In this document: one piece after another, positions 1 to 64,000 of the stretch
How the letters are laid out: the number at the start of each line of letters is the position of its first letter
How positions within the stretch are numbered: position 1 is the first letter of the stretch
Source: Bremerella sp. P1
GTDB lineage: Bacteria; Planctomycetota; Planctomycetia; Pirellulales; Pirellulaceae
Assembly: GCF_028748185.1 (NCBI RefSeq)
Contig: NZ_CP118164.1
Coordinates: forward strand, 682,001 to 746,000
Direction: 5' to 3'
Length of the DNA stretch: 64,000 nt
Program-made: the position numbers and the translations under genes
The notes under the pieces: model-generated
The model's database searches: none
What the model saw: only the letters and a program-made list of their open reading frames with translations
What the model was told of the DNA's origin: nothing

Positions 1-1
1 T

Positions 2-745
2 TCGTTTGCATTCAGCTACTTGTGGCTGTTCGACGGAAACCCGGCCATGCTATGGATGGTGCACATTGCGGCACTGATCATCCTGCTGATGTTTACGCTT
101 GGGTTTTACTCACGCATCACGAGCATCCTCACGTTTATCATCGCTGTCAGCTACGCCCATCGGGCACCGGGCGCATTGTTCGGTCTCGATCAAATCAATG
201 TCATGATGGCGATGTACCTGATGCTGGGCGGGGCAGGGACGGCTTATAGCCTGGACCGGTTGATCGAAAAGTGGCGTTTTCCCAATCGCAAGCTTCCCAC
301 AACCAGCACCGCTGCGAATGTTTCGATACGCTTGATCCAACTGCACATGTGTGTCATCTACCTGTTCGCGGGTACCGGCAAGCTTCTCGGTGATACCTGG
401 TGGGAAGGCACTGCGCTTTGGGGTGCGGTCGCCAATAGCGAATACCAATCGATGGACATGACCTGGATGGCTAGCTATCCGCTACTGATCGCGTTGATGA
501 CGCAGGTCTCACTCGCGTGGGAATTGTCTTACAGCGCCCTGGTTTGGCCGCGTCTTACACGACCGCTAGTTCTGTTCATGGCGATCCCTCTACACCTTGG
601 CATTGCCATATGCATGGGCATGGTTACCTTTGGCCTGGCGATGCTGATCGGAAACCTGGCATTCGTCAGCCCCTGGATCATTAGAGAACTTGAAGCCGGC
701 ATTCGCAGCAAACTGACCAAAGAGCCGATTCCCGAAGCCGCCTAA
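2..745 (+). CDS. HTTM-like multi-pass membrane protein, 5' end cut off by window
   Basis: The frame is open to the left edge of the window, so the true start lies outside; the TTG at 20 is only the first possible in-window start. What remains is 247 residues with about five hydrophobic segments, including a stretch starting MLWMVHIAALIILLMFTLGF and a later FAGTGKLLGDTWWEG segment. The arrangement resembles the HTTM (horizontally transferred transmembrane) domain related to vitamin K-dependent gamma-carboxylase, a family common in planctomycetes. No catalytic activity can be claimed. The gene ends 181 bases before the promoter of asd. It could instead be a DoxX-like membrane protein, but the GTGKL and WW(E)G context favours HTTM. 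Confidence 0.6.
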   Translation, partial: SFAFSYLWLFDGNPAMLWMVHIAALIILLMFTLGFYSRITSILTFIIAVSYAHRAPGALFGLDQINVMMAMYLMLGGAGTAYSLDRLIEKWRFPNRKLPTTSTAANVSIRLIQLHMCVIYLFAGTGKLLGDTWWEGTALWGAVANSEYQSMDMTWMASYPLLIALMTQVSLAWELSYSALVWPRLTRPLVLFMAIPLHLGIAICMGMVTFGLAMLIGNLAFVSPWIIRELEAGIRSKLTKEPIPEAA

Positions 746-926
746 GGGGAAGAGCAGGGGGGCAAACCGCTGTTTTCCTCGCGAAAACCGCATGAATTCT
801 CAAAGAATTTCATCTCCCCGGCGAAATCTCGGTAACGCACCATGAAGCCAACACTTACCAGGGAATTCGAGACGCTTCTACTTCCTGTTTGGCTGAGCTT
901 ACCGCCCGAATGAACCTCATTACGCG

Positions 927-956
927 TTGATGTGTCCCGGGGCGGGAATCTATAAT
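927..956 (+). promoter_or_regulatory. sigma70-like promoter upstream of asd
   Basis: TTGATG at 927-932 is followed after 18 bases by TATAAT at 951-956. Transcription would start near 963, about 55 bases before the asd start codon. The -10 is a perfect consensus and the -35 matches four of six bases. Confidence 0.6.
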
Positions 957-1018
957 GCAGGTTTTGGATATCCACTAGGATCCATACAGGTAGTTTGTTT
1001 AACCCCAAGGAAATCCCC

Positions 1019-2032
1019 GTGTACGAGAATCTGGCCATTGTTGGAGCCACTGGAGCCGTAGGACGACTGATTCGTCAGTTACTGGAGGAACGTAAGTTCC
1101 CCTACAAAACAATTAAATTCCTCGCTTCGAAACGTTCCGCCGGCACAGAGATCACATTCAACGGCACAACGCACACGGTGGAAGAACTGACGCCAGAGTC
1201 GTTCGAAGGGGTCGACATCGCCATTGGTAGCACGCCCGATGAAACCGCGGCTGAGTTCGCTCCCTGGGCGGTCAAAGCAGGCTGTATCGTCATCGACGAA
1301 AGTGGCTACTGGCGCATGAAGGAAGACGTGCCGCTGGTCGTGCCGGAAGTTAACCCCGAAGCCGTCCAGAATCACAAGGGCATCATCAGCAGCCCGAACT
1401 GCTCGACCACGCAGATGGTCGTCGCGATGAAGCCACTGCACGAAGCCGGCAAGATCAAGCGAGTCGTCGTTTCCACTTACCAGGCAACCAGCGGTGCTGG
1501 TGTTGTGGGTGAAGAAGACCTGGTCGAAGGTGCCAAGGCTGTTCTCAACGGCGAGTCGTACACGAACAAGGCCTTTGCCCATCAGATCGCTTTCAACTTG
1601 ATTCCACAAATTGGTAGCGAGAAGTACGAAGGTTACACCTCCGAAGAAATGAAGATGGTGTACGAAACGCAGAAGATCTTCGGCGACGAATCGATCAAGG
1701 TTTGCCCAACCTGCGTTCGCGTGCCGGTGACCAACTGCCACAGCGAAACGATCATGGTCGAAACCGAGCGTCCGATCTCGCCAGCCGAAGCGCGTGAGCT
1801 CTTCGAGAAGACCGACGGCATTACGGTCGTCGATAATCTCGGGGCAGGGGAGTACCCCATGCCGAAGGACTGCAGCAACAAGAACGACGTTTTCATCGGT
1901 CGTATCCGCAAGGACATCTCCTGCGAAAACGGCCTGACGTTCTGGTGCGTGAGCGATAACCTGCGTAAGGGTGCCGCGACCAACGCTGTGCAGATTGCGG
2001 AACTTCTCGTTCGCAGCCAGGCCGCCGTCTAA
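1019..2032 (+). CDS. asd: aspartate-semialdehyde dehydrogenase
   Basis: Makes L-aspartate semialdehyde from aspartyl phosphate with NADPH, the branch step toward lysine/diaminopimelate, threonine and methionine, in the cytoplasm. The N-terminal IVGATGAVG dinucleotide-binding loop and the catalytic cysteine in SSPNCSTTQM (about C128) are present, and the length (337 aa) is usual. I chose the GTG at 1019 because AAGGA at 1007-1011 sits seven bases upstream and the protein then begins MYENLAIVGATG as in the family; the frame is also open from a TTG at 995. A sigma70-like promoter lies just upstream. truA follows after 15 bases, so the two are probably co-transcribed. Confidence 0.95.
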   Translation: MYENLAIVGATGAVGRLIRQLLEERKFPYKTIKFLASKRSAGTEITFNGTTHTVEELTPESFEGVDIAIGSTPDETAAEFAPWAVKAGCIVIDESGYWRMKEDVPLVVPEVNPEAVQNHKGIISSPNCSTTQMVVAMKPLHEAGKIKRVVVSTYQATSGAGVVGEEDLVEGAKAVLNGESYTNKAFAHQIAFNLIPQIGSEKYEGYTSEEMKMVYETQKIFGDESIKVCPTCVRVPVTNCHSETIMVETERPISPAEARELFEKTDGITVVDNLGAGEYPMPKDCSNKNDVFIGRIRKDISCENGLTFWCVSDNLRKGAATNAVQIAELLVRSQAAV

Positions 2033-2047
2033 CATCAGGCGGGTGCC

Positions 2048-2842
2048 ATGGAATCTACCGAGCATGCGGCGGCCAAATCTCCCGGCCGCTGCATCAAGCT
2101 GACGGTTGCCTACGACGGCACCAACTATCAAGGCTGGCAGCGTCAGCCAACCGGTCCCACCATTCAAGCGGCGCTCGAAGCCGCCATCAATAGCATCGCT
2201 CAAGAAGAAGTCCACATCTCAGGCAGTGGACGAACCGATGCCGGCGTGCACGCATGGGGACAGGTCGCCAGCTTTCACACCAAGTCGAAGATGCCGGCGG
2301 ATGTCTTTCGTAAGGCGCTCAATGCGACGCTCCCTCACGATATTGTCGTGCGGCACGCGTGCGATGTGCCCACCAGCTTTCGGCCCATCAACGATGCCAT
2401 CTCGAAACGTTATCGTTACGTACTTCAGCCAGGTCGCATCAACGATCCGTTTTCACTCAAGCATGCCTGGTTCGTGAAACGCGTTCTCGATGTGGAAGCA
2501 ATGCAGCAGGCCGCCCAGGCACTCATTGGCGAACACGACTTCGCCGCGTTCCAAGCGACCGGATCGCCGCGTCAGTCGACGGTTCGTACTATGCTGGATG
2601 CCACCGTCAAAGTTCACGACGCCGACGAACGCAAGAAGATCTTCATCGAAGTCGAAGCGACTGGCTTCTTGTACAACATGGTCCGTATCATCGCTGGTAC
2701 TCTGGTCGATATAGGGCAGGGGAGGCGCACTGCAGATTCGATGGCCGCTACCATCGCTTCGTGCGATCGTCTGCAAGCCGGCATGACGGCTCCGGCGCAT
2801 GGACTATACTTGCTTGAAGTCCATTATCCTTCGCATCACTAA
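2048..2842 (+). CDS. truA: tRNA pseudouridine(38-40) synthase TruA
   Basis: Converts uridines 38-40 in the anticodon arm of tRNAs to pseudouridine. The catalytic aspartate lies in the GSGRTDAGVHA motif (about D64), and the C-terminal FLYNMVRIIAGTLVDIG motif of the family is intact. The 264-aa length is normal, with a short N-terminal extension (MESTEHAAAKSPGR) before the conserved KLTVAYDGTNYQGWQ block. It starts 15 bases after asd and is followed 24 bases later by a glycosyltransferase, suggesting a three-gene transcription unit with unrelated functions. Confidence 0.95.
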   Translation: MESTEHAAAKSPGRCIKLTVAYDGTNYQGWQRQPTGPTIQAALEAAINSIAQEEVHISGSGRTDAGVHAWGQVASFHTKSKMPADVFRKALNATLPHDIVVRHACDVPTSFRPINDAISKRYRYVLQPGRINDPFSLKHAWFVKRVLDVEAMQQAAQALIGEHDFAAFQATGSPRQSTVRTMLDATVKVHDADERKKIFIEVEATGFLYNMVRIIAGTLVDIGQGRRTADSMAATIASCDRLQAGMTAPAHGLYLLEVHYPSHH

Positions 2843-2866
2843 GTTTCTTAGAAGGCCAATTATCTA

Positions 2867-4042
2867 ATGCGTGTTGCTCATGTGATTACCCGAATGATCA
2901 TCGGCGGCGCGCAAGAGAATACGCTTTATAACTGCCTGGACCTGGTGAAAGAGTTTGGCGACGACGTTCTGCTGATTACCGGGCCCAGCGAAGGCCCTGA
3001 AGGGAATCTGCTCGAGCAAGCGCATGCCCAAGGGGTGCCGATCCAAACGCTGCCCAACCTGGTCCGAAATATTCACCCAGTCACTGACTTCAAAGGCTAC
3101 CAGGAAGTCAAAGCAGCGATCAAAAAGTTTCAGCCTGACGTCGTGCACACGCACAGCGCGAAGGGGGGCATGCTGGGGAGAAGGGCGGCCACTGCGCTCA
3201 AGGTACCAGCCGTCATTCACACCGTTCACGGCGCGCCGTTTCATCCGTATCAGTCGACGCTCGCACGCAAGTTCTTCATTACTTGCGAGCGATACGCGGC
3301 GATCCAATGCCATCAGCTGGTCAGCGTCGCCGATGCCATGACCGATCTGCTGGTCGAAGCAAAGGTCGCCCCGCGCGAAAAGTTCGTCACGGTCTACAGC
3401 GGCATGGAGGTCGAGCCATTTTTAGAGAGCAGGGGACTCCGCGACGAAACGCGTGACCAACTCGGCATTCAGCCAGACGACGTGGTGATCGGCAAAATCG
3501 CTCGTCTGTTCCACCTAAAGGGGCACGAGTACGTAATCGAGGCCGCGAAGGATGTCGTTGCCAAGTGCCCGCAGGCCAAGTTTCTTTTCGTCGGCGATGG
3601 GATCCTGCGCGAAAAATTCGAAGGCATGATCGCCGAGGCAGGGCTGACCGATCATTTCATTCTGGTTGGCCTGGTGCCACCGAAAGAGATTCCGAAATAC
3701 ATCTCGGCCATGGACGTTCTCGTGCATACCAGTCTGCGGGAAGGGCTGGCTCGGGCGCTTCCACAGGCCCTGTTGAGCGGCAAGCCGGCGGTCAGTTTTG
3801 ATATCGACGGGGCACGAGAGGTCGTGTCCACCATGGAGACCGGATTCTTGCTTCCACCAGGGGATACGACGGGGCTGACGTCCGCTTTGATCCAACTGTG
3901 CGAAGATCCCGCCCTTCGAGAGAAGCTGGGCGAAGAAGGCCGCAGACGTTGCAGCCAGGTATTCCCGCACCAGGTGATGACCCGCCGACTACGTGAAATC
4001 TACCAGGAAGTGCTCCGCCGAAATGGCCGAGAAGTGGCCTAA
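2867..4042 (+). CDS. glycosyltransferase family 4
   Basis: A GT-B fold glycosyltransferase of 391 residues, probably transferring a sugar from a nucleotide-sugar donor to a polysaccharide or lipid acceptor at the inner face of the membrane. The N-terminal acceptor domain begins with ITRMIIGGAQ, and the C-terminal donor domain has KIARLFHLKGHEYVIEA and REGLARALPQALLSGKP. In the E-x7-E motif the second glutamate is a glutamine (E-GLARALP-Q), a variant that may mark a subfamily rather than loss of activity. Donor and acceptor cannot be predicted. The ATG start lacks a strong Shine-Dalgarno; the gene follows truA by 24 bases. Confidence 0.85.
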   Translation: MRVAHVITRMIIGGAQENTLYNCLDLVKEFGDDVLLITGPSEGPEGNLLEQAHAQGVPIQTLPNLVRNIHPVTDFKGYQEVKAAIKKFQPDVVHTHSAKGGMLGRRAATALKVPAVIHTVHGAPFHPYQSTLARKFFITCERYAAIQCHQLVSVADAMTDLLVEAKVAPREKFVTVYSGMEVEPFLESRGLRDETRDQLGIQPDDVVIGKIARLFHLKGHEYVIEAAKDVVAKCPQAKFLFVGDGILREKFEGMIAEAGLTDHFILVGLVPPKEIPKYISAMDVLVHTSLREGLARALPQALLSGKPAVSFDIDGAREVVSTMETGFLLPPGDTTGLTSALIQLCEDPALREKLGEEGRRRCSQVFPHQVMTRRLREIYQEVLRRNGREVA

Positions 4043-4189
4043 CCTGGGGAAACCATTGCGGTTACGGTAGATGTGCCGCTAGTTCACTCTTTTGAAACCT
4101 CGATGATTAGGGTAAGATTAAGAGGATTGTCGATCCGATAGGCTAAGGGAACAAATAGGGGCAAATCCTCCTCACGGATAATCTCATCG

Positions 4190-5122
4190 GTGTCTACCGC
4201 AGGAAGAAACTATATCGGTCCGTACCGCCTGATACGCATGCTGCGCGCAAGTAAGACGTGTCAGGTATGGGAAGCCATTCACGACTTGGACAAACGCAAG
4301 GTCGTCATCAAAACGCTTCGCGAGAACTACATTCGCGACAAAGCCGAAATCAACTCGCTGAAACACGAGTTCACAGTCGCCGGCAAGTTTGACCATCCTT
4401 TCGTCATTCATGTTTTCGAGTTCGACAACTTCCGCGGTACCGCGTATCTCGTTCTGGAGTTTGCCATCTCGCGAAACATGAAGATGGCCATTCGAGAAGG
4501 GGTCGAAGAACTCGCTTATTGGACGCCCAAGATTATTGAAGAGGGTGCCCAGGGCCTCGGCTACATGCACGAACAAGGTTGGGTCCACTGCGACGTGAAG
4601 CCCGACAACTTTCTGCTCGACACCGAAGGCAACTTGAAGCTCATCGACTTTTCGATCGCGCAGAAAAAGAAGAGCGGCATCGGCAAGCTCTTCGGCGGCT
4701 CGAAAGTCAAAGGCAACGTCCAAGGCACCCGCAGCTATATGTCGCCTGAACAGATACGCGGGGTGGCATTAGACGACCGTGCTGATATCTATAGTTTCGG
4801 CTGTACGGTATTTGAACTGATCTGCGGCAAGTTGCCCTATACGGCGACCAGTCCCGATCACTTACTCGATAAACATTTGCGAGCCGGCATCCCGTCACTG
4901 CAAGCCGCCAACGACAACGTCACGCCCGAGTTTTCATCACTCGTCGAACGGTTGATGGCGAAGAATCCGAAGCAGCGTCCTGACACCATGAACGATGTCG
5001 TGCGACTGCTGAAGAGCACCAAGATTTACAAGATTCCACCCCGCAAGCCAGCCGCACTTCTCGAACGAGAAAAAGCCGGCACGGCCAGCGGAGATGATTC
5101 CACCTCGACGTCAGGCGAATAA
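4190..5122 (+). CDS. Ser/Thr protein kinase-like protein, single kinase domain
   Basis: A 310-residue soluble kinase-fold protein with no transmembrane segment or sensor domain. Visible elements are the ATP lysine in KVVIKTL (about K41), the catalytic loop HCDVKPDN (D135), a metal-binding DFS in place of DFG (D153), an activation segment ending GTRSYMSPEQIRG, and DDRADIYSFGCTVFEL of subdomain IX. The glycine-rich loop is degenerate (LRASKTCQVWEA has no GxGxxG) and the HRD arginine is a cysteine. The key Lys and both Asp residues remain, so activity is possible. The start is a GTG at 4190 with no clear ribosome-binding site. accA lies 56 bases downstream; no shared role is evident. Confidence 0.8.
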   Translation: MSTAGRNYIGPYRLIRMLRASKTCQVWEAIHDLDKRKVVIKTLRENYIRDKAEINSLKHEFTVAGKFDHPFVIHVFEFDNFRGTAYLVLEFAISRNMKMAIREGVEELAYWTPKIIEEGAQGLGYMHEQGWVHCDVKPDNFLLDTEGNLKLIDFSIAQKKKSGIGKLFGGSKVKGNVQGTRSYMSPEQIRGVALDDRADIYSFGCTVFELICGKLPYTATSPDHLLDKHLRAGIPSLQAANDNVTPEFSSLVERLMAKNPKQRPDTMNDVVRLLKSTKIYKIPPRKPAALLEREKAGTASGDDSTSTSGE

Positions 5123-5178
5123 TCCTAGCTTCGCTTAGCGTCCCATCCCATTAATTGCCTGGAGCACTGAAAGCTTTC

Positions 5179-6171
5179 ATGAGCACCTCGATCTATCTCG
5201 ACTTTGAACAGCCGATCGAAACCCTCGAGAACAAACTGAAAAAGCTTGAGGCCGAGAAGAACGACTCGCCGGAACACCACGACGAGATCCGCAGCGTTCG
5301 TAAGCAACTCACCGATACCATTCGTGAGATCTACAGCGACCTCTCGCCATGGCAAACCGTGGAAGTCGCTCGCCATCAAAAGCGACCTCAGTCGGCCGAC
5401 TACTTGAACCTGGTGTTCGACGAGTTCGTCGAGCTGCATGGTGATCGCAAGTTCGGTGACGACCGCGCACTACGAACGGGCTTCGCCAAACTCGATAAGC
5501 ACAAAGTCATGTTCCTCGGTCACTTCAAAGGACGCGACTTGAAGGAACGCAGCGAGTGCTACTTCGGTTGTGCCAACCCTGAAGGCTACCGCAAGGCGAT
5601 CGAAAAGATGGAGCTGGCTGAGAAGTACAACCTTCCGGTCATCGCGTTCATCGACACTCCAGGCGCGTACCCAGGTATCGGCGCCGAAGAACGCGGCCAG
5701 GCCATGGCCATTGCCGATGCCATGTTCGCCATGTCGCGATTGAAGACCCCGATCATCTCGGTCGTCATCGGCGAAGGTGGTTCAGGCGGCGCACTGGGCA
5801 TCGGTGTCGCCGACCGAACGGCCATGCTGCAGCATGCTTACTACTCGGTGATCAGCCCTGAAGGTTGTGCTGGCATTCTGTGGAAGAGCCACGAGTTCAA
5901 AGCCAAGGCCGCCGAGGCCCTGAAGTTCACCTCGAAGTACCTTCCCAAGTTCGGCATCGTCGACGACGTGATCGAAGAGCCACTCGGAGGTGCCCACCGT
6001 GACCATCACCAAATGGCTGCTCGCTTGAAGATGTACCTAGTCAAAACGGTCAACGAACTAATCGCCAAACCGACCGACGAGCTGGTCGAAGGCCGGTACG
6101 ATAAGTTCCGCCAGATGGGCATGTTCCTGGAGCGCGAACTGGAGACCACCGAAGGCGAACCAGCGAGCTAA
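5179..6171 (+). CDS. accA: acetyl-CoA carboxylase carboxyltransferase subunit alpha
   Basis: Alpha subunit of the carboxyltransferase that moves the carboxyl group from carboxybiotin to acetyl-CoA, the first committed step of fatty acid synthesis. The 330-aa product begins with the family-typical IYLDFEQPIETLENKL and contains FIDTPGAYPGIGAEERGQ and GEGGSGGALGIGVADR, the glycine-rich oxyanion and CoA-binding segments. I chose the ATG at 5179 over the upstream in-frame TTG at 5155 because homologues begin at this point. An intrinsic terminator follows at 6211-6245. The last codons and the 3' region are repeated downstream (see repeat at 6160-6640). Confidence 0.95.
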   Translation: MSTSIYLDFEQPIETLENKLKKLEAEKNDSPEHHDEIRSVRKQLTDTIREIYSDLSPWQTVEVARHQKRPQSADYLNLVFDEFVELHGDRKFGDDRALRTGFAKLDKHKVMFLGHFKGRDLKERSECYFGCANPEGYRKAIEKMELAEKYNLPVIAFIDTPGAYPGIGAEERGQAMAIADAMFAMSRLKTPIISVVIGEGGSGGALGIGVADRTAMLQHAYYSVISPEGCAGILWKSHEFKAKAAEALKFTSKYLPKFGIVDDVIEEPLGGAHRDHHQMAARLKMYLVKTVNELIAKPTDELVEGRYDKFRQMGMFLERELETTEGEPAS

Positions 6172-6640
6172 ATCGAAGCCATCCCTGGCAACGAAATTCA
6201 TCACCAGATCAAGCCGCCACGAGGCCATCTCGCGGCGGCTTTTTCGTTTCGAAATTGGGTCCGCTCAGAGAGGCTTTCTGACCGCGTTTGGACCCAGGAG
6301 CCGACCATCGATTTGGGATGCGATTAGGAGCGATCCTGGGAGACCAATTTCAGATAATTGGCAATGAAGTTCATGAAAGAGCAGGCACGTGCTCAAAGCA
6401 TAAATCCGAGACCGCCGGCGAGCGAAATCGAAGCCAACTCTGGCAACGAAATTCATCATCCGAACCGGCCGTCGCGAAGTGATCTCGCGATGGCATTTTC
6501 GATTCGAGATCGGACTCGCTCACAGACGCTTTCTGGCGGCGGCTGGACCTGGGAGTCGGCCGTCGATTCCTTAAGCTCTTAGAAGCGATCCTGAGAGATG
6601 ATCTTCACGCGTCTGGCAATGAAGTTCACAAGAGAGTAGG
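6160..6640 (+). repeat. imperfect tandem duplication of the accA 3' end and terminator region
   Basis: Two copies lie at 6160-6385 and 6415-6640. The offset is 255 bases with no net insertion or deletion: AATCGAAGCC at 6171 and 6426, and GCAATGAAGTTCA at 6361 and 6616. Copy 1 begins inside the last accA codons (CCAGCGAGCTAAATCG); copy 2 keeps this as CCGGCGAGCGAAATCG, with the stop codon destroyed. Other shared blocks are TGGCAACGAAATTCATCA and GAGCGATCCTG/GAAGCGATCCTG. No coding potential is convincing in either copy. Confidence 0.8.
6211..6245 (+). terminator. intrinsic terminator after accA
   Basis: AAGCCGCC-A-CGAG, loop GCCAT, CTCG-C-GGCGGCTT followed by TTTTT. The stem is 12 bp with one mismatch. 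The downstream repeat copy has only a weak hairpin (TCGCGA...TCGCGA at 6471-6490) and a shorter T run. Confidence 0.85.
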
Positions 6641-6799
6641 GCTCAGCGAGACGAACCAGGCGAATACCCCCGTCTCCATAGAACCCCCACTACAACGTCC
6701 GATAATGTTTGTTATGTGCGGTTCGAGCCCTATTTTTACAGGGTTTTAGGCATTCCCCGGTTTTGAGCTACTTCTACCCTGACGTTGCTGATTTGCCAC

Positions 6800-7723
6800 T
6801 TAGTACCGCGGCTGCGTTGGGTAATATGGCTGGCCGTTCTGCATCGGGTACGGCGTCTGTTGTTGCGGCTGCACGTACTGCGGATAGTAGCTGCCGCCCT
6901 GCTGCTGCGGCGAAGGAATGTTCATTTGCGGTGGATAATATCCTGGCTGCTGCGGTGGCTGATACTGGCCGGAATATTGCTGCCAATTCGTCTGCACATT
7001 CTGTGGGTTTTCGATCGACTGATTCACGAAATTCTGGAACTGCCCTGCCTGGTTCTGAACCTCGTTTTGGATCTTATTTTGGATCTGGTTCTGCACATTA
7101 TTCTGGAAGTTCTGGAACTCGGTCTGGAGGTTGAAATTGGCCGGATCGATCGACACTCCATCACCTCCCGAAGAGCCATTTCCCGTGTCGGCAAACCACT
7201 CCGGATTCTGGCCGTTCACACGCTGGTTATATCGCTCGATAAATGGCCCCACGACCTCGTTCACTTCGGCCGGCATGACCCCATGCAGATTGTGGATTGT
7301 TTTGGTGATGTAGAACCCTGATTTCGACTGCACGATCTGCTGGCGACTTTCATCCTTGGTTAGGGCGACAGCGAACATCGTCACGATGATGCATAGAAGC
7401 ACACCTTTGACGAAACCAAGTCCGGCACCGATCTGACGGTCCCATCCTTTGAGCTCGAAGTTGTTCAGCGTCTTGTTGATCATCGAGAAGACAACCCAAA
7501 TGATCAGCGACGTGGCCATGTACAGCCCCAGCATCGCAGCGGTGGTTCCCCAAGGCGGTTGAAGACCTAGCGCGTTGGCGACTGGTTCGCGAAGTTGCAT
7601 CGAGACGAAATAGCTAGCCACGAGTGATGCAAAGGATGCGACTTGCCAGGCCATGCCTTTGTACAAACCCCACAGGATCGCGCCTGCGAGTATTGCCAGC
7701 ATGAGGAAATCGTATGCAACCAT
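6800..7723 (-). CDS. CvpA-family membrane protein with long Q/N/P/Y-rich C-terminal tail
   Basis: 307 residues. The first 130 or so form four hydrophobic helices (starting YDFLMLAILAGAILWGLYKG) typical of CvpA/colicin V production-type inner-membrane proteins. A short conserved-looking stretch follows (about 130-185), then about 125 residues of low complexity with repeated QNQIQNKIQNEVQNQ units and later QPPQQPGYYPPQ and PYYPTQPRY. CvpA proteins are usually about 160-190 aa, so the tail is an addition that resembles prion-like or gel-forming segments. Its side of the membrane is not certain. It is divergent from the hydrolase at 7951. Downstream (below 6800) lies the accA repeat region. Confidence 0.75.
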   Translation of the reverse strand: MVAYDFLMLAILAGAILWGLYKGMAWQVASFASLVASYFVSMQLREPVANALGLQPPWGTTAAMLGLYMATSLIIWVVFSMINKTLNNFELKGWDRQIGAGLGFVKGVLLCIIVTMFAVALTKDESRQQIVQSKSGFYITKTIHNLHGVMPAEVNEVVGPFIERYNQRVNGQNPEWFADTGNGSSGGDGVSIDPANFNLQTEFQNFQNNVQNQIQNKIQNEVQNQAGQFQNFVNQSIENPQNVQTNWQQYSGQYQPPQQPGYYPPQMNIPSPQQQGGSYYPQYVQPQQQTPYPMQNGQPYYPTQPRY

Positions 7724-7950
7724 GTTTCGCTATCCATAGCTCAAGAAAAAACTTCGCCCCAGAAGTCGCACGAGTATACGCACGATGGGCGGAAAGCCGA
7801 AGGTCAGTTTCTGGCACTGCTAGCGGGCGAGTGAAAGATGATCTGGAAACCAAACCCACGCTTCAGGTACAAGTGCCGAACTTCCGTCCTGCCGCGCGCG
7901 TAGTGCACTGGCAGGGGGGCGCACCAAAATTTTTTTGAGGCAGAGGATCC

Positions 7951-8688
7951 ATGGCCGATTTCAATACGCACATCTCGACCAGCACAGCAGTCGGCGTTGG
8001 CGTTGGCATCGCAGGCTACTTCATACTCGATACGCCTGAGCCCAGTCGGATCATCACGTGCATGCTGGGTGCAGGCCTCTGTAGCCTGGCTGGTATCTTG
8101 CCTGACTTGGACTCCGGTTCCGGTCGACCACTTCGTGAAACAAGCAACGTGCTGGCAGCGGTCGTTCCCATGCTGATGGTCGATCGCTGGCAACACATGG
8201 GGCTCTCGGCCGAAGCGATCGCCCTGGCAGGGGCCTTGGTTTATATCACGATCCGTTTTGGTGTGGCTGAGATCTTCAAACGTTATACCGTGCACCGCGG
8301 CATGTGGCACAGCATTCCGGCCGCCGTCTCGTGTGCCCTGTTGGCATTCTTGGTCGTCTCCGGTGAGAACCTCGACGTCCGCATCTTCAAGAGTGCGGCC
8401 GTCTTCATCGGCTTCATGGTTCACTTGATCCTCGACGAGATTTGGTCCGTCGAGTGGAAGGGGGCTCGCATTCGATTGAAGAGCTCTTTCGGTACGGCGA
8501 TCAAGTTCTGGTATGGCAAGAGTCTATGGTCGAATGTATCGACTTATGGCAAGCTCATCGTACTTGTCGTTGCGGCCGTGGGTGACCCACTCCTGATGGA
8601 ACATTACAAGTTCCATCCATCGCATGACCATGAGCCTGTCCCGACGCAGCAGATTGCCACGGACCCACCACCGACCATTCAACGGTAA
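7951..8688 (+). CDS. YdjM/DUF457-family membrane-bound metal-dependent hydrolase-like protein
   Basis: 245 residues with several hydrophobic helices. Conserved polar motifs of the YdjM (LexA-regulated, DUF457) family are visible: an N-terminal histidine (FNTHIS), LPDLDSG after the second helix, VHRGMWHSIPAA in the middle and MVHLILDEIWS near residue 155. These His/Asp residues are thought to bind metal, but a reaction has not been firmly assigned for the family. The ATG at 7951 has GAGG nine bases upstream. A 10-bp hairpin follows the gene at 8696-8730, where it meets dtd transcribed from the other side. Confidence 0.75.
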   Translation: MADFNTHISTSTAVGVGVGIAGYFILDTPEPSRIITCMLGAGLCSLAGILPDLDSGSGRPLRETSNVLAAVVPMLMVDRWQHMGLSAEAIALAGALVYITIRFGVAEIFKRYTVHRGMWHSIPAAVSCALLAFLVVSGENLDVRIFKSAAVFIGFMVHLILDEIWSVEWKGARIRLKSSFGTAIKFWYGKSLWSNVSTYGKLIVLVVAAVGDPLLMEHYKFHPSHDHEPVPTQQIATDPPPTIQR

Positions 8689-8695
8689 GCACTCT

Positions 8696-8730
8696 CGTGT
8701 CCCCTTTCACTCGAAGAGAGAGGGGACACG
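8696..8730. terminator. terminator-like hairpin between convergent genes
   Basis: CGTGTCCCCT at 8696-8705 pairs perfectly with AGGGGACACG at 8721-8730 across a 15-base loop that itself contains CTC/GAG. There is no T run on either side. It lies between the end of the YdjM-like gene (8688) and the end of dtd (8733), so it may serve both strands. Confidence 0.5.
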
Positions 8731-8732
8731 AT

Positions 8733-9182
8733 CTAAAGAATCTTACTGCTATCGAGCATCACTGTGACCGGTCCATCGTTCACGAGATGGACCTTCATAT
8801 CGGCTTGAAAAATACCCGTCTCGACCGTCACGCCCTGCTCGCGGATTCGGCTCACGTACGCATCGTACATCGCCGTGGCCTCTTCCGGTTTTGCCGCACT
8901 GATAAAACTGGGCCGGCGTCCCTTGCGGCAATCGCCCAGTAGTGTGAATTGGCTGATCGCCAAGATGCTGCCGCCAACGTCCAGCACACTGCGGTTCATC
9001 TTGCCATCGTCATCCTCAAAGATCCGCAGGTGAATTGTCTTTTCGACCAGATACTTCAGGTCGGCTTCGGTATCCCCCTGGGCTACCCCGAGAAGAACGA
9101 CCAGGCCTTGATCGATCTGACCGACAACCTGGCCGTCGACTTTCACGTGGGCTTCCAGAACTCGTTGAATTACGCCTCGCAT
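8733..9182 (-). CDS. dtd: D-aminoacyl-tRNA deacylase
   Basis: Removes D-amino acids mischarged on tRNA, and glycine from tRNA-Ala, in the cytoplasm. The 149-aa length is exactly usual. The N-terminal [17 protein letters not shown], the [18 protein letters not shown] active-site segment and the C-terminal NDGPVTVML motif (Gly-cisPro region) are all intact. Its ATG overlaps the TGA of the upstream gene as TGATG (9180-9184), so translation of the two is probably coupled. Confidence 0.95.
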
Positions 9183-10051
9183 CAGTGGCGCCCCCCAGCC
9201 CCGGTCATCACGGCCATTTGGTATGCCTCGGTCTGGTCGATTGCGTCCGGCACGATCGTCGTCGGTGATAGCAACTGGCTATTGGGCGAAACGCCATCTC
9301 GCACGCGGATCAAGTCGAGCGTCACCAGCGGCTTGCGCTGATTCGGCTTGATCGACTCCCACTGAATACGATGCGGAAAGCCTGAGGCGGCATCCAGCAG
9401 CAAGCTGGCCCCGTTGGCTTGTTCATTGAGAAAAGGAATGATTGGTGGTCGGCTCTTGGCTCCGGCCCTTTTCGCCCCTCGTACCAGTAGCAACTGACGC
9501 TGCCCCTGCATGACCTGCTCGACCGAAGTGAACTCGTAACTTTGCTGCATGCGCCAGATCAAATGAGCGATGCCGGCCCGCGGCATTTCGTCATGCGTGT
9601 TTGCCAGATCTTTGAGACGCACCATCGAGGCCGACTCTTCGACACTGGTCTTCCACTGCGACCAGACGACCGGTTCGCTTGCCAGCATCGCTTGCTGAAA
9701 GAACATTGGCGACGCGGGGTCCGTACTCTGCAGAATAACCCCATGTCGCTGCATCGGCCCGCTGCCCGACTGCGTGTACTCTCCGATCCCTTGCAAGGTG
9801 TGCTGAAACAGGTGAACCTGCCAGCGGACATCGGCGGTTAAGCCGTCGACGTGCTGCCAACGTGTAACGACATTCTTCAAAAGCAAATCGATATCGAGCC
9901 CCAGACGGTTACCCGCGGCGGCAGTCCCCCCTGCCCCGATTCCGCTGGCATTGCTGTCGCGTAAACGCTGCGAGGCGTAGCCCAGACCAACGCCAACGGC
10001 TAGCAGTGCTACCGCGATCAAGGCTGTTAATTTGAATCGATTATCTTTCAT
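9182..10051 (-). CDS. uncharacterised membrane-anchored or exported protein
   Basis: 289 residues starting [20 protein letters not shown], an N-terminal anchor or uncleaved signal, followed by a soluble domain that would sit outside the cytoplasm. I chose the ATG at 10051 because the preceding 35 codons of open frame are cysteine-rich and unlike a signal peptide. The soluble part ([24 protein letters not shown]..., then [22 protein letters not shown]) has the feel of a LolA-like beta-sheet protein that carries lipid, but this is only an impression. It overlaps dtd by one base. The family is not recognised. Confidence 0.6.
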
Positions 10052-10351
10052 GGCAAGGATTTGCCGGTTTTCCCAAAGAATCCTGTCCTGCCGCGCCGAA
10101 CATAAATGGCAACAGGGATAGTCTTGCGCTCGAGTCGTGCGTGGCATGGATGCCAAATTGACGGCTGCGATTGTAAGGATTTCCTTGAGGCCGGGTCCAC
10201 GTCAGTCGGTGAGGTTCTTTGGAACCGTTGGCGGCGTTGCCCTTAACCGCTCGCAACCATTGGTCACTTACGAATACCTGAGAGGATCTCCGCTCTTGCC
10301 ATGGAGAATGCCGCGATGGCGCGGCAGCAAGGGTTTAGTGAGGGGGAAATC
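10052..10351. other. 300-base divergent intergenic region
   Basis: Separates the minus-strand anchored protein from the plus-strand lipoprotein gene. It should hold promoters for both, but I see no convincing -10/-35 pair, hairpin or small gene. The only clear element is the GAGGGGGAA ribosome-binding site at its right end, which fixes the start at 10352. Confidence 0.4.
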
Positions 10352-11545
10352 ATGAAACAAACTTTGTGGATGTGGACCTTGATGCTTCTGACTGCTGTTG
10401 CCGGTACCGGCTGTCAGCATGTTGGACACCAGGCTGCTGGTGGTTACAACTTGCCACCGGCTCAGCAACTGCGTCATCCTGGCCCAGGCGTCGATGGCCC
10501 TGGCCCAGGTGTTCTGGCACCTCCGGCAATTGCTCCGGTTTCTGCCATGATGCCACTGGAAGGTGGAATCCCACCGATGCCAGCTCCAAGCTGGACCAGC
10601 CAAGTGCTGTTCGTCTCGCCAGACGGCATGCAGGTTAGCTGGGACATTGGTGGAATCGGCATGTATGACTCCGACCCACGGATCGTGCCGTTCTCCAAGA
10701 ACTTCCCACAAGGCGGTATCTATCGCCTGAAGATCACCAACATCGAAGGCCAACCAGGCGTCGAGCTTTACCCGACGTTGGAAATCGGTTTCGCCACGCC
10801 GCGTACCGAAGCCTTCCTGGCTCACAACGCCATTCCTGTTCAATTCACCGAAGACGACTTCGCTCAAGTTCGTAGCGGCACTTACGTGACCAAGGTCATC
10901 TACCTGCCAGATCCGAACTACCAAGAGCTGGCCCTGGCCAATGTCGAAACGCTTGTCTCGACTCGCTTGGACCCAGGCGTCGACCCGATCGTCGAAGCTG
11001 ACCGTCGTGGCTCGATCATGGCTATCGTTCGCCTCGGTAACAAAGACCTGGAAGTTCCAGGAGAAGACTTCGAAGGCATGATGGCTGGTGGAATGCCTGT
11101 CGGTATCCCAGCTGCCGGTGCTTACTGTGGTCCTGCTCCTGGCATGGGTCCTGGTGCCGCCGCCGCTGCCGGCCCTGGTGCTGGTCCTGGCCCATACGTT
11201 GCCGGTGTCACGGCTCCGATGTACGGCATGCCAACTACGGGTACGCCAATCGGTCTGCCTGGCCCACCACACATTCCACTGGGTGGTCCTGCTGGATTGC
11301 AGAAGCACGTGATCAAGAATCACACGCACATGCACATCCCTGGCCCAACGCCAAAGGTTGCTGTTCACGTCAAGCAGCGTCCTGGCATCAGCTACCCACA
11401 GCCGCCAAACCGTGCTTGGATTACCGAAGAGAACATTCATCCTTCGCCTAATCTGAAGCAGCCTTACGGCGACATGCATCAGCATGTTCCACCAGCAGGC
11501 GGTGGCTACTACGACGCTAACGGTCAGTGGTGCCCGGCTCAGTAA
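10352..11545 (+). CDS. secreted lipoprotein with Pro/Gly/Ala-rich segment
   Basis: 397 residues. The start is set at the ATG preceded by GAGGGGGAA; it gives a lipoprotein signal MKQTLWMWTLMLLTAVAGTGC with the lipobox cysteine at 21. After a Pro-rich linker a folded domain (about residues 80-250) contains YRLKITNIEGQPGVELYPTL, VQFTEDDFAQVRSGTYVTKV and DPGVDPIVEADRRGS, all of which align with the next gene. The C-terminal third is a Pro/Gly/Ala/His-rich tract (PGMGPGAAAAAGPGAGPGP and others). It is probably an envelope structural protein; the function is unknown. It is the first of three secreted-protein genes in a row. Confidence 0.75.
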   Translation: MKQTLWMWTLMLLTAVAGTGCQHVGHQAAGGYNLPPAQQLRHPGPGVDGPGPGVLAPPAIAPVSAMMPLEGGIPPMPAPSWTSQVLFVSPDGMQVSWDIGGIGMYDSDPRIVPFSKNFPQGGIYRLKITNIEGQPGVELYPTLEIGFATPRTEAFLAHNAIPVQFTEDDFAQVRSGTYVTKVIYLPDPNYQELALANVETLVSTRLDPGVDPIVEADRRGSIMAIVRLGNKDLEVPGEDFEGMMAGGMPVGIPAAGAYCGPAPGMGPGAAAAAGPGAGPGPYVAGVTAPMYGMPTTGTPIGLPGPPHIPLGGPAGLQKHVIKNHTHMHIPGPTPKVAVHVKQRPGISYPQPPNRAWITEENIHPSPNLKQPYGDMHQHVPPAGGGYYDANGQWCPAQ

Positions 11546-11580
11546 GCCGCCTAGTGACCAAATCTCCATGGCAATGGAAC

Positions 11581-11608
11581 AGGGTCGCGGACATGATTCC
11601 GCGACCCT
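11581..11608 (+). terminator. strong 11-bp hairpin between two paralogous envelope genes
   Basis: AGGGTCGCGGA at 11581-11591 and TCCGCGACCCT at 11598-11608 are perfectly complementary around the 6-base loop CATGAT. No T run follows, so it may be a partial terminator, a processing site or an mRNA-stabilising element that sets the ratio of upstream to downstream product. Confidence 0.5.
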
Positions 11609-11727
11609 ACTTCCATGCCGGAGAAGAAGATCAACCAGGCCCGGAAGGCATTCAGCCAACATCATTCCAAGGCCCCAATCATTAAGTCCCCCCGACCTCA
11701 CGCAGACCTTCAGGGAAGAAGATCGCC

Positions 11728-12609
11728 GTGAAACGAAATCAACTGCAAAAGCTCTTGCTCATCGCCGCCTTCGTGGTGCTGGCCGCCGCGAACATCGCCA
11801 AGGCTCAATCGGGCCTGGTGCCTCTGTATACCGAGCGCCTGAATCCTGGCACGATTGGCCAGTTTCAGAACCTCAAGGGACGCGGCATCCCGGGTTACTC
11901 GCAGCCCATCAAGATGGTGCTGCCTGAAGGAGCCCACGTGGCCCCTGTCGTTGGCGGTGTATTCGCCGATGATCAACCGGCTCCACAAACCTACGGCTGT
12001 CTGATCGGGGCCGTGTATCGCTTTCGCATTACGCAGATCCCCTTCCGCCCTGGTGCCGAGCTGTTTCCCAGCGTGGAAGTGATCGACCGCACCTATCCGC
12101 CGGCCGGCATGGAACTGCAATTCCCGATTCCGATTCATATCACGCAGGAAGAACTTCAGTTCGCACTCGAAGGCAAGTTCGTTACGCGTGTGATCTACTT
12201 GGAAAACCCACGCACCGCGATTCCCAATGCTTACGAACCTGGCTTCCAGCCGTGGTTTGAAGTCGAGCCTGGCACCGACCCGGTTGTCACTGCCGATTCG
12301 CTTGGTCGACCGGTCGCCATCTTGAGACTTGGATCGCGACGACCAACCGTCGAAGACGTTCCTGGCGAGTTCACTTACCAATCACCGCCGATCCAATTGT
12401 TCGGCAATCCTCCCCCTGCCCCACAAGGCGGCGTTGAAATTCCTCTGGGACCAGGCCCCATGGCAGGCGTCCCCGTAAACGCGTTGGCTCCCAAGCCACA
12501 GCCTCGCACGGCATTTCAACAGCGGGAAGAAAACGTTCGCCGCAATACGGCTCCCTGGCCTATGCAGCCACAGTACATGGCACAGCCCGGATATCCTTCG
12601 CAGCGATAG
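11728..12609 (+). CDS. secreted protein paralogous to the upstream lipoprotein
   Basis: 293 residues with a classical signal peptide (MKRNQLQKLLLIAAF... ending IAKA-Q) and no lipobox. GTG start at 11728 with GAAGAAG upstream. The body matches the upstream lipoprotein: YRFRITQIPFRPGAELFPSV, IHITQEELQFALEGKFVTRV and EPGTDPVVTADSLGRPVA. It lacks the long Gly/Ala tract and ends in a Pro/Gln-rich tail. The pair therefore arose by duplication of an exported beta-rich domain. It lies 19 bases before the next gene, so those two are almost certainly co-transcribed. Confidence 0.75.
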   Translation: MKRNQLQKLLLIAAFVVLAAANIAKAQSGLVPLYTERLNPGTIGQFQNLKGRGIPGYSQPIKMVLPEGAHVAPVVGGVFADDQPAPQTYGCLIGAVYRFRITQIPFRPGAELFPSVEVIDRTYPPAGMELQFPIPIHITQEELQFALEGKFVTRVIYLENPRTAIPNAYEPGFQPWFEVEPGTDPVVTADSLGRPVAILRLGSRRPTVEDVPGEFTYQSPPIQLFGNPPPAPQGGVEIPLGPGPMAGVPVNALAPKPQPRTAFQQREENVRRNTAPWPMQPQYMAQPGYPSQR

Positions 12610-12628
12610 ACCGACGGAACCACGATCG

Positions 12629-14074
12629 ATGAAACACAACTTTGCCTTTCGACAATTCGTCACGCTGACCTTGCTGGTCGCATGTGGTTCTGTTTTTTCT
12701 GCTTGCTCGCTTAACCGACAAGCCAAGCAGCAGGAAGAGGCCCCGCTCAAGCCCGAAGCCGGCGTCACGTTCAACGAGCCGCACGTGCCAGAATACGACT
12801 ATGCTTCGGCCCCCTCCCCTGCCCCGGTTCAATCGGCAGAAAACACGGGGCTGAACGGCGTGCCGGAATTCCAATCGCGTTACCAGGGTCAGCCTTACCA
12901 GGCCCCGACCAACACCGCGACCGCACCGCAGTACAACACACCGAACACTATCCAGCGGACTTCCGCTGAAATGCCGATCGAAGGCCAACTGGCTGCCGCT
13001 CAAGCTCCCATCCAGCAGGTGAACTACGCTTTTCCGCGTGGTCGAATGATGCCTCCGTGCGGACCTGGCTGCCGACATCCTCGTTCGATCAATCAATATG
13101 GTGAAACGCTCGGCAACTGTCAGGCTTGCGGCGCCGCAGGCATGCCTTTTCAAGCAGGACCTTGCTGGCCCGAAGACGAGTACCTGTACGACGGTGGCGA
13201 TCGTAACATCCATGCCGAGATCGACGGCGAGTTCGGCGTGCACGGCCTCGACATCGAAGACACCATCGGCCATTACGACACCCTCGACGGCAAGCGTATC
13301 GTCACGCCTAGTAACCGCGTCTGCATTTACTCGCCTCGCTTTGCTGCTGTGCGTAAAGTCGCTGGGGTAAACCAGGAAGTCCTCGGTCGACAGATCGCCG
13401 GTATCGATGCTGATCTGCAGCTGATCAACCAACAGCAAAACGGCACGCCGGTTGGCATGGTTCAACCGTTGGCACTTCGCGGCCAGATCGGCGGCAAGAA
13501 TGCGAACGCTTTGACCGAAGACCTGCCGCCGCTGATGGCCCACAACTGGCAGAAGCCACATGAATTCATCGAAGAGTTCAAAGTCTACGAAAACCTCAGC
13601 CTGATCCGTTACGGCATCCTCGAACAAGGCGAAAAGCCGCGTCTGTCGCAGAGTCTGCAGAACGCCGTCACCTGGACAGAGAATCAGCAAGTTCAAGTCA
13701 TCCTGGAAGGCCGCAAGGCTTCCGAGTTGATCGAAGGAGACCTACCGCACGAGTTCGTCTGGTCGGAAGTTCCTGGCGAACCTCGCCTGCGGGTGATCAA
13801 AGTCGCCGACAAGGGTGCTGCTGAAATCGGCGAGATCGTTGAGTTCACCTTGCGATTCGATAACGTCGGCACGCAGGTCATGGGCAACGTGACGATCATC
13901 GACAACCTGACTCCGCGTCTGGAATACGTCGAAGGCTCGGCTCAGTGCAACATCGATGCCCAGTTCCTCAAGCAGGCCAACGAAGCCGGCAGCGAAGTTC
14001 TCCGCTGGGAAATCCAAGACCCGCTGGCAGTCCAAGGTGGCGGTATCATCCGCTTCAAGTGTCGCGTGCGATAG
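12629..14074 (+). CDS. lipoprotein with C-terminal DUF11-like domain
   Basis: 481 residues. Lipoprotein signal with the cysteine in FSACSLNRQ (about residue 26). A Pro/Gln-rich spacer leads to a cysteine-containing stretch (PPCGPGCRHP, GNCQACGAAG), a central domain (about 200-370), and at the C-terminus RLRVIKVADKGAAEIGEIVEF...NVTIIDNLTPRLEYVEGSA, the hallmark of the DUF11 Ig-like repeat found in large planctomycete surface proteins. It probably sits on the cell surface or in the periplasm. Third gene of the 10.3-14.1 kb cluster, closed by a terminator at 14102. Confidence 0.75.
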   Translation: MKHNFAFRQFVTLTLLVACGSVFSACSLNRQAKQQEEAPLKPEAGVTFNEPHVPEYDYASAPSPAPVQSAENTGLNGVPEFQSRYQGQPYQAPTNTATAPQYNTPNTIQRTSAEMPIEGQLAAAQAPIQQVNYAFPRGRMMPPCGPGCRHPRSINQYGETLGNCQACGAAGMPFQAGPCWPEDEYLYDGGDRNIHAEIDGEFGVHGLDIEDTIGHYDTLDGKRIVTPSNRVCIYSPRFAAVRKVAGVNQEVLGRQIAGIDADLQLINQQQNGTPVGMVQPLALRGQIGGKNANALTEDLPPLMAHNWQKPHEFIEEFKVYENLSLIRYGILEQGEKPRLSQSLQNAVTWTENQQVQVILEGRKASELIEGDLPHEFVWSEVPGEPRLRVIKVADKGAAEIGEIVEFTLRFDNVGTQVMGNVTIIDNLTPRLEYVEGSAQCNIDAQFLKQANEAGSEVLRWEIQDPLAVQGGGIIRFKCRVR

Positions 14075-14101
14075 TTAAGCCAGTTTGAAATGTTCAACCA
14101 G

Positions 14102-14135
14102 GAAGACGACGCTAAGTGTCGTCTTCTTTGTTTTC
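14102..14135 (+). terminator. intrinsic terminator after the envelope-protein cluster
   Basis: GAAGACGAC at 14102-14110 pairs with GTCGTCTTC at 14118-14126 around GCTAAGT, followed by TTTGTTTTCTTG. It overlaps the last codons of the convergent minus-strand zinc-ribbon gene. Confidence 0.75.
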
Positions 14136-14981
14136 TTGCAGCCAGCGTTGATGGTGGGCTTCGCATGAGGGGCAAAACCGTCCCGAGAAGCTATCTTCCT
14201 CAGGTGCAGCGTCTCCCCAGAACTTCGCATTGGGAAACAATCTCTCAACCCATCGAGCCGAAGGTTCTACGAAAAACAGGTTCGAGGGGACCCGGTAGGG
14301 GAGCATCCTTTCGTGATGCATTCCGCAAAAATGCCTAGGGCCAGTGCTATAGGCATAGGGCAAAGCGCCGCACTTGGGACAGAAGCCATCGACGTATGAC
14401 TCCGACTCCGTCATCGAACTGCACTCACAGGCCCCCAGTGTCGGCACTCCCGACTTCTCGGTTTGGTGTGACATGATCTTGAAGCGATGGGGCCGATAGT
14501 TGCATTGCGGACACCCCTTCACTTCGGAGTCGTCCCAGCGATACTCATGCCCACATTCCTTTTGGCAATACGCCAAGACTTCGACTTGGCCAAGTACCAG
14601 AGATCTCTTCTTACAACCGGGACAGGTAAACACCTCGCCCGGCGGTGGGTCAAAGACGGACTCTTCCGCATCCACATGCGACTCTTGTACTTCTTCCAGC
14701 ATCGCGTTGACAAACGCATCGTGAACCGACTGCGTGAACGCCTTGCACTCTTCGTGCATCACGCGTTTCGATTCGGCCGATCGATCAGGCAAGTTCATAT
14801 AGGCCTGGTGGCTGAAATGGTCGATGCGTTCTCGATCTTCTTCGGGCAGGGTCAGCTGAATGTCGGACAGTTGTGATTTGGCACTTGAGAAGACCGGGAA
14901 CCACCATTGATGAAAGTGGTAACCAGAGCGAGCTTTCCGGGTTTGGTACCCGCACTCACACGTTGCCTGAACCAACTTCAC
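14112..14981 (-). CDS. cysteine-rich multi zinc-ribbon protein, unrecognised
   Basis: 289 residues, no signal peptide. At least seven CxxC-type pairs are spread along it: CECGYQ at the N-terminus, then CPGCKK, CQKECGHEY, CPQCNY, CECSS, CPKCGA and a final CPSCEAHH, plus CGMHH. This points to several structural zinc-ribbon or rubredoxin-like modules. The segment at about 40-120 (LPEEDRERIDHFSHQAY...) looks helical. A role in binding nucleic acid or protein is plausible but not shown. It starts 28 bases after the ABC permease gene upstream on the same strand would end, so it may share that transcript. Confidence 0.6.
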   Translation of the reverse strand: MKLVQATCECGYQTRKARSGYHFHQWWFPVFSSAKSQLSDIQLTLPEEDRERIDHFSHQAYMNLPDRSAESKRVMHEECKAFTQSVHDAFVNAMLEEVQESHVDAEESVFDPPPGEVFTCPGCKKRSLVLGQVEVLAYCQKECGHEYRWDDSEVKGCPQCNYRPHRFKIMSHQTEKSGVPTLGACECSSMTESESYVDGFCPKCGALPYAYSTGPRHFCGMHHERMLPYRVPSNLFFVEPSARWVERLFPNAKFWGDAAPEEDSFSGRFCPSCEAHHQRWLQENKEDDT

Positions 14982-15009
14982 GACGGCCTTGCTCCACGAT
15001 CAATCACCA

Positions 15010-17286
15010 CTACAAATCTAACCGGCTCACATAGAAGCAGGTTATCCCCAGCATCACGCAGATGAAAATCAAATTGTGCACGACTGGCATGACGATGTTG
15101 TCGGCCATGCGGACTTCGCGCAGGTCACCTGTCGATTGGGGACCTTGGAACGAACTGGTCGATTCGTCAGTGACCAGGTATTTCAGCAGGTTATTGAGTT
15201 CGCCTGGCTTGGGAAAGACGTAATAGATCGGCTGAATCACCCAGTCGTAACTGAATCGCCACCAGTCGGAGGCCGGCCAATAGGTCTCGAGCGTTTCGCC
15301 GGTAGACAAGGAACGCACGCGGACACGTGTCTTGTTGTCGGCAAAGGCGAGCTTATCCTCATCGAAGGCAATCGCCGAGGAGTCGCTATCGATGCGACTC
15401 CCCTCCCCTGCCTCGACGTCATACAGCCACAATGCTCCGTCATGAAACAGCACCGCAATGAATTTACCATCGGGACTAGTTTCCAGCGCGCTCGGCGGCG
15501 TATCGCCAGCAGGCCGAAAGCTCTTTTGAACTTCAAGCGTCTGGGCGTCGCGCAGCTCGATGTGACCTTGCTCGTCGGCCACTACAGCCAGCTTACCGGT
15601 CAGGCCCACCACCGTTCCCCCTTCCCCCTCTCGTTTGACCTCAGTCGCGACGACGTATCCTTTTTTCGGATCACGCTGGAGAAGGTAAAGCGATCCTTGG
15701 TTCTCGATCAGCAGCCGACCGGACGCCGGATCGATCGCGGCGGCAAACGGCGGAAAGTACGGTACGCCTTCATTGGGACCGAGTCGTTTGAACGCATTGT
15801 TGCCTCCGAGCGGAATATCAAAACCCAGGAAGTTGGCCTTCTTCTGCGTACCGTCTCCTTCGTACAGAAAGACACCTGCCGAGCTGACGACCAGGACGTT
15901 ATCTTTCGCATCCTGCAAGATCCACGAGGCACCGGTCGGCGGGCCGGGCCCTTCTTCAGGGACCCAGTTGCCAGACCACTTCGCCGTCAGGAACGATGCA
16001 CCACCGCCACCCATGCGGCGACGTGGTCCGCCTCCGGTCGGCTGCTGAAGGTACATCATGCTCTTGGAAGGCGCATGGTAGATCGGACCGATCAAGATCG
16101 ACTGCATGGCGAAGTTCTCAGGCCCGCGCCGTTCGCTTTGCAGCACTACCTCCCACGCATCCTGGCTTTCGTTCCACTGCACGAACTGCCCTACCTGGGT
16201 CACGCCGACCAGCCCTTCGTCCGTCTCGACCAATCGCACCAGCCGCGTCGGGTTGATAATGAAGGGCTCGAAAACCGATGTCTTCAAGAAGCCAATTCCG
16301 AAACAGGCATAAAAGAAGAGTACCGTCACCACGATCGAAACGATCGAGTTTCGCCACATCACGCCGGCCAATACCGACACGCAGTAGTAGATTGCGAACT
16401 GAAACAAAAACACAGGGATGCACAGCAGCAGCGAATTGCTCCATATATCAAATCGCCAACCGACAATCAGCCACAACCCTACCAGGAAGTAGGTCACGCT
16501 TAACAGCACAAACGCACACCCACCCAGGTACTTGGCCAGAATCAACAGCGAACGCGAGATCGGCTTGCTCAGCAGAAGATCGATCGCCCCCGGCTCAAAC
16601 GTCCGCGGCATGATTGGCGCGGTGACCAGGATCGCCACGAAGATCGCAAACATCCCGACGAACACGTCGATGAAGCCCGTGAGCATGTACTTCACCGTCA
16701 TGGCAAACATGTCTTGGGTGATTGGCAGCGGCAGCGGCTCCCACAGCAGTGGATAGGTTAAGTAAAGCTGCTCGGCCGGTACGTTACCCAGGTAAACCGG
16801 ATACGCGTCGCGCATCAACAGGCGATTGAAGTACGAAAGATCGTCGCCGGTCAGCTTGTCAGGCCCCTGCTTGAGCAGCACCTTGGTCTCTTCACCCAGC
16901 CGAACATCCTTCCAGGCTACCTCGCTGTAGAAGTCCTTTTTGGTGAGCACATCGTTCAACCCATCGACCACGTCATTCACCTGGCCACCGGTAAACCTTG
17001 CGTCTTCCTTTGCATTGACCAACTCTTTAAGCGGTCCGCCGGCCAGCGAGACGATGCGTTTGCCGGGGTTCTCTCCTGCGGCATTGTCTTGGCGGCGCAG
17101 CTCGTTCACGAAGGAAGGAACGTCGCGGATACTCATGCGGTGCAGCGTGACCATCCGCTTGGTTTCGTAACCTAGTGGGGCGATCGCCAGAAGCACCAGC
17201 GTCAAGGCGAGCAGCAGAATGTACAGCACGCGGGAAACAAACGCTTCGTGAAAGGAATCGTAGATAACCGTCAAATAAGGTCGCAT
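15010..17286 (-). CDS. ABC-2-type permease with propeller-like extracytoplasmic insert
   Basis: 758 residues. An N-terminal helix (about 15-45) is followed by a soluble stretch, a block of six or so helices at about 195-340 (from DMFAMTVKYMLTGFIDVFVG to CFGIGFLKTSVFEP), then roughly 310 soluble residues (360-675), and a final helix FICVMLGITCFYVSRLDL. The soluble insert has repeating beta-strand units such as GKLAVVADEQGHIELRDA and SPDGKFIAVLFHDGALWLYD, like WD40/quinoprotein propellers. The ABC-2 permease part shows LLLSKPISRSLLILAKYLGG. Its ATPase is encoded immediately upstream on the same strand. The transported substrate is unknown. Confidence 0.75.
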   Translation of the reverse strand: MRPYLTVIYDSFHEAFVSRVLYILLLALTLVLLAIAPLGYETKRMVTLHRMSIRDVPSFVNELRRQDNAAGENPGKRIVSLAGGPLKELVNAKEDARFTGGQVNDVVDGLNDVLTKKDFYSEVAWKDVRLGEETKVLLKQGPDKLTGDDLSYFNRLLMRDAYPVYLGNVPAEQLYLTYPLLWEPLPLPITQDMFAMTVKYMLTGFIDVFVGMFAIFVAILVTAPIMPRTFEPGAIDLLLSKPISRSLLILAKYLGGCAFVLLSVTYFLVGLWLIVGWRFDIWSNSLLLCIPVFLFQFAIYYCVSVLAGVMWRNSIVSIVVTVLFFYACFGIGFLKTSVFEPFIINPTRLVRLVETDEGLVGVTQVGQFVQWNESQDAWEVVLQSERRGPENFAMQSILIGPIYHAPSKSMMYLQQPTGGGPRRRMGGGGASFLTAKWSGNWVPEEGPGPPTGASWILQDAKDNVLVVSSAGVFLYEGDGTQKKANFLGFDIPLGGNNAFKRLGPNEGVPYFPPFAAAIDPASGRLLIENQGSLYLLQRDPKKGYVVATEVKREGEGGTVVGLTGKLAVVADEQGHIELRDAQTLEVQKSFRPAGDTPPSALETSPDGKFIAVLFHDGALWLYDVEAGEGSRIDSDSSAIAFDEDKLAFADNKTRVRVRSLSTGETLETYWPASDWWRFSYDWVIQPIYYVFPKPGELNNLLKYLVTDESTSSFQGPQSTGDLREVRMADNIVMPVVHNLIFICVMLGITCFYVSRLDL

Positions 17287-17328
17287 CAGGGAAGTCAGCT
17301 CAGGGTTTGAAATTAGTGCGAAGCGTGA

Positions 17329-18282
17329 TTACTCGACCGATTCGGAAGAGACAATATTCAGGAAGGCATCTTCCAAGGTCGTGCGAAGCCGGCGCATTTC
17401 TAAGATGTCGATGTTCTTGTTTCGCAAGGCATCGACGCAGCGATTCAGTGCGTTCTGATCTTCGGCCGATACGATCACGCGAGCGAGGTGATCGCCATCG
17501 GTTTGCCACGGCTCGGTTTCGGCGAAGGTCAATGCGTACTGCATGTCGTCGAGCGAACCTTGCAGAACGAACTCAATCCTGGCATTAGGATGTTTGGTGA
17601 TCTCTTCAATGGTACCGAGCTTCTGAACGCGACCCGCCGCCAAGATCGCGGCCTGATCGCAGACCATTTCGATCTCTTGCAATTGATGACTATTGAGAAA
17701 GATGGTCGTCCCTTCCTGCTGCAGTTCTTTCAGTAGCCGGCGAACATCGGCACGGCCTACCGGGTCGACGCCGTCCGTTGGTTCGTCCAGGATGAGCAGT
17801 TCCGGGTCATGCAGTAAGGCCTGAGCGATCCCGAGTCGCTGCTGCATCCCTTTGGAATACTTATGAACCGGCGTCTGCCCCCATTTCGACAGGCCGACTC
17901 GCTCCAGCAGGGATGGTCGCTTTTGGAGCACTTCGCGCCGGCTCAAACCACTCAGGCCGCCGTAGTAGACCATCGCCGCATTGCCGGTCAGGTGACGTGG
18001 AAAGCGATGGTGCTCTGGCAGGTAACCGACCTTCATGCGGCCGGCGCGATCACCTAATGGCCTTCCCAACATGTTGCCGCCACCAGAGGATCGCTTCACC
18101 AGGCCCAGAAGCACCTTGATGAGCGTGGTCTTGCCGGCTCCGTTGGGACCGAGCAAACCGAAGATGCAACCGCGCGGCACTTCGAGCGTTACCCCGCGGA
18201 GCGCGTTGACCTGTTTGCGTACGAAAAGACCTTCACGATACGTCTTATGAAGGTCGTGGACTTCGATGATGGAGTCAGACAT
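17329..18282 (-). CDS. ABC transporter ATP-binding protein
   Basis: 317 residues, cytoplasmic ATPase partner of the permease at 15010-17286, which starts 42 bases downstream. Walker A GPNGAGKTT, signature YSKGMQQRLGIAQAL, Walker B LLILDEPTDGVDP and a switch histidine in FLNSHQLQEIE are all present. A C-terminal regulatory-like domain of about 80 residues follows, as in ABC-2 exporters. The start is the ATG at 18282 (MSDSIIEVHDLHKTY); the open frame continues 31 codons further upstream but without family similarity. Confidence 0.9.
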   Translation of the reverse strand: MSDSIIEVHDLHKTYREGLFVRKQVNALRGVTLEVPRGCIFGLLGPNGAGKTTLIKVLLGLVKRSSGGGNMLGRPLGDRAGRMKVGYLPEHHRFPRHLTGNAAMVYYGGLSGLSRREVLQKRPSLLERVGLSKWGQTPVHKYSKGMQQRLGIAQALLHDPELLILDEPTDGVDPVGRADVRRLLKELQQEGTTIFLNSHQLQEIEMVCDQAAILAAGRVQKLGTIEEITKHPNARIEFVLQGSLDDMQYALTFAETEPWQTDGDHLARVIVSAEDQNALNRCVDALRNKNIDILEMRRLRTTLEDAFLNIVSSESVE

Positions 18283-18490
18283 GGGGTGCCGTAGCGGCCG
18301 GAAAACGACCAACAGATAAGGAACGAAAGACATCGATGGTAACCGCTTTACAGGGGTATACCAATTCGATTTCACATTAGCTTCACGTCATGTGCGTGAA
18401 TTCAGATAGTTTCTCAGAAATAAGTCCGGACCGAAATGGCACGCCACTTGCAACTGCCTGATTCGGCAAATTGTGGTAATGCTTCCAGGC

Positions 18491-18522
18491 CCAGTGGATC
18501 GAGCAAACCCTCGATCCACTGG
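18491..18522 (+). promoter_or_regulatory. perfect 13-bp inverted repeat upstream of a small membrane-protein gene
   Basis: CCAGTGGATCGAG at 18491-18503 and CTCGATCCACTGG at 18510-18522 are exact reverse complements around the loop CAAACC. It ends 34 bases before the ATG at 18557 and is not followed by a T run. It could be an operator, an mRNA hairpin or the end of a transcript. Confidence 0.5.
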
Positions 18523-18556
18523 CCGAGAAGTTGGAACAAAATATGAGGTACTGAAA

Positions 18557-18787
18557 ATGACTTTGTGGATCATCCTTTTGGTTGTCGTAATGTTGGTCGC
18601 CTTGAGTGGAGCAAGCTATGGCTACGCGTCGCGGCCAGCGGATGGCCCCTACCCTGTCTACACCGCACCACTTGGCGGTTTGGCAAGCCTTTTGCTCATT
18701 GGACTGGTCGTCCTGCTGGTGATGGGCATGGTGAATGGCTTTGAAGGATTCACCGTCGACCTGCCTACGATTACGGTCGACAACTAA
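18557..18787 (+). CDS. small two-helix membrane protein, DUF3309-like
   Basis: 76 residues. ATG at 18557 with GAGG nine bases upstream; the open frame extends back to 18473 but crosses the inverted repeat. Sequence starts MTLWIILLVVVMLVALSG, then a short Gly/Tyr/Pro-containing loop, then ASLLLIGLVVLLVMGMVNG. This hydrophobic-loop-hydrophobic plan resembles the short DUF3309 membrane proteins. Function unknown. A strong bidirectional terminator follows at 18873. Confidence 0.65.
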   Translation: MTLWIILLVVVMLVALSGASYGYASRPADGPYPVYTAPLGGLASLLLIGLVVLLVMGMVNGFEGFTVDLPTITVDN

Positions 18788-18872
18788 GTTCGAAAAATAA
18801 CCGCCCACCTCTCCCGGTGTGCGATCGCGATAAGAGGGATCAGCTCGAGCGTCCAGCTTGGCTCACCCTCAC

Positions 18873-18914
18873 AAAAAAGGCCTGCACGATTAACCCTCGT
18901 GCAGGCCTTTTTTT
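18873..18914. terminator. bidirectional intrinsic terminator
   Basis: AAAAAAGGCCTGCACGA, loop TTAACCC, TCGTGCAGGCCTTTTTTT. The 11-bp GC-rich stem is flanked by an A run and a T run, so it works for the small membrane gene on the plus strand and for the patatin gene on the minus strand. Confidence 0.9.
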
Positions 18915-18987
18915 ATTAATCATCAGTACCGGACAATTGGTCTAACTTCGACCAATGTTGTCGGCATTCGTTCAGGGGTCGATGCGA

Positions 18988-21597
18988 CTACCTCGTCTGG
19001 GAGCTCGCCGGCCGACCGGCGATGGTCCAGTGGGCAGCTTCCTCGCCTGGTGGGCCCAACCACTGCTCGATCACTTTCAGTGGCGGTACATCGTTCAGGT
19101 CGTCCCAATCTTGATCACTACTGACCGTCCACGCACTGGCTTCTTCGTCCAGCTCTTGCCAGGCTTCGCTGTAAGTTCGCATCTGATCGCTGCTCAGCTT
19201 CCACGAAAGGGGCGGATCGCTGTCCCCTCGGTAAGGAATCGACACGACCTTGAACTGAATCGGATACAGCCCCGGGCCTGTGCTCCGTGGCGAACTAAAC
19301 GAATCATGGTGGTCGGCATGATCTGCGGGCGTAGGCGGGCAAGCTTCGCTACTAGTCGGAGAGGTCAGTGGTACTTCGTTGTACTTCGACATGCGGTGCC
19401 AGGCATTGCGTTGGGCCTGCATGCTGATCGGCGAGTTACTGGCAAACGCCGGCTGATCCGGATCGCTCGCTCCCCGACGATCTCCCTTCTTCTTCAGTTG
19501 GCGAATCACCCACATCACTTCTTGTTCGGTCAATGTACGATCTTGAAGCAGACCGACTTCTAAACGACCACGCTCGGCCTGCGAAGCACCGCGGACGTTG
19601 CTCAGTCCCAGCAAGGGACCAATCGTGGCATAGCTCAGTGCTTCGATCTGCCCGCCCGATTCTTCGATTTCCGGGTGGCCGTCACTCGTGCCGTAGTTGT
19701 CGATGTTGATCATCAGAATTCGATCGAAGGGACGCTGGCTCGGCGGCAGCGTGCTGAAGCGATCGATCAGTTGGCTGATCGATTCCAGCGCGGTCATGAT
19801 GCCGTCGTTGTCGGCGTAAGCCCCATCGCCCATCCGGACCGACGGCATGATGCCGTGTCCCTCTTCGCTCAGACCAGGTCGGCTAATCGGCGTGACGTAA
19901 GGAAAGGAAGCCGACAGGCGAACGGCCGTGGAGATGTTCATATCCAAGTCGTTCTGACGCAAGTCGAACGCACACGTATGCTCGTTGCAGATCAGGTCGC
20001 TCGAGTGTGTGTCCTGCGAATCATTACGAATCGCCGTCGACCCCAACAGCACACGTCGGCCCGACTTCACATCGGTCGCGTTGAACACCATCACCGGCAT
20101 CTGACCATTACGCGCCTGAATGCCCCAGTCGCTCAGACTCGGCGAACCTCGCTCGCCGGTGCGGAGTGTGAAGTCCCAGAAACGTTCGATAGCCGTTCCT
20201 CGATCGTACGGGGTCAGTGGCAAGAGATCATGAAACGTGGCCGCAAAGAAGATCGGCTCCAAGCACGAAAGCTTGGCTCGCTCGCGAACTTCGTCCATCG
20301 AGACCTTGCTCCTGGGGGAACTAATCGCATCCATGTAATACATCGAACCGACGCTTCCGCCGGAGACCGAACTGATCATTCCCAGCGATTGTCGAAACGT
20401 ATCAGGCCAGCGCTGGTCCAATCGCGTTAAGACTTCCGCCGACCAGGCCGCCGCATGGATACCACCACCTGGCGCGGTCACTACAATCAACGTGCGTTGG
20501 TCACGCTGCCGCGGGTCGTGCGATCGGCTGACCGGGATATGCTTCGCTTGAATCGCTTCGACGAGGGTTGGGCTCTTCCAACGCGCCATTTCAACTTGAA
20601 ACTCGTAGTCGCGTGAAAGGAACAAGGCCAACGCAAATGCAGATGCCGCCAGCAAGGTCGACACGCGAAAACGATCCAGCCAGAAAGCCATACCGGAAGC
20701 GAACGTGGAAAGGATCGCTACAACCAAAGCAAAGTGCCCCAGCGTCGGAATCACCTTGGCCAAGTTGCTACCGGGAAACACGACGTGATCGAAGATCCCC
20801 AATGCGAAGGTCATCACCAGCAACAGGAACAACAAGAGAGCCAACTCCAAGTGACCGGCCAGCGGACGCTCGACTCCTCTGGGATCTTTGATCGAGTAGC
20901 CTGGCCCGCGCACCATTCCGATGCGGGCAAGAAACACGGCGATTCCCTTAGGTAGCTTGGCGACCTCGTGCGGGTCGTTCAAAAGCTCGTCATGGACGTG
21001 ATGCAGGCATTCGAACGGGAAGATCCCTCTTAGTGGTACGACGCCTGGTAGAACGTACTTGCGGAGAAAGCTTAGAAGCAGCAGCACGACGGTTGCGATA
21101 AGCCCACCGACGATGAATCCGCCGTAGAGCTCTTCCGCGGTAATCAGAGCCGTGTTTACCCGCAGGTTCAAGTCGGCCACCATCGTGAGTGCCGGCATCG
21201 GTAATAAGACCCACAGTAGCCACAGCCAGCCAGGCCAGCCTGCCCCGCGTCGTCGTGACGATTCCATCAAGTCACTCAGTTCCCGCGGCTGGCGATCGGA
21301 GCGTTCGCCGGAGAGTTGATTCCACCAGGTAAAGCGTTCAGGCCCATGAGCCAAGCCGATGCGGATCTGCAAGATGAGCAGTGCAGCGGTCACATACCAG
21401 GAGAACGAACCCAAGATCGCCTGCGAGAAGCTGTCGATCAGCAGACCGTTTTCCATCAACAGCGGCAGACCAAATCGCGACACGGGAACGATGGTCAACA
21501 ACAAGACCAACGCGCCGATCGAGAAACGACATCCGCTCGAGAAGTTGAAAAAGTCTGCGAGTTGCTGCCGCGAATAACCCTGCCGCTTCTGGGACAT
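18988..21597 (-). CDS. membrane-anchored patatin-like phospholipase
   Basis: 869 residues. The N-terminal 350 or so hold several hydrophobic helices (for example SIGALVLLLTIVPVSRFGLP and LWLLWVLLPMPALTMVADL). The patatin domain starts with the oxyanion-hole glycines VVTAPGGGIHAAAWSAEVL (about 370), the nucleophile serine in SSVSGGSVGS (about 411) and the catalytic aspartate in MGDGAYADND (about 587). The family hydrolyses acyl esters of phospholipids with a Ser-Asp dyad. The ATG at 21597 is chosen because of GGAGTAGGCAGG just upstream. Most bacterial patatins are soluble, so the large membrane part is notable. The C-terminal 200 residues hold no domain I recognise. Confidence 0.8.
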   Translation of the reverse strand: MSQKRQGYSRQQLADFFNFSSGCRFSIGALVLLLTIVPVSRFGLPLLMENGLLIDSFSQAILGSFSWYVTAALLILQIRIGLAHGPERFTWWNQLSGERSDRQPRELSDLMESSRRRGAGWPGWLWLLWVLLPMPALTMVADLNLRVNTALITAEELYGGFIVGGLIATVVLLLLSFLRKYVLPGVVPLRGIFPFECLHHVHDELLNDPHEVAKLPKGIAVFLARIGMVRGPGYSIKDPRGVERPLAGHLELALLLFLLLVMTFALGIFDHVVFPGSNLAKVIPTLGHFALVVAILSTFASGMAFWLDRFRVSTLLAASAFALALFLSRDYEFQVEMARWKSPTLVEAIQAKHIPVSRSHDPRQRDQRTLIVVTAPGGGIHAAAWSAEVLTRLDQRWPDTFRQSLGMISSVSGGSVGSMYYMDAISSPRSKVSMDEVRERAKLSCLEPIFFAATFHDLLPLTPYDRGTAIERFWDFTLRTGERGSPSLSDWGIQARNGQMPVMVFNATDVKSGRRVLLGSTAIRNDSQDTHSSDLICNEHTCAFDLRQNDLDMNISTAVRLSASFPYVTPISRPGLSEEGHGIMPSVRMGDGAYADNDGIMTALESISQLIDRFSTLPPSQRPFDRILMINIDNYGTSDGHPEIEESGGQIEALSYATIGPLLGLSNVRGASQAERGRLEVGLLQDRTLTEQEVMWVIRQLKKKGDRRGASDPDQPAFASNSPISMQAQRNAWHRMSKYNEVPLTSPTSSEACPPTPADHADHHDSFSSPRSTGPGLYPIQFKVVSIPYRGDSDPPLSWKLSSDQMRTYSEAWQELDEEASAWTVSSDQDWDDLNDVPPLKVIEQWLGPPGEEAAHWTIAGRPASSQTR

Positions 21598-21847
21598 CCT
21601 GCCTACTCCCCTTCCTTGAATCTCCAACAAGGCCCCCTGCCCTGCTGCTTGCACGCCTGCGGTGGCGCGAAACCTATTGTCCTACCTTCCTTATCGGCAA
21701 CCTGGTGAAAGATTGACGATTTTGCGTGTCCGTCCAGTCAGAGTTTTTAGAGAATTTATGCCACCAACGGCCACCGAAATCGCTAGCAGTGCAGCCAGCC
21801 GACGGTATGCTGAAGCAATACTCCTCATCCCTTCGAGATCGCCCCCA

Positions 21848-22561
21848 ATGATAGTCCAAGAAGAAGACACCGGATTTCATGTCTGGCGAGACCACCATCG
21901 CAACGCCCCAGGCTTGGGTGTCGCCAGCGACCGGCTCGAGGCCTGCATGACCTACTACCGCGAAGGCGGCTTCCGAGGACTGTTCGGCCACCCAGAGTTT
22001 GGCTTTCAGCAAGACAATCTCGATTTCCTGACGCTGGCGAAAGACGTTCAGTGGCTGTGGTTCTGGGATATCAACCTGAAAAACATCGACGCGTTGTACG
22101 AGCTCGACCAGATTCATTACATGGGCATCCATCCCAAGCGGCCCGGCATCGACTTCCAGCGTCTCCCTTCTCTGAAGACCGTGTTCAATCATTGGATTAA
22201 GAAGGACGTCGGAATTACCCAGTCCAAAATCACCGAGTACGACCTGTGGCACTACAAGCCGACGTCTAAGTCGTTCGAAGGTCTCGAAATCCCCAGCGGA
22301 GTGAAACGCCTGGAAATCACCTGGGCCAATCCAGCCAGCCTGGAAGGCTTGCCGGTGATGAAGAAACTGAAAGAGTTACAGCTTCATCGGTGCCGAAACC
22401 TGTCGGATCTTTCAGCACTACCGCGCATCGCTCCGAATCTTCAAAAGCTTCTGACAACGACCTCTTCCAAGATCGACAGAACGACCGGCGTTCTCGAACA
22501 CCCCAAGCTGAAGATGGCCTTGTTCGATGGAGAGTTTGTCATCGGTGGCCTAGACGAGTAG
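21848..22561 (+). CDS. LRR-like cytosolic protein, ends at an in-frame TAG
   Basis: 237 residues from the ATG at 21848; the frame is open further upstream to 21662 but that part overlaps the divergent promoter region and does not look coding. There is no signal peptide. The middle has irregular leucine-rich units (LDFLTLAKDVQWLWFWDINL, LKELQLHRCRNLSDLSALPR) like those in small polymorphic-toxin-immunity or LRR scaffold proteins. It ends FVIGGLDE-TAG at 22559-22561, yet the same frame then stays open to a TGA at 22703, so the protein may be prematurely stopped. Function unknown. Confidence 0.55.
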   Translation: MIVQEEDTGFHVWRDHHRNAPGLGVASDRLEACMTYYREGGFRGLFGHPEFGFQQDNLDFLTLAKDVQWLWFWDINLKNIDALYELDQIHYMGIHPKRPGIDFQRLPSLKTVFNHWIKKDVGITQSKITEYDLWHYKPTSKSFEGLEIPSGVKRLEITWANPASLEGLPVMKKLKELQLHRCRNLSDLSALPRIAPNLQKLLTTTSSKIDRTTGVLEHPKLKMALFDGEFVIGGLDE

Positions 22562-22705
22562 CCAACGGGCCAACCGCACCACGATCTGGAACAGGAAGAG
22601 ATGAATCCATCTAAGTTCAGCCGCGAGGCCTACCAGATGTTCCCAAGCCTGGACGAGAAACTAAAGAAGAACGCCGTGGTCTTCTCGCTGGAGAAGCAAA
22701 GCTGA
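22562..22705 (+). pseudogene. in-frame continuation of the LRR-like gene beyond TAG, or a separate 34-aa ORF
   Basis: After the TAG the same frame continues 47 codons to TGA, reading PTGQPHHDLEQEEMNPSK and then FSREAYQMFPSLDEKL..., which has normal protein-like composition. An internal ATG at 22601 preceded by AGGAAG could start a 34-residue peptide. The options are a nonsense mutation, stop-codon readthrough, a real short gene, or a sequencing error. Confidence 0.4.
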
Positions 22706-22791
22706 ATCGTTCTGACAGTTAACGGTTCTACGCGCTTGCGTTTCTTCTAGAGAGTCTGCCTCACTCCGAAATTCCCCATAGGAGATGCCCC

Positions 22792-23193
22792 TTGATTTTT
22801 TCCCAAGTACAACAACAACCGTTTTTTCTTTGGTTTCTGCAGAACAATTACAGCCTGATGCTGCTGCTAATGGCCATCTTGATTTCGCTGGTAGGGCTTT
22901 TTCTCTGCTTCATTCCCAATCGCATTGCGAGCATCATTCTGGTCTTTGTCTCGTTTCTACCAGGCGTGCTGGCTCTTGGGCTGGTCTACTGGGCGGCTGC
23001 TGAGTTCTCGGCTTTGGCAAGCTCGCAGGCAGCACCCGAGCCAACCGAATTCGCCCGAGTCATCAGCCAGGCGCTTGCCTCGGGGTTCTGTGGACTGCTG
23101 GCGACTTTGATCCCCATGCTGATTGCCATCATCGCGCTAGTGCGATCGACGAGTGAGAAACGTCCGCATGTTGAGCAGATCGACCAGCCCTAA
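22792..23193 (+). CDS. small integral membrane protein, unrecognised
   Basis: 133 residues with three hydrophobic segments (LMLLLMAILISLVGLFLCF, IILVFVSFLPGVLALGLVYW, and near the C-terminus GFCGLLATLIPMLIAIIALV). The TTG at 22792 has GGAGA ten bases upstream and no ATG in frame gives a full first helix, so a TTG start is likely. The helix pattern with a periplasmic loop vaguely recalls MotA/TolQ/ExbB channel proteins, but the sequence is too short for a firm call. It stands alone between an LRR-like gene and the convergent C1 peptidase. Confidence 0.6.
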   Translation: MIFSQVQQQPFFLWFLQNNYSLMLLLMAILISLVGLFLCFIPNRIASIILVFVSFLPGVLALGLVYWAAAEFSALASSQAAPEPTEFARVISQALASGFCGLLATLIPMLIAIIALVRSTSEKRPHVEQIDQP

Positions 23194-23310
23194 CGCGGCA
23201 AGCCGAACAAGAACCCGCCGCAATGCAACACGATTGGCGTATTGTATTGCGTGCGTCTCGGTGGTTCGATCGGGCGAATTCTCAACGTCGGCCGCTCAAG
23301 CGTTTGCTCG

Positions 23311-24795
23311 TTAGCGAACGCCGGGAGCACCTGGGTACCAGGGAGGCAACTCGGTCGCTTCCTCATCAAACACGTTTAGCACGTCTTGGTCGACGTGTCG
23401 CTTGTTGATGATGATCGTATAGACGTGGTGCTCGAACCAGTCGTCGTAAAGCGTCCACGTCCCCTTATCCCCCTTCTTTTCACCCCAGCTGTTTTCAACC
23501 AGCCATTTCAGTGGCTTTCCATCGCGAACGTCCACGCCCATAAGCACCATGGCGTGATTCGATCCGCCATCACGCATCTTCAAACGATCAGCCCGACTGA
23601 CCTGGGTGTCGATTCCAAACAATGGGTCATAGTCGAATAAGCGGTGAGCCATGAGCCCCAGTTCGGTTGACTGATCTTTGCCAACATCTGCGGCGAACCA
23701 GACTGGTTCATTTTCAACAATCGATCGCATCGCAGCCATTTTCAGCTGGTTGATTGGCAGGTTGACGAAGTGCATGTCGGCCTGGCCATAAATGTTCTTG
23801 GCGCGCTTAAACTGAAAGTGTTTGTTGAACTCGTTAAGTGGGTCGTGATAGAGACAGACGTAATCACTTAAGGAGACACCCACGAACTTTTCGTAAAACG
23901 ATTTCGGAGTATAGATCTCAAGCGACGTCAAATTATCCGCTTTCGAGTCCGCCTCTGGCACCTCGAATTCCGACTCACTCGACGTTTCTTTTTCGTCGTT
24001 CTCTTTGCCTTTGACGACGTAGCGCCATTCGAACTCGGTTGGTGGTTCGCCAAGATTGATAACCAGAAAGCGATAGACTTCGCGAAGTGCCTCCTTCTTG
24101 AACGTTCGTAACTCTTTCACGCCGGCGCCCTCGACGTGCATCTTGCGGATGGTTACCGCGTCGGCACGCAGCTTGCGATCCAGGATCGTATTCATCGCCT
24201 TCGTGTTTTCGCTGCTTTGCGTTTCCGGCATGACGTCCTTGGGGACGACGCCATACTTTTCAATCAAGTCGACGACGAAATTCCACCAACCGCCATCGCT
24301 CATGGTCCACTCGTGAACCGATTCCCACTCGCGGTCGAGGTAATCGGTATCACGCATTTCGATCATGGCTTCGAGAAAAAGATTGGACTTCTCCATCTTG
24401 TCCCAAAACTGCAGGTAGGCCGTCGAGAACTCAAAGTCAGGCAGCTGCTTTTCACGAATGACTCGCGGTCGCATGGTGTTGAGCCCTGCGAACATCCAAC
24501 AGCGACCGCTCGCCTCCTGATTGGTGATCCCCTTGAAGTCGATCTTGTGGCTAAAGTGCCCGTCGGTGCCGGCAACAACACCACGATTCAGCGCAAGATC
24601 GTTGATCTTATTGTTGGTGACCGCGTTGTGACGCACGCGCGTCTGGTCATCCATCTGGAACGATTCACGAATTTCGTGAAGTAGCTCCGGCGAAAGAGCC
24701 CCTGAATCGAGAGAAACATCTTCGCTGTACGATAGGTTTGGTATGGTCATGGTGATCAGCAGCAGAGCTATCTTGAGGTGTTGGTTACGTTGCAT
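23311..24795 (-). CDS. exported bleomycin-hydrolase-like (C1B) cysteine peptidase
   Basis: 494 residues. Papain-fold aminopeptidase related to PepC/bleomycin hydrolase: catalytic cysteine in EASGRCWMFAGLN (about C97), histidine in GGSNHAMVLMGVD (about H413) and asparagine in WLVENSWGEKKGD (about N432). The glutamine of the oxyanion hole lies just before the cysteine (TNQEASGRC). The N-terminus, MQRNQHLKIALLLITMTIPNLSYS, looks like a signal peptide, so the enzyme is likely periplasmic; classical PepC is cytosolic. An acidic linker (SSESEFEVPEADSKAD, about 270-285) interrupts the middle. It probably trims peptides taken up or released in the periplasm. Confidence 0.85.
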   Translation of the reverse strand: MQRNQHLKIALLLITMTIPNLSYSEDVSLDSGALSPELLHEIRESFQMDDQTRVRHNAVTNNKINDLALNRGVVAGTDGHFSHKIDFKGITNQEASGRCWMFAGLNTMRPRVIREKQLPDFEFSTAYLQFWDKMEKSNLFLEAMIEMRDTDYLDREWESVHEWTMSDGGWWNFVVDLIEKYGVVPKDVMPETQSSENTKAMNTILDRKLRADAVTIRKMHVEGAGVKELRTFKKEALREVYRFLVINLGEPPTEFEWRYVVKGKENDEKETSSESEFEVPEADSKADNLTSLEIYTPKSFYEKFVGVSLSDYVCLYHDPLNEFNKHFQFKRAKNIYGQADMHFVNLPINQLKMAAMRSIVENEPVWFAADVGKDQSTELGLMAHRLFDYDPLFGIDTQVSRADRLKMRDGGSNHAMVLMGVDVRDGKPLKWLVENSWGEKKGDKGTWTLYDDWFEHHVYTIIINKRHVDQDVLNVFDEEATELPPWYPGAPGVR

Positions 24796-24934
24796 AGAGT
24801 TGGATCCTTAACGACGATGCGAGATATCCATCGCTTGGGATGATTGAGCCAGGCAGGAAAATTCGAGGATTCGATTCCCAAAAACCAGGAAGCCACGAGC
24901 GTTGCCCGTCGGCCCCACGCGTATAAGTATACAT

Positions 24935-25105
24935 TTATCGTACACAGTTTTCCCAGCTCATCCCATACGCAGTGGCTGCCTGTCGGTGCTCTTCGTAGAG
25001 CTGCCACGCGACGTCCGTGACGTCTGCCAGAAGCGCGGGCGCAGCCGATCGGCTTGTGCTTAAGTACGCGGCAGAGGATTTCTCGGCACAAGCTTCGGCG
25101 AACAT
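24935..25105 (-). CDS. possible 56-aa ORF or gene remnant
   Basis: Reads MFAEACAEKSSAAYLSTSRS, continues with an ALLADVTDVAWQLYEEHR stretch and ends SWENCVR before TAA. Helical, mixed charge and protein-like, unlike the longer overlapping frame on the same strand. The frame is also open a little upstream (LRTRPI before the Met) back to a TAA, and there is no ribosome-binding site, so it may be the tail of a decayed gene. No family is recognised. Confidence 0.3.
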   Translation of the reverse strand: MFAEACAEKSSAAYLSTSRSAAPALLADVTDVAWQLYEEHRQAATAYGMSWENCVR

Positions 25106-25226
25106 GATGGGGCGCGTTCGTAAGAAGGGATCTCGTTTTTAAGGTTCCAGGCCAGTCCAACCGGGCTGTCAGAATCTTACGATCCGAGGTCGCAAACAAC
25201 ACAACGGGTTTGATTTCACGAGTCGT

Positions 25227-25277
25227 AAGTTAAGGTTAGCAAACTGATTGAGTCGCTTTGGCAATCAATCTTAACTT
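25227..25277. repeat. two-part inverted repeat in intergenic DNA
   Basis: AAGTTAAG (25227-25234) pairs with CTTAACTT (25270-25277), and inside it ATTGA (25247-25251) pairs with TCAAT (25265-25269). The inner pair stacks directly on one side. It may form a stem with a one-sided bulge. Confidence 0.4.
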
Positions 25278-25603
25278 TCGGACTTCCCAAGCAAATCGCG
25301 CTTGCCATGAGCGCGCATCGATGAAAAAATAGAACTATGGCAGCAGGTCTTACCTGATATGCCATTCCCACCTTTCACCTCCCCGCCTACAACTTAACCC
25401 CTCGTTTCTCTCACTGGCCCCAAGCCGCAAAGTGAGAGCAAGCGACGAAAAGCGATCTGGACGCATGAGTTCGGCAGTGGTCTCCCAATGCGAAGCCTAC
25501 TTGGTAAGTTCTTACCCTTGCGTAAAATCGCTTGTAGCCAGCACTGTTGCCAGCCTGCCCCCCTTCCCAATCATGGCAGCAAACCATCAATCAGGAAGCT
25601 TCG

Positions 25604-26581
25604 ATGTACGTTCGCATATTACTTGGAATTTCGCTTAGTCTGACCGCCTCGAGTTTTGTCAGTGCCGAGAAGCTCGTCGACTTTCGCCGCGACGTTCAGC
25701 CGGTGCTCGAAGCACGCTGTCTGGAATGCCACGGCCCGGAAAAGGCGAAGAACGATTTCCGAGTCGACGATGAAGAGACGATGGGATACTACATCGAGCC
25801 AGGCGATCTGGAATCGAGTTCGCTGTGGAACGACTACCTGATTACCGACGATCCCGACTTGAAAATGCCTCCGGCCAATTCCACCCACCATGAAGGGATG
25901 ACGGCTGCGGAGTTGGCCATCATCAAGTTGTGGATTGAAGAAGGCGCAGATTTTGATTGGTCGATTCCCACCGATGCGACCGAAACGGAAGTGGTCGTCG
26001 AAGAAGCCGCTACGCCTGTCACCGAACTGAGCACGCCCTACAAGGTTTGGCTCTTCCAGGGGCTGTTCCATCCGGCTATGACCCACCTGCCGGTCGGTCT
26101 GTTATCGATCTCGCTAGTCTTCCTGGTGCTCTCTAAATTCGCTGGCCAGTCCTTCGAGTCGGCCGCATTTCATTGCCTGTGGGTCGGAGCGTTGGGTGCC
26201 TGCGTGGCCTGCGTTTCTGGTTGGTCGTATGCCGTCCACGAAGGCTACGGCATGAGCTTTTCATTCGACAGCAATATCGATCGCCATCGCTGGCTGGGTG
26301 TCGTCCTGGCCGTTGGGGCGCTGATCCTCATTCCGGTCGCCTACAAAGCCGTGAAGGGCGAAGAAGGTAGCGGCAAGATGAAGCTGGGCTGGTTCCTGGG
26401 TTCCCTGGTGATCGCCATGGTCGTTTCGATCGTTGGCTTCCAAGGGGGTGAACTCGTCTACGGCGAAGGTCACTACGAAAAGGAATTCGACCACCTCTTC
26501 CTCACCGAGAACACGCCAGAGGAAACCGAAGCGGTCGCCGTGGAAGTCGAAGAAGAGTCCGAAACCGAGCCTTCGGAATAA
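25604..26581 (+). CDS. planctomycete-type c-type cytochrome domain fused to DUF2231 membrane domain
   Basis: 325 residues. Start at ATG 25604 (AGGAAG upstream) gives the signal peptide MYVRILLGISLSLTASSFVSA. The first domain has FRRDVQPVLEARCLECHGPEKAKNDFRVDD, the planctomycete PSCyt1-type heme-binding motif (CLECH). The second half is DUF2231: LFHPAMTHLPVGLLSISLVF starts four helices, with conserved histidines. The C-terminus is acidic (EETEAVAVEVEEESETEPSE). It is probably an electron-transfer or redox-sensing membrane protein. Convergent with the SnoaL-like gene 7 bases away. Confidence 0.8.
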   Translation: MYVRILLGISLSLTASSFVSAEKLVDFRRDVQPVLEARCLECHGPEKAKNDFRVDDEETMGYYIEPGDLESSSLWNDYLITDDPDLKMPPANSTHHEGMTAAELAIIKLWIEEGADFDWSIPTDATETEVVVEEAATPVTELSTPYKVWLFQGLFHPAMTHLPVGLLSISLVFLVLSKFAGQSFESAAFHCLWVGALGACVACVSGWSYAVHEGYGMSFSFDSNIDRHRWLGVVLAVGALILIPVAYKAVKGEEGSGKMKLGWFLGSLVIAMVVSIVGFQGGELVYGEGHYEKEFDHLFLTENTPEETEAVAVEVEEESETEPSE

Positions 26582-26587
26582 AGCCGA

Positions 26588-27127
26588 TCAGCCCTCAGTC
26601 CGGTCGATCAACTGGTTCATGACCACATCGCGCCGGACGAGCGGTTCGCACTGGCTGGCTCCCATGACCGGCAGCGCCGGATCGAGAAGCCCAAGCTGCG
26701 TCAGGACAGTCGCCTGATCCCAGTAGATATGCTCGGAGCACATCTTCGTTCCGCGGAATCCAATGATGCCGACATGCGGAATCGAAAGCTTTCGTCCGGT
26801 CGGCTCAATCCCCGGTGCGAACCAATCCATGCGGACCGTGTGCGTAAAGTGGACGATAAATTCGTCGATCACGCGATCTTGTCCAACGCTTCGCGACAGC
26901 AGTTCCAGGGTAAAGTCAGGCGGAGACTGCGGGATGAAGATGTCGCGATAGAACGCTCGCAAGGCTTCCTTGCCGAACGCCCCGGTCCCCACCGGCACAT
27001 GCACCAGGCACACGTCGTCGGTCATCGTCGCCACGGCGGCACCGGCATCCTTGAGCTCGAACTCGGCGGCCGTGTGCTCTTCCCAGACATCGATTAACTG
27101 CTGTTGGGCGTCGGTGAACTGCGACAT
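26588..27127 (-). CDS. SnoaL/NTF2-like domain protein
   Basis: 179 residues forming one cone-shaped NTF2-like fold: helix MSQFTDAQQQLIDVWEEHTAAEFELKD, then DDVCLVHVPVGTGAFGKEALRAFYRDIF and the beta-sheet HFTHTVRMDWFAPGIEPTGRKLSIPHVGIIGF. This matches SnoaL-like polyketide-cyclase/ester-cyclase family members that metabolise or bind small molecules. The conserved histidine/aspartate pair (VHVPVG, RMDW) suggests an active pocket, but the substrate is unknown. Confidence 0.75.
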   Translation of the reverse strand: MSQFTDAQQQLIDVWEEHTAAEFELKDAGAAVATMTDDVCLVHVPVGTGAFGKEALRAFYRDIFIPQSPPDFTLELLSRSVGQDRVIDEFIVHFTHTVRMDWFAPGIEPTGRKLSIPHVGIIGFRGTKMCSEHIYWDQATVLTQLGLLDPALPVMGASQCEPLVRRDVVMNQLIDRTEG

Positions 27128-27195
27128 CGAATGACTCTCCTAACAGTAACGAGAAAGCTGTCGATTTTGCGGGACAGGTCTAGCCCAACACCAAG

Positions 27196-27804
27196 TCATT
27201 CGGGCACGTCGGTGTCGAGCCCCAACAGATGCCTCAGCGTTAGATACAACACGACTTGGAATCGCATACCGCAACTGACATCGCTTGCGTCGAGTCCCAG
27301 TTGGTCTACGATCTCGTTGTAGTCGCTGACAAACTGTTGGGTTTCCTCTTCATCCAGATTGAGAACCCGCTGGGCAAATAGTTCGACCAGGCTTTCAGTT
27401 TCGCTGGTCGATTCCGACTCGACAACTTCGACACTCTCCTCTTCGAACTGCAGGGCCGATGTTTCGGGAAGCGGGGTTTCTTCGACCGTCGTCGACGCCA
27501 CACTACTGACCGTGGTACTGCTTAGCGAAGTGGTCGGCGTCACGGTCGTACCGGTTCCCGGCAAAGTAGTAGGAATCGTCGGCGTCGTACCACCGTTGCT
27601 TGGTACGGTGTCGGCCTGCGGGATATACTCCGGCGGCGTGGTCGTGTACTGTTCCGGCGTCGTCGTGTATTGCTCAGGTGTGGTTGTGTACTCTTCCGGA
27701 GTCGTCGTGTAGCGAGGATCTTGCGTTGTGAAATCCTGGGCCGACGCGGAAAGCGAAACCGACAACAGCACGAGCAGGACGAAACTGAAGACAAGGCGGT
27801 TCAT
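27196..27804 (-). CDS. exported protein with YTTTPEQ tandem repeats
   Basis: 202 residues. ATG at 27804 gives a signal peptide MNRLVFSFVLLVLLSVSLSASA. Directly after it come at least five copies of a 7-residue unit (YTTTPEE, YTTTPEQ, YTTTPEQ, YTTTPPE), then a Thr/Ser/Pro-rich stretch with PTIPTTLPGTGTTVTPTTSL. The C-terminal 80 residues are acidic and helical (ESTSETESLVELFAQRVLNL and ETQQFVSDYNEIVDQLGLD). The Thr/Pro repeats look like a wall-spanning or O-glycosylated stalk. Function unknown. Confidence 0.65.
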   Translation of the reverse strand: MNRLVFSFVLLVLLSVSLSASAQDFTTQDPRYTTTPEEYTTTPEQYTTTPEQYTTTPPEYIPQADTVPSNGGTTPTIPTTLPGTGTTVTPTTSLSSTTVSSVASTTVEETPLPETSALQFEEESVEVVESESTSETESLVELFAQRVLNLDEEETQQFVSDYNEIVDQLGLDASDVSCGMRFQVVLYLTLRHLLGLDTDVPE

Positions 27805-27917
27805 CGCACGAAACTCCTCGTTGACGGGAGATACGATCAGAGCAACAAGCTTCAACATACCGGGCTTGCACGGCGTCGTCGAATCGATCTTGCCAATTGC
27901 GTGCGGGAAGTCTTCGG

Positions 27918-29705
27918 TTAGCTGCTCAGGTCCAGCTTCGTCAGGCCATCGATCTTAGGAGCCGGCTCGGTGCTTGGTGGTGCGTCCCGATCAATTGTTG
28001 GCCGCCCTGTGCTGGTTGCCGGAACGTAGTTGCGACCAAGCGTGCACGTATAACTAACCGGCAGGCTGGCCGTTTCCCCATCGGCAGCGATGTCGACCGT
28101 CCCTTCAAACTCGATCGACTTGACGCGTCCGGCCTTCTTATCGAACACAATCTTCGATTCGCCTTCGAGGTGATAAAACGGAGCGTGTTGACCTTCGTGC
28201 ACCGTCGTCAGCTCAGACGTCTTTTTGATCTCGACCTCGTCACCGTTGCGGCCGGTAATTCGGTAGCTGGCATGTTCGATCGCCGGATGATACACGTACG
28301 AGGCAACTTCCTTCACCTTCGGCCTCAGTCCGAAACGAAAGCGATTTCCAAGATAGGGATCATTCTTCAAAAAGCTGGCGAATTCATCTTCTTCGACCAC
28401 CAGCTTCGAGTCTTTCTTCTGCGGGACGATCCTCACGTCGGTAAAGTCCCATTCCTCGACGTCACTATCTGGAAGTCGCTCAAGGCCGACGGTGCTCAGC
28501 ATCGCCACGAACGGCGGCACAAAGTGTTCGCCATCGTTGAACGAAACTTCGCCAAAAGGCTTGATCAGAAGGTGCCCCCTATCAACGGCGGGCTCTGCGT
28601 CGCTGATCTTAAAGATACCGCTCCAGCCTTCCCTCTTTTCAAACAATTCCAACTTGCCGTAAAAGGAAAGCAGGCCATCCCCCGCGATCCCAACGCCGTT
28701 GGCTCCCACGGTAACACTCAACAAAGCAACCGACGGTGTAACCCGCTTGGCAAGTTCAGGACCGCGCAAATACGGCTCGTTCGGATCGGCTTTCTGATAA
28801 GGAAGCTTCTGCTTGTCGAGCATGTTGGCGACACGATTGGCAGGCACCGCAAAGCCGACATTGGAAAGCCCATCGCCCGAGAGCAGCGAAGTTGCCACGC
28901 CCGCGAGATGTCCCTTCTCGGTCACCACTGGCCCGCCACTGTTGCCAGGATTGATCTGTGCATCCAATTGAAAGACGCGATCCGTTTGGTCCTTATCGAT
29001 GCCGGAAACGGTCCCGCGAGAAATCTTTAAACTGTCGCCCAAAACGTCGGTCAGCGGGTAACCCACCACACGGACCTCCTCGGCCAGTTGTACTTCGTTG
29101 GAATCCATCAGCGGAATGGGAGTGAGTGGGGGCGAATCAATCCGCACGAGTGCCAGGTCGTGCTTCCGGTCGATATCGATCACCTTGGCTGCGTAGACAC
29201 GGCCATCCAGCTTTGCTTCGATCTCGATCGCCCCTTCGACAACATGCGCGCACGTGACCATAAAGCCATCGGGGTGCACCGCAAAGCCAGTCCCGGTCGA
29301 CTTAGACTCTTCGATGGCGCCAACATACTTCTCGATCTGCTCAGGCGTCGGCGTCAAGACATCGTAGTTGAGGAAGCCATTCATCATCTTCTCTTTGCCC
29401 GGCAGTTTGATCGATGACTCGACCCGGTACGTAAACTTGCTGCCAGGTTTCAGTTGGTACTGCAGTTGGGTCGCTCTCACCTCGTAGCTTCGTTGTTCGG
29501 CAAACGAAACCACCTTGCCGGTGCTGGTATCGACGGAAACCGGCGCATGCGGAGATTCTCCTTGCGTAGGAGGAGTCCACCTGCCCCCCTGCCCTGCTCC
29601 CGAAGCAATCGGGCTGGAAAGGTCCTCACTACAGCCAACCACAGCAAAGCACACCATGGCGAGCAGCAGCGAAATGCGACGAGGCCAAAGCAGGCAAACG
29701 TTCAT
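27918..29705 (-). CDS. HtrA/DegP-like trypsin-family serine protease lipoprotein
   Basis: 595 residues with a lipoprotein signal (LAMVCFAVVGCSED, cysteine about 25). The trypsin-like domain has H154 in MVTCAHVVEGA, D183 in DLALVRIDSP and S256 in NPGNSGGPVV, the complete catalytic triad of S1C proteases. I see no clear PDZ domain; instead about 300 C-terminal residues (for example the SYRITGRNGDEVEIKK region) form another, unrecognised domain. A folded piece (about 70-135) with TQLQYQLKPGSKFTYRV precedes the protease. It is probably a periplasmic or surface protein-quality-control protease, membrane-tethered by lipid. Confidence 0.85.
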   Translation of the reverse strand: MNVCLLWPRRISLLLAMVCFAVVGCSEDLSSPIASGAGQGGRWTPPTQGESPHAPVSVDTSTGKVVSFAEQRSYEVRATQLQYQLKPGSKFTYRVESSIKLPGKEKMMNGFLNYDVLTPTPEQIEKYVGAIEESKSTGTGFAVHPDGFMVTCAHVVEGAIEIEAKLDGRVYAAKVIDIDRKHDLALVRIDSPPLTPIPLMDSNEVQLAEEVRVVGYPLTDVLGDSLKISRGTVSGIDKDQTDRVFQLDAQINPGNSGGPVVTEKGHLAGVATSLLSGDGLSNVGFAVPANRVANMLDKQKLPYQKADPNEPYLRGPELAKRVTPSVALLSVTVGANGVGIAGDGLLSFYGKLELFEKREGWSGIFKISDAEPAVDRGHLLIKPFGEVSFNDGEHFVPPFVAMLSTVGLERLPDSDVEEWDFTDVRIVPQKKDSKLVVEEDEFASFLKNDPYLGNRFRFGLRPKVKEVASYVYHPAIEHASYRITGRNGDEVEIKKTSELTTVHEGQHAPFYHLEGESKIVFDKKAGRVKSIEFEGTVDIAADGETASLPVSYTCTLGRNYVPATSTGRPTIDRDAPPSTEPAPKIDGLTKLDLSS

Positions 29706-29754
29706 GACAGGTCACTCAAAAGGCGAAGAGAAATCGAAAGAGAAAATCGCTTGG

Positions 29755-30966
29755 TTACTTATCGGCTAAACGAATTACGACTAGTTCTTTATAAAACCCC
29801 ATTCTCGTGACCGCGATATGCCGGCCATCCGGTGAAATCGCGGATACAAGCGGTCCAGCTGGAATGGTCGGATCTATCTGCGAGATTAACTCTCCCGTCG
29901 CCACATCCCAGCGACGGATAAATTTTGATTCAAACGTAAACAACTCAGACTCATTGGGCGAAATCTTCGTATCGTACTTCGTACCGTAAATTTTGATTCG
30001 GGTTCCTTCGCCCGTCGCGATCTCTCGGATATCAATATTCGCCGTACTGTAAGTGACAAGAAGGCGACAAAGCGGAGAAAACAACACATCGGAAGACCCG
30101 AAACTGCCCAGTTTGATCGATTCAATTTCAGTTGAGGATGGTAAATCAAATAACTTCACCTCCCTGCCATCGGTTGCCACCGCCTGTTGTCCATTGGGCG
30201 TGATGCAGCAGGCCAGCACCTTTGTAGTAAACTTGGTCAGGTCAGATAACTTCCGTCCGGAGTCGAGCTCCCAGTAAATGAGTCTGCCGTAATGGTCGCC
30301 AGAAACCGCTCGGACCGAGTTGGACGAAATCGCCAAGCAACTCACCTCACGTCCGTGCCCTACCAGCCGCTGCTTAGGCTTGAGTTCGCCGCCAGGAGAT
30401 ACGTCCCAAACATGGATGACCCCGTCATAGCCGCCTGTGGCAACGAGCCTTTTCCCATTCGGCGTAAACTGACAAATATCGACATGGCTGAGGTCCGAGA
30501 CATCGTTCGCTTGGCTGACCCGGTTACCGACGGTCAGATCGAACATGTCGATGCCATTGTTTCCACGACCGGCCGCCAGAAAACGTCCATTGGGTGAGAA
30601 GGCCAAGGAATTCGCCCCATGATCGATCCGTTTGAATCGACACACGACCCCGCTCTCCAATCCGGCTGGCGCCGGGATATGGACAAAGTCCGAGGCCCGC
30701 TTTTTGAGCTCTGGGTGATCTTCCAAAAACGCAGCGATCTCAGGTCGGTCGCGTAGTATCTTCAGGTCGTCGTCGGACAGCTTTTCCAGGGGAACCTTGA
30801 TGGGGTTTCCGTCCGGTTTACGAAGCTCGACCGTTCCATCCTGGAACGATACGTACTCGGCTTCCGTTCTGAATTTGCCGGTGATATCGGTCCATTCCCG
30901 GGCAACGACAACACTCGCCATCAGACAAGCGCAGACGGCAATGGCAGAAGTAATGGGATGCTTCAT
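29755..30966 (-). CDS. SHD1 domain plus WD40 propeller, exported
   Basis: 403 residues with a signal peptide (MKHPITSAIAVCACLMASVVVA). The first 60 mature residues match the SHD1 (SLA1 homology 1) domain: REWTDITGKFRTEAEYVSFQDGTVELRKPDG...KVPLEKLSDDDLKIL, an arrangement abundant in planctomycetes. The rest forms about seven WD40-like blades (SLAFSPNGRFLAAGRGNNGI, CQFTPNGKRLVATGGYDGVI, CLAISSNSVRAVSGDHYGRL). SHD1 binds protein partners in eukaryotic endocytosis; in bacteria its role is not known. It is likely a periplasmic scaffold. Confidence 0.85.
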   Translation of the reverse strand: MKHPITSAIAVCACLMASVVVAREWTDITGKFRTEAEYVSFQDGTVELRKPDGNPIKVPLEKLSDDDLKILRDRPEIAAFLEDHPELKKRASDFVHIPAPAGLESGVVCRFKRIDHGANSLAFSPNGRFLAAGRGNNGIDMFDLTVGNRVSQANDVSDLSHVDICQFTPNGKRLVATGGYDGVIHVWDVSPGGELKPKQRLVGHGREVSCLAISSNSVRAVSGDHYGRLIYWELDSGRKLSDLTKFTTKVLACCITPNGQQAVATDGREVKLFDLPSSTEIESIKLGSFGSSDVLFSPLCRLLVTYSTANIDIREIATGEGTRIKIYGTKYDTKISPNESELFTFESKFIRRWDVATGELISQIDPTIPAGPLVSAISPDGRHIAVTRMGFYKELVVIRLADK

Positions 30967-31099
30967 CGAGCCTAACCCTCGAGTCTTTCAAGATAAGTAA
31001 CGATGAGATCGTACTTGCCTACGATAGCACGATCAATCCGGAGTCCACGTTTCACGACAAACGTCATAACGGTTGCCTACCAATCGGCGACTGCTCGTT

Positions 31100-32371
31100 T
31101 CACGCAAGCACGCTGCGTAGCGTCTTCATCGTGGCCAATTGTCGCTTCTCGACAAACGCTTTTGCCTGGGCGGCCTTGGCCTTGGCCGCCTCGGGATTCT
31201 GAGCGATATCCAGCACAGTCGAAGCGATCCGCTGTTGCTCATCGGCCGAGTCATGATCGAACAGCCACTCGCCCAGGCCGATGTCTTCCCACATGAAGCC
31301 TTTGGTCGTCTGCTCGTCAAAACGACACACGACCGCCGGCACGCCGTGGCCGATGCACATGATGGGCGAATGCATCTCGTTCCCGAAGAGGCCGGCGCTG
31401 CGAACGTAAACGCTGACCGCTTCGCCGGTGAGCCAATAGTCGGGCCGCCATACCACACGCTTGAGCACGTCGGCCGGCAGTTTGTCGACAATCATTTCCT
31501 TGCCGACCTTCATCTGCGTGCGATCTTCGGGGCAGACCAGCACTTTAAGATCGGTGTTCTTCACGACCTCGATAATCGCCTCGCGCAGCGGAGCATGATC
31601 GTGTTCTTTCATCTCTTCGTTACGAGCATGTTTCTTGGCGTCGAATGCCCTGCCCTCTTTGATCGTCCAGTAGGGCGTGTAACGCAGCCGCGGGATGCAG
31701 CACAGGAACTTGCCTTCCTCAAGGTCATGCTGGGCGAGAAAGGCCTTGGCGAGATCAGGGTCACGCAGGTCGCAGGCAAACGCACCATCGGGACCGAACT
31801 CCATGACCGGCGACTTGGCCCCCAGGCTCTTGGCCAGTTCCAACGACTTGCTATCGCGAAAGTAAACGAAGCTCGCCTTGTTGAGCACTTCAACCGACTT
31901 CCGCATTGCCTCTTCGCTTTGCGCCGAAGTCGAGGAAGACTTCTTTCGTGGGAACGTGATCCCATAGATGCCGTAGGGCTTGCCGGTCTTCTCGTGCCAG
32001 TGAATCAAATCGTTCTGCGCGACAATCGATGCCCCTGATCCGTGGAGCAAGAAGTCACACTCCTGGAAAGCCTGGTCGAGTTCCTTGCTCCCCTTCTTGG
32101 CAATCTTCAGTCCGGGGAACTCACGCACGAGCAGCTCGTCGACACCATTATCAACACTCGACGGCCACAACGTGACTTCCGCTTCCGGCAGATGTTGCTT
32201 CAAGATCCGCAGGACACCAGGCGTATGGGCGATGTCCCCGATGTTCACCGTCTGCCACGAAGATCGGAGCAGGATCCGCGGCGGGCGATTGGGTTCGGCC
32301 CCCAAACTCGAGCGAAGCGCAAGACCGAGAGCCGATAAACTAGAAGCGTGCAAAAAGGTGCGTCGGTGCAT
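31100..32371 (-). CDS. polysaccharide pyruvyl transferase-like protein with Tat-like signal
   Basis: 423 residues. The N-terminus [19 protein letters not shown] carries a twin-arginine pattern and a hydrophobic stretch ending in SLGAE. The body matches the PS_pyruv_trans (CsaB/AmsJ-like) family: [52 protein letters not shown], and [21 protein letters not shown] near the C-terminus. Family members transfer pyruvate from PEP to sugars on cell-wall or exopolysaccharides in the cytoplasm. PEP is not available outside, so a Tat signal is odd and may imply a different activity. Single-gene unit. Confidence 0.75.
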
Positions 32372-32555
32372 GAAGGAAGATACCTAAAGGTGGGGCTCGA
32401 ACAACAAGAAATGAGGGGCAAAGAACAGAAGTGCGATTATAGCTACTGTGACGAGTCGCTGCACACTTACACATATGCGCAGCCGAAAGCACCGACGGCA
32501 TGAATCCACGCCGCGTTTCAGTCCCCTCGCCCCTATGGGGAGAACGGACAAGATT

Positions 32556-33218
32556 TTAGGGAGGGCCGCGTCTTGAGGGCGGTCCGCGTTGGGTCTGATC
32601 CTCCAGGTCAGGTGCCACGGCCAAATCTGCTTGCGGGTGTTCTCGCTCCGCGTAGGCAAGTGGCTCGGCTCGATGTTCCACCGGTGCCATCTTCGCGTCT
32701 GCGTGAGATCGCTGTGGGGACACAACGTGGGTCGAGCGTGCTTTGAGCAGCTTCTGTAGCCGCTTCACTTCACTGCCTTGCCGGTCGAGTACCTTCAAGT
32801 GAAATGAGACCCACGCCAGCGCACGATCCAGTTCGTGCGCGGACGGCACGCGGAGCCCATCGATAAGCTGGCCGGTGAAACGCTCTGGCCGAGCATGTAT
32901 CGGGCGTCGTGGCCTCGGTGGTCGATGCTTCTGCGGCGTACGCGCTGGTGGCGAATCTGGGACCGCCACCACTGTGGTCGGCTCACGATTCGCAGCAGGC
33001 TCCTTCGGACCGGACTCTGCCTGGGTAGATGTCTCCTGAGCAGGTGATTCTCTCTCAGGCTGATCTTGGACGGAATGATCGACCGCGATGCCCAACTGGC
33101 TGACGACATCGTCCGGTATCTGCACCAGCGTGCCGCAGGCCGAGCAAAGAAAGGTCTTCCCAGCGCGCACGACCACCTGCGGCGCGTTGGCTGCGGTCTG
33201 CTGTGTTGCTGGGTTCAT
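32556..33218 (-). CDS. uncharacterised protein with short N-terminal zinc-binding-like motif
   Basis: 220 residues from the ATG at 33218; the frame is open to 33449 but the upstream part runs into a terminator and reads poorly. Starts MNPATQQTAANAPQVVVRAG, then KTFLCSACGTLVQIPDDV, a single CxxC that could be half of a zinc ribbon. The next 80 residues are Pro/Glu/Arg-rich and probably disordered; a helical piece (about 135-180, HELDRALAWVSFHLKVLDRQ then KRLQKLLKARS) follows, then a charged tail. Function unknown. Confidence 0.5.
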   Translation of the reverse strand: MNPATQQTAANAPQVVVRAGKTFLCSACGTLVQIPDDVVSQLGIAVDHSVQDQPERESPAQETSTQAESGPKEPAANREPTTVVAVPDSPPARTPQKHRPPRPRRPIHARPERFTGQLIDGLRVPSAHELDRALAWVSFHLKVLDRQGSEVKRLQKLLKARSTHVVSPQRSHADAKMAPVEHRAEPLAYAEREHPQADLAVAPDLEDQTQRGPPSRRGPP

Positions 33219-33407
33219 GACAATTCTCACGACGGTTGGGTGACATTGGCCTGGGACATACAGAGGAAAACGATTGGTTTGGGGAAAGAGTCCCCGTGCG
33301 AGTCTTAGGTATACCAGCCTGAGGGTGCCGGAAGATAGTGCGCGCGGAAAGAAGAGACTTCGTGCGGAAGTCGACTTCAGTTGCAAGCTGAGCAGGCCAA
33401 AGCAATA

Positions 33408-33440
33408 AAAAAAAACGCGGCGTCTTGCAGCGCCGCGTTT
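33408..33440 (-). terminator. intrinsic terminator of the transthyretin-like lipoprotein gene
   Basis: On the minus strand AAACGCGGCGC, loop TGCAAGA, CGCCGCGTTT followed by a run of T (AAAAAAAAA on the plus strand from about 33408). The GC-rich stem and T run make it a clear intrinsic terminator about 30 bases after the lipoprotein gene. Confidence 0.85.
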
Positions 33441-33470
33441 CGTGATCATTCATTTTGTTGCGTTGAGTAA

Positions 33471-33875
33471 TTACTCAGGCAATTCAATATCAAAGGTTTG
33501 CTCCGCCTCTTGGATATCGACGGTCAATCCAGACGAATCCACACTGGCGTATTTCTGCGGAATCATGACCGGATTGGGTTCGTAGGTACCTGGTTCACTG
33601 GTGATCACACCGTCGGGGCCAGGTTGAGGTGGCGCGGAGACTTGAACCGAGACCTTTGCCTTACCCTTGGGCAAACCGGAAATCATATAGGTTCCGTCTC
33701 CCTGGATCTCGGCATTCTCGACAGGCCCCGCTTCGCATTGGAACAGGATGGAACCCGAATTCAACGGCGTGCCTTTGTAGGTCACCTTCCCTTTTAATTC
33801 GGACTTGGACTCGGCACATCCAATCAAAAGTGGGAGTAAGCAGCAGCAAGCGACAACGATACGATAGGAGATCAT
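33471..33875 (-). CDS. transthyretin-like/carboxypeptidase-regulatory-like lipoprotein
   Basis: 134 residues. Lipoprotein signal with the cysteine in LLPLLIGCAESK (about 20). A single beta-sandwich follows: LKGKVTYKGTPLNSGSILFQ, GDGTYMISGLPKGKAKVSVQV, ending QTFDIELPE. This is the transthyretin-like lipoprotein that in planctomycetes commonly sits beside DUF1559 genes. It lies 111 bases after the DUF1559 gene at 33987 with a weak hairpin (33915-33944) between, so it may be partly co-transcribed. Probably displayed on the cell surface; function unknown. Confidence 0.8.
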   Translation of the reverse strand: MISYRIVVACCCLLPLLIGCAESKSELKGKVTYKGTPLNSGSILFQCEAGPVENAEIQGDGTYMISGLPKGKAKVSVQVSAPPQPGPDGVITSEPGTYEPNPVMIPQKYASVDSSGLTVDIQEAEQTFDIELPE

Positions 33876-33914
33876 CTGACTAGATTCCTCGAGGTAAAGA
33901 AGCTTGAAAGCAAA

Positions 33915-33944
33915 GAGACCCTCAGAGCTGTTTCTAAGGGTCTC
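33915..33944 (-). terminator. hairpin between the DUF1559 gene and the lipoprotein gene
   Basis: GAGACCCT at 33915-33922 pairs with AGGGTCTC at 33937-33944 across 14 bases; on the minus strand the next bases are TTTGCTTTC. The 8-bp stem with an imperfect T stretch suggests a leaky terminator. Confidence 0.5.
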
Positions 33945-33986
33945 GGGAATGCAAATCTTATAGGCAAGCGTTTCCGCAAATCTGGG

Positions 33987-34874
33987 TTAGTAGTCACCAA
34001 CGACGTTGCCATCGTTGTGCAGGGTCAGATTCCACCAAACGGTGCCGTCGATCGTGTTAGGAATGAAGTGGCAACTTGCATCGACCAGGGCCACGTTGAC
34101 ACCACCAGGGTGACCCGAGGCTGTGGTTCGCAGAGAGTTGCAGCTTGCTTGATTCTTACCGGTCTGAGGAACCGACGTGATGCCGTATTCCAACTGGCCG
34201 GTACCGCTTGGTCGATCCTTACCACCACCGAACATCGGCATCCACTTCACGTTCCACACGCCGTGCGACCAGATGGTGCCTTCGCCACCGCAACGCTGCA
34301 GCGATTCAGCAAACATCAACGTGTTGGAGGTACCGTCGGTAACATTGGCCATGTTCTGCTGAGTGGCGTTCTGGGTCGCATCCGAGGTCGAAGCCTTGCC
34401 TACGAAAACGTTGTAGTTGAATTCGTACGATGCGTACGTCCAGTCATTGTTATGCGTATGGCTGCTGCTGGTTGCGTCCGAAGGACAGATGTAGGCTTCC
34501 ACAATTTGACCACGAGCGGCTCGGTTGCCTCGGCCGTTGGTAATGCGATTGTTGGCGTAACTGTCGAGGTCAGACTGATCGTAGAGTGCTGCCTGTTCCA
34601 TGTAAGGAAGGATGTAGTAGAAGAGCGTGCCACGATTCATTTTGCCGCCCAAGGTCTGTTCCTGGTAGGCAAATGGAAACTTGCGGTAAGTGTCGTGGAA
34701 GTTGTGCGTGGCGAGACCCAGTTGTTTCATCTGGTTGGTGCACTGCATACGACGAGCTGCTTCGCGGGCTTGTTGTACGGCGGGCAAAAGGAGAGCAATC
34801 AGAACACCGATGATCGCAATCACGACCAGGAGTTCAACGAGCGTGAAGCCGCGAGCGCGGAACGATGCTTTCAT
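33987..34874 (-). CDS. DUF1559 prepilin-like protein (copy 1)
   Basis: 295 residues. The N-terminus ARGFTLVELLVVIAIIGVL is a type IV prepilin/pseudopilin signal with the glycine-phenylalanine cleavage site and the glutamate at +5. The C-terminal DUF1559 domain has NFHDTYRKFPFAY, TDGTSNTLMFAESL, GGVNVALVDASCHFIP and ends TLHNDGNVVGDY. Such proteins are processed by prepilin peptidase and assembled or anchored via type II secretion/type IV pilus machinery; the role of DUF1559 is unknown and it is greatly expanded in planctomycetes. It is a close relative of the gene at 35480 and has the same leader and promoter. Confidence 0.9.
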   Translation of the reverse strand: MKASFRARGFTLVELLVVIAIIGVLIALLLPAVQQAREAARRMQCTNQMKQLGLATHNFHDTYRKFPFAYQEQTLGGKMNRGTLFYYILPYMEQAALYDQSDLDSYANNRITNGRGNRAARGQIVEAYICPSDATSSSHTHNNDWTYASYEFNYNVFVGKASTSDATQNATQQNMANVTDGTSNTLMFAESLQRCGGEGTIWSHGVWNVKWMPMFGGGKDRPSGTGQLEYGITSVPQTGKNQASCNSLRTTASGHPGGVNVALVDASCHFIPNTIDGTVWWNLTLHNDGNVVGDY

Positions 34875-34894
34875 ACGAAAATACCGCTTTCGTA
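34874..34894 (-). promoter_or_regulatory. hairpin touching the start codon of DUF1559 copy 1
   Basis: On the mRNA, UACGAAA (34894-34888) is complementary to UUUCGUA (34880-34874); the last A is the first base of the AUG. The loop GCGGUAU holds the only Shine-Dalgarno-like bases. A stem here could modulate initiation. Confidence 0.5.
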
Positions 34895-35157
34895 AAAATG
34901 AGATGGGGAATAGGTAACAAACGAGTTTCAGGTGTCAAAAAGACAGACCAATGGCGTCAATCAATGTCGTTACCGACAAAAATGGACTGTCATTGGAAGT
35001 GAAAAGGGAAGGAATTTATGAGGTGAGGAAGGTTGCCTAGAAACAAGTCAAAGACAGGCAGAAATGTCTTTGGAGCCTGTTTACGCAGGAAAAATGCTCA
35101 CTTTCAAATCCTTGGTGCTGCTTTCAATGTAGGTGCGTGAGCACGAAATCTCGGCTT
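34875..35157 (-). promoter_or_regulatory. long structured 5' leader of DUF1559 copy 1
   Basis: About 283 transcribed but untranslated bases, judged from the promoter at 35164-35192. It shares blocks with the leader of copy 2: a 7-bp pair TGCTCAC/GTGAGCA (35137-35143 with 35095-35101), AAGCAGCA between them, TAAACAGG, GGCAA..TTCCTCA, GTCGGTAACGAC (a hairpin with GUAA tetraloop) and ACGAAAGCGGTA before the AUG. Confidence 0.6.
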
Positions 35158-35163
35158 CTCGCC

Positions 35164-35192
35164 AGATTACACTGTCATAGTATTTTCGTCAA
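35164..35192 (-). promoter_or_regulatory. sigma70-like promoter of DUF1559 copy 1
   Basis: Minus strand TTGACG (35192-35187), 17-base spacer, TAATCT (35169-35164). Start expected near 35157. The element is conserved upstream of copy 2 at the same distance. Confidence 0.65.
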
Positions 35193-35369
35193 TTAATTAA
35201 TGACAAAATGTTACACTCCCGTGACAACATTTCTTACGCAAATATCTCGACAGATTGAAACAATGAATCCTTCTACTCTTGCCACACCTTTAGGGGGCAT
35301 ACTCTGAATCTCGTGCGAACCAATTACCCGTATTTCAGCGTCGGGTTACCTATTGCTTTTCAGAATCAT

Positions 35370-35466
35370 GCGCGAGGCGAACGAAGAAAGCTTTGCCTCG
35401 CGCTTGTGCTATTTAAAGAACCGTGAACGACCGGGTGGCACGACCGATCAACGTGTGTGCCACCCC
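35370..35466 (-). terminator. two successive hairpins after DUF1559 copy 2
   Basis: GGGTGGCAC (35433-35441) pairs with GTGCCACCC (35457-35465), and further downstream on the minus strand GCGCGAGGC (35370-35378) pairs with GCCTCGCGC (35395-35403). Neither has a long T run; together they probably end the copy 2 transcript. Confidence 0.5.
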
Positions 35467-35479
35467 AGCCGAACCTGGA

Positions 35480-36358
35480 TTAGTATTCCCCAACGACGTT
35501 GCCATCGTTGTGTCGAACCAGGTTCCACCAGACGGTGCCGTCGATGGTGGTCGGGATAAAGTGGCAACTGGCATCGGCCAAGGTGACGTTAACACCACCA
35601 GGATGCCCCGAGGCCGTGGTTCGCAGCGAGTTACAGCCCGATTGCTTTCTCACGCTCTGCGGTACTGACGTGGTACCGTAAGCCAACTGATCGCTACCAC
35701 TCTTGCCACCACCGAACATCGGCATCCATCGCACGTTCCAGTTTCCATGCGACCAGATGGTGCCCTGGCTACCACATCGCTGCAGCGATTCAGCAAACAT
35801 CAACGTGTTGGAGGTACCGTCGGTGACGTCTGCCAGATTCTTTTGAGCGACATTTCCGGTCGACGTCGAAGTGGAGCTATTGCCAACGAAAACGTGGTAA
35901 TTGAATTCATAGGAACCGAACGTCCAGTCGTTGCTGTGAATGTGATCGGGATCTGTCGCATCGGAAGGACAGACGTAGGCTTCCACGACTTGACCACGGG
36001 CGGCTTTATTACCGCGGCCGCTGGTAATTCGATTGTTGGCGTAACTGTCGAGGTCGGCCTGATCGTAGAGCGAGGTTTGTTCCATGTAAGGGAGAATCCA
36101 GAAGAACAACGTGCCACGAGTCTTCTTACCGTTCAAAGTCTGGTCTTGGTAAGCGAAAGGAAACTTCCGGTAGGTATCGTGGAAGTTGTGCGTGGCGATA
36201 CCCATCTGTTTCATACCGTTGGTGCACTGCATACGACGAGCCGCTTCGCGGGCTTGTTGTACGGCGGGCAATAGCAGGGCAATCAGAACACCGATGATCG
36301 CAATCACGACCAGAAGTTCAACAAGGGTGAAGCCGCGAGCGCGGGGCGAGACTTTCAT
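35480..36358 (-). CDS. DUF1559 prepilin-like protein (copy 2)
   Basis: 292 residues. Same layout as the gene at 33987: prepilin signal ARGFTLVELLVVIAIIGVL, then the DUF1559 domain with NFHDTYRKFPFAYQDQTLNG, ANVTDGTSN-type motif as TDGTSNTLMFAESLQ, GGVNVTLADASCHFIPTT and a C-terminal HNDGNVVGEY. The two proteins appear about three-quarters identical by eye, and most differences lie in the centre (for example STSTSTGNVAQKN against STSDATQNATQQN). The gene, its leader and its promoter were duplicated as one block. Either may be a major cell-surface pseudopilin-like component. Confidence 0.9.
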   Translation of the reverse strand: MKVSPRARGFTLVELLVVIAIIGVLIALLLPAVQQAREAARRMQCTNGMKQMGIATHNFHDTYRKFPFAYQDQTLNGKKTRGTLFFWILPYMEQTSLYDQADLDSYANNRITSGRGNKAARGQVVEAYVCPSDATDPDHIHSNDWTFGSYEFNYHVFVGNSSTSTSTGNVAQKNLADVTDGTSNTLMFAESLQRCGSQGTIWSHGNWNVRWMPMFGGGKSGSDQLAYGTTSVPQSVRKQSGCNSLRTTASGHPGGVNVTLADASCHFIPTTIDGTVWWNLVRHNDGNVVGEY

Positions 36359-36378
36359 ACGAAGTTACCGCTTTCGTA
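36358..36378 (-). promoter_or_regulatory. hairpin touching the start codon of DUF1559 copy 2
   Basis: On the mRNA, UACGAA (36378-36373) can pair with UUCGUA (36363-36358), the final A being the first base of the AUG; the loop holds GCGGUAA-type bases. Compared with copy 1 the stem is one base pair shorter but in the same place. Confidence 0.5.
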
Positions 36379-36644
36379 AAGAGTGACAGGAGATTGAGAG
36401 CCAATGAGCTCTAGATGTGAAAAGGAAAGTGAAATGGAGTCCCTCTCGGTCGTTGCCGACAGAAAGGACTTCATTGAGGAGATAAGGAGTGGAATTTCTG
36501 AGCGATGAGGAAAATTGCCTACCCAACAAACCGGCGATGGACGAATTGCCCGATGAGACCTGTTTAGGTAAGGGATATGCTCACGTTCATGTCGCCTTGT
36601 GCTGCTGCTTTCAAGACAAATGCGTGAGCCATCACGCATGGGAT
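36359..36644 (-). promoter_or_regulatory. long structured 5' leader of DUF1559 copy 2
   Basis: About 286 bases between the predicted start and the AUG. Matches the copy 1 leader in order: GCTCACG/CGTGAGC pair (36623-36629 with 36579-36585), TGAAAGCAGCA, TAAACAGG, GGCAATTTTCCTCA, GTCGGCAACGAC (hairpin with GCAA tetraloop) flanked here by AGTCC/GGACT, and ACGAAAGCGGTA before the AUG. Confidence 0.6.
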
Positions 36645-36650
36645 ACCACC

Positions 36651-36679
36651 AGAATACAGTGCAATGCTATTTTTGTCAA
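36651..36679 (-). promoter_or_regulatory. sigma70-like promoter of DUF1559 copy 2
   Basis: Minus strand TTGACA (36679-36674), 17-base spacer, TATTCT (36656-36651). The -35 is perfect consensus. Confidence 0.7.
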
Positions 36680-36805
36680 TTTTTCGTGATAAAACGCTAT
36701 GCATCCCTGAAACAGGGCTAAACAGGTATTTCACCGGCCCGCTTGGTTTCATCGCTGGGATACTCAAAGAGAAAAGCGGTTCCAATAAAGGACAGATTGA
36801 TCGGG

Positions 36806-36845
36806 CATAAAAAAAGCCTCAAGCGTAAGCACGCCCGAGGCTTTT
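36806..36845 (-). terminator. intrinsic terminator of the diheme peroxidase gene
   Basis: AAAAGCCTC-AA-GCGT-AAGC-ACGC-CC-GAGGCTTTT; on the minus strand the stem is followed by TTTTTT. It lies about 33 bases after the gene end at 36878. Confidence 0.85.
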
Positions 36846-36877
36846 GATGATTTCTTAAATTGTTCCGTCAGCAAGAC

Positions 36878-38110
36878 TTACTGAGGTAAACGGCCCGGTT
36901 CGATCTTGGGGAACTCGCCGGTGCAAGCCTTCATGAAGTTGACCAGGTCTTCCTTGTCCTGTTGGGTCAGGTTCAGCTTCTTCATCTTGTCGGAAAGGTG
37001 CGGGTTGGGATGACCGCCTTTGGTGTACCACTCGACAACTTCTTCCAGGGTCTTCTGGCTGCCGTCGTGCATGTACGGGGCCGTTTGGACAATGTTGCGG
37101 ATGGTAGGCGTTTTGAAGGCACCCTTGTCCTTTTCCTGCTTGGTCACTTCGTAGCGACCCAGGTCTGGCGTTTCCGCGTCCATACCGACGCCCAGGTTGT
37201 GGTACAGCTCGTCGGTGAAGTTAGCACCGGCGTGACAGGCGGTGCAGTTCCCCTTCTCGCTGAAGAAGATTTCGCGGCCGCGACGGGCACTTTCCGACAT
37301 GCTGGCAGCGTTCTTCTTCGCTTCGGCATACTTGGCGTACAGTTCGGGATCATCTTCTTCGAGGAACTCAAGTTCATCGGCGGGGAACTGCTTCTCGAAG
37401 CTGCGGACCACTTCGTAGTAGTCGTACGGAGCCGGACCGGTAACGATCGTTCGCTCGAAGGTGGCGATCGCCTTGCCGACGTTGTCGATGTTCACACCGT
37501 CGTCGAAGATCTTCTCGAACTGAGCTTTGTAGCCTGGGATCTCGCTTAAGGTCTTCACGCACACTTCGTGAGTGTTCGCCATTTCGATTGGGTTGGCGAT
37601 CGGACCGACGGCCTGGTCTTCCAAGGTGGCCGCACGGCCATCCCAGAACTGCGGACCGCTGAGAATACGATTGAAAGAAACAGGTGAGTTACGGCCACCT
37701 TCCTGACCGTCGACACCAATTCCGAACTGCGACTCGAACGCCCAACCGTAATCAGGATGGTGACAGCTTGCGCAGCTGATGGTGCTGTCGGAAGAAAGAC
37801 GTGGGTCGAAGTAGAGCTGACGACCGAGTTCAATCTTGGCTCGGGTCATTGGGTTTTCGTCGAGGCCGGTAACCTGGCCGGCAGCGGCGTTCAGGCCGTA
37901 AGGCAGTTCGACCTTCAATTCTTCATGATTCTTGGGATCGGCCAGCCACTGGTTGATCTCTTCCAGCTTGAGCGGGCCCTCGCCGGGGATGCCGGCGGTC
38001 AGGGCCGGATCGCCCAGGGTGACCGTGTCTGACTTTTCAGCGGCCAGCAAACTACCGGCCAGGGCAAACGAAGCGGCGGCGATCGCCACGACAAGGCGTG
38101 TCGACTTCAT
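36878..38110 (-). CDS. diheme cytochrome c peroxidase (MauG/CcpA family)
   Basis: 410 residues. ATG at 38110 gives the signal peptide MKSTRLVVAIAAASFALAGS; upstream in-frame codons are not needed. Two heme-binding motifs are visible: SCASCHHPDYGW and CTACHAGANF, and the C-terminal FKTPTIRNIVQTAPYMHDGSQ carries the methionine/tyrosine region of the family. It reduces hydrogen peroxide in the periplasm using electrons from small cytochromes, or performs a MauG-like oxidation. The N-terminal extension (LEEINQWLADPKNHEELKV) is a little longer than in CcpA. A peroxiredoxin gene lies next upstream in position, so the two may form an oxidative-stress locus. Confidence 0.9.
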   Translation of the reverse strand: MKSTRLVVAIAAASFALAGSLLAAEKSDTVTLGDPALTAGIPGEGPLKLEEINQWLADPKNHEELKVELPYGLNAAAGQVTGLDENPMTRAKIELGRQLYFDPRLSSDSTISCASCHHPDYGWAFESQFGIGVDGQEGGRNSPVSFNRILSGPQFWDGRAATLEDQAVGPIANPIEMANTHEVCVKTLSEIPGYKAQFEKIFDDGVNIDNVGKAIATFERTIVTGPAPYDYYEVVRSFEKQFPADELEFLEEDDPELYAKYAEAKKNAASMSESARRGREIFFSEKGNCTACHAGANFTDELYHNLGVGMDAETPDLGRYEVTKQEKDKGAFKTPTIRNIVQTAPYMHDGSQKTLEEVVEWYTKGGHPNPHLSDKMKKLNLTQQDKEDLVNFMKACTGEFPKIEPGRLPQ

Positions 38111-38497
38111 GGTGTTGTCTCTCCAATGGTGTTTAGGCCGTCGCCCAGGGGCAAGGTGACTTTGCTCGGGTGGTTTCCTGGCGAGAGCGGCACGCCCCGC
38201 TGAGATGGTTGGCGGGGGTTTAGGGGTAGGTAGGTTGTTGTTGGCGGCGATTGCCAGTTTGTGGGAGGCTGACAATGCCTACATCTATTATGGCAGACCA
38301 AGCCGCGTGGGTGAAATCGGTTCTGGGAATTCCGGGGAATTAGGTGCGGGCAGCCACAAAAAACTTCCCCCTTTCCCCCGAAGACGGTGGAGAGGGGACA
38401 AGATATGGCCTGCGTGTTGGCTGAAAGTAAGAGCGCACAAAAAAGGCCCCAAACATTTGCTTGGGGCCTTCTGGTGAGTGAATCGCGACGAAGCGTC
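38111..38497. other. 387-base intergenic region before the diheme peroxidase
   Basis: Contains the peroxiredoxin terminator at its right part (38437-38470) and presumably the promoter of the peroxidase gene toward 38110. No clear -10/-35 pair and no convincing small gene was found; the longer open frames are proline/arginine-rich and unsupported. Confidence 0.4.
38437..38470 (-). terminator. intrinsic terminator of the peroxiredoxin gene
   Basis: Minus strand AAGGCCCCAA, loop GCAAATGT, TTGGGGCCTT followed by TTTTG. The 10-bp GC-rich stem ends 28 bases after the peroxiredoxin stop codon. Confidence 0.85.
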
Positions 38498-39091
38498 TTA
38501 GCTGGAGTATTCTGCTTCGAAGAATTCCTTGGAAGCATCGGGCGAGGCCTTGATGCTGCGGGAACCCTCTTTCCAGTTAGCTGGGCAAACTTCGCCATTG
38601 GCTTCAAAGAACTGCAGAGCCTGAACCATGCGGAGGGCTTCCTCAACGCTACGGCCCAGCGGCAGATCGTTGACGACCTGGTGACGGACGGTGCCTTCTT
38701 TGTCGATCAGGAACAAGCCACGCAGAGCGATCCCGCCTGGAAGCAAGACGTCATAGTTCTGAGCGATGGACTTGTCGAGGTCGGCGACCAGCGGGTACTT
38801 GATTTCGCCGATACCGCCTTGGCTACGTGGCGTGTTACGCCATGCCAGGTGCGAGAAATGGCTGTCGATCGAGCAGCCCAGAACCTGTACGTTCAGCTGC
38901 TTGAAGCTTTCGATTGCTTCCGAGAACGCGATGATTTCGGTTGGGCAAACGAAGGTGAAGTCTAGCGGGTAGAAGAACAGCAGGACGTACTGGCCGCGGT
39001 AGTCCGACAGATTGATCTTCTTGAACGAGCCATCTTCCATCACTGCTTCGGCGGAAAAATCCGGAGCTGGCTGTTGAACTAAAACACTCAT
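38498..39091 (-). CDS. typical 2-Cys peroxiredoxin (AhpC/Prx1 type)
   Basis: Reduces hydrogen peroxide and organic peroxides in the cytoplasm. 197 residues, with the peroxidatic cysteine in DFTFVCPTE (C49) and the resolving cysteine in [12 protein letters not shown] (about C169), the layout of two-Cys Prx enzymes. The extended tail ends EFFEAEYSS. The start may be the first ATG at 39094 or the next at 39091 ([12 protein letters not shown]); both agree with homologues. A terminator follows at 38437. Confidence 0.95.
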
Positions 39092-39324
39092 CAAACTCTC
39101 CCTGGTGTTGGGGTACTGCAGAAATTATGGTAGCTGGAGAACCGGATTTGATCGGGACCATCATCCATGGTGCCAATTTCCGCATCACCTCGCAAGGGGC
39201 GGTTCGCGATCGGTTCTCAATGGTCACTGTGTGGGAGATAAAGCCGGCTGCCGGTGAACTTTCCGCAGCGACCTCAGGTGACTTGGAAACTATTATTCAC
39301 ATCCCTCAACGATAGGCAATAGCC

Positions 39325-39792
39325 ATGGATAAATTATTTTCCATAGGCATTTTAATTACCTGTATCGCACCGCTAATGGGCTGCCAATCGGCAGACAGCC
39401 CCTTGGAAGGGACCTGGCAGGGAACCATGCAGATTTCGGGGCCGGTCAACCATGCATCGGTGGCGCCCAAGGTCGCCAACGATCGGGATGTCTCGCAGGA
39501 GCCGCCCCACACCGATGTCGCCCAGCTGACGATCGAGTTCGTCGGACCAAACGAGCTAAGAATTCAAACCGAACCGATCGATGCCCAAACGATTCTCGCC
39601 CCGGCCGAAAAGCACCTGACATTCGAGATTGCCGAAGCCTTGCCTGATCAGATTCGCTTGAAGCTGCTCGACGAAGACCGCGTGCGGTTCTTGCAGTTGC
39701 GGTTTGCCAACCGGGAAACGATGACCGTCAGCGAAGCGGGCACCGACGTGCGTCTGTTGCCGGTGAAGATGACCCGCGTCGATCAGTTGTAG
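39325..39792 (+). CDS. small lipoprotein, unrecognised
   Basis: 155 residues. Lipoprotein signal MDKLFSIGILITCIAPLMGC with the cysteine at 20. The rest starts DSPLEGTWQGTMQISG, a lipocalin/TIGR03067-like opening seen in many planctomycete lipoproteins, and has alternating hydrophobic strands (QLTIEFVGPNELRIQT, RLKLLDEDRVRFLQLRF). Likely a small beta-barrel or sandwich on the cell surface; function unknown. It is convergent with the gene at 39801, the stop codons being only 8 bases apart. Confidence 0.65.
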   Translation: MDKLFSIGILITCIAPLMGCQSADSPLEGTWQGTMQISGPVNHASVAPKVANDRDVSQEPPHTDVAQLTIEFVGPNELRIQTEPIDAQTILAPAEKHLTFEIAEALPDQIRLKLLDEDRVRFLQLRFANRETMTVSEAGTDVRLLPVKMTRVDQL

Positions 39793-39800
39793 CGGATCGT

Positions 39801-40919
39801 TTACTCGGCGGAGTACTCACGCGCTCCGTAAACGCGTTCGCGATAGAGCACCAGCCCGTGGGCCGCATGGTAGAGGGCACCACACTCCAGCGAAACCTTT
39901 TCGGTCCGTTCAAACACTTCGCACAGATACGAAGCGGCACGACGGACCCATTCTTCTTGGAGCTGCTCGTCTTCCAGCGCCAGCGAGAGGAACTCGAGTG
40001 TGTGCCCCGTGGTTCCGAGGTTCTCGGCCAGGTCAGGCGAACTTCCGGGACGCTGGAAGTAGTTAACGCTCAACGCTCCGTTGGGGTTTTGATATTGGCG
40101 CGCGTTGACGATGCTTTCTTGAATCAGCTTGTCCGCGTCGGCCCAGACGCCTTCGATGGGAAGGCCTGCTTTCTTGCGGCGATTGAGGGCCATCGTCAGG
40201 CCGATCAAGCGATGCGTTCCCCCGCAAGCACCATTGCTCAGACCTTGCTCGATTTCGATCTGAGCCAGATCGCCGATGCTCCACTTTTTGCCCGAGCTAT
40301 CAGTCCACGAGTGATCCGTCGGGAAGTACTTGGTCAGGCCGATCAAGGTCCAACTGAATTCGCGGAGGTGATTGCGAGACGTGTCGAGCTGAACCTGTTG
40401 CACGAAGTTGGTCATCGTGAAGGTGTCTGGCCCCACAATGAACGTTGCGTCGGGAGGAACATCACACTGCGAGAGAACGGCCAGCCACTGATCGTAGTGC
40501 CCCTGCCCTGCCCGGGTGCCAGGCTCGGTGATCGCCCGCATGCCGAAGTTGTCGGCGTCTTCCTCTTTCGATTCCAGCTTGTTGCCGCGTTCAATGGTCC
40601 ATCCATTCATCCGGCCACCTTCGGCCAGGTAGTCGACCACGGGAATCGGCTCGCCTTCGTGCAGGACTGGAAATGCACGACCATAGGCCAGGCTACCGTG
40701 TAGGATCTGCCAAGCCGCGTGGTCCGAAGTATTCAGATGGCGATGTTTCAGCGTGAAGTCGAGGACCTGATCGATCCGCTCGCGAAGCTTCTCAGGTTCG
40801 ATCTTCTCGTCAGCGGAGATCGGCAAAGCACCCTGCGAGATCTCGGGCGGCATCGGCCGGCAACTGGCGAGCGACAGAATGAAGAGAAGTCCCAAAAAAC
40901 GCTGACAAATGGGTGGCAT
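39801..40919 (-). CDS. exported lipoprotein, alpha-helical, unrecognised
   Basis: 372 residues from the ATG at 40919, giving the lipoprotein signal MPPICQRFLGLLFILSLASC. The rest is mostly helical with repeating motifs (IDQVLDFTLKHRHLNTSDHAAWQILHGSL, NGACGGTHRLIGLTMALNRR, LGTTGHTLEFLSLALEDEQL) reminiscent of alpha/alpha-toroid proteins such as terpene-cyclase or squalene-hopene-like folds, but without any catalytic signature. I do not assign a function. Confidence 0.6.
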   Translation of the reverse strand: MPPICQRFLGLLFILSLASCRPMPPEISQGALPISADEKIEPEKLRERIDQVLDFTLKHRHLNTSDHAAWQILHGSLAYGRAFPVLHEGEPIPVVDYLAEGGRMNGWTIERGNKLESKEEDADNFGMRAITEPGTRAGQGHYDQWLAVLSQCDVPPDATFIVGPDTFTMTNFVQQVQLDTSRNHLREFSWTLIGLTKYFPTDHSWTDSSGKKWSIGDLAQIEIEQGLSNGACGGTHRLIGLTMALNRRKKAGLPIEGVWADADKLIQESIVNARQYQNPNGALSVNYFQRPGSSPDLAENLGTTGHTLEFLSLALEDEQLQEEWVRRAASYLCEVFERTEKVSLECGALYHAAHGLVLYRERVYGAREYSAE

Positions 40920-41086
40920 AGACTCGACAGGGGAAAATGCTAGGCGGGGAATATCGAATAACAATCAAATACGGTCCAGACTCTCTACTTTAACTCAGAA
41001 CCTGCCCTAACCAACGGGGAATCACGCGAATTGAGCAACTTCTGAGATGGGAATCCAAAAGAAATAGCCCCCCGCGAGCGAAGCTC

Positions 41087-41092
41087 TATAAT
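41087..41092 (+). promoter_or_regulatory. -10-like element upstream of the YugP-type peptidase
   Basis: TATAAT at 41087-41092, 115 bases before the GTG start. A -35 hexamer at the expected distance is poor, so the call rests on the -10 alone. Confidence 0.35.
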
Positions 41093-41136
41093 TATGCGTT
41101 GGCCCGATGTTTGCGTATTAAGGTTCTGGCAATTTC

Positions 41137-41159
41137 ATGCCTGCCAAAATTGCAGGCAT
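41137..41159 (+). promoter_or_regulatory. leader hairpin upstream of the metallopeptidase gene
   Basis: ATGCCTGC (41137-41144) and GCAGGCAT (41152-41159) pair perfectly around a 7-base loop. It would lie in the 5' untranslated region if transcription starts near 41100. No T run follows. Confidence 0.4.
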
Positions 41160-41206
41160 TTCGCCCCAATTCGCTTTAAAACAGTCCATTTTTGGAGTGA
41201 TAAACC

Positions 41207-41902
41207 GTGATTTTCGACTTCCGTTACCTGCTGTTCATTGCCCCGGCGATCATCTTAGGCATGATCGCTCAGCTTTGGTTGCGGTCTGCCTATGCCAAGG
41301 CCATGAAACAGGCTGCTCCCCTTTCCGGAGCAGCTGCCGCACGTCATATCCTGGATTCTGCCGGTCTGCAGAATGTCGCTATCGAACGCGTCAGTGGACA
41401 CCTGTCTGACCACTACGATCCGCGTGCCAAGGTGCTGCGTCTGAGCCCGGAGGTCTACGCCGAGCGAACCGCCGCGTCGGTGGGTATCGCCGCGCACGAA
41501 GCTGGACATGCGATCCAGGATGCCCGGAATTACTACCCGCTGATCATCCGTAACATGGCCGTCCCGGCGGCACAGTTCGGCGGGAATTTCAGCTTCATTC
41601 TGCTATTTATTGGTTTGGTCATTTCGGGTTCGATTCCGGTGCTCGGTCAGGGGATGATCTGGGGTGGTATCGCACTGTTCAGCTGCGTGGTGTTCTTCCA
41701 GCTGATTAACTTGCCGGTCGAGTTCGACGCCAGTAGCCGTGCCCGGGGGATCTTGATCGATATGAACATCGTTCCCCGCGACGAAATGCCCGCCGTGCGA
41801 GGCGTGCTCAACGCGGCCGCTTTGACCTATGTGGCCGGAACGCTGCAGTCGGTCATGACCTTGATGTACTACTTGATGCTGGCCTCGGCCCGCCGCGACT
41901 AA
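41207..41902 (+). CDS. YugP-type membrane zinc metallopeptidase
   Basis: 231 residues. Starts at a GTG with GGAG 11 bases upstream. The N-terminal helix FRYLLFIAPAIILGMIAQLW is followed by a soluble stretch and the zinc motif HEAGH (H97, E98, H101) within AAHEAGHAIQDARNY, then three more hydrophobic segments and NLPVEFDASSRARG, the conserved second half of the PF04298 (YugP) family. It is an inner-membrane protease of unknown target. Short in length compared with M48 relatives, as usual for this family. It is monocistronic in appearance, followed by 350 bases of mostly noncoding DNA. Confidence 0.85.
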   Translation: MIFDFRYLLFIAPAIILGMIAQLWLRSAYAKAMKQAAPLSGAAAARHILDSAGLQNVAIERVSGHLSDHYDPRAKVLRLSPEVYAERTAASVGIAAHEAGHAIQDARNYYPLIIRNMAVPAAQFGGNFSFILLFIGLVISGSIPVLGQGMIWGGIALFSCVVFFQLINLPVEFDASSRARGILIDMNIVPRDEMPAVRGVLNAAALTYVAGTLQSVMTLMYYLMLASARRD

Positions 41903-42005
41903 GGCCTGCCCAAGTCGAGCTTGGAAGGGGGAACTTTACGTCGATCCCCCTTCCCTCCCCCAATCGCGTCTTGAGTAGCACATCCGCTTGGTCCACACTG
42001 GGGGG

Positions 42006-42110
42006 ATGCCTGACGCCGACTACAACTCTGGAGATCCACCTCCCCTGTGGATGTATGTGGGGGGATTCGTCCTCTTCATCGTACTTATCTTTGCCCTTCG
42101 CAGCTGCTGA
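42006..42110 (+). CDS. 34-aa single-pass membrane peptide
   Basis: Short gene ATG 42006 to TGA 42110, directly preceded by GGGGGG as a likely ribosome-binding site. It reads MPDADYNSGDPPPLWMYVGG, then a hydrophobic stretch FVLFIVLIFALRSC, so about 15 polar residues in front of one transmembrane helix. It lies alone in the 355 bases between the peptidase gene and the first LRR gene. No family is recognised; similar short membrane peptides often associate with larger membrane complexes. Confidence 0.5.
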   Translation: MPDADYNSGDPPPLWMYVGGFVLFIVLIFALRSC

Positions 42111-42257
42111 TTCCGCGAACCAGGTAGCGTCCGCCGGGTTTTGATGCGTTTTCCTGGTAAGTTCTATACCGGGGAAATATCGCATATTTGAGCAGAATGG
42201 CTTACGATACACACAGCTACTCACTGCCCGATCCCTAGCTGCCTTTAAGGCCTTGCG

Positions 42258-43376
42258 ATGAAATTGCCCATATCCGTGCTTCGCCACTGGACGTTCTGCC
42301 TCAGTCTCGTTGCTCTGATGCTCCCTTCGCAGTGGGCAAATGCGGACGATCGCCGCTACGAATCACCCGAGATCCGGGAAGCCATTTTGCACCTGCAAGA
42401 GAACGGCGCGCGGGTCCATTTCAACATCCCACGCCCTGGCGTTCGTGGTCCGGCGGTGGATGACTCGCGACCGATTCCTTACACGGTCAATCTGTTCGCG
42501 ATGAAAGCAACCGAAGAGAACCTCGCGGCCTTGCTGGTGCTTCCTCAGGTCGAACGTTTATACCTGGCCAGCGAATTCGAGCGCACCGAAAAGTCGTGGA
42601 AGACCCTTTCGCAGTTTGGTGAACTCGAACACTTGTACATCATGGACAACCTCAAGAACGAGGACATGCAGTACATCGCCGAGTTCGCGAATCTCGAATC
42701 GCTTGAAGTCCGCATCGGCGATGTCGATGCCGATTACCTGTGGTACCTGGAAGCGCTGGTCAATCTTCAGCGGCTTTCGATCCATGTCGACGGAGACGAC
42801 GAAACGTCGTTCAAAGCGTTGCCGAACATGCCGCACCTCTCGCAGTTGGTGTTGAACCTGCGGGGTGAGAAGGAAGTCGAACTCGACGGCATCGAGAACC
42901 TGACCGAACTGAAAACCCTGAACATCAATTCCCGGGCGATCAAAGGAAAAGAGCTGCAAGGGATCGCCGGTCTGGAAAATCTGGAGATGCTGACCATCGC
43001 GAATGCCACGTTCGAGGCAGGCGAACTGGAGATGTTCCGCAAGATGAAGAGCCTGAAGTCGCTCAACCTGACCAACAGCAAGCTGGCCACCGATGACCTC
43101 TCGCCGCTGTCCGAGCTCGAGAATGTCGAACGGCTGCAGATCTACAACACGGAAATTACGGACAATTCGCTGGCCGCATTTTCTGATCTACCCAAGCTCA
43201 ACTACCTGTACATCCGCGGAGCCAACATCACCGACGAAGGCCTGAAGCACCTGGCCAAGATTCCCAACCTCCAGCGAGTTTATCTCTATACAACCGATAT
43301 CACGGCAGATGGAGTGAGCTGGCTCACGAAGGAACGTCCGGATATGCGGGTTTCGGCACCGATCAAAAAGAAGTAA
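42258..43376 (+). CDS. secreted leucine-rich-repeat protein (family member 1)
   Basis: 372 residues. Signal peptide ending QWANA. Then the family N-terminal block RRYESPEIREAILHLQENGARVHF, and about ten LRR units such as FGELEHLYIMDNLKNEDMQYIAEFANLESLEVR and LPKLNYLYIRGANITDEGLKHLAKIPNLQRVYL. The motif LWYLEAL occurs in the middle and the C-terminus reads SWLTKERPDMRVSAPIKKK. LRR proteins bind other proteins; an envelope or periplasmic receptor/scaffold is plausible. AAGG precedes the ATG. First of four related genes between 42 and 51 kb. Confidence 0.75.
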   Translation: MKLPISVLRHWTFCLSLVALMLPSQWANADDRRYESPEIREAILHLQENGARVHFNIPRPGVRGPAVDDSRPIPYTVNLFAMKATEENLAALLVLPQVERLYLASEFERTEKSWKTLSQFGELEHLYIMDNLKNEDMQYIAEFANLESLEVRIGDVDADYLWYLEALVNLQRLSIHVDGDDETSFKALPNMPHLSQLVLNLRGEKEVELDGIENLTELKTLNINSRAIKGKELQGIAGLENLEMLTIANATFEAGELEMFRKMKSLKSLNLTNSKLATDDLSPLSELENVERLQIYNTEITDNSLAAFSDLPKLNYLYIRGANITDEGLKHLAKIPNLQRVYLYTTDITADGVSWLTKERPDMRVSAPIKKK

Positions 43377-43475
43377 TTCGGAATAGAATTCTCGCCCTGT
43401 GCCGCCAGATCTCGTAGGATAGAAGCTGATTTTCTGCTCTTGGGGATGAACGTGAACTGGCACGAGGATCCGGCG

Positions 43476-44591
43476 ATGACTTCTCACAATCGAACATCCG
43501 CTTTGCTTCTTGGTCTTCTCAGCGTGTCGCTGGTGATGCTTTCGCCCCTGCTTGGGCAAGCCGTCGACAAGAAGTATGAGTCTCGCGAGATTGGCGAAGC
43601 GATCGAATACCTTCAGCAGAACGGGGCTTCGGTTCACTTCTATTCGTCGCAGTTCTTTCAAGTAGGCATGCCCCAAGCAAAGCGAGGGCCCGTTTCCTAC
43701 AACATCAACATCCATACGCTGAAACCGACACCCGAGAATCTGGCACCACTGTTGGTCATTCCGCGCGTCGATCGTTTGACGCTCAGCCAGAGTTTTCAGC
43801 GCGACCAAACTGCCTGGAACACGTTGATCCAGATGAGTGAACTGGCATCGTTGACGATCTCGGGCGAACTGCAAGAGCATGACCTGCCGAACCTGGCCCA
43901 GTTCACCAACCTGAAGAACCTGACGCTGCTTTCCAGCAACCTGAAACCAGAAGACCTCTGGTACCTGGAAGAGTTGACGGAGCTAAAACATCTCACGCTG
44001 CTGATCTCTGGCGATTGTCAGCCTTACTTCGATTACCTGGCGCGACTCCCCAAGCTCGACAGCCTGACGATTCGCGTCAATTCGAGTGAACCGATTTCGC
44101 TCGATGGTATCGAACAGCTCGCCGGACTGCGTACCCTGAGTGTCGATTGCCAAGAGGTGCAGGAAAGCAACATCCAGGCGATCGGCAAGCTGAAGGAGCT
44201 ACAATCGCTGAGTATCATGCGCACCAAATTGAGCGAAGAAGAGATGGAGATGTTTCGCGAACTCGATGAGGTTTCCTATTTGCATCTGTACCGCTGCCAC
44301 TTCAAGAAGCTTCCCGTCGATGCGATCTCTGGCATGACCTCACTGCAGCGCGTGCAGCTTTCCAACAACGAAATGAACGACGACATCCTGCAGCCGCTGG
44401 GCAAGCTGCCGAGATTGCAATACCTCTATATTCGCAGTTCCCCCATAACCGATGATGGGCTGAAGTACTTGCACAAAGCGCCTGTCCTGCGGACACTTCA
44501 GCTGAGTGTCACGGACGTTACTGAAGCCGGCGTGAAGGCCCTGCAAGACGCACGTCCCACAACGCATGTGATTGCCCCGATCAAGAAGTGA
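43476..44591 (+). CDS. secreted leucine-rich-repeat protein (family member 2)
   Basis: 371 residues from the ATG at 43476 with GAGG upstream (alternative ATG at 43446). Signal peptide ending GQA. Family block KKYESREIGEAIEYLQQNGASVHFY, then about ten LRR units including MSELASLTISGELQEHDLPNLAQFTNLKNLTLL and LPRLQYLYIRSSPITDDGLKYLHKAPVLRTLQL. LWYLEEL present; C-terminus ARPTTHVIAPIKK. It is separated by about 100 bases from the gene before and shares the same architecture, so the two are recent duplicates. The MEKHLA-domain gene starts 9 bases after its stop. Confidence 0.75.
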   Translation: MTSHNRTSALLLGLLSVSLVMLSPLLGQAVDKKYESREIGEAIEYLQQNGASVHFYSSQFFQVGMPQAKRGPVSYNINIHTLKPTPENLAPLLVIPRVDRLTLSQSFQRDQTAWNTLIQMSELASLTISGELQEHDLPNLAQFTNLKNLTLLSSNLKPEDLWYLEELTELKHLTLLISGDCQPYFDYLARLPKLDSLTIRVNSSEPISLDGIEQLAGLRTLSVDCQEVQESNIQAIGKLKELQSLSIMRTKLSEEEMEMFRELDEVSYLHLYRCHFKKLPVDAISGMTSLQRVQLSNNEMNDDILQPLGKLPRLQYLYIRSSPITDDGLKYLHKAPVLRTLQLSVTDVTEAGVKALQDARPTTHVIAPIKK

Positions 44592-44600
44592 GTCACCAAG

Positions 44601-45089
44601 TTGCCCCAGGACCACCCTGCCCTGCAGCCATGGCAAGAACATGGCTGGCCCGATCATCTTCAGATTCTGCTCGATTCGTACTACCAGCTTCTTGGCGAAC
44701 AACTCGTTCCTCGCAGTGGCTCTGCCGAGGAAGATGCCCGGCGCGTCTTTGAGGCCCCTTTTGTCGTCGTTTCGCATACGGCGGCCAGCGATCCGATCCT
44801 TAACTTCGGCAACCAGACGGCACTCGGGCTGTGGGAAATCGACATCGAGACCTTGATGCAAACTCCCTCCCGCATGACGGCCGAACCGATGCATCGTGAT
44901 GAACGCGCTCAGTTGTTGGAACGCACCACGCGCGACGGCTATGTCGACGACTACCAAGGCATTCGCATCGCCACGACCGGTCGCAGATTTCGGATCGAGC
45001 AAGCGATCGTCTGGAATCTAACCAATGCCGCCGGCGACTACGTCGGCCAGGCTGCGACGTTCGATCAGTGGACGTTTCTCGATGCGTAG
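44601..45089 (+). CDS. MEKHLA-domain (PAS-like) protein
   Basis: 162 residues. TTG start at 44601, 9 bases after the LRR stop, so translation may be coupled. Matches the MEKHLA domain, a PAS-like sensor: LNFGNQTALGLWEIDIETL, MTAEPMHRDERAQLLERTTRDGYVDDY and RRFRIEQAIVWNLTNAAGDYVGQAATFDQW. No output domain or membrane segment is present. In plants the domain occurs in HD-ZIP regulators; in bacteria a light or redox signal is suspected but unproven. It is convergent with the bactofilin-like gene. Confidence 0.8.
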   Translation: MPQDHPALQPWQEHGWPDHLQILLDSYYQLLGEQLVPRSGSAEEDARRVFEAPFVVVSHTAASDPILNFGNQTALGLWEIDIETLMQTPSRMTAEPMHRDERAQLLERTTRDGYVDDYQGIRIATTGRRFRIEQAIVWNLTNAAGDYVGQAATFDQWTFLDA

Positions 45090-45098
45090 TCGTGGCTT

Positions 45099-46415
45099 CT
45101 AGCTCGCCTTCGGAGCAGGTGCTGCCTTCTCGGACGAAGAGCCAAACAGCCCTCGCATCATCCAGACAAAAATGCCGCCAAACGCGAACAGAATCGCGGC
45201 GACAAACACCCCGACACGCAAGTAGGGAACGCACGTCAGCACGACATAGAAGACCAGTCCGAATGCCAGCGACAGGATCAACCGTCCACGCGAGGTGATC
45301 GGATGATCGGAAAAGACAATGCGTCCCAGCGTGATGCTCGTGACGGCGGCGGCTCCAAAGACAAAGAAGTACCCCAGGCTGCCCACGTAAAGCACCATCG
45401 CGAAGGCCGCAATATAGGCGCCGGCAGCGGCCAGGCCATCAAGGGTCAGCCAGCCAAACGCCATCGGCACCATCACGATGAGCCCGGCCGCCACGCCAAG
45501 GGCAATGATCGAAAGGGGAACCGCTAGGATGCCGGCCAGAAAGCTGACAATCGGACGCTGCACGATCTGATCGACCGTCCCTCCGCAAGTGGCCGGACAG
45601 CACAAGACCATCAAGATGCCCATGACCAGCAGCGTGACATAACGCTTGAGCTGGCCCCAGAAGTAGTTGGTCTTATCCTTGGGACCTTGCTTGGCAGGTC
45701 GCTCAGGCTCGATCCACTCGATCGGCCCGGTTACCTTGGCCCCGTCTTCGATCGTGACTTCGCTAGGCGAATGATAGGTGAGCTTGCCACCGATGGTCGC
45801 ATCTTCATGAATGGTCAGCCCCGGCGACACCATCGGAATGTTAACCAGTTTCAGGTTTTGCCAGAACTGATTAGGCGGAGGTCCTGGCTGTTGGTTGGAA
45901 TCGGTTGTGATACTCAACTCGCGACCAATCTTCCCCATCACTTCCGCACGGTTCACGGCTGCCCACACGTCTTCCTTGATGGTGCCTCCCAGCATTGCTT
46001 GATAGCCGGCGTAGACCAGGTCGCCATCGATCGCCGTTCCCTTTTCGACTTCCAGCGAGTAACACGCCGCCACCAGGTCGCGCTGCATCTGAGTACCGGC
46101 ACCGACCTTCGCGGCCTGACAGGCAATGCGACTGCTACGACCGTAGGTGCCTTCGAGCAAGATTTCTTGTCCGGCGGCAATCAAGCCTCCTTCGACCGTC
46201 CCCGAAACATGCAGGCTCTGGGCATAGACGACCAGGTCGCCGTTGATAGTTCCTTCGACCTTGGCCGATTGGGCGCAGATGTAGACATCTCCTTCCCAGG
46301 TTTCGTCGGCGGCAATGGTCACCTCCTTACCAGTCAGGAACTCAGCAGCGACCGCTGAATCGACCAGGGCAAACGATAGGACGCAAGCGAGAAGCAAGAA
46401 TAGAAAGCAGCGCAC
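45099..46415 (-). CDS. bactofilin-like polymer-forming protein with membrane domain
   Basis: 438 residues with a signal peptide (MRCFLFLLLACVLSFALVDSAVA). The first 200 residues form repeated beta-helix units like those of bactofilins: AKVEGTINGDLVVYAQSLHVSGTVEGGLIAAGQEILLEGTYG, GTAIDGDLVYAGYQAMLGGTI. The second half has five or so hydrophobic helices (YVTLLVMGILMVLCCPATC, FLAGILAVPLSIIALGVAAG and others). Bactofilins polymerise and scaffold cell-shape or envelope structures, normally in the cytoplasm; here the signal peptide places the polymer-forming part outside, a notable combination. Confidence 0.75.
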   Translation of the reverse strand: MRCFLFLLLACVLSFALVDSAVAAEFLTGKEVTIAADETWEGDVYICAQSAKVEGTINGDLVVYAQSLHVSGTVEGGLIAAGQEILLEGTYGRSSRIACQAAKVGAGTQMQRDLVAACYSLEVEKGTAIDGDLVYAGYQAMLGGTIKEDVWAAVNRAEVMGKIGRELSITTDSNQQPGPPPNQFWQNLKLVNIPMVSPGLTIHEDATIGGKLTYHSPSEVTIEDGAKVTGPIEWIEPERPAKQGPKDKTNYFWGQLKRYVTLLVMGILMVLCCPATCGGTVDQIVQRPIVSFLAGILAVPLSIIALGVAAGLIVMVPMAFGWLTLDGLAAAGAYIAAFAMVLYVGSLGYFFVFGAAAVTSITLGRIVFSDHPITSRGRLILSLAFGLVFYVVLTCVPYLRVGVFVAAILFAFGGIFVWMMRGLFGSSSEKAAPAPKAS

Positions 46416-46526
46416 GGACCGACTCTCCGAAAATCAATGGAGTGAAATCAAGCAGCTAAAGTGAGCGGAGTCTTCTTCGCATAGTAAATGAGGCCGACCC
46501 GGAATGCAAAAACTGCCGCATTTCCC

Positions 46527-48083
46527 CTAAAGCGTCGGACCGACCAGCCACGGCACGAATTCCTCGTCGCCGATCCCCTGCTGCTCGCTCTTGGTCTTCT
46601 TGCCGCTGGCCACTTCCAGGATCTCGTCGAAGATCCGCTCGCCAGCGGAAACGATCGATTCCCCTTCCAGGACGGTGCCAGCGTTCACATCCATGTCGGC
46701 AATCATGCGGTCGTACATGGGCGTGTTGGTCGCGATCTTGATCGATGGAGTCGGCTTGCAGCCGAAACAGCTACCCCGCCCGGTCGTGAAGCAGACGATG
46801 TTCGCCCCGCCGGCCACCATCCCGGTGACGCTTGCCGGGTCGTAGCCAGGCGTATCCATCAAGACCAACCCCTTGGCCGTGACCGGTTCGGCATATTGGT
46901 AGACATCGACCAAGGCAGTGCTGCCAGCTTTGGCCACCGCTCCGAGCGACTTCTCAGCGATCGTAGTCAGCCCGCCGGCTTTGTTGCCTGGGGAAGGATT
47001 GTTGTCGAGCTGCGCACCGAACATCGCAACGTAACCCTTCCACCACTCGATCCGCTCGATCAGTTTCGCGGCGACTTCCGGCGAGACGGCCCGCCGCGTG
47101 AGCAGATGCTCGGCGCCGTACACCTCGGAGGTCTCACTCAAGATCGCCGTGCCGCCACAGGCAACGACGCGGTCGCTGGCAACGCCCAATGCTGGGTTGG
47201 CCGTCACGCCGGAGTTGCCATCGCTGCCGCCGCACTCGAGCCCTACCGAAAGATGACTTGCTGAAACAGTCTGCCGCTGGATCGCGTTGACCTTTGGCAG
47301 CATCTTGGCAACCTGAGCAATGCCGGCTTCAACTGTCTTGAGCGTGCCCCCTTCGTCTTGCATCGAAAGCACGAGCGGCCCAGGCCCATTGGGACCACTG
47401 ACTCCTTCAATCTGTACCAGGTTCTGCTGCTGAAGCAGGTAACCCATCGCGCCGGTCTCGCAGCCGAGACCCACCAACAGAAAGCCACCGACGTTGGGGT
47501 GATTGGCGATGCCGGCCATCAACCGGTTGAGCGTGTGATGCGCGTCGCCGCCGAACTGCATACCGCAGCCAGCCTCATGCTTCATCGCAATGACGCCATC
47601 CACATTCGGATACTTGGCCAGTTCTTCCGCCGGAAATCGCTGAGCAATGAACTTGGCGACACTCGCGGAACAATTCACCGTGCTGATGACGGCCAGATAG
47701 TTTCGCGTTCCGACTTTGTCCTTGCCGCGCACGTACCCTTGGAACGTTCTTCCTTCGATCGGCGCGGGAGGCTCCGGGATCTGAGAACACGGAGCGTAAT
47801 CAGCATGGACATCGACCATGGCCAGATTGTGGGAATGGACGTGTTGTCCGGGTACGATGTCGGCGGTTGCCTGACCAATGATCTGGCCGTATTTGTAGAC
47901 TGAATTTCCCTTGGCAATGGGGACGACGGCAATCTTATGGCCAGCTGGTATCGGATCTGCGGCTGAAAACTCCCCTTCCGGGCATTTCAAGTAAGTCCCT
48001 GCCGAAATGGATGTTCTGGCGACGGCGACGTTGTCGAAAGAGTCCAGCATGACGAGTGAGTTGGAAATTTTCTCGTCAAGCAT
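46527..48083 (-). CDS. uxaA: altronate dehydratase-type enzyme (UxaA family)
   Basis: 518 residues from the ATG at 48083, preceded by AGGGTAACGGAC. The N-terminal SAF-like domain (NVAVARTSISAGTYL...GHKIAVVPIAKGNSVYKYGQIIG...VHSHN) is fused to the catalytic part with GTRNYLAVISTVNCSAS, GLECGGSDGNSGVTANPALG, ENPSPGNKAGG-like NPSPGNKAGGLTTIAEKSLG and FTTGRGSCFGCKPTPSIKIATN. The family dehydrates altronate or galactarate, an Fe/Mn-dependent step of uronate breakdown. No other uronate genes are nearby, so the exact sugar acid is inferred only from overall similarity to E. coli UxaA. Confidence 0.8.
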   Translation of the reverse strand: MLDEKISNSLVMLDSFDNVAVARTSISAGTYLKCPEGEFSAADPIPAGHKIAVVPIAKGNSVYKYGQIIGQATADIVPGQHVHSHNLAMVDVHADYAPCSQIPEPPAPIEGRTFQGYVRGKDKVGTRNYLAVISTVNCSASVAKFIAQRFPAEELAKYPNVDGVIAMKHEAGCGMQFGGDAHHTLNRLMAGIANHPNVGGFLLVGLGCETGAMGYLLQQQNLVQIEGVSGPNGPGPLVLSMQDEGGTLKTVEAGIAQVAKMLPKVNAIQRQTVSASHLSVGLECGGSDGNSGVTANPALGVASDRVVACGGTAILSETSEVYGAEHLLTRRAVSPEVAAKLIERIEWWKGYVAMFGAQLDNNPSPGNKAGGLTTIAEKSLGAVAKAGSTALVDVYQYAEPVTAKGLVLMDTPGYDPASVTGMVAGGANIVCFTTGRGSCFGCKPTPSIKIATNTPMYDRMIADMDVNAGTVLEGESIVSAGERIFDEILEVASGKKTKSEQQGIGDEEFVPWLVGPTL

Positions 48084-48094
48084 GTCCGTTACCC

Positions 48095-48100
48095 TATAAT
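48095..48100 (+). promoter_or_regulatory. possible -10 element of LRR gene 3
   Basis: TATAAT at 48095-48100, about 130 bases before the ATG at 48232 and within the leader of the divergent uxaA gene. The -35 region is poor. Weak call. Confidence 0.3.
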
Positions 48101-48231
48101 TAGCTTTCATGTGCAATGCGTTTCGAGCCAGCGTCGAAATGCCTTTTTCTCCAACGCACGAATCGTATCGGATTCGTCGGCCGGTGAAAATCCTCCGCAA
48201 TTGAGCCTACCTTCACGTCAAGGAACCCTCG

Positions 48232-49317
48232 ATGAACCTATGGTCGAACGCTTCTCGTAAGTTCATCTTGGCGTTTTCCCTGGCCTTGCTGGCTGTCGGC
48301 GTCACTTCTACGTTTGCCGATGATCGAGAGTACGAGTCTCCCGAGATCCGCAAAGCGATCCAAACGCTGGAAAAGAATGGGGCTCACGTTCAATTTTATC
48401 AGAACTACGACGATCAAACTTCCTACTACGTCAATCTTTACGCCACCAAAGCCAATCCCGATAACCTGCAGGCACTTTTGGTACTGCCCAAGATCGAACG
48501 TCTGTGGCTGGGTGGCAACTTCGAGCTAAGCCCGCTGACCTGGAACACGATCACCCAGCTAGGCGAGCTTCAGCATTTGCACGTTTTCGGCAGTGCGACC
48601 GATGCCGACCTGATGCAGATAGCCCAACTGTCGAATCTCGTGTCGCTGCAATTAGGGGGCAATAACTTCTCGCCTGCGGGGCTGTGGTACCTGGAAGAGC
48701 TGACCCAATTGGAGCAGCTGACGCTCAGAATCGACGGAAACTGCGAGCCTTACTTCGGATACCTTGCCCGGCTGCCGAACCTGAATCAGCTTTCGATTTA
48801 TGATCCCAACTCGAAACAAGTCTCGCTGAAAGGGATCGAGAATTTCACGGCATTGCGGACGTTGTCGATCAATTTCGGGCACATCGATGGAAGTGCATTG
48901 AAGACGCTCCCGCAGATTGCCAGTCTGAGAGCGCTGACGCTGACCAATGTTTCGTTCCATGGGAAAGACATGGATATCTTCCGTAAGCTTAAGCAGTTAG
49001 AGCACTTGAATCTGCACCACTGCGAATTCCCATCTGACAACTTCACGGCGTTGTCCGGGCTGGAAAATGTCCAGCACATGACGATTTCCCATTCCAATTT
49101 GATCGATGATGCGATGACAACGCTTGGTGGCCTGCCGTCGCTCAACTATCTGTATCTCAATCTGACGCCGATAACCGACACCGGCCTGAAGAACCTGAAA
49201 GACGCCAAGGGATTGGAAACGCTTCATTTGCGCAGTACCGATGTGACTCAAGACGGAGTCGATTGGCTATCAGCCGAACTTCCCAATCTTCGCGTCATTG
49301 CCCCGCTCAACAATTGA
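48232..49317 (+). CDS. secreted leucine-rich-repeat protein (family member 3)
   Basis: 361 residues; AAGGAA precedes the ATG. Signal peptide ending TSTFA. The family block DDREYESPEIRKAIQTLEKNGAHVQFYQN is very close to members 1 and 2, followed by the LRRs (GELQHLHVFGSATDADLMQIAQLSNLVSLQLG and ASLRALTLTNVSFHGKDMDIFRKLKQLEHLNLHHC). LWYLEELTQLEQLTLRIDGN in the middle, C-terminus ELPNLRVIAPLNN. It lies beyond uxaA, divergent from it, so the tandem family was split by other genes. Confidence 0.75.
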   Translation: MNLWSNASRKFILAFSLALLAVGVTSTFADDREYESPEIRKAIQTLEKNGAHVQFYQNYDDQTSYYVNLYATKANPDNLQALLVLPKIERLWLGGNFELSPLTWNTITQLGELQHLHVFGSATDADLMQIAQLSNLVSLQLGGNNFSPAGLWYLEELTQLEQLTLRIDGNCEPYFGYLARLPNLNQLSIYDPNSKQVSLKGIENFTALRTLSINFGHIDGSALKTLPQIASLRALTLTNVSFHGKDMDIFRKLKQLEHLNLHHCEFPSDNFTALSGLENVQHMTISHSNLIDDAMTTLGGLPSLNYLYLNLTPITDTGLKNLKDAKGLETLHLRSTDVTQDGVDWLSAELPNLRVIAPLNN

Positions 49318-49535
49318 GCGAATGATTCCTGAGTGAATTTGAATTTAACGGTTGCGAAATTCGCATTCCTGCGTGTTGAAATATGCGGGTTCCGCGAATT
49401 CTGCGGATTAGGTGCCTTCCGATATTGAAACTTCCCCGCTCGTGGCGTTCAATGATCAATACGTCAGGGGTAAGCATGGACGGATCGATTCGGGAGTCGC
49501 AGCGGCGAGTTTCCCGACTATCAGGAGGGTAATCA

Positions 49536-50930
49536 ATGCGGCGCGGGGTTTTATCATTATTGGTTGTCGCGGCAACTCTAACTACCTTTGGCAGTCTATC
49601 TGCCCAGGCTCCCGTTGCTTTTCCACCGGTGCCGATCGATGTCGGCGGCCCGATGGATCCCGAGATCGAACGCATAGTTGCCACGCTGGAACAAAGCGGC
49701 TGTCTGTTTGGTTACGGTGCTTCTCTTTCCGATGAAATCGTCAACTGGCCGGAATACGGCTGCATCCGAGTGGATGGGACGAAAATGCAAGATGACCACT
49801 GGGATTTACTGTTGCAGCTTCCCTCGGTGAAACTCCTCTCGCTTCATAACACGCCACCGGCCGGCAATGTGCGAAATTGCCTGCGACAGATGTCGGAATT
49901 GGCGGAACTTCAACTGCACAACAGCCTCGACGATAGCGGCATGTCGACCATCGCTGAGTTGCCCAGCCTGCAAGCGATTCGGATCGCGGAAACGAAGATC
50001 TCGGACCACGGCATCTGGTATCTCGAAGAACTGCAAAATCTGAAGCACGTCGAACTCGAGCAGTTGCCGGTAACCAATCAAAGCTTTCACTACCTGAAAC
50101 AGCTTCCACGGCTCAATACCCTTTCGGTGGTTGACGCCGATTTGAGCGGACCGTGGTACTTGAAAACTGGAGACTTCCCGAGCCTGGGTAAGCTGACCCT
50201 CGAAGGCGAGAAGATCACCGACGAGGTCGCGGAACAGGTTTCGCAGATGAAAGGCCTGGTCGAAGTCCATTTCGATCGCAGCAATCTCACAATGACCGGA
50301 CTCGCCCAGTTGGCTGGCATGCCGAACATCGAGCAGATCTCGGCCACCAACTCGACCTTGGAAGATGCTCCCTGTCCGATGGCGCGGCCGGCGGCCAAGC
50401 TTCAATCGCTCGACTTGAGCAGCACCAAAACGGGTGACCAGTTCCTCAGCTCGATGACGAACTTCCCTTCGCTGGCCGAATTGAACCTTTCCGGTGCAAA
50501 AATCACCGATGCAGGTGTCTCGAATCTTCGCAACTTGAAGTCGCTCGAAACGCTGCGTCTCAACAACACTGAGATTACCAGTGGCGGACTGGCTTCGATC
50601 GCAAGCCTTCCCAGTCTCCGCGAGATTCACTTGCACGGCACAAAGTTGAACGGGGACGTGCTCGATCATCTTACTACCGTTAAGACGCTCGAATGGATCG
50701 ACCTGAGCAATACCAACGTTAGTGGTGAGAAGATTTCCAAGCTGGCCGAACTGCCCAATCTGCGCGGCGTGGCCCTGTTCAACACGCCGATCAACACCAG
50801 CGACCTCCCCTACCTGCGAAAGCTTTCGCACGTGGACGAAGTCTATGTCGACGGCAGCCAACTGACGGTCGCCGAGCAGCAACAGCTTCGCGAGTTCTAC
50901 GCGACGGCCAAGACACGACTTTCGCGATAG
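49536..50930 (+). CDS. secreted leucine-rich-repeat protein (family member 4, diverged)
   Basis: 464 residues. Strong ribosome-binding site AGGAGGG just upstream of the ATG at 49536. Signal peptide MRRGVLSLLVVAATLTTFG... ending SAQA. The N-terminal block is diverged (MDPEIERIVATLEQSGCLFGYG against the YESPEI block of the others). It has about 14 LRR units, among them LAELNLSGAKITDAGVSNLRNLKSLETLRLNNTEITSGGL, and keeps IWYLEEL. The C-terminal basic APIKK tail of members 1 and 2 is absent. Longest and most regular of the four; same probable role as an extracytoplasmic binding protein. Confidence 0.75.
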   Translation: MRRGVLSLLVVAATLTTFGSLSAQAPVAFPPVPIDVGGPMDPEIERIVATLEQSGCLFGYGASLSDEIVNWPEYGCIRVDGTKMQDDHWDLLLQLPSVKLLSLHNTPPAGNVRNCLRQMSELAELQLHNSLDDSGMSTIAELPSLQAIRIAETKISDHGIWYLEELQNLKHVELEQLPVTNQSFHYLKQLPRLNTLSVVDADLSGPWYLKTGDFPSLGKLTLEGEKITDEVAEQVSQMKGLVEVHFDRSNLTMTGLAQLAGMPNIEQISATNSTLEDAPCPMARPAAKLQSLDLSSTKTGDQFLSSMTNFPSLAELNLSGAKITDAGVSNLRNLKSLETLRLNNTEITSGGLASIASLPSLREIHLHGTKLNGDVLDHLTTVKTLEWIDLSNTNVSGEKISKLAELPNLRGVALFNTPINTSDLPYLRKLSHVDEVYVDGSQLTVAEQQQLREFYATAKTRLSR

Positions 50931-50997
50931 GTTGGCCCTCGGACGCTTAAATAGGCGACTTTCGAGGCCTTCTAAGGCAATTTCAGGGAAAATGATG

Positions 50998-51025
50998 CCT
51001 CCCCCTCCGATGTCGGGGGGCGAGG
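50998..51025 (+). terminator. possible hairpin after LRR gene 4
   Basis: CCTC-C-CCC, loop about TCCGATGTC, GGG-G-GAGG (50998-51025), followed after a few bases by TTTTT at 51033-51037. A long GC-rich stem with mismatches; likely the end of the LRR transcript. Confidence 0.45.
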
Positions 51026-51071
51026 TAATTCGTTTTTGACCAAAATCCCCCGCGGATCGTTAATCGTCTCC

Positions 51072-51077
51072 TATAAT
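51072..51077 (+). promoter_or_regulatory. -10-like element of the large low-complexity gene
   Basis: TATAAT at 51072-51077, 78 bases before the chosen ATG at 51155. No good -35 at the expected spacing; TTGACC at 51036-51041 is 30 bases away, too far to pair with it. Confidence 0.4.
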
Positions 51078-51154
51078 AGGAAAGGTCCTACTTTTCCTCA
51101 TTGTGTGCGCGTCCAATCCGGGCGGACTCATTTCAGGCAATCGCCAACGATCCT

Positions 51155-54100
51155 ATGTCGACAGACGCTTCATCCAGCATGACCACGGCCAAGGCAGTCC
51201 CAACTAAATCGGTTGGCACAGACTCGATCCGTCGGAAGATCAATCGCACCCGGCGGAGTGTCAAACTGGCCGAACTGGTTGCGGGTATCCTTTTGTTCGC
51301 CGCCGGTTCGCTGCTGTTTCTTTTAACGCTGGCCGTCATCGATCATTGGATCATCGGTCTCAACTTCGTAGCTCGTTTGATGGCCTTTTTGGTCTACGTA
51401 GTCGCGGCGGTTGGATTCCTATGGATCTACGTGGCCCCCCTGCTCTTCCATTCCATCAATCCGCTTTACGCGGCCAAGATGATCGAGCAAGGTCAACCGA
51501 CGTTGAAGAACAGCCTGCTCAATTTCATGTTCCTCAGTCAGAACAACCAGGGAACGCACAAGGCCGTTCTCGATGCGGTAGAAACCCAGGCAGCTTCCGA
51601 CATCTCGTCGCTGTCGCTGGAACATCTGGTCGACTACTCGAAAGCGATCCGCATCGGTTACGTCCTGGCGACATTGGCGGTGCTGTTTGGCCTTTATACC
51701 GTTCTGTCGCCGAAGAATCCGCTGCAGACGGCTGCCAGAATCGCGATGCCATGGAACGACATTGCCCGGCCTTCGAGAGTGAAGATTGTCGACGTCCAGC
51801 CAGGTGATGCGAGCATCTACCAAGGGCAGGAAATTGATGTCATCGTCAAGCTGCATGACGTTTCCGATGGAGACCGCCTGGAGGTCATCTACTCGACCAA
51901 AGACGGACAACTTGTCGATCAGGCGATTCCACTCGTGCTGAGCGATGATGGATTCGACTATCGAGCCAAGCTGAGCACCTCGGAGTCGGGCATTCAGCAA
52001 GACCTGACCTACCGCATTGAAGCCGGCGACGCATCGACGCGTGACTTTGAAGTCACCACGCTGGAAGCACCCTCGATTGACGTGGCCTCGCTGCGTTACG
52101 ACTTCCCCTCTTACACCCAGGAAGCCTCGTGGGAACAGCAAGGCGATGGTCATATTCGCGCCCTCGAAGGAACGATGGTAACCATCCGCGCAATCAGCAA
52201 TCGCCCAATCAAGAAGGCGTATATCGAATTCGATCCGGTGGCCGATTCCCCGATCGTTTCGCTCAATACGATTCCACTGCAAGTCAGCTCCGAAGAACCG
52301 AATAAAGCTTCCGTCCGCTTCCCCTTGGAAATGAACGACGCTGGTACCGCCGGCAAGTTCCGCTCGTATCAGATTCGCTTCCGAACCGACGACGGCGTGC
52401 TCAATCCGCACCCGGTGCTGTACCACATCGACGTGGTGCGTGACCTGCCGCCGGAGATCGAATTCCTGGAACCAACCGCTTCGGAAGTCGAGCTGCCACT
52501 GAACCGCAGCCTGGATGTTCGTCTGCGGGCCATTGATCCGGACTACGGCATCCGGCAAATCCGGGTCGACGGCACTATCAGCCAAGAAGGTGGCCCACGG
52601 CTGAAAAAGACGATCAACGCATCGATCCTCGAACAGCCCAAGTCAGGCCAGGTGATCGAGAACTGGAAGCTGGTTCCCAAAGAGCACAAGCTGGAAGTCG
52701 GCGATGTCGTCAAGCTGATCGGCGTGGCCGAAGATACGCGAACCGATTTCGCTGGCAACCTGAAGCCGAATATCGCAAATACCAATCCACGCACGATTCG
52801 CATCGTCGAGCCTGTCGCCGACCAGCAACAAGGCAAGTCGGAAGAAGAAGGCTCGACCGACGACGAAGGCAAACAGTCGGACGAACAGAACAAGTCCGAT
52901 GACTCCGGCGAGCAAGGAGACCAACAAGGCAAGGGTTCCGAGTCAGGCGACTCCGGCGACATGTCGGAAGGCGAGAAAGGCAACGAAGAGAACCAAAGCG
53001 AAGGCAACTCCGGTGGCGACTCGAACCAAGAGGGTATGAAGGGCAAATCCGACAAACCCCAGGAAGGCGAGAACAACGGCGAGTCGGAAGATCAGCAGGA
53101 AGGCCAAGGCAGCGGAAGTTCGTCGAAGAAAGAACAAGGCGACGAGAACCAAGAGCCTCAACAGGGTAAGGGTTCGCAGCCGCAAGAAGGCGACCAGCAG
53201 TCAGGCGAGCCCCAGGAAGGGGATCCGCAATCCGGCGAAGGAGGAATGGGCCAATCGCAGCAGGAAGGTGGCGACCAAGATTCGCAAGCCCAAGCCAATG
53301 GCGGCAAAGGGGGCGAAGCCTCTCAGGCCTCCGACGACCAACAGCGTGAACAGAACCAATCCGATCAAACAGGCCAACCCAATGGTAGCGGCACCGGCAA
53401 GGCAGGTGACCCGAACAAGGGTGGCGAACTGCAACAAGGTGACGCTTCCACGCAGCCGAACGAGAACTCGACCGTCGAGCGACAACAAGATCCGGTCGCT
53501 TCGGATGGTTCGCAAGATGGTGATGCCTTCGAGCGAATCCAGGACTATCTGAACGAGAAACAGAAACAACAGGGGCAGCAACCCTCGCCTGAAAACAGTG
53601 GTCAGCCTAATCCTCAACAACAAGGCGAAGGAGAAGGTTCCGGCACGGGTCAGAAGCCCGAAGAGGGAATGCAAGACGGTGCAGGTGGTGACAGTCAAAA
53701 GAACCCGGCGGACGCGCAAGGGCAACCAAGCGACGGTCAGAAGAACCAAGGCCAGGGAAGCAAGCAAGGTTCCGACGAACAGTCGACCGGCGAGCAAAAG
53801 GGATCAGAGCCCAACGAGGGTGGTATCGACAACGGCATGAAGCCCGAGAACTCCACCGGCGGCGAGAACGCAACCGGCGAGCAAAAACAAGAAGGCGAGC
53901 CCGGCACCACCGACCAGAACGACGGCATGTCGTCGGAACGCAACACGCAGAATGACGAACAAGGTGCCAGCGACAACCAAGGGGGCGCCAAGCAAGAAGA
54001 TCAAGAGGCCAATCCATCGAGCGACTCCGAGCGTCCCGGTGATACGGGCAAGGGAGACAACACCAACTCCGGAGCTGGCTCGGAAGCCAGCGAAGGTGAC

Positions 54101-55015
54101 AAGGGAAGCCCTGAGTCCAGCGAGAAGGCCAACAAGCAAGGCGAGAACAATATGAAGCCGGACGATCGCCCCAGCGACGAGCAAGGCGATCAACCGAAGT
54201 CTCCTTCCAACAGCGACAAACAGTCGGACAGCAAGGGAGAAACCCGCGGCGATCAAAGTGGTGGCGGCGGCTCCGGCGGCGGCCAAGCAGCTAAGCAGGC
54301 CGGCAACGACAGCGCCGGCAGCACCAGTGCTGCCGACCAGGGTGCCGGTGCAGCCAATCAACAAGGCGAAGGGGAAACAGGCAAAGAAGGAGGCGATGGT
54401 CCTCAAGCCGATCAGCAAACCGGTTCCAGTAGCGATCAGCAAGGAGAAGGTTCGAGCAAAACGAATTCGCCCGCTGGCCAAGAGGCCGGGATGCAAGGCG
54501 CTGAATCGGAAAAAGGCCCGAGCGATTCCCAGCAATCAAACGATCCACAGCAAAGTGGACGAGGTCCGGGCAATTCGGCGATTCCTCAAGGAGGCGGCTT
54601 GGAAGGGAACAACACACCGCAGAACTACGACGGTCCACGTGTTGAGCCTGGCGAAGACGCCGCCAATCTGGAATACGCCAAGAAAGCGACCGATATGGTC
54701 CTGGACGAACTGCAACACCAAGATACGCCCGACCAGGAAATGCTCGACGACTTGGGCTGGTCGAAAGATGACTTCGCTCGCTTTGTTCAGCGCTGGAAGC
54801 AAATGAAGCAAGCTGCCAGCAGCGAAGATGCTCAGGCCCAGCAAGATCTCAACGACGCCCTGCGTAGCCTGGGATTGTCGCGCGGTGAAGACACAACGCG
54901 TCGTGTGGAATCGCGCGAAGCAGCCGCAGGTGGTTCAAGCGATACGCAGCGCAGCAGCCCGCCTCCGTCGTTCATGGAACAATATCGGGCTTATCTCAAG
55001 GGGGCTTCTCAATAA
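51155..55015 (+). CDS. large membrane protein with about 600-residue low-complexity Q/E/G/S/N tract
   Basis: 1286 residues from the ATG at 51155. Two or three helices near residues 37-95 and one near 166-187, then a large beta-rich extracytoplasmic region (about 190-550; RVKIVDVQPGDASIYQGQEIDVIVKLHD resembles Ig-like strands). From about 553 to 1160 the protein is almost only Q, E, G, S, N, D, K and P, with recurring QQGE, QEGD and GSG units. The last 125 residues are ordered (EDAANLEYAKKATDMVLDELQHQDTP, WSKDDFARFVQRWKQMKQ). The layout recalls DUF4175-type proteins of planctomycetes and alphaproteobacteria. Function unknown. Confidence 0.7.
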   Translation: MSTDASSSMTTAKAVPTKSVGTDSIRRKINRTRRSVKLAELVAGILLFAAGSLLFLLTLAVIDHWIIGLNFVARLMAFLVYVVAAVGFLWIYVAPLLFHSINPLYAAKMIEQGQPTLKNSLLNFMFLSQNNQGTHKAVLDAVETQAASDISSLSLEHLVDYSKAIRIGYVLATLAVLFGLYTVLSPKNPLQTAARIAMPWNDIARPSRVKIVDVQPGDASIYQGQEIDVIVKLHDVSDGDRLEVIYSTKDGQLVDQAIPLVLSDDGFDYRAKLSTSESGIQQDLTYRIEAGDASTRDFEVTTLEAPSIDVASLRYDFPSYTQEASWEQQGDGHIRALEGTMVTIRAISNRPIKKAYIEFDPVADSPIVSLNTIPLQVSSEEPNKASVRFPLEMNDAGTAGKFRSYQIRFRTDDGVLNPHPVLYHIDVVRDLPPEIEFLEPTASEVELPLNRSLDVRLRAIDPDYGIRQIRVDGTISQEGGPRLKKTINASILEQPKSGQVIENWKLVPKEHKLEVGDVVKLIGVAEDTRTDFAGNLKPNIANTNPRTIRIVEPVADQQQGKSEEEGSTDDEGKQSDEQNKSDDSGEQGDQQGKGSESGDSGDMSEGEKGNEENQSEGNSGGDSNQEGMKGKSDKPQEGENNGESEDQQEGQGSGSSSKKEQGDENQEPQQGKGSQPQEGDQQSGEPQEGDPQSGEGGMGQSQQEGGDQDSQAQANGGKGGEASQASDDQQREQNQSDQTGQPNGSGTGKAGDPNKGGELQQGDASTQPNENSTVERQQDPVASDGSQDGDAFERIQDYLNEKQKQQGQQPSPENSGQPNPQQQGEGEGSGTGQKPEEGMQDGAGGDSQKNPADAQGQPSDGQKNQGQGSKQGSDEQSTGEQKGSEPNEGGIDNGMKPENSTGGENATGEQKQEGEPGTTDQNDGMSSERNTQNDEQGASDNQGGAKQEDQEANPSSDSERPGDTGKGDNTNSGAGSEASEGDKGSPESSEKANKQGENNMKPDDRPSDEQGDQPKSPSNSDKQSDSKGETRGDQSGGGGSGGGQAAKQAGNDSAGSTSAADQGAGAANQQGEGETGKEGGDGPQADQQTGSSSDQQGEGSSKTNSPAGQEAGMQGAESEKGPSDSQQSNDPQQSGRGPGNSAIPQGGGLEGNNTPQNYDGPRVEPGEDAANLEYAKKATDMVLDELQHQDTPDQEMLDDLGWSKDDFARFVQRWKQMKQAASSEDAQAQQDLNDALRSLGLSRGEDTTRRVESREAAAGGSSDTQRSSPPPSFMEQYRAYLKGASQ

Positions 55016-55123
55016 AGCCCTCGTTAGGGCAAAATAGAGAATTCCCGTATTTTCCACCTCGCCGAGCATACTTCGCAGGGATTCGTCTTTCGGCTTGCCC
55101 ATGCAGGCCGCGTCCTCCCTGCC

Positions 55124-56761
55124 ATGCACGATACAAACATCGTCAGCCGCATGGCACCTCATGTCCCTCGCTACCTCGTTCCCTTTCATCCCAAGAGCGT
55201 CTCGCATTACTTCACGGACGTTCTGATCATCGGTGGTGGTATCGCTGGCCTGCGGGCCGCTTTGGAAATTGATCCGAAGCTCTCTGCTCTGATTCTGTCG
55301 AAAGAACAGATCCAGGAATCGAACAGCAACTATGCCCAAGGTGGAATTGCCGGCGTCCTGGATGATGACGACCGGTTTGAAGATCACGTCGCCGATACGA
55401 TCACGGCCGGCGGAAGTCTGTGCGATAAGGAGGTCGTTGACCTTGTCGTGCACGAAGGGCCAGAGTGTATCCGCGAGCTGATTCGCTGGGGAACCGAGTT
55501 CGACCGAGTCGACGGGCGTCTGGCACTCACGCGAGAAGGTGGGCACGGTCGAGATCGCATTGTCCATGCGTTGGGTGATGCCACCGGCAAAGAGGTCATT
55601 CGCTCGATCGTCGAGATGGTGCGTTCACGTCGCAACATTCAAATCTGGCAGAACGAGTTCACCCAGGACCTGATCGTGCATGATGGCGTCTGCCGCGGGG
55701 CACTTGCTTCGGATGAAAAGCATGGTCGAACCCTGATCTGGGCCAAGCATACGATCCTGGCTGCCGGCGGCGTCGGTCAGATCTATCGCGAATCAACCAA
55801 TCCCAGCGTGGCGACCGGCGACGGCATTGCCATGGCACTGCGTGCCGGTGCCGAAATGCGTGATATGGAATTCATGCAGTTCCATCCGACCGTTCTCTAC
55901 ATTGCCGGTAGTAGCCGTAGCTTGATTACCGAAGCAGTGCGTGGCGAAGGGGGGCACCTGGTCGACCGCAACGGCTATCGGTTCATGAAAGACTACGACC
56001 CGCGTGGCGAGTTGGCTCCCCGCGATGTCGTTTCGCAGGCAATCGTTTCGCAGATGGAACTGACCAAGCATCCCAATGTGTATCTGCGGCTCGATCATCT
56101 GGATGCCGATTTCGTCCGCAATCGTTTCCCCAGCATCTATGCCGGATGCAAGAAGTTTGGCATCGATATCACTTCCGATCGCATTCCTGTTCGCCCAGGT
56201 GCGCACTACATGATCGGCGGCATCTCGGTCGATAACAACGGAGCCACCACGATTCCCAACCTTTGGGCGGCAGGGGAAGTCACCAGCAGTGGGCTGCACG
56301 GGGCCAATCGTTTGGCATCGAACAGTTTGCTGGAAGGGCTCGTATACGGTAAGAGGGCCGGTCGCAATGCGTCCCTAGGGGCACTTGCGATGCCGGACCG
56401 CTTCGAGGCGATCAATATTCAGCATCCCGTGGCCGAGCCGAGCGAACCGCTCGACTTGGGCGACATTCGCAACTCGCTTAAAAGCTTGATGTGGCGAAAC
56501 GTGGGCGTACGGCGTGATGCCCGCGGGCTCGAGGATGCCATCGATACGATCGAAGCCTGGTGCCGGTACGTCCTGCCCCAGCAGTTTGACCACCCTAGCG
56601 GCTGGGAACTGCAAAACATGCTGGTCGTGGCCCAAGTTATGGCCCGGGCAGCCTTCTTGCGAGAGGAATCGCGAGGCGTTCATTTGCGAATGGATTTCCC
56701 CCAGACCGACGACGCCAACTGGAACCATCACCTTCCGCTACGGTTATCAGACCTTCCGTAG
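55124..56761 (+). CDS. nadB: L-aspartate oxidase
   Basis: Oxidises L-aspartate to iminosuccinate with FAD, first step of bacterial NAD synthesis, in the cytoplasm. 545 residues: FAD-binding GGGIAGL at 37-43, SNYAQGGIAG, the EGGHGRDRIVH catalytic loop, RSLITEAVRGEGG and HGANRLASNSLLEGLVYG, all typical. The length is slightly above the E. coli enzyme because of an N-terminal extension; the ATG at 55151 is a possible alternative start. No quinolinate synthase or nadC is seen in the window, so nad genes are dispersed here. Preceded by the large low-complexity gene, 108 bases upstream. Confidence 0.9.
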   Translation: MHDTNIVSRMAPHVPRYLVPFHPKSVSHYFTDVLIIGGGIAGLRAALEIDPKLSALILSKEQIQESNSNYAQGGIAGVLDDDDRFEDHVADTITAGGSLCDKEVVDLVVHEGPECIRELIRWGTEFDRVDGRLALTREGGHGRDRIVHALGDATGKEVIRSIVEMVRSRRNIQIWQNEFTQDLIVHDGVCRGALASDEKHGRTLIWAKHTILAAGGVGQIYRESTNPSVATGDGIAMALRAGAEMRDMEFMQFHPTVLYIAGSSRSLITEAVRGEGGHLVDRNGYRFMKDYDPRGELAPRDVVSQAIVSQMELTKHPNVYLRLDHLDADFVRNRFPSIYAGCKKFGIDITSDRIPVRPGAHYMIGGISVDNNGATTIPNLWAAGEVTSSGLHGANRLASNSLLEGLVYGKRAGRNASLGALAMPDRFEAINIQHPVAEPSEPLDLGDIRNSLKSLMWRNVGVRRDARGLEDAIDTIEAWCRYVLPQQFDHPSGWELQNMLVVAQVMARAAFLREESRGVHLRMDFPQTDDANWNHHLPLRLSDLP

Positions 56762-56941
56762 GGACTTTTCATCAATCCTACCGGGATACGAACGAACTTC
56801 GGCAAGTCTTAATCAGACCGGAGTTTATGTCATCCGGCGCTTACGTTACACTACGTGTTTTGATCCTGGTTAGCGAGGTGCCCCATGTTCACGGCGGCCC
56901 CTCCCCTGCCTTTTCGGACAGCCTGAGAAAAACGAACTGCT

Positions 56942-57724
56942 ATGGTTGATCACAACTCCGATCTGCCGATGATCGAGGCCGACCGGCTTTCCAAATTCTA
57001 TGGAATCTTTGCCGCCTCCCGAGAAATCAGCTTCAAGGTCCATCGTGGCGAGGTGGTGGCGTTTCTCGGCCCCAATGGTGCCGGCAAAAGCACGACCATG
57101 AAGCTGCTTACCGGGTATCTATCACCAAGCGAAGGGGTTGCCCGGATCGCCGGCTACAACATGGCCACCCAGCGATTGCAGGGCTCGTCGGTGCTGGGAT
57201 ACCTTCCCGAAAACGGTCCGCTCTACCCGGATGCCACTCCGCACAGCTTGCTCTGGTTCATCGGCGAGGCCCGCGGCATGAGCCCGGCCAAACGCACCGA
57301 ACGCATCGATGCCGTGGTGGACCTGTGTAACCTGCATACCGTGCTGTACAAGCCGATCTCGAAGCTTTCCAAGGGTTACAAGCAGCGTGTCGGCATGGCT
57401 CAAGCCATTTTGCATGAACCAGAAGTGCTGATCCTGGACGAACCAACGTCCGGACTCGACCCGAATCAAATCCGTGGCGTGCGTGACATGATTCGTCGCC
57501 TGGGACAAGAGAAGACGATTCTGCTCTCGACACACATCTTCCAGGAAGTCGACGCACTGGCGACCCGGGCCATCGTGATCAACGAAGGTCGACTCATCTA
57601 CGACGGAAGCATTGATGGAATGAAGCAACCAGGCGAAACCCTGGACGACGCTTTCTATCGGATGACCAAAGGGGTAAACGCATTGACGACCCCAGAAGGT
57701 GAAGAAGCGACCCCGGATAGCTAA
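56942..57724 (+). CDS. ABC transporter ATP-binding protein, GldA-like
   Basis: 260 residues: Walker A GPNGAGKSTT, signature LSKGYKQRVGMAQAI, Walker B VLILDEPTSGLDP and the histidine switch LLSTHIFQEVD. Together with the following two genes it forms the ABC-ATPase, fused permease/auxiliary and DUF4340 arrangement known from gliding-type (GldA/F/G) systems and from many non-gliding bacteria, where the substrate is unknown. Gap to the next gene is 71 bases, with no terminator. Likely exports an envelope component. Confidence 0.9.
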   Translation: MVDHNSDLPMIEADRLSKFYGIFAASREISFKVHRGEVVAFLGPNGAGKSTTMKLLTGYLSPSEGVARIAGYNMATQRLQGSSVLGYLPENGPLYPDATPHSLLWFIGEARGMSPAKRTERIDAVVDLCNLHTVLYKPISKLSKGYKQRVGMAQAILHEPEVLILDEPTSGLDPNQIRGVRDMIRRLGQEKTILLSTHIFQEVDALATRAIVINEGRLIYDGSIDGMKQPGETLDDAFYRMTKGVNALTTPEGEEATPDS

Positions 57725-57795
57725 ACCGGCCTAACATCAGCGGCCCGTTTGAACGAAACATTTTCCCAACTGAAATAACAACACGGTAACAAGAC

Positions 57796-60756
57796 ATGTC
57801 CGTCGAGTTTTACGCCAAGTTAGCAACGCTCGTACTGTTCGATCTATTGTTCATGTTGGCGTTCTTCATCCTGCTCATTCCGCTTTCGGTAGCCAAGAAG
57901 GCTTCGTATGCCGTGATGAAGCGGAACTTCAAGTCGTACTTCAGCAACCCAACCGGGTACGTCTTTCTCGCGATCTTCGTTTTGCTGACCTCGATGGCGG
58001 CGTTCTGGCCCCATGAGTTCTTTAACGCGAACCTGGCGAATCTCAACGAACTCAATTCCCAGATCACGCTCATCATGCTGATCTTCATCCCGACCATCAC
58101 CATGGGTTTGTGGGCGGATGAAAAGCGACTGGGGACCGACGAATTACTGTTAACACTACCGGCCACCGACTTTGACATCGTGATCGGTAAGTACTTGGCG
58201 GCGGTATCGGTGTTTAGCGTCTCGTTGGTCTTCTCGCAGCTCTGTAACTTTCTGGTGCTGGACGCGCTGTCGCTCGGCTCGCTCGACGCAGGCCTCTTTA
58301 TCACCACTTACATCGGCTACTGGTTCATCGGCTTGACGATGATTGCTTTGGGGATGGTGGCTTCGTTCATGACGAACAACCTGACCCTGGGCTTTGTGCT
58401 GGGTATTTTGGTGAACGCTCCTTTTGTTCTTTTGCAATACTCGGACGCGTTTGTCACGCAAAACGAATGGGTTGGCTTCCTGAGCGAAGCGAGTATGGGC
58501 AAGCAGTTCGCGGACTTCGGTCGCGGGGTGATCTCGATCAGCTCGCTGGCGTACTTCCTGATGATGACGGTCGTCGGTATTTACCTGGCAATGGTCCTCA
58601 TCGGTCGACGTCACTGGCTGGGGGGTAAAGATGGCGAGTCCCTCTTGGGGCATTACCTGATCCGCTCGACCTGTCTGCTGGCGATCGCGTTCGCAGCCAC
58701 GCTGTTCTTTGTGATGAATGACATCCGCTGGGACTATACCGAGAACGGTACCAGCAGCCTGCTTCCTCAAACCAAGCAGTTGGTTCGTAACCTCTCGACC
58801 GACCAGCCCGTGCGTATCGAAGCGTTTGTCAGCGGCAGCGTTCCGAAGAACTACGCCCAAACCAAGCTCGACTTGATTAACTACCTAAACGAGTTCCGTG
58901 CGTTGAGTGGCTCGAAGATCAACGTGGTGATTCACGACGGCCTGGAACCGTTCAGCGAAACGGCCGACATCGCTCGCGAGACCTACGGCATTCAGCCCCG
59001 CGAGTTGATCTCGCAGGAACGTGGAGCGTTGGCTCAGGAAGAAGTCATCCTGGGTGCCGCCGTTCAGCGTGGCCTAGAGAAAGTAGTGATTCCATTCTTC
59101 GACAATGGTGTTCCCGTCGAGTACGAACTGGTTCGTTCGATTGGTACCGTTTCAGAGAAGAAACGTAAACGCTTGGGCGTTCTGCAAACCGATGCTCAAT
59201 TATTCGGCGGGATTCAACAGAACCCACTGGGCGGCTACCAGAACATTCCACCTCAGCAGATCATTACGGAATTGGAGAAGCAATACGACGTGATTGAAGT
59301 TGATGCCTCGTCAGCGATCGATCCAAGCTCGTACGACGTGCTGCTTGCCGTTCAGCCGTCGAGCCTGTCGCCTCCGGCGATGAAGAACTTCGTCGACGCA
59401 ATCAAAGCAGGCATTCCGACCGCCGTCTTCGACGACCCGGCTCCGACCCTCATGGGACAAGCCACGCCAATCGGCCAGGACAAGCGCAACCCATTCCCCG
59501 GCCGACGTCCGCCCGAACAAAAGGGAGACATTCGACAGCTGTGGGACCTGCTGCACATTTCGATGCCTGGCAAGCAATTGCCAACCGATCGCTACTATCA
59601 ACCGTACATCGTCTGGCAGGATTACAATCCGGAAGTTCGTCTACGCAACCTGGGGGCGATCACCAAAGAGTACGTCTTCGCCGATCGCTTCACTCCCGGT
59701 GCGCCTGAATACGAAGCGTTGAACAACGAGGTCGACGTGACGCAGGATCTTCGCCAGATGCTCTTCCTGTTCGCAGGGGCCATCAAGAAGCAGCCAGGCT
59801 ACCCGAAAACAATGACCTTTACCCCGCTGGTCACCACCGGTACGAAGATCGGGACAATCACGTTTCAAGACCTAAGTAGCGCCCGGCAGGATCAGCGACG
59901 CATCGAAGCAAAGCGGCAACCGGTTTATGGCCCCAACGGAGGTGCACCTGATCCGTTTGTCTTAGCAGCCCTCATCCAAGGCACACCTCCTTCGGTCGCC
60001 AAGAACGCCACCAAGGCGGAAGATGCTGCTGACGCCGAAAAGAAGGAAGGCGACGAAGCAGAAACGGATAAGCCAGAAAAGTCCGATGGCTCAATCAATG
60101 TGGCCATGGTCAGCGATATCGACCTGCTTCATTCGGTCTTCGTGCAACTGCGTGCTCAAAGTGCCGACAGCTCTGAAATGCAGATCGATAACACGAACTT
60201 CCTCTTGAACCTGATCGACAAGCTGGCCGGTGACGACGAGTACATTCCCATCCGTAGCCGAAGTGAACCAATCGCTCGCCTTGGGCTGATGGAACGCTTA
60301 ACGGAATCGGCCAAGACCGAAGGGGACAAGGCTCTGCGAGAAGCGGCACTCAACGCTCAGGCACAGCAAGAACAACTGGAGAAAGAACTTCAGAAGCCGC
60401 TGGAAGATCTGAACATGAAGATCAACACGCTCAACGCTCGAGCCAACCAAGGGGGCGAGATTCGTCCTGAAGACCTGCGTGAAGTTCAGGCACTGCAGTT
60501 GGAACTGGCCCAGCGTCAGGCAGACGTTCAGAACAAGCAGCGTGCCGCCGTTCAAAAGATCGAAGCCAATCTCGAGCGTGAACAAGAGCGTATCACGCGT
60601 GAGTTGAATCGTAGGATTCTGTACTACCAGAACCAGGTCAAAACCTTGGCCGTTGCCCTTCCGCCAATCCCACCGATCGTGATCGGCATCGTCGTCTTTG
60701 TCATTCGACGCTTGAAGGAACGTGAGGGATTGTCGAAAGACCGAATTATCAAGTAG
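57796..60756 (+). CDS. fused ABC-2 permease (GldF-like) and GldG-like protein
   Basis: 986 residues. The N-terminal 300 residues are an ABC-2 permease with six or so helices (LLFMLAFFILLIPLSVAKKA, YVFLAIFVLLTSMAAFWP, ADEKRLGTDELLLTLPATDFDIVIGKYLA). After a helix about 290-310 (LAIAFAATLFFVMNDIRWDYTENG) comes a GldG-type ABC_transp_aux domain, TDQPVRIEAFVSG..YAQTKLDLINYLNEFRALSGSKINV through NIAMVSDIDLL, and a coiled coil near 860-940 before the last helix. In Bacteroidetes GldF and GldG are separate; fusion in one chain is common in planctomycetes. Acts with the ATPase at 56942. Confidence 0.85.
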   Translation: MSVEFYAKLATLVLFDLLFMLAFFILLIPLSVAKKASYAVMKRNFKSYFSNPTGYVFLAIFVLLTSMAAFWPHEFFNANLANLNELNSQITLIMLIFIPTITMGLWADEKRLGTDELLLTLPATDFDIVIGKYLAAVSVFSVSLVFSQLCNFLVLDALSLGSLDAGLFITTYIGYWFIGLTMIALGMVASFMTNNLTLGFVLGILVNAPFVLLQYSDAFVTQNEWVGFLSEASMGKQFADFGRGVISISSLAYFLMMTVVGIYLAMVLIGRRHWLGGKDGESLLGHYLIRSTCLLAIAFAATLFFVMNDIRWDYTENGTSSLLPQTKQLVRNLSTDQPVRIEAFVSGSVPKNYAQTKLDLINYLNEFRALSGSKINVVIHDGLEPFSETADIARETYGIQPRELISQERGALAQEEVILGAAVQRGLEKVVIPFFDNGVPVEYELVRSIGTVSEKKRKRLGVLQTDAQLFGGIQQNPLGGYQNIPPQQIITELEKQYDVIEVDASSAIDPSSYDVLLAVQPSSLSPPAMKNFVDAIKAGIPTAVFDDPAPTLMGQATPIGQDKRNPFPGRRPPEQKGDIRQLWDLLHISMPGKQLPTDRYYQPYIVWQDYNPEVRLRNLGAITKEYVFADRFTPGAPEYEALNNEVDVTQDLRQMLFLFAGAIKKQPGYPKTMTFTPLVTTGTKIGTITFQDLSSARQDQRRIEAKRQPVYGPNGGAPDPFVLAALIQGTPPSVAKNATKAEDAADAEKKEGDEAETDKPEKSDGSINVAMVSDIDLLHSVFVQLRAQSADSSEMQIDNTNFLLNLIDKLAGDDEYIPIRSRSEPIARLGLMERLTESAKTEGDKALREAALNAQAQQEQLEKELQKPLEDLNMKINTLNARANQGGEIRPEDLREVQALQLELAQRQADVQNKQRAAVQKIEANLEREQERITRELNRRILYYQNQVKTLAVALPPIPPIVIGIVVFVIRRLKEREGLSKDRIIK

Positions 60757-60818
60757 CTCCAGCTACTACCCCAGATATCCGCGAACATTTTTACGCACTA
60801 GTTGCAAAGCAATTTGTC

Positions 60819-62609
60819 ATGAGTGAAGCCGTTAAAACGTTGATCTTTCTGGCCGTGGCTGTCGTCATGGGAGGCTTGGCCTACGTCTCGCGCCCTGCAC
60901 CGGCAACCAGTGCACCGGAGGAGGAAGTCAATCAGCCCCTCTTCCCGACTTTTACCGATCCGTTGCAAGCCGAGTCGATGCAGATTACCCGCTTCGATTC
61001 CGAGCGTGGTCAGATCCGCCGCTTTGAAGTCGCCAACACCAGCGACGGTTGGCAGATCAAGTCCAAAGGAGGCTACCCGGCCAACGCGACCGAGCACATG
61101 ACCAAGGCCGCTAACAGCCTGGTCGACTTGAAGGTGCTGCGGATCGTCAGCGATCTTCCCGGTCAGCAAGCGGAATATGGTGTCGTGGAACCCAACGCCA
61201 ACGCTATTTCGGCCGCCGACGAAGGGGTGGGCCAGATGGTCACCATCGAAGACAAAACCGACAAGACACTCGCCAACCTGATTGTGGGTGCGGCCGATAA
61301 AGAAGATCCACAATTGCGGTACGTGCGTGTTCCAGGCCGCGACCGAATCTACCTGGTTCGCTTGGACCCAACCGTCTTCTCGACGGAGTTTTCCGACTGG
61401 ATCGACAAGGACCTGTTGCAGCTCAATCCATTCGATGTCGCTTCCTTGCGTTTCCGCAACTACACGATGCAGGTTGCCAACAACCAGATTCAAGCGTTGC
61501 CGCAAATGGATGCCACCGTGGCCTTCGACGCAGAGCGAAGCAGTTGGAGCCTTCTCAACCTGAAAGAGGCAGCCCCTGGCGATCAAACGCAATTGGCCGC
61601 CGCCGAGTTGCCTGCCGATGAAAAGCTGAACACGGAAAAGCTCGACGAGATTCGCAACTCCCTGGATGACTTGACGATTGTCGACGTTTTTCGCAAGCCG
61701 GAACAATTAGCGGAAGTTCTCAAGCAGGGCGAAGGGCTTAAAGGCCTCAAGCAGGAAGACCTTCCGACGCTGGTTTCCAACGGCTTCTTCCCATACCTGA
61801 TGCCAGGCGAAACCGAACCGCAGTTGGTGGGCCTGAACGGCGAACTGGTCATCGAAACCCAAGACGCGATTCGTTACCGACTTTTATTCGGTCTCGAAAA
61901 GCTTGGGGGTGATAACAAAGACCAGAAGCAGCAGTACCTCTTCGTCCAAACCGAACTAGTCGACGAGATGTTGCCGCCGCCGATGCTGCAAGAGGTTCCC
62001 GAGATCAAGGAAGGGGAAGACCAAGACATCGAAGCCCAAGCCAAGGCCCGCGAGAAGATTTTGCAAGACAACGATGCCAAGATGACCGAGTATCGTGAAA
62101 TGAAGAACCTGGCCACGCGAAAGATCTACGAGCTGAACACACGTTTTGCCGACTGGTATTACGTGGTGAAAGCCGAGGACGTTGCCAAGATCTTGCTCAA
62201 TCGTGATCAGTTGGGCGTCCCAATCAATCAACCCACCAACCAGCCCAGCGGAGTACCAGGACGCGTCTTCCCAGGCGGTCCAGGCACGGGCATGATGCGA
62301 CCACCTGCTGCCCAGCAGCCGATGACTCAGCCAATGCCTCAATCGGAACCAATGGATAAGCCGGCTTCTGAGGAGCCAGCCGATCAACCGCCAGCCGATC
62401 AACCGCCAGCGGGCGACAAACCAGCCGGCGACGAAACTCCTAAGGAAGAGGCTGCTACCAAAGAAGAGCCGGCTGAAACTCCAAGCGAGCCAATGAAGCC
62501 AGCCGAAGATATGGCCGAACCAGCAACTGAGGAGAAACCGGCCGAAACCGAAGAAACCCCAGACGCAACGCCAGAAAGCGACACGCCGGCCGAGGAATCT
62601 GCGGAATAA
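60819..62609 (+). CDS. DUF4340-domain protein
   Basis: 596 residues. One N-terminal membrane anchor (TLIFLAVAVVMGGLAYVSRP) and a long extracytoplasmic region with the DUF4340 pattern: RRFEVANTSDGWQIKSKGGYPANATEHMTKAANSLVDLKVLRIVSD, then DPTVFSTEFSDWIDKDLLQLNPFDVASL. The C-terminal 130 residues are a Pro/Glu/Ala-rich tail with tandem units PADQPPADQPPAGDKPAGDE and many PAE. It follows the GldFG-like gene by 62 bases and almost certainly belongs to that ABC system as its periplasmic partner. Function of DUF4340 is not established. Confidence 0.85.
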   Translation: MSEAVKTLIFLAVAVVMGGLAYVSRPAPATSAPEEEVNQPLFPTFTDPLQAESMQITRFDSERGQIRRFEVANTSDGWQIKSKGGYPANATEHMTKAANSLVDLKVLRIVSDLPGQQAEYGVVEPNANAISAADEGVGQMVTIEDKTDKTLANLIVGAADKEDPQLRYVRVPGRDRIYLVRLDPTVFSTEFSDWIDKDLLQLNPFDVASLRFRNYTMQVANNQIQALPQMDATVAFDAERSSWSLLNLKEAAPGDQTQLAAAELPADEKLNTEKLDEIRNSLDDLTIVDVFRKPEQLAEVLKQGEGLKGLKQEDLPTLVSNGFFPYLMPGETEPQLVGLNGELVIETQDAIRYRLLFGLEKLGGDNKDQKQQYLFVQTELVDEMLPPPMLQEVPEIKEGEDQDIEAQAKAREKILQDNDAKMTEYREMKNLATRKIYELNTRFADWYYVVKAEDVAKILLNRDQLGVPINQPTNQPSGVPGRVFPGGPGTGMMRPPAAQQPMTQPMPQSEPMDKPASEEPADQPPADQPPAGDKPAGDETPKEEAATKEEPAETPSEPMKPAEDMAEPATEEKPAETEETPDATPESDTPAEESAE

Positions 62610-62742
62610 GCGATAAAAGTTTCGCGAAGACCAACTCCATCGCGATCCTTTCCGCTCAGGCTGTGTCGTTTCAACGAGGACAACCTGATACCCTGCCGAG
62701 AATGGACGCGAGTGATTTGCCGGTTTCCGCGAACACTTCGCC

Positions 62743-62770
62743 TTGGCGTTCGCGTTACATCAGCTAGAAT
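62743..62770 (+). promoter_or_regulatory. promoter of the tRNA-Arg gene
   Basis: TTGGCG at 62743-62748, 16-base spacer, TAGAAT at 62765-62770. Start expected near 62777, about 23 bases before the tRNA. Confidence 0.6.
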
Positions 62771-62799
62771 CTAGGGAACTTGGTTTCCCCCAAGCTTTT

Positions 62800-62873
62800 G
62801 CGCCCATAGCTCAGCCGGATAGAGCAGCGGTCTTCTAAACCGCAGGTCGCAGGTTCGAATCCTGCTGGGCGTG
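62800..62873 (+). tRNA. tRNA-Arg, anticodon TCT
   Basis: 74 bases folding into a full cloverleaf. Acceptor GCGCCCA/TGGGCGT (first pair G-T), D arm around TAGCTCAGCCGGATAGAGCA, anticodon stem GCGGT/ACCGC with loop CTTCTAA (anticodon TCT, reading AGA/AGG), T arm CAGGTTCGAATCCTG. Discriminator G; CCA is not encoded. Confidence 0.95.
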
Positions 62874-62993
62874 CTTTTCTTTCTGCGGGCGCTGGGGCGT
62901 CACTCTTCGCCAGGATACTTTCTATCCGCCTTACGATGCATTTGTCGGCAATTGCCGGTAGGCTGAACGATCAATCTTGGAGGGCATCTTGCT

Positions 62994-63926
62994 GTGAATG
63001 AATCGGTAACAGATCGAAAAAGAGGGTGCCTCATTGGCTTGGCCGTGGGGGATGCGCTCGGGGCTGCCGTCGAATTCAAACCGCCGGGCTCATTTCCACC
63101 GGTGACAGGCTACCGCGATGGTGGTCCTCATCGTCTGGATGCAGGTCAGTGGACTGACGATACCAGCATGGCCCTGGCGTTGGCCGACAGTATCGGCCAG
63201 GCTGGCTGGGACCTTAACGATCAGGCATCACGCTACCTTTCCTGGATGCAAGGCGGAGCCTATTCCGTGAATGGCATTTGCTTCGACGTCGGCATCGCGA
63301 CGCGAGGTGCCCTGCTTCGCTTTGAAGCTTCGCAGGATGCCTACTCGTCCGGAGATCCCTCAATACGCGCCAGCGGCAATGGATCGATCATGCGTCTGGC
63401 GCCCGTGCCGATTCATTACGCTGAATGCTTTCCGGATCGAATCAATGAGCTCGCCACCCATGCTGAGCAGTCCAGTATTCCCACACACGCCAGTCCAATT
63501 TGCCTGTCGGCGTGCCGTTACATGGCACTGGTGCTTGCCGGTTTTATTTATGGCTTAGAGCGAGATGTCGTTCTTGATCCGAAGTGGGAAGCACTCGAGC
63601 AGCTGAAATCACTTGCCCCGCTCGCCCCTGAGATCAACGAGATTGCCGACGGTAGCTTTCGCCGACGAGAGCCGCCTGAGATTGTAGGCAGCGGTTACGT
63701 CGTCAAAAGCCTCGAGGCATCCCTGTGGGCGTTTGCTCGCTCGGATAACTTTGAGGACGCCGTGCTGGACGCTGTGAACCTCGGGGATGATGCCGATACA
63801 ACAGGCGCGGTCTGTGGTCAGTTGGCCGGGGCCTACTGGGGTGAAAGTGGCATTCCGGAATCACTACGAAACGGACTCGATAAGCCTGACATGCTTGAGA
63901 AAGCCTTGGCGAGTATCACCGGCTAA
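62994..63926 (+). CDS. ADP-ribosylglycohydrolase family protein (DraG/ARH type)
   Basis: 310 residues. GTG start with GGAGG upstream. The dinuclear Mg/Mn motifs are intact: GLAVGDALGAAVEF at the N-terminus, WTDDTSMALALADS and NLGDDADTTGAVCGQLAGAYWG near the C-terminus. The family removes ADP-ribose from arginine, serine or other acceptors, or hydrolyses related nucleotides. No ADP-ribosyltransferase partner lies in the window, so the target is open. The gene follows tRNA-Arg by 120 bases. Confidence 0.9.
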   Translation: MNESVTDRKRGCLIGLAVGDALGAAVEFKPPGSFPPVTGYRDGGPHRLDAGQWTDDTSMALALADSIGQAGWDLNDQASRYLSWMQGGAYSVNGICFDVGIATRGALLRFEASQDAYSSGDPSIRASGNGSIMRLAPVPIHYAECFPDRINELATHAEQSSIPTHASPICLSACRYMALVLAGFIYGLERDVVLDPKWEALEQLKSLAPLAPEINEIADGSFRRREPPEIVGSGYVVKSLEASLWAFARSDNFEDAVLDAVNLGDDADTTGAVCGQLAGAYWGESGIPESLRNGLDKPDMLEKALASITG

Positions 63927-64000
63927 GCGTTTTCCGCCAGAGGGAATTTGTCTAAAATAGTAGATCGGTTCTGACCCACTACCCTGCACCATTCACGCTC

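Follow-up and report, generated by a model that had tools for sequence, protein, structure and literature searches.

Within the window, the whole stretch of 64,000 nucleotides of the Bremerella sp. P1 genome that was analysed, an open frame on the forward strand (window:51155-55015, +) runs from an ATG at 51155 to a stop codon ending at 55015 and encodes a membrane protein of 1286 residues, whose MSTD.. start, picked by position, is kept in frame at eight congener loci. Hydropathy, an AF2 model and an ortholog alignment set off residues 1-553 (51155..52813) as an N-terminal part that combines membrane segments with beta-rich sequence, while an alignment of 40 orthologs together with a model delimits a helical C-terminal module (residues 1166-1286; 54650..55012), which closes with a tail placed by the register of paralog tails (residues 1270-1286, PPSFMEQYRAYLKGASQ; 54962..55012). 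The long tract between them can be divided into a first stretch predicted from its composition to be disordered (residues 554-784; 52814..53506), an island found by profile and putatively helical (residues 785-803, GSQDGDAFERIQDYLNEKQ; 53507..53563), a presumably disordered stretch 2a marked out by dN and profile search (residues 804-983; 53564..54103), a conserved low-complexity block recognised by profile (residues 984-1075; 54104..54379, with its core 1016-1075 at 54200-54379) and a presumably disordered stretch 2b set off by profile search (residues 1076-1165; 54380..54649), all on the + strand. Downstream and also on the + strand lie nadB, encoding L-aspartate oxidase (55124..56761; TIGR00551, 566 bits against a cut-off of 453), and, as identified by Pfam/NCBIfam, genes for a GldA-like ATPase (56942-57724; NCBIfam match below cut-off), a GldF/G-like permease-auxiliary protein (57796-60756; NCBIfam matches below cut-offs) and a DUF4340 protein (60819-62609).

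The first-pass annotation had reported a translated Q/E/G/S/N low-complexity region of about 600 residues between ordered domains, and this description is borne out. Judged by composition, the tract runs from residue 541 to residue 1171; with working limits of about 554-1170 it comprises 617 residues, of which 121 are G, 95 Q, 76 S, 69 E, 58 D and 42 N (75% together), with three aromatic residues and no Cys. Its sequence entropy is 3.39 bits, against 4.06 for residues 1-553, and an Uversky <H> of 0.29 against a boundary of 0.46 makes it hydrophilic enough for disorder. It is flanked by conserved parts, with a mean column identity over 40 orthologs of 35% on the N-side (residues 1-553) and 45% on the C-side, and its translation is attested by the open frame and by selection (dN/dS 0.076 against the congener L036 at dS ~1.2). 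A comparison set of 523 proteins, taken from greedy ORF lists of the flanks that include spurious ORFs, contains two with such a tract of at least 300 residues, and both are contig-cut copies of this protein. L063 and L064, two orthologs truncated at contig ends, were left out of the 40 and kept in the set of 523. All 40 full-length family orthologs have the tract, at 554 +/- 81 residues (301-699) and with changing composition. A composition-called tract of at least 417 residues is found in 20 of 20 distant relatives, although three of these loci (L180, L181, L183) have odd frames or tract limits and L183 lacks a match to the N-part; in some other families of the class, the tract exceeds the roughly 300-700 residues seen in this family.

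Across its stretches the tract has dN/dS of about 0.07-0.16, indicating purifying selection; these are Nei-Gojobori estimates with strongly diverged synonymous sites, suited to comparing regions rather than to use as absolute values. Residues 804-950 have the highest dN among the regions compared, and stretch 1 (554-784) has indels within the genus. Tract length had been suspected of varying by slippage in a highly repetitive sequence, and neither idea survives. Tandem Repeats Finder returns two arrays of about two copies, the longest homopolymer is four residues and the longest one-codon run three; moreover, not one indel separates the 617 codons from those of L036, and slippage is accordingly rejected. 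Against a more distant congener (L001) there are 14 small indels. Over the whole protein, the comparison with L036 gives one indel of one residue at 87.7% identity, in contrast to the paralogs L077 and L092, which differ by 12 indels and 40 residues at 83.7% identity.

The N-terminal part has TM-like segments by hydropathy at residues 44-62, 75-93 and 167-185, followed by about 350 residues that are mostly predicted strands; a low-confidence AF2 model (pLDDT 41.6) likewise has helices up to residue 196 and strands beyond. Pfam DUF4175 (PF13779) matches at 318-472 with 12.9 bits for the whole protein and 14.4 for the N-part, below the gathering cut-off of 27.3; 15 of the 40 orthologs match it at E<=0.01 (best 2e-6), and two other places in the same genome exceed the cut-off. 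Searches for solved relatives gave nothing convincing (best E 0.22 in one and 0.029 in another). TIGR02302 (aProt_lowcomp, NCBIfam), which we take to be an alphaproteobacterial low-complexity family described as TM helices plus Gln/Gly-rich low complexity, matches neither the window protein nor any of the 40 N-parts at E<=0.01, and none was found in the protein's own genome in a search whose control likewise gave no match. At the level of architecture alone, the window protein does share with TIGR02302 the N-terminal TM helices followed by a long Gln/Gly-rich low-complexity region, and with DUF4175/TIGR02302 together the helices, a beta-rich part and such a tract. To our knowledge, the island, the block and the C-terminal module do not figure in the descriptions of these two families. 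The protein is best read as a probable inner-membrane protein remotely like DUF4175, an annotation also carried by an AdvA-type division protein (PMC7481262).

Conservation of exact residues, which the first-pass annotation had named as an argument for a folded domain, turns out to be local. It is present in the island at 785-803 and, in half of the family sequences, in the block at 1016-1075. Of four other pieces searched, all beyond residue 619, profiles of 620-725, 812-950 and 1080-1165 matched 0, 0 and 0 of 37 non-genus family orthologs and a fourth piece (A, island region) matched 3 of 37. The island takes the family form HDGExFERIxEYLexq and mostly lies 0.3-0.5 of the way through the tract. 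A regular expression matched it in 32 of 46 orthologs, and a profile seeded on those 32 reached 44 of the 46 in one round, all above the 506 shuffled or reversed decoys. One genus record, L139, is apparently the same as L001; it was dropped from the counts of 46 and kept among the nine genus members used for dN/dS.

The surprise of this protein is the constrained low-complexity block. Its core is an ungapped run of 60 G/S/N/D/Q residues, in which Ala is the sole hydrophobic residue type in the window's copy, and its profile gives scores of 75-120 bits in 23 of 46 family orthologs. No reversed, shuffled or neighbour-protein decoy scores above 8.5 bits and a genus-only profile gives the same 23, so composition is rejected as the cause of the matches. 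The block is found in 42 of 199 family genomes, with one match each among the 26-29 candidates scored per search. Where present, it is more conserved than the folded-looking part: among the 14 orthologs outside the genus that carry it, the core is 61% identical to the window, against 40% for the N-part and 46% for the C-part, and among five close congeners its w of 0.020 is the lowest of eight regions. Synonymous divergence (pS) is slightly lower in the block than in the N-part, at 0.53 vs 0.61 among five congeners and 0.62 vs 0.67 among nine. Between genera, the synonymous third bases of the block agree at 0.40, with 0.41 predicted from codon usage, which argues against recent transfer and against constraint at the DNA level; both were considered and neither is supported, the synonymous sites being strongly diverged. 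Since the block is absent from 23 of the 37 non-genus family orthologs, it is not essential to the basic role of the protein. An all-against-all comparison for a second shared block in the 23 block-less family sequences gave mainly the helix-like island; a few long low-identity matches among them scored about like the best decoy (38.9 bits) and were taken as compositional.

The C-terminal module, with the consensus LGWTxxDLxxFxxRW ... EALRSLGLRP, aligns in 40 of 40 family orthologs and is found in 102 of 148 class genomes, again with one match each among the candidates scored. Its AF2 model is all-helical and poor (pLDDT 61), and its matches to Pfam are scattered and weak, SAM_SMF appearing in 10 of 40 at E<=0.1 (best 7.1e-5). 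The tail lies in the same register as the P..Y...I..YF..LA tail of the paralog loci, which it resembles with an AUC of 0.91-0.995. A matrix trained on paralog tails alone places 17 of the 20 distant orthologs and 18 of the 40 in the family above the 99th percentile of 741 background tails, and 20 of 20 and 30 of 40, respectively, above the 95th; the 22 family tails below the 99th percentile, 10 of them below the 95th, imply that family tails have diverged or are partly chance likenesses. A tail pattern occurring in 12 of 277 proteins vs 0 of 523 is at most descriptive, having been written after the tails were seen.

Among 24 paralog loci, the tail is present in 22, mostly with MoxR/DUF58/BatA genes, a count that comes from an iterated matrix with leave-one-out as control; of 24 matches, L085_0 and L095_2 were discounted as fortuitous in building the second matrix, and L097_8 was kept in it despite an apparently shifted register. 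The N-part profile matches a protein in 23 of the 24 loci, with 82-219 bits; at L078, a spurious greedy ORF had displaced the DUF4175-like frame. The tail is carried by the N-part-like protein itself in 17 loci and by a separate protein in five (L076, L078, L079, L080, L089), with no tail found in two; the modules fused in the window protein thus occur apart in those five. These DUF4175-like paralogs, in MoxR/DUF58/BatA/GATase-like loci, share with the window protein the N-part match and low-complexity stretches, and their C-terminal tail motif resembles its tail. Unlike them, the 40 family orthologs, the window gene included, lie outside such loci and have their own C-terminal module, the island and, in half, the block. 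No MoxR, DUF58, BatA or GATase-like gene was found within 9 kb in the fetched flank of any of the 40 family orthologs, and a Bat partner would therefore have to be encoded elsewhere. Among the 20 distant relatives, BatA adjoins in four and a GATase-like gene in six, and MoxR and DUF58 in none.

Given the retained tract, its conserved ends, the purifying selection, the recurrence of the island in 44 of 46 orthologs, the block and the likeness of the tails, we lean towards reading the tract as a tether, long and disordered, that belongs to an inner-membrane protein and would present putative docking islands and the tail in the envelope. Three TM segments would anchor the protein in the inner membrane, with the beta-rich module next on the outer, periplasmic face; hydropathy suggests that the C-terminal ~1100 residues are periplasmic. 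A hydrophilic chain of some 300-700 residues, predicted from composition to be disordered, would then hold the conserved helical module and tail at its far end. Envelope partners, probably BatA/vWA-type proteins, may dock at the tail, the island and the block, and the tether could allow the modules at the membrane and those at its far end to cooperate across tens of nanometres.

A folded block would be compatible with such a tether. It is conceivable, though we think it unlikely, that residues 1016-1075 are a cryptic domain that folds, perhaps on binding, into a polyproline-II bundle, a beta-solenoid or a metal-dependent roll; the low w, the 60 ungapped residues and 11 invariant S, G and D columns in a 17-row alignment speak for it, but a core block with no hydrophobic residue other than Ala argues against a hydrophobic core. 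We judge it very improbable that the tract is a polymer segment exposed at the surface that phase-separates or forms filaments, a suggestion for which its extreme low complexity and Q/G/S/N richness might be cited. The tract has neither the aromatic stickers nor the repeats by which such low-complexity proteins are recognised, aromatics staying below 1.4% in all 40 orthologs and tandem repeats being nearly absent; further, it sits between TM-like segments and a conserved C-terminal module. A neutral filler, a long linker for which sequence and length hardly matter, is no more plausible: it would account for pieces unrecognisable beyond the genus, but not for the low dN/dS, the indel-free comparison with L036 or the long tract in each of the 20 distant relatives.

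Alternatively, the functional unit could be the protein together with nadB and the GldA/GldFG/DUF4340 transporter, the Bat-like tail being a relic. nadB is indeed the commonest neighbour: it lies downstream in the same orientation, within 650 bp, in 18 of the 40 family loci and 11 of the 20 distant ones, and GldFG and DUF4340 follow in 17 of the 40. However, nadB went undetected in 22 and GldFG in 23 of the 40 family flanks (some cut by contig ends), GldFG appears in just one of 20 distant loci, five distant relatives adjoin GATase-like/BatA genes instead, and it is not evident how an NAD-synthesis enzyme would connect with an envelope tether; such a unit seems doubtful.

The tether arrangement has parallels, offered here as analogies without a claim of homology. 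TonB and TolA are periplasmic force transducers with an inner-membrane anchor, a long reach and a C-terminal module, an arrangement resembling that of the window protein, for which, unlike them, no motor partner is seen. The linker of FtsZ is cytoplasmic and far shorter than this tract. It is nevertheless likened to tract and tail here, as a disordered linker that ends in a conserved partner-binding peptide and modulates binding (PMC12607630). The block recalls constrained disorder, a class defined on yeast (Bellay et al., 2011, PMC3188796), in which both disorder and residues are conserved; the block is conserved where present, its disorder being judged from composition. It departs from that class as a 60-residue low-complexity block of a bacterial membrane protein, conserved above the folded-looking part.

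More tentatively, the block could be a new recognition element, free of hydrophobes and, where present, conserved above the folded parts around it because a partner reads it residue by residue. The P..Y...(I/V/F)..Y(F) tail, for its part, might be a docking tag common to the class, bringing DUF4175-like tethers, whether whole or divided among separate proteins, to envelope machines of the MoxR/DUF58/BatA kind. Among the matches listed in literature searches on DUF4175, TIGR02302, planctomycete MoxR/DUF58/vWA and the Pirellula MoxR operon, as far as those entries extend, there was no description of the protein, the block or the tail. Sequence of low complexity is usually masked, as if one such filler could stand in for another; an exact 60-residue block that, in the half of the family sequences carrying it, evolves more slowly than the folded-looking part, with its synonymous codons randomised, makes the question of what reads a featureless sequence a testable one. 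The tail motif, moreover, provides a way into the DUF4175-like/BatA envelope loci of the whole class, which are little characterised. In another family, five of eight fetched loci have a GATase-like gene upstream in the same orientation, at a distance of 100-242 bp, and in four of them BatA precedes it.

What is uncommon in the protein encoded at window:51155-55015 (+) is that a low-complexity block in it is exactly conserved. Its open reading frame, starting with an ATG and lying in a single 6.96 Mb contig whose gene content suggests a Pirellulaceae-like planctomycete, specifies 1286 residues with three transmembrane-like segments by hydropathy (44-62, 75-93 and 167-185). The N-terminus is rich in Arg/Lys as far as the first segment, which, by the positive-inside rule, would place the last ~1100 residues on the outer side of the inner membrane. 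The protein falls short of the membership cut-off of DUF4175 proper and is most likely a remote DUF4175-like inner-membrane protein. The low-complexity tract (residues ~554-1170) is as the first-pass annotation described it, except that it is hardly 'highly repetitive': there are just two two-copy arrays, the longest homopolymer is 4, the longest one-codon run is 3, and synonymous codons are mixed. Length change by slippage, also proposed there, is contradicted by this scarcity of repeats and by the congener ortholog L036, to which the tract aligns at 84.3% identity over 617 residues with zero indels; a filament or condensate reading is unsupported. With a second congener ortholog, L001, identity in the tract is 57.9%, and 14 of 15 counted indels fall there. 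In this genome slippage plausibly has its place instead at the repeats of L077:7069-10731 (-), a DUF4175-like paralog with a long run of QQPGQ-type repeats that differs from congener L092 by 12 indels (40 residues).

Across genomes, with family, order and class as grouped by the genome search tool, residues 1-556 found a match in 60 of 60 family genomes, the weak best match in a few probably being a paralog. Forty loci were fetched, most contig-cut or short ones being omitted; with the window and L001 they made 42 copies, and removal of two cut by contig ends left 40 full-length orthologs of 974-1404 residues. A tract of low complexity is present in all 40, 554 residues long on average (s.d. 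81; 301-699), with aromatics at or below 1.3% and a net charge of -0.21 to +0.03 per residue, while the dominant residues differ (G, Q, S, E, D, N, K, P). Mean column identity is 35% in the N-part (1-553) and 45% in the C-terminal module (1166-1286). This module occurs in 102 of 148 class genomes, with one match each among the candidates scored (weakest E 5e-4), and in 8 of 149 phylum genomes sampled, all 8 from the window's class. Twenty distant loci, hand-picked from the 102 for family coverage and long contigs, have composition-called tracts of 417-1315 residues, three of them with odd frames or limits.

Genus profiles of five tract pieces, searched against 37 non-genus orthologs, matched 14 with residues 951-1080, 3 with 726-812 and none with the other three. 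The block within the former (984-1075, core 1016-1075) was found with a genus-only profile already in 23 of 46 sequences (the 40 orthologs plus six further congeners); after iteration these carriers scored 75-120 bits, against 8.5 bits for the best decoy of any round, and the profile reported none of the remaining 23. It is absent from 23 of the 37 non-genus family orthologs. Identity to the window in the 14 non-genus carriers averages 61.0% for the core, 39.9% for the N-part and 45.5% for the C-part; among these block-bearing sequences the core is closer than the N-part in all 14 and than the C-part in 13, with one equal. Synonymous sites are strongly diverged and Nei-Gojobori dN/dS values serve only to compare regions: against L036 they are 0.076 (tract), 0.055 (N) and 0.044 (C). 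Within the genus (five close members/all nine genomes) the core is lowest at 0.020/0.065; the N-part has 0.070/0.102 and the C-part 0.076/0.090, and residues 804-950 reach 0.137/0.138. The core's pS is slightly lower than that of the N-part but still high (0.525 vs 0.611 for five, 0.620 vs 0.671 for nine), none of its 60 columns is gapped in the genus alignment, and third bases at conserved four-fold codons of the block agree at 0.40, vs 0.41 expected from codon usage. The block is present in 42 of 199 family genomes and 23 of 68 genera, with one match each among the candidates scored; 39 of the 42 sit in open frames that are 1095-1440 residues long, and the frames of the other three are shorter (989, 394, 246). 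It also appears at 43-56 bits in 3 of the 20 distant loci, from two other families of the order.

A helix-like island (785-803) beats all 506 decoys in 44 of the 46 sequences in a search whose profile was seeded with 32 of them, picked by a pattern. It exceeds the decoy maximum of 4.8 bits in three distant loci (L186-L188, same order); the other 17 gave no match or none above that maximum.

The tail (1270-1286) resembles a C-terminal motif of paralog loci. Further DUF4175-like places in the same genome (L076-L079) lie with MoxR and DUF58, plus BatA and/or GATase-like genes. With 20 more loci taken from weaker residue 1-556 matches, at least one of these four markers occurs in 23 of 24 paralog loci and MoxR, DUF58 and BatA together in 14; the N-part profile matches a protein in 23 (82-219 bits). 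One protein ends in P/x..Y...(I/V)..Y(F/Y)..(L/I)(A/G) in 22 of the 24, the N-part-like protein itself in 17 and a separate one in 5 (256-354 residues in L076, L079, L080 and L089; 1279 in L078). Two of these, L076:6183-7145 (-) and L079:12360-13424 (+), are short, secreted-looking proteins with Gln-rich stretches and the same tail as sister-locus DUF4175-like proteins; judged by sequence, they are split versions of the same architecture. In leave-one-out with similar members removed, all 22 of these tails exceeded the 99th percentile of background. A matrix trained on them alone was then applied against 741 background tails. Of the 20 distant orthologs it scored 17 beyond the 99th and all 20 beyond the 95th percentile (AUC 0.995); of the 40 family orthologs, 18 and 30 (AUC 0.913). 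A previous matrix that still included two chance members had passed 12 of 40 family orthologs at the 99th percentile (AUC 0.88); in its controls 0.75% of shuffled tails and 2 of 40 internal segments passed.

MoxR, DUF58, BatA and GATase-like genes were detected within 9 kb in none of the 40 family loci. Upstream of the distant orthologs, where neighbours were checked against Pfam at locus L170, GATase-like genes occur in 6 of 20 and BatA in 4, one family (f2, 8 loci fetched) holding all four BatA and five GATase cases. The tail and these distant neighbours suggest that the protein may be part of a Bat-type system.

A flexible tether with docking elements is the best-supported explanation, and we consider it slightly more likely than not. 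The disordered chain would keep the C-terminal module and tail at a distance from the membrane; by general polymer scaling, ~600 residues would average ~25 nm in span and reach up to ~200 nm when stretched. TonB/TolA (PMC12204202) and the linker of FtsZ together with the peptide at its C-terminus (PMC12607630) are parallels in mode of action, not descent. As leads only, AdvA of Acinetobacter baumannii, an essential protein of cell division, carries a DUF4175 annotation (PMC7481262), and a TIGR02302 protein is listed in a table in the part on CenR of a paper on Rhodobacter sphaeroides (PMC9275681).

Around the gene, a co-directional nadB, a gene of NAD synthesis, lies no more than 650 bp downstream in 18 of 40 family loci and in 11 of the 20 distant ones; GldFG with DUF4340 lies downstream in 17 and 1, respectively. 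In the window, nadB and then a GldA/GldFG/DUF4340 transporter cassette occupy 55124-62609, an order and strand kept in many family genomes. A membrane protein at window:45099-46415 (-) resembles bactofilin over an N-terminal stretch, scoring 24.0 bits to Pfam Bactofilin, below the cut-off of 27.9. Upstream of the gene for the tract protein, window:48232-50930 encodes two adjoining leucine-rich-repeat proteins (Pfam LRR_14, LRR_4, LRR_8), and a few relatives have related LRR genes in their flanks.
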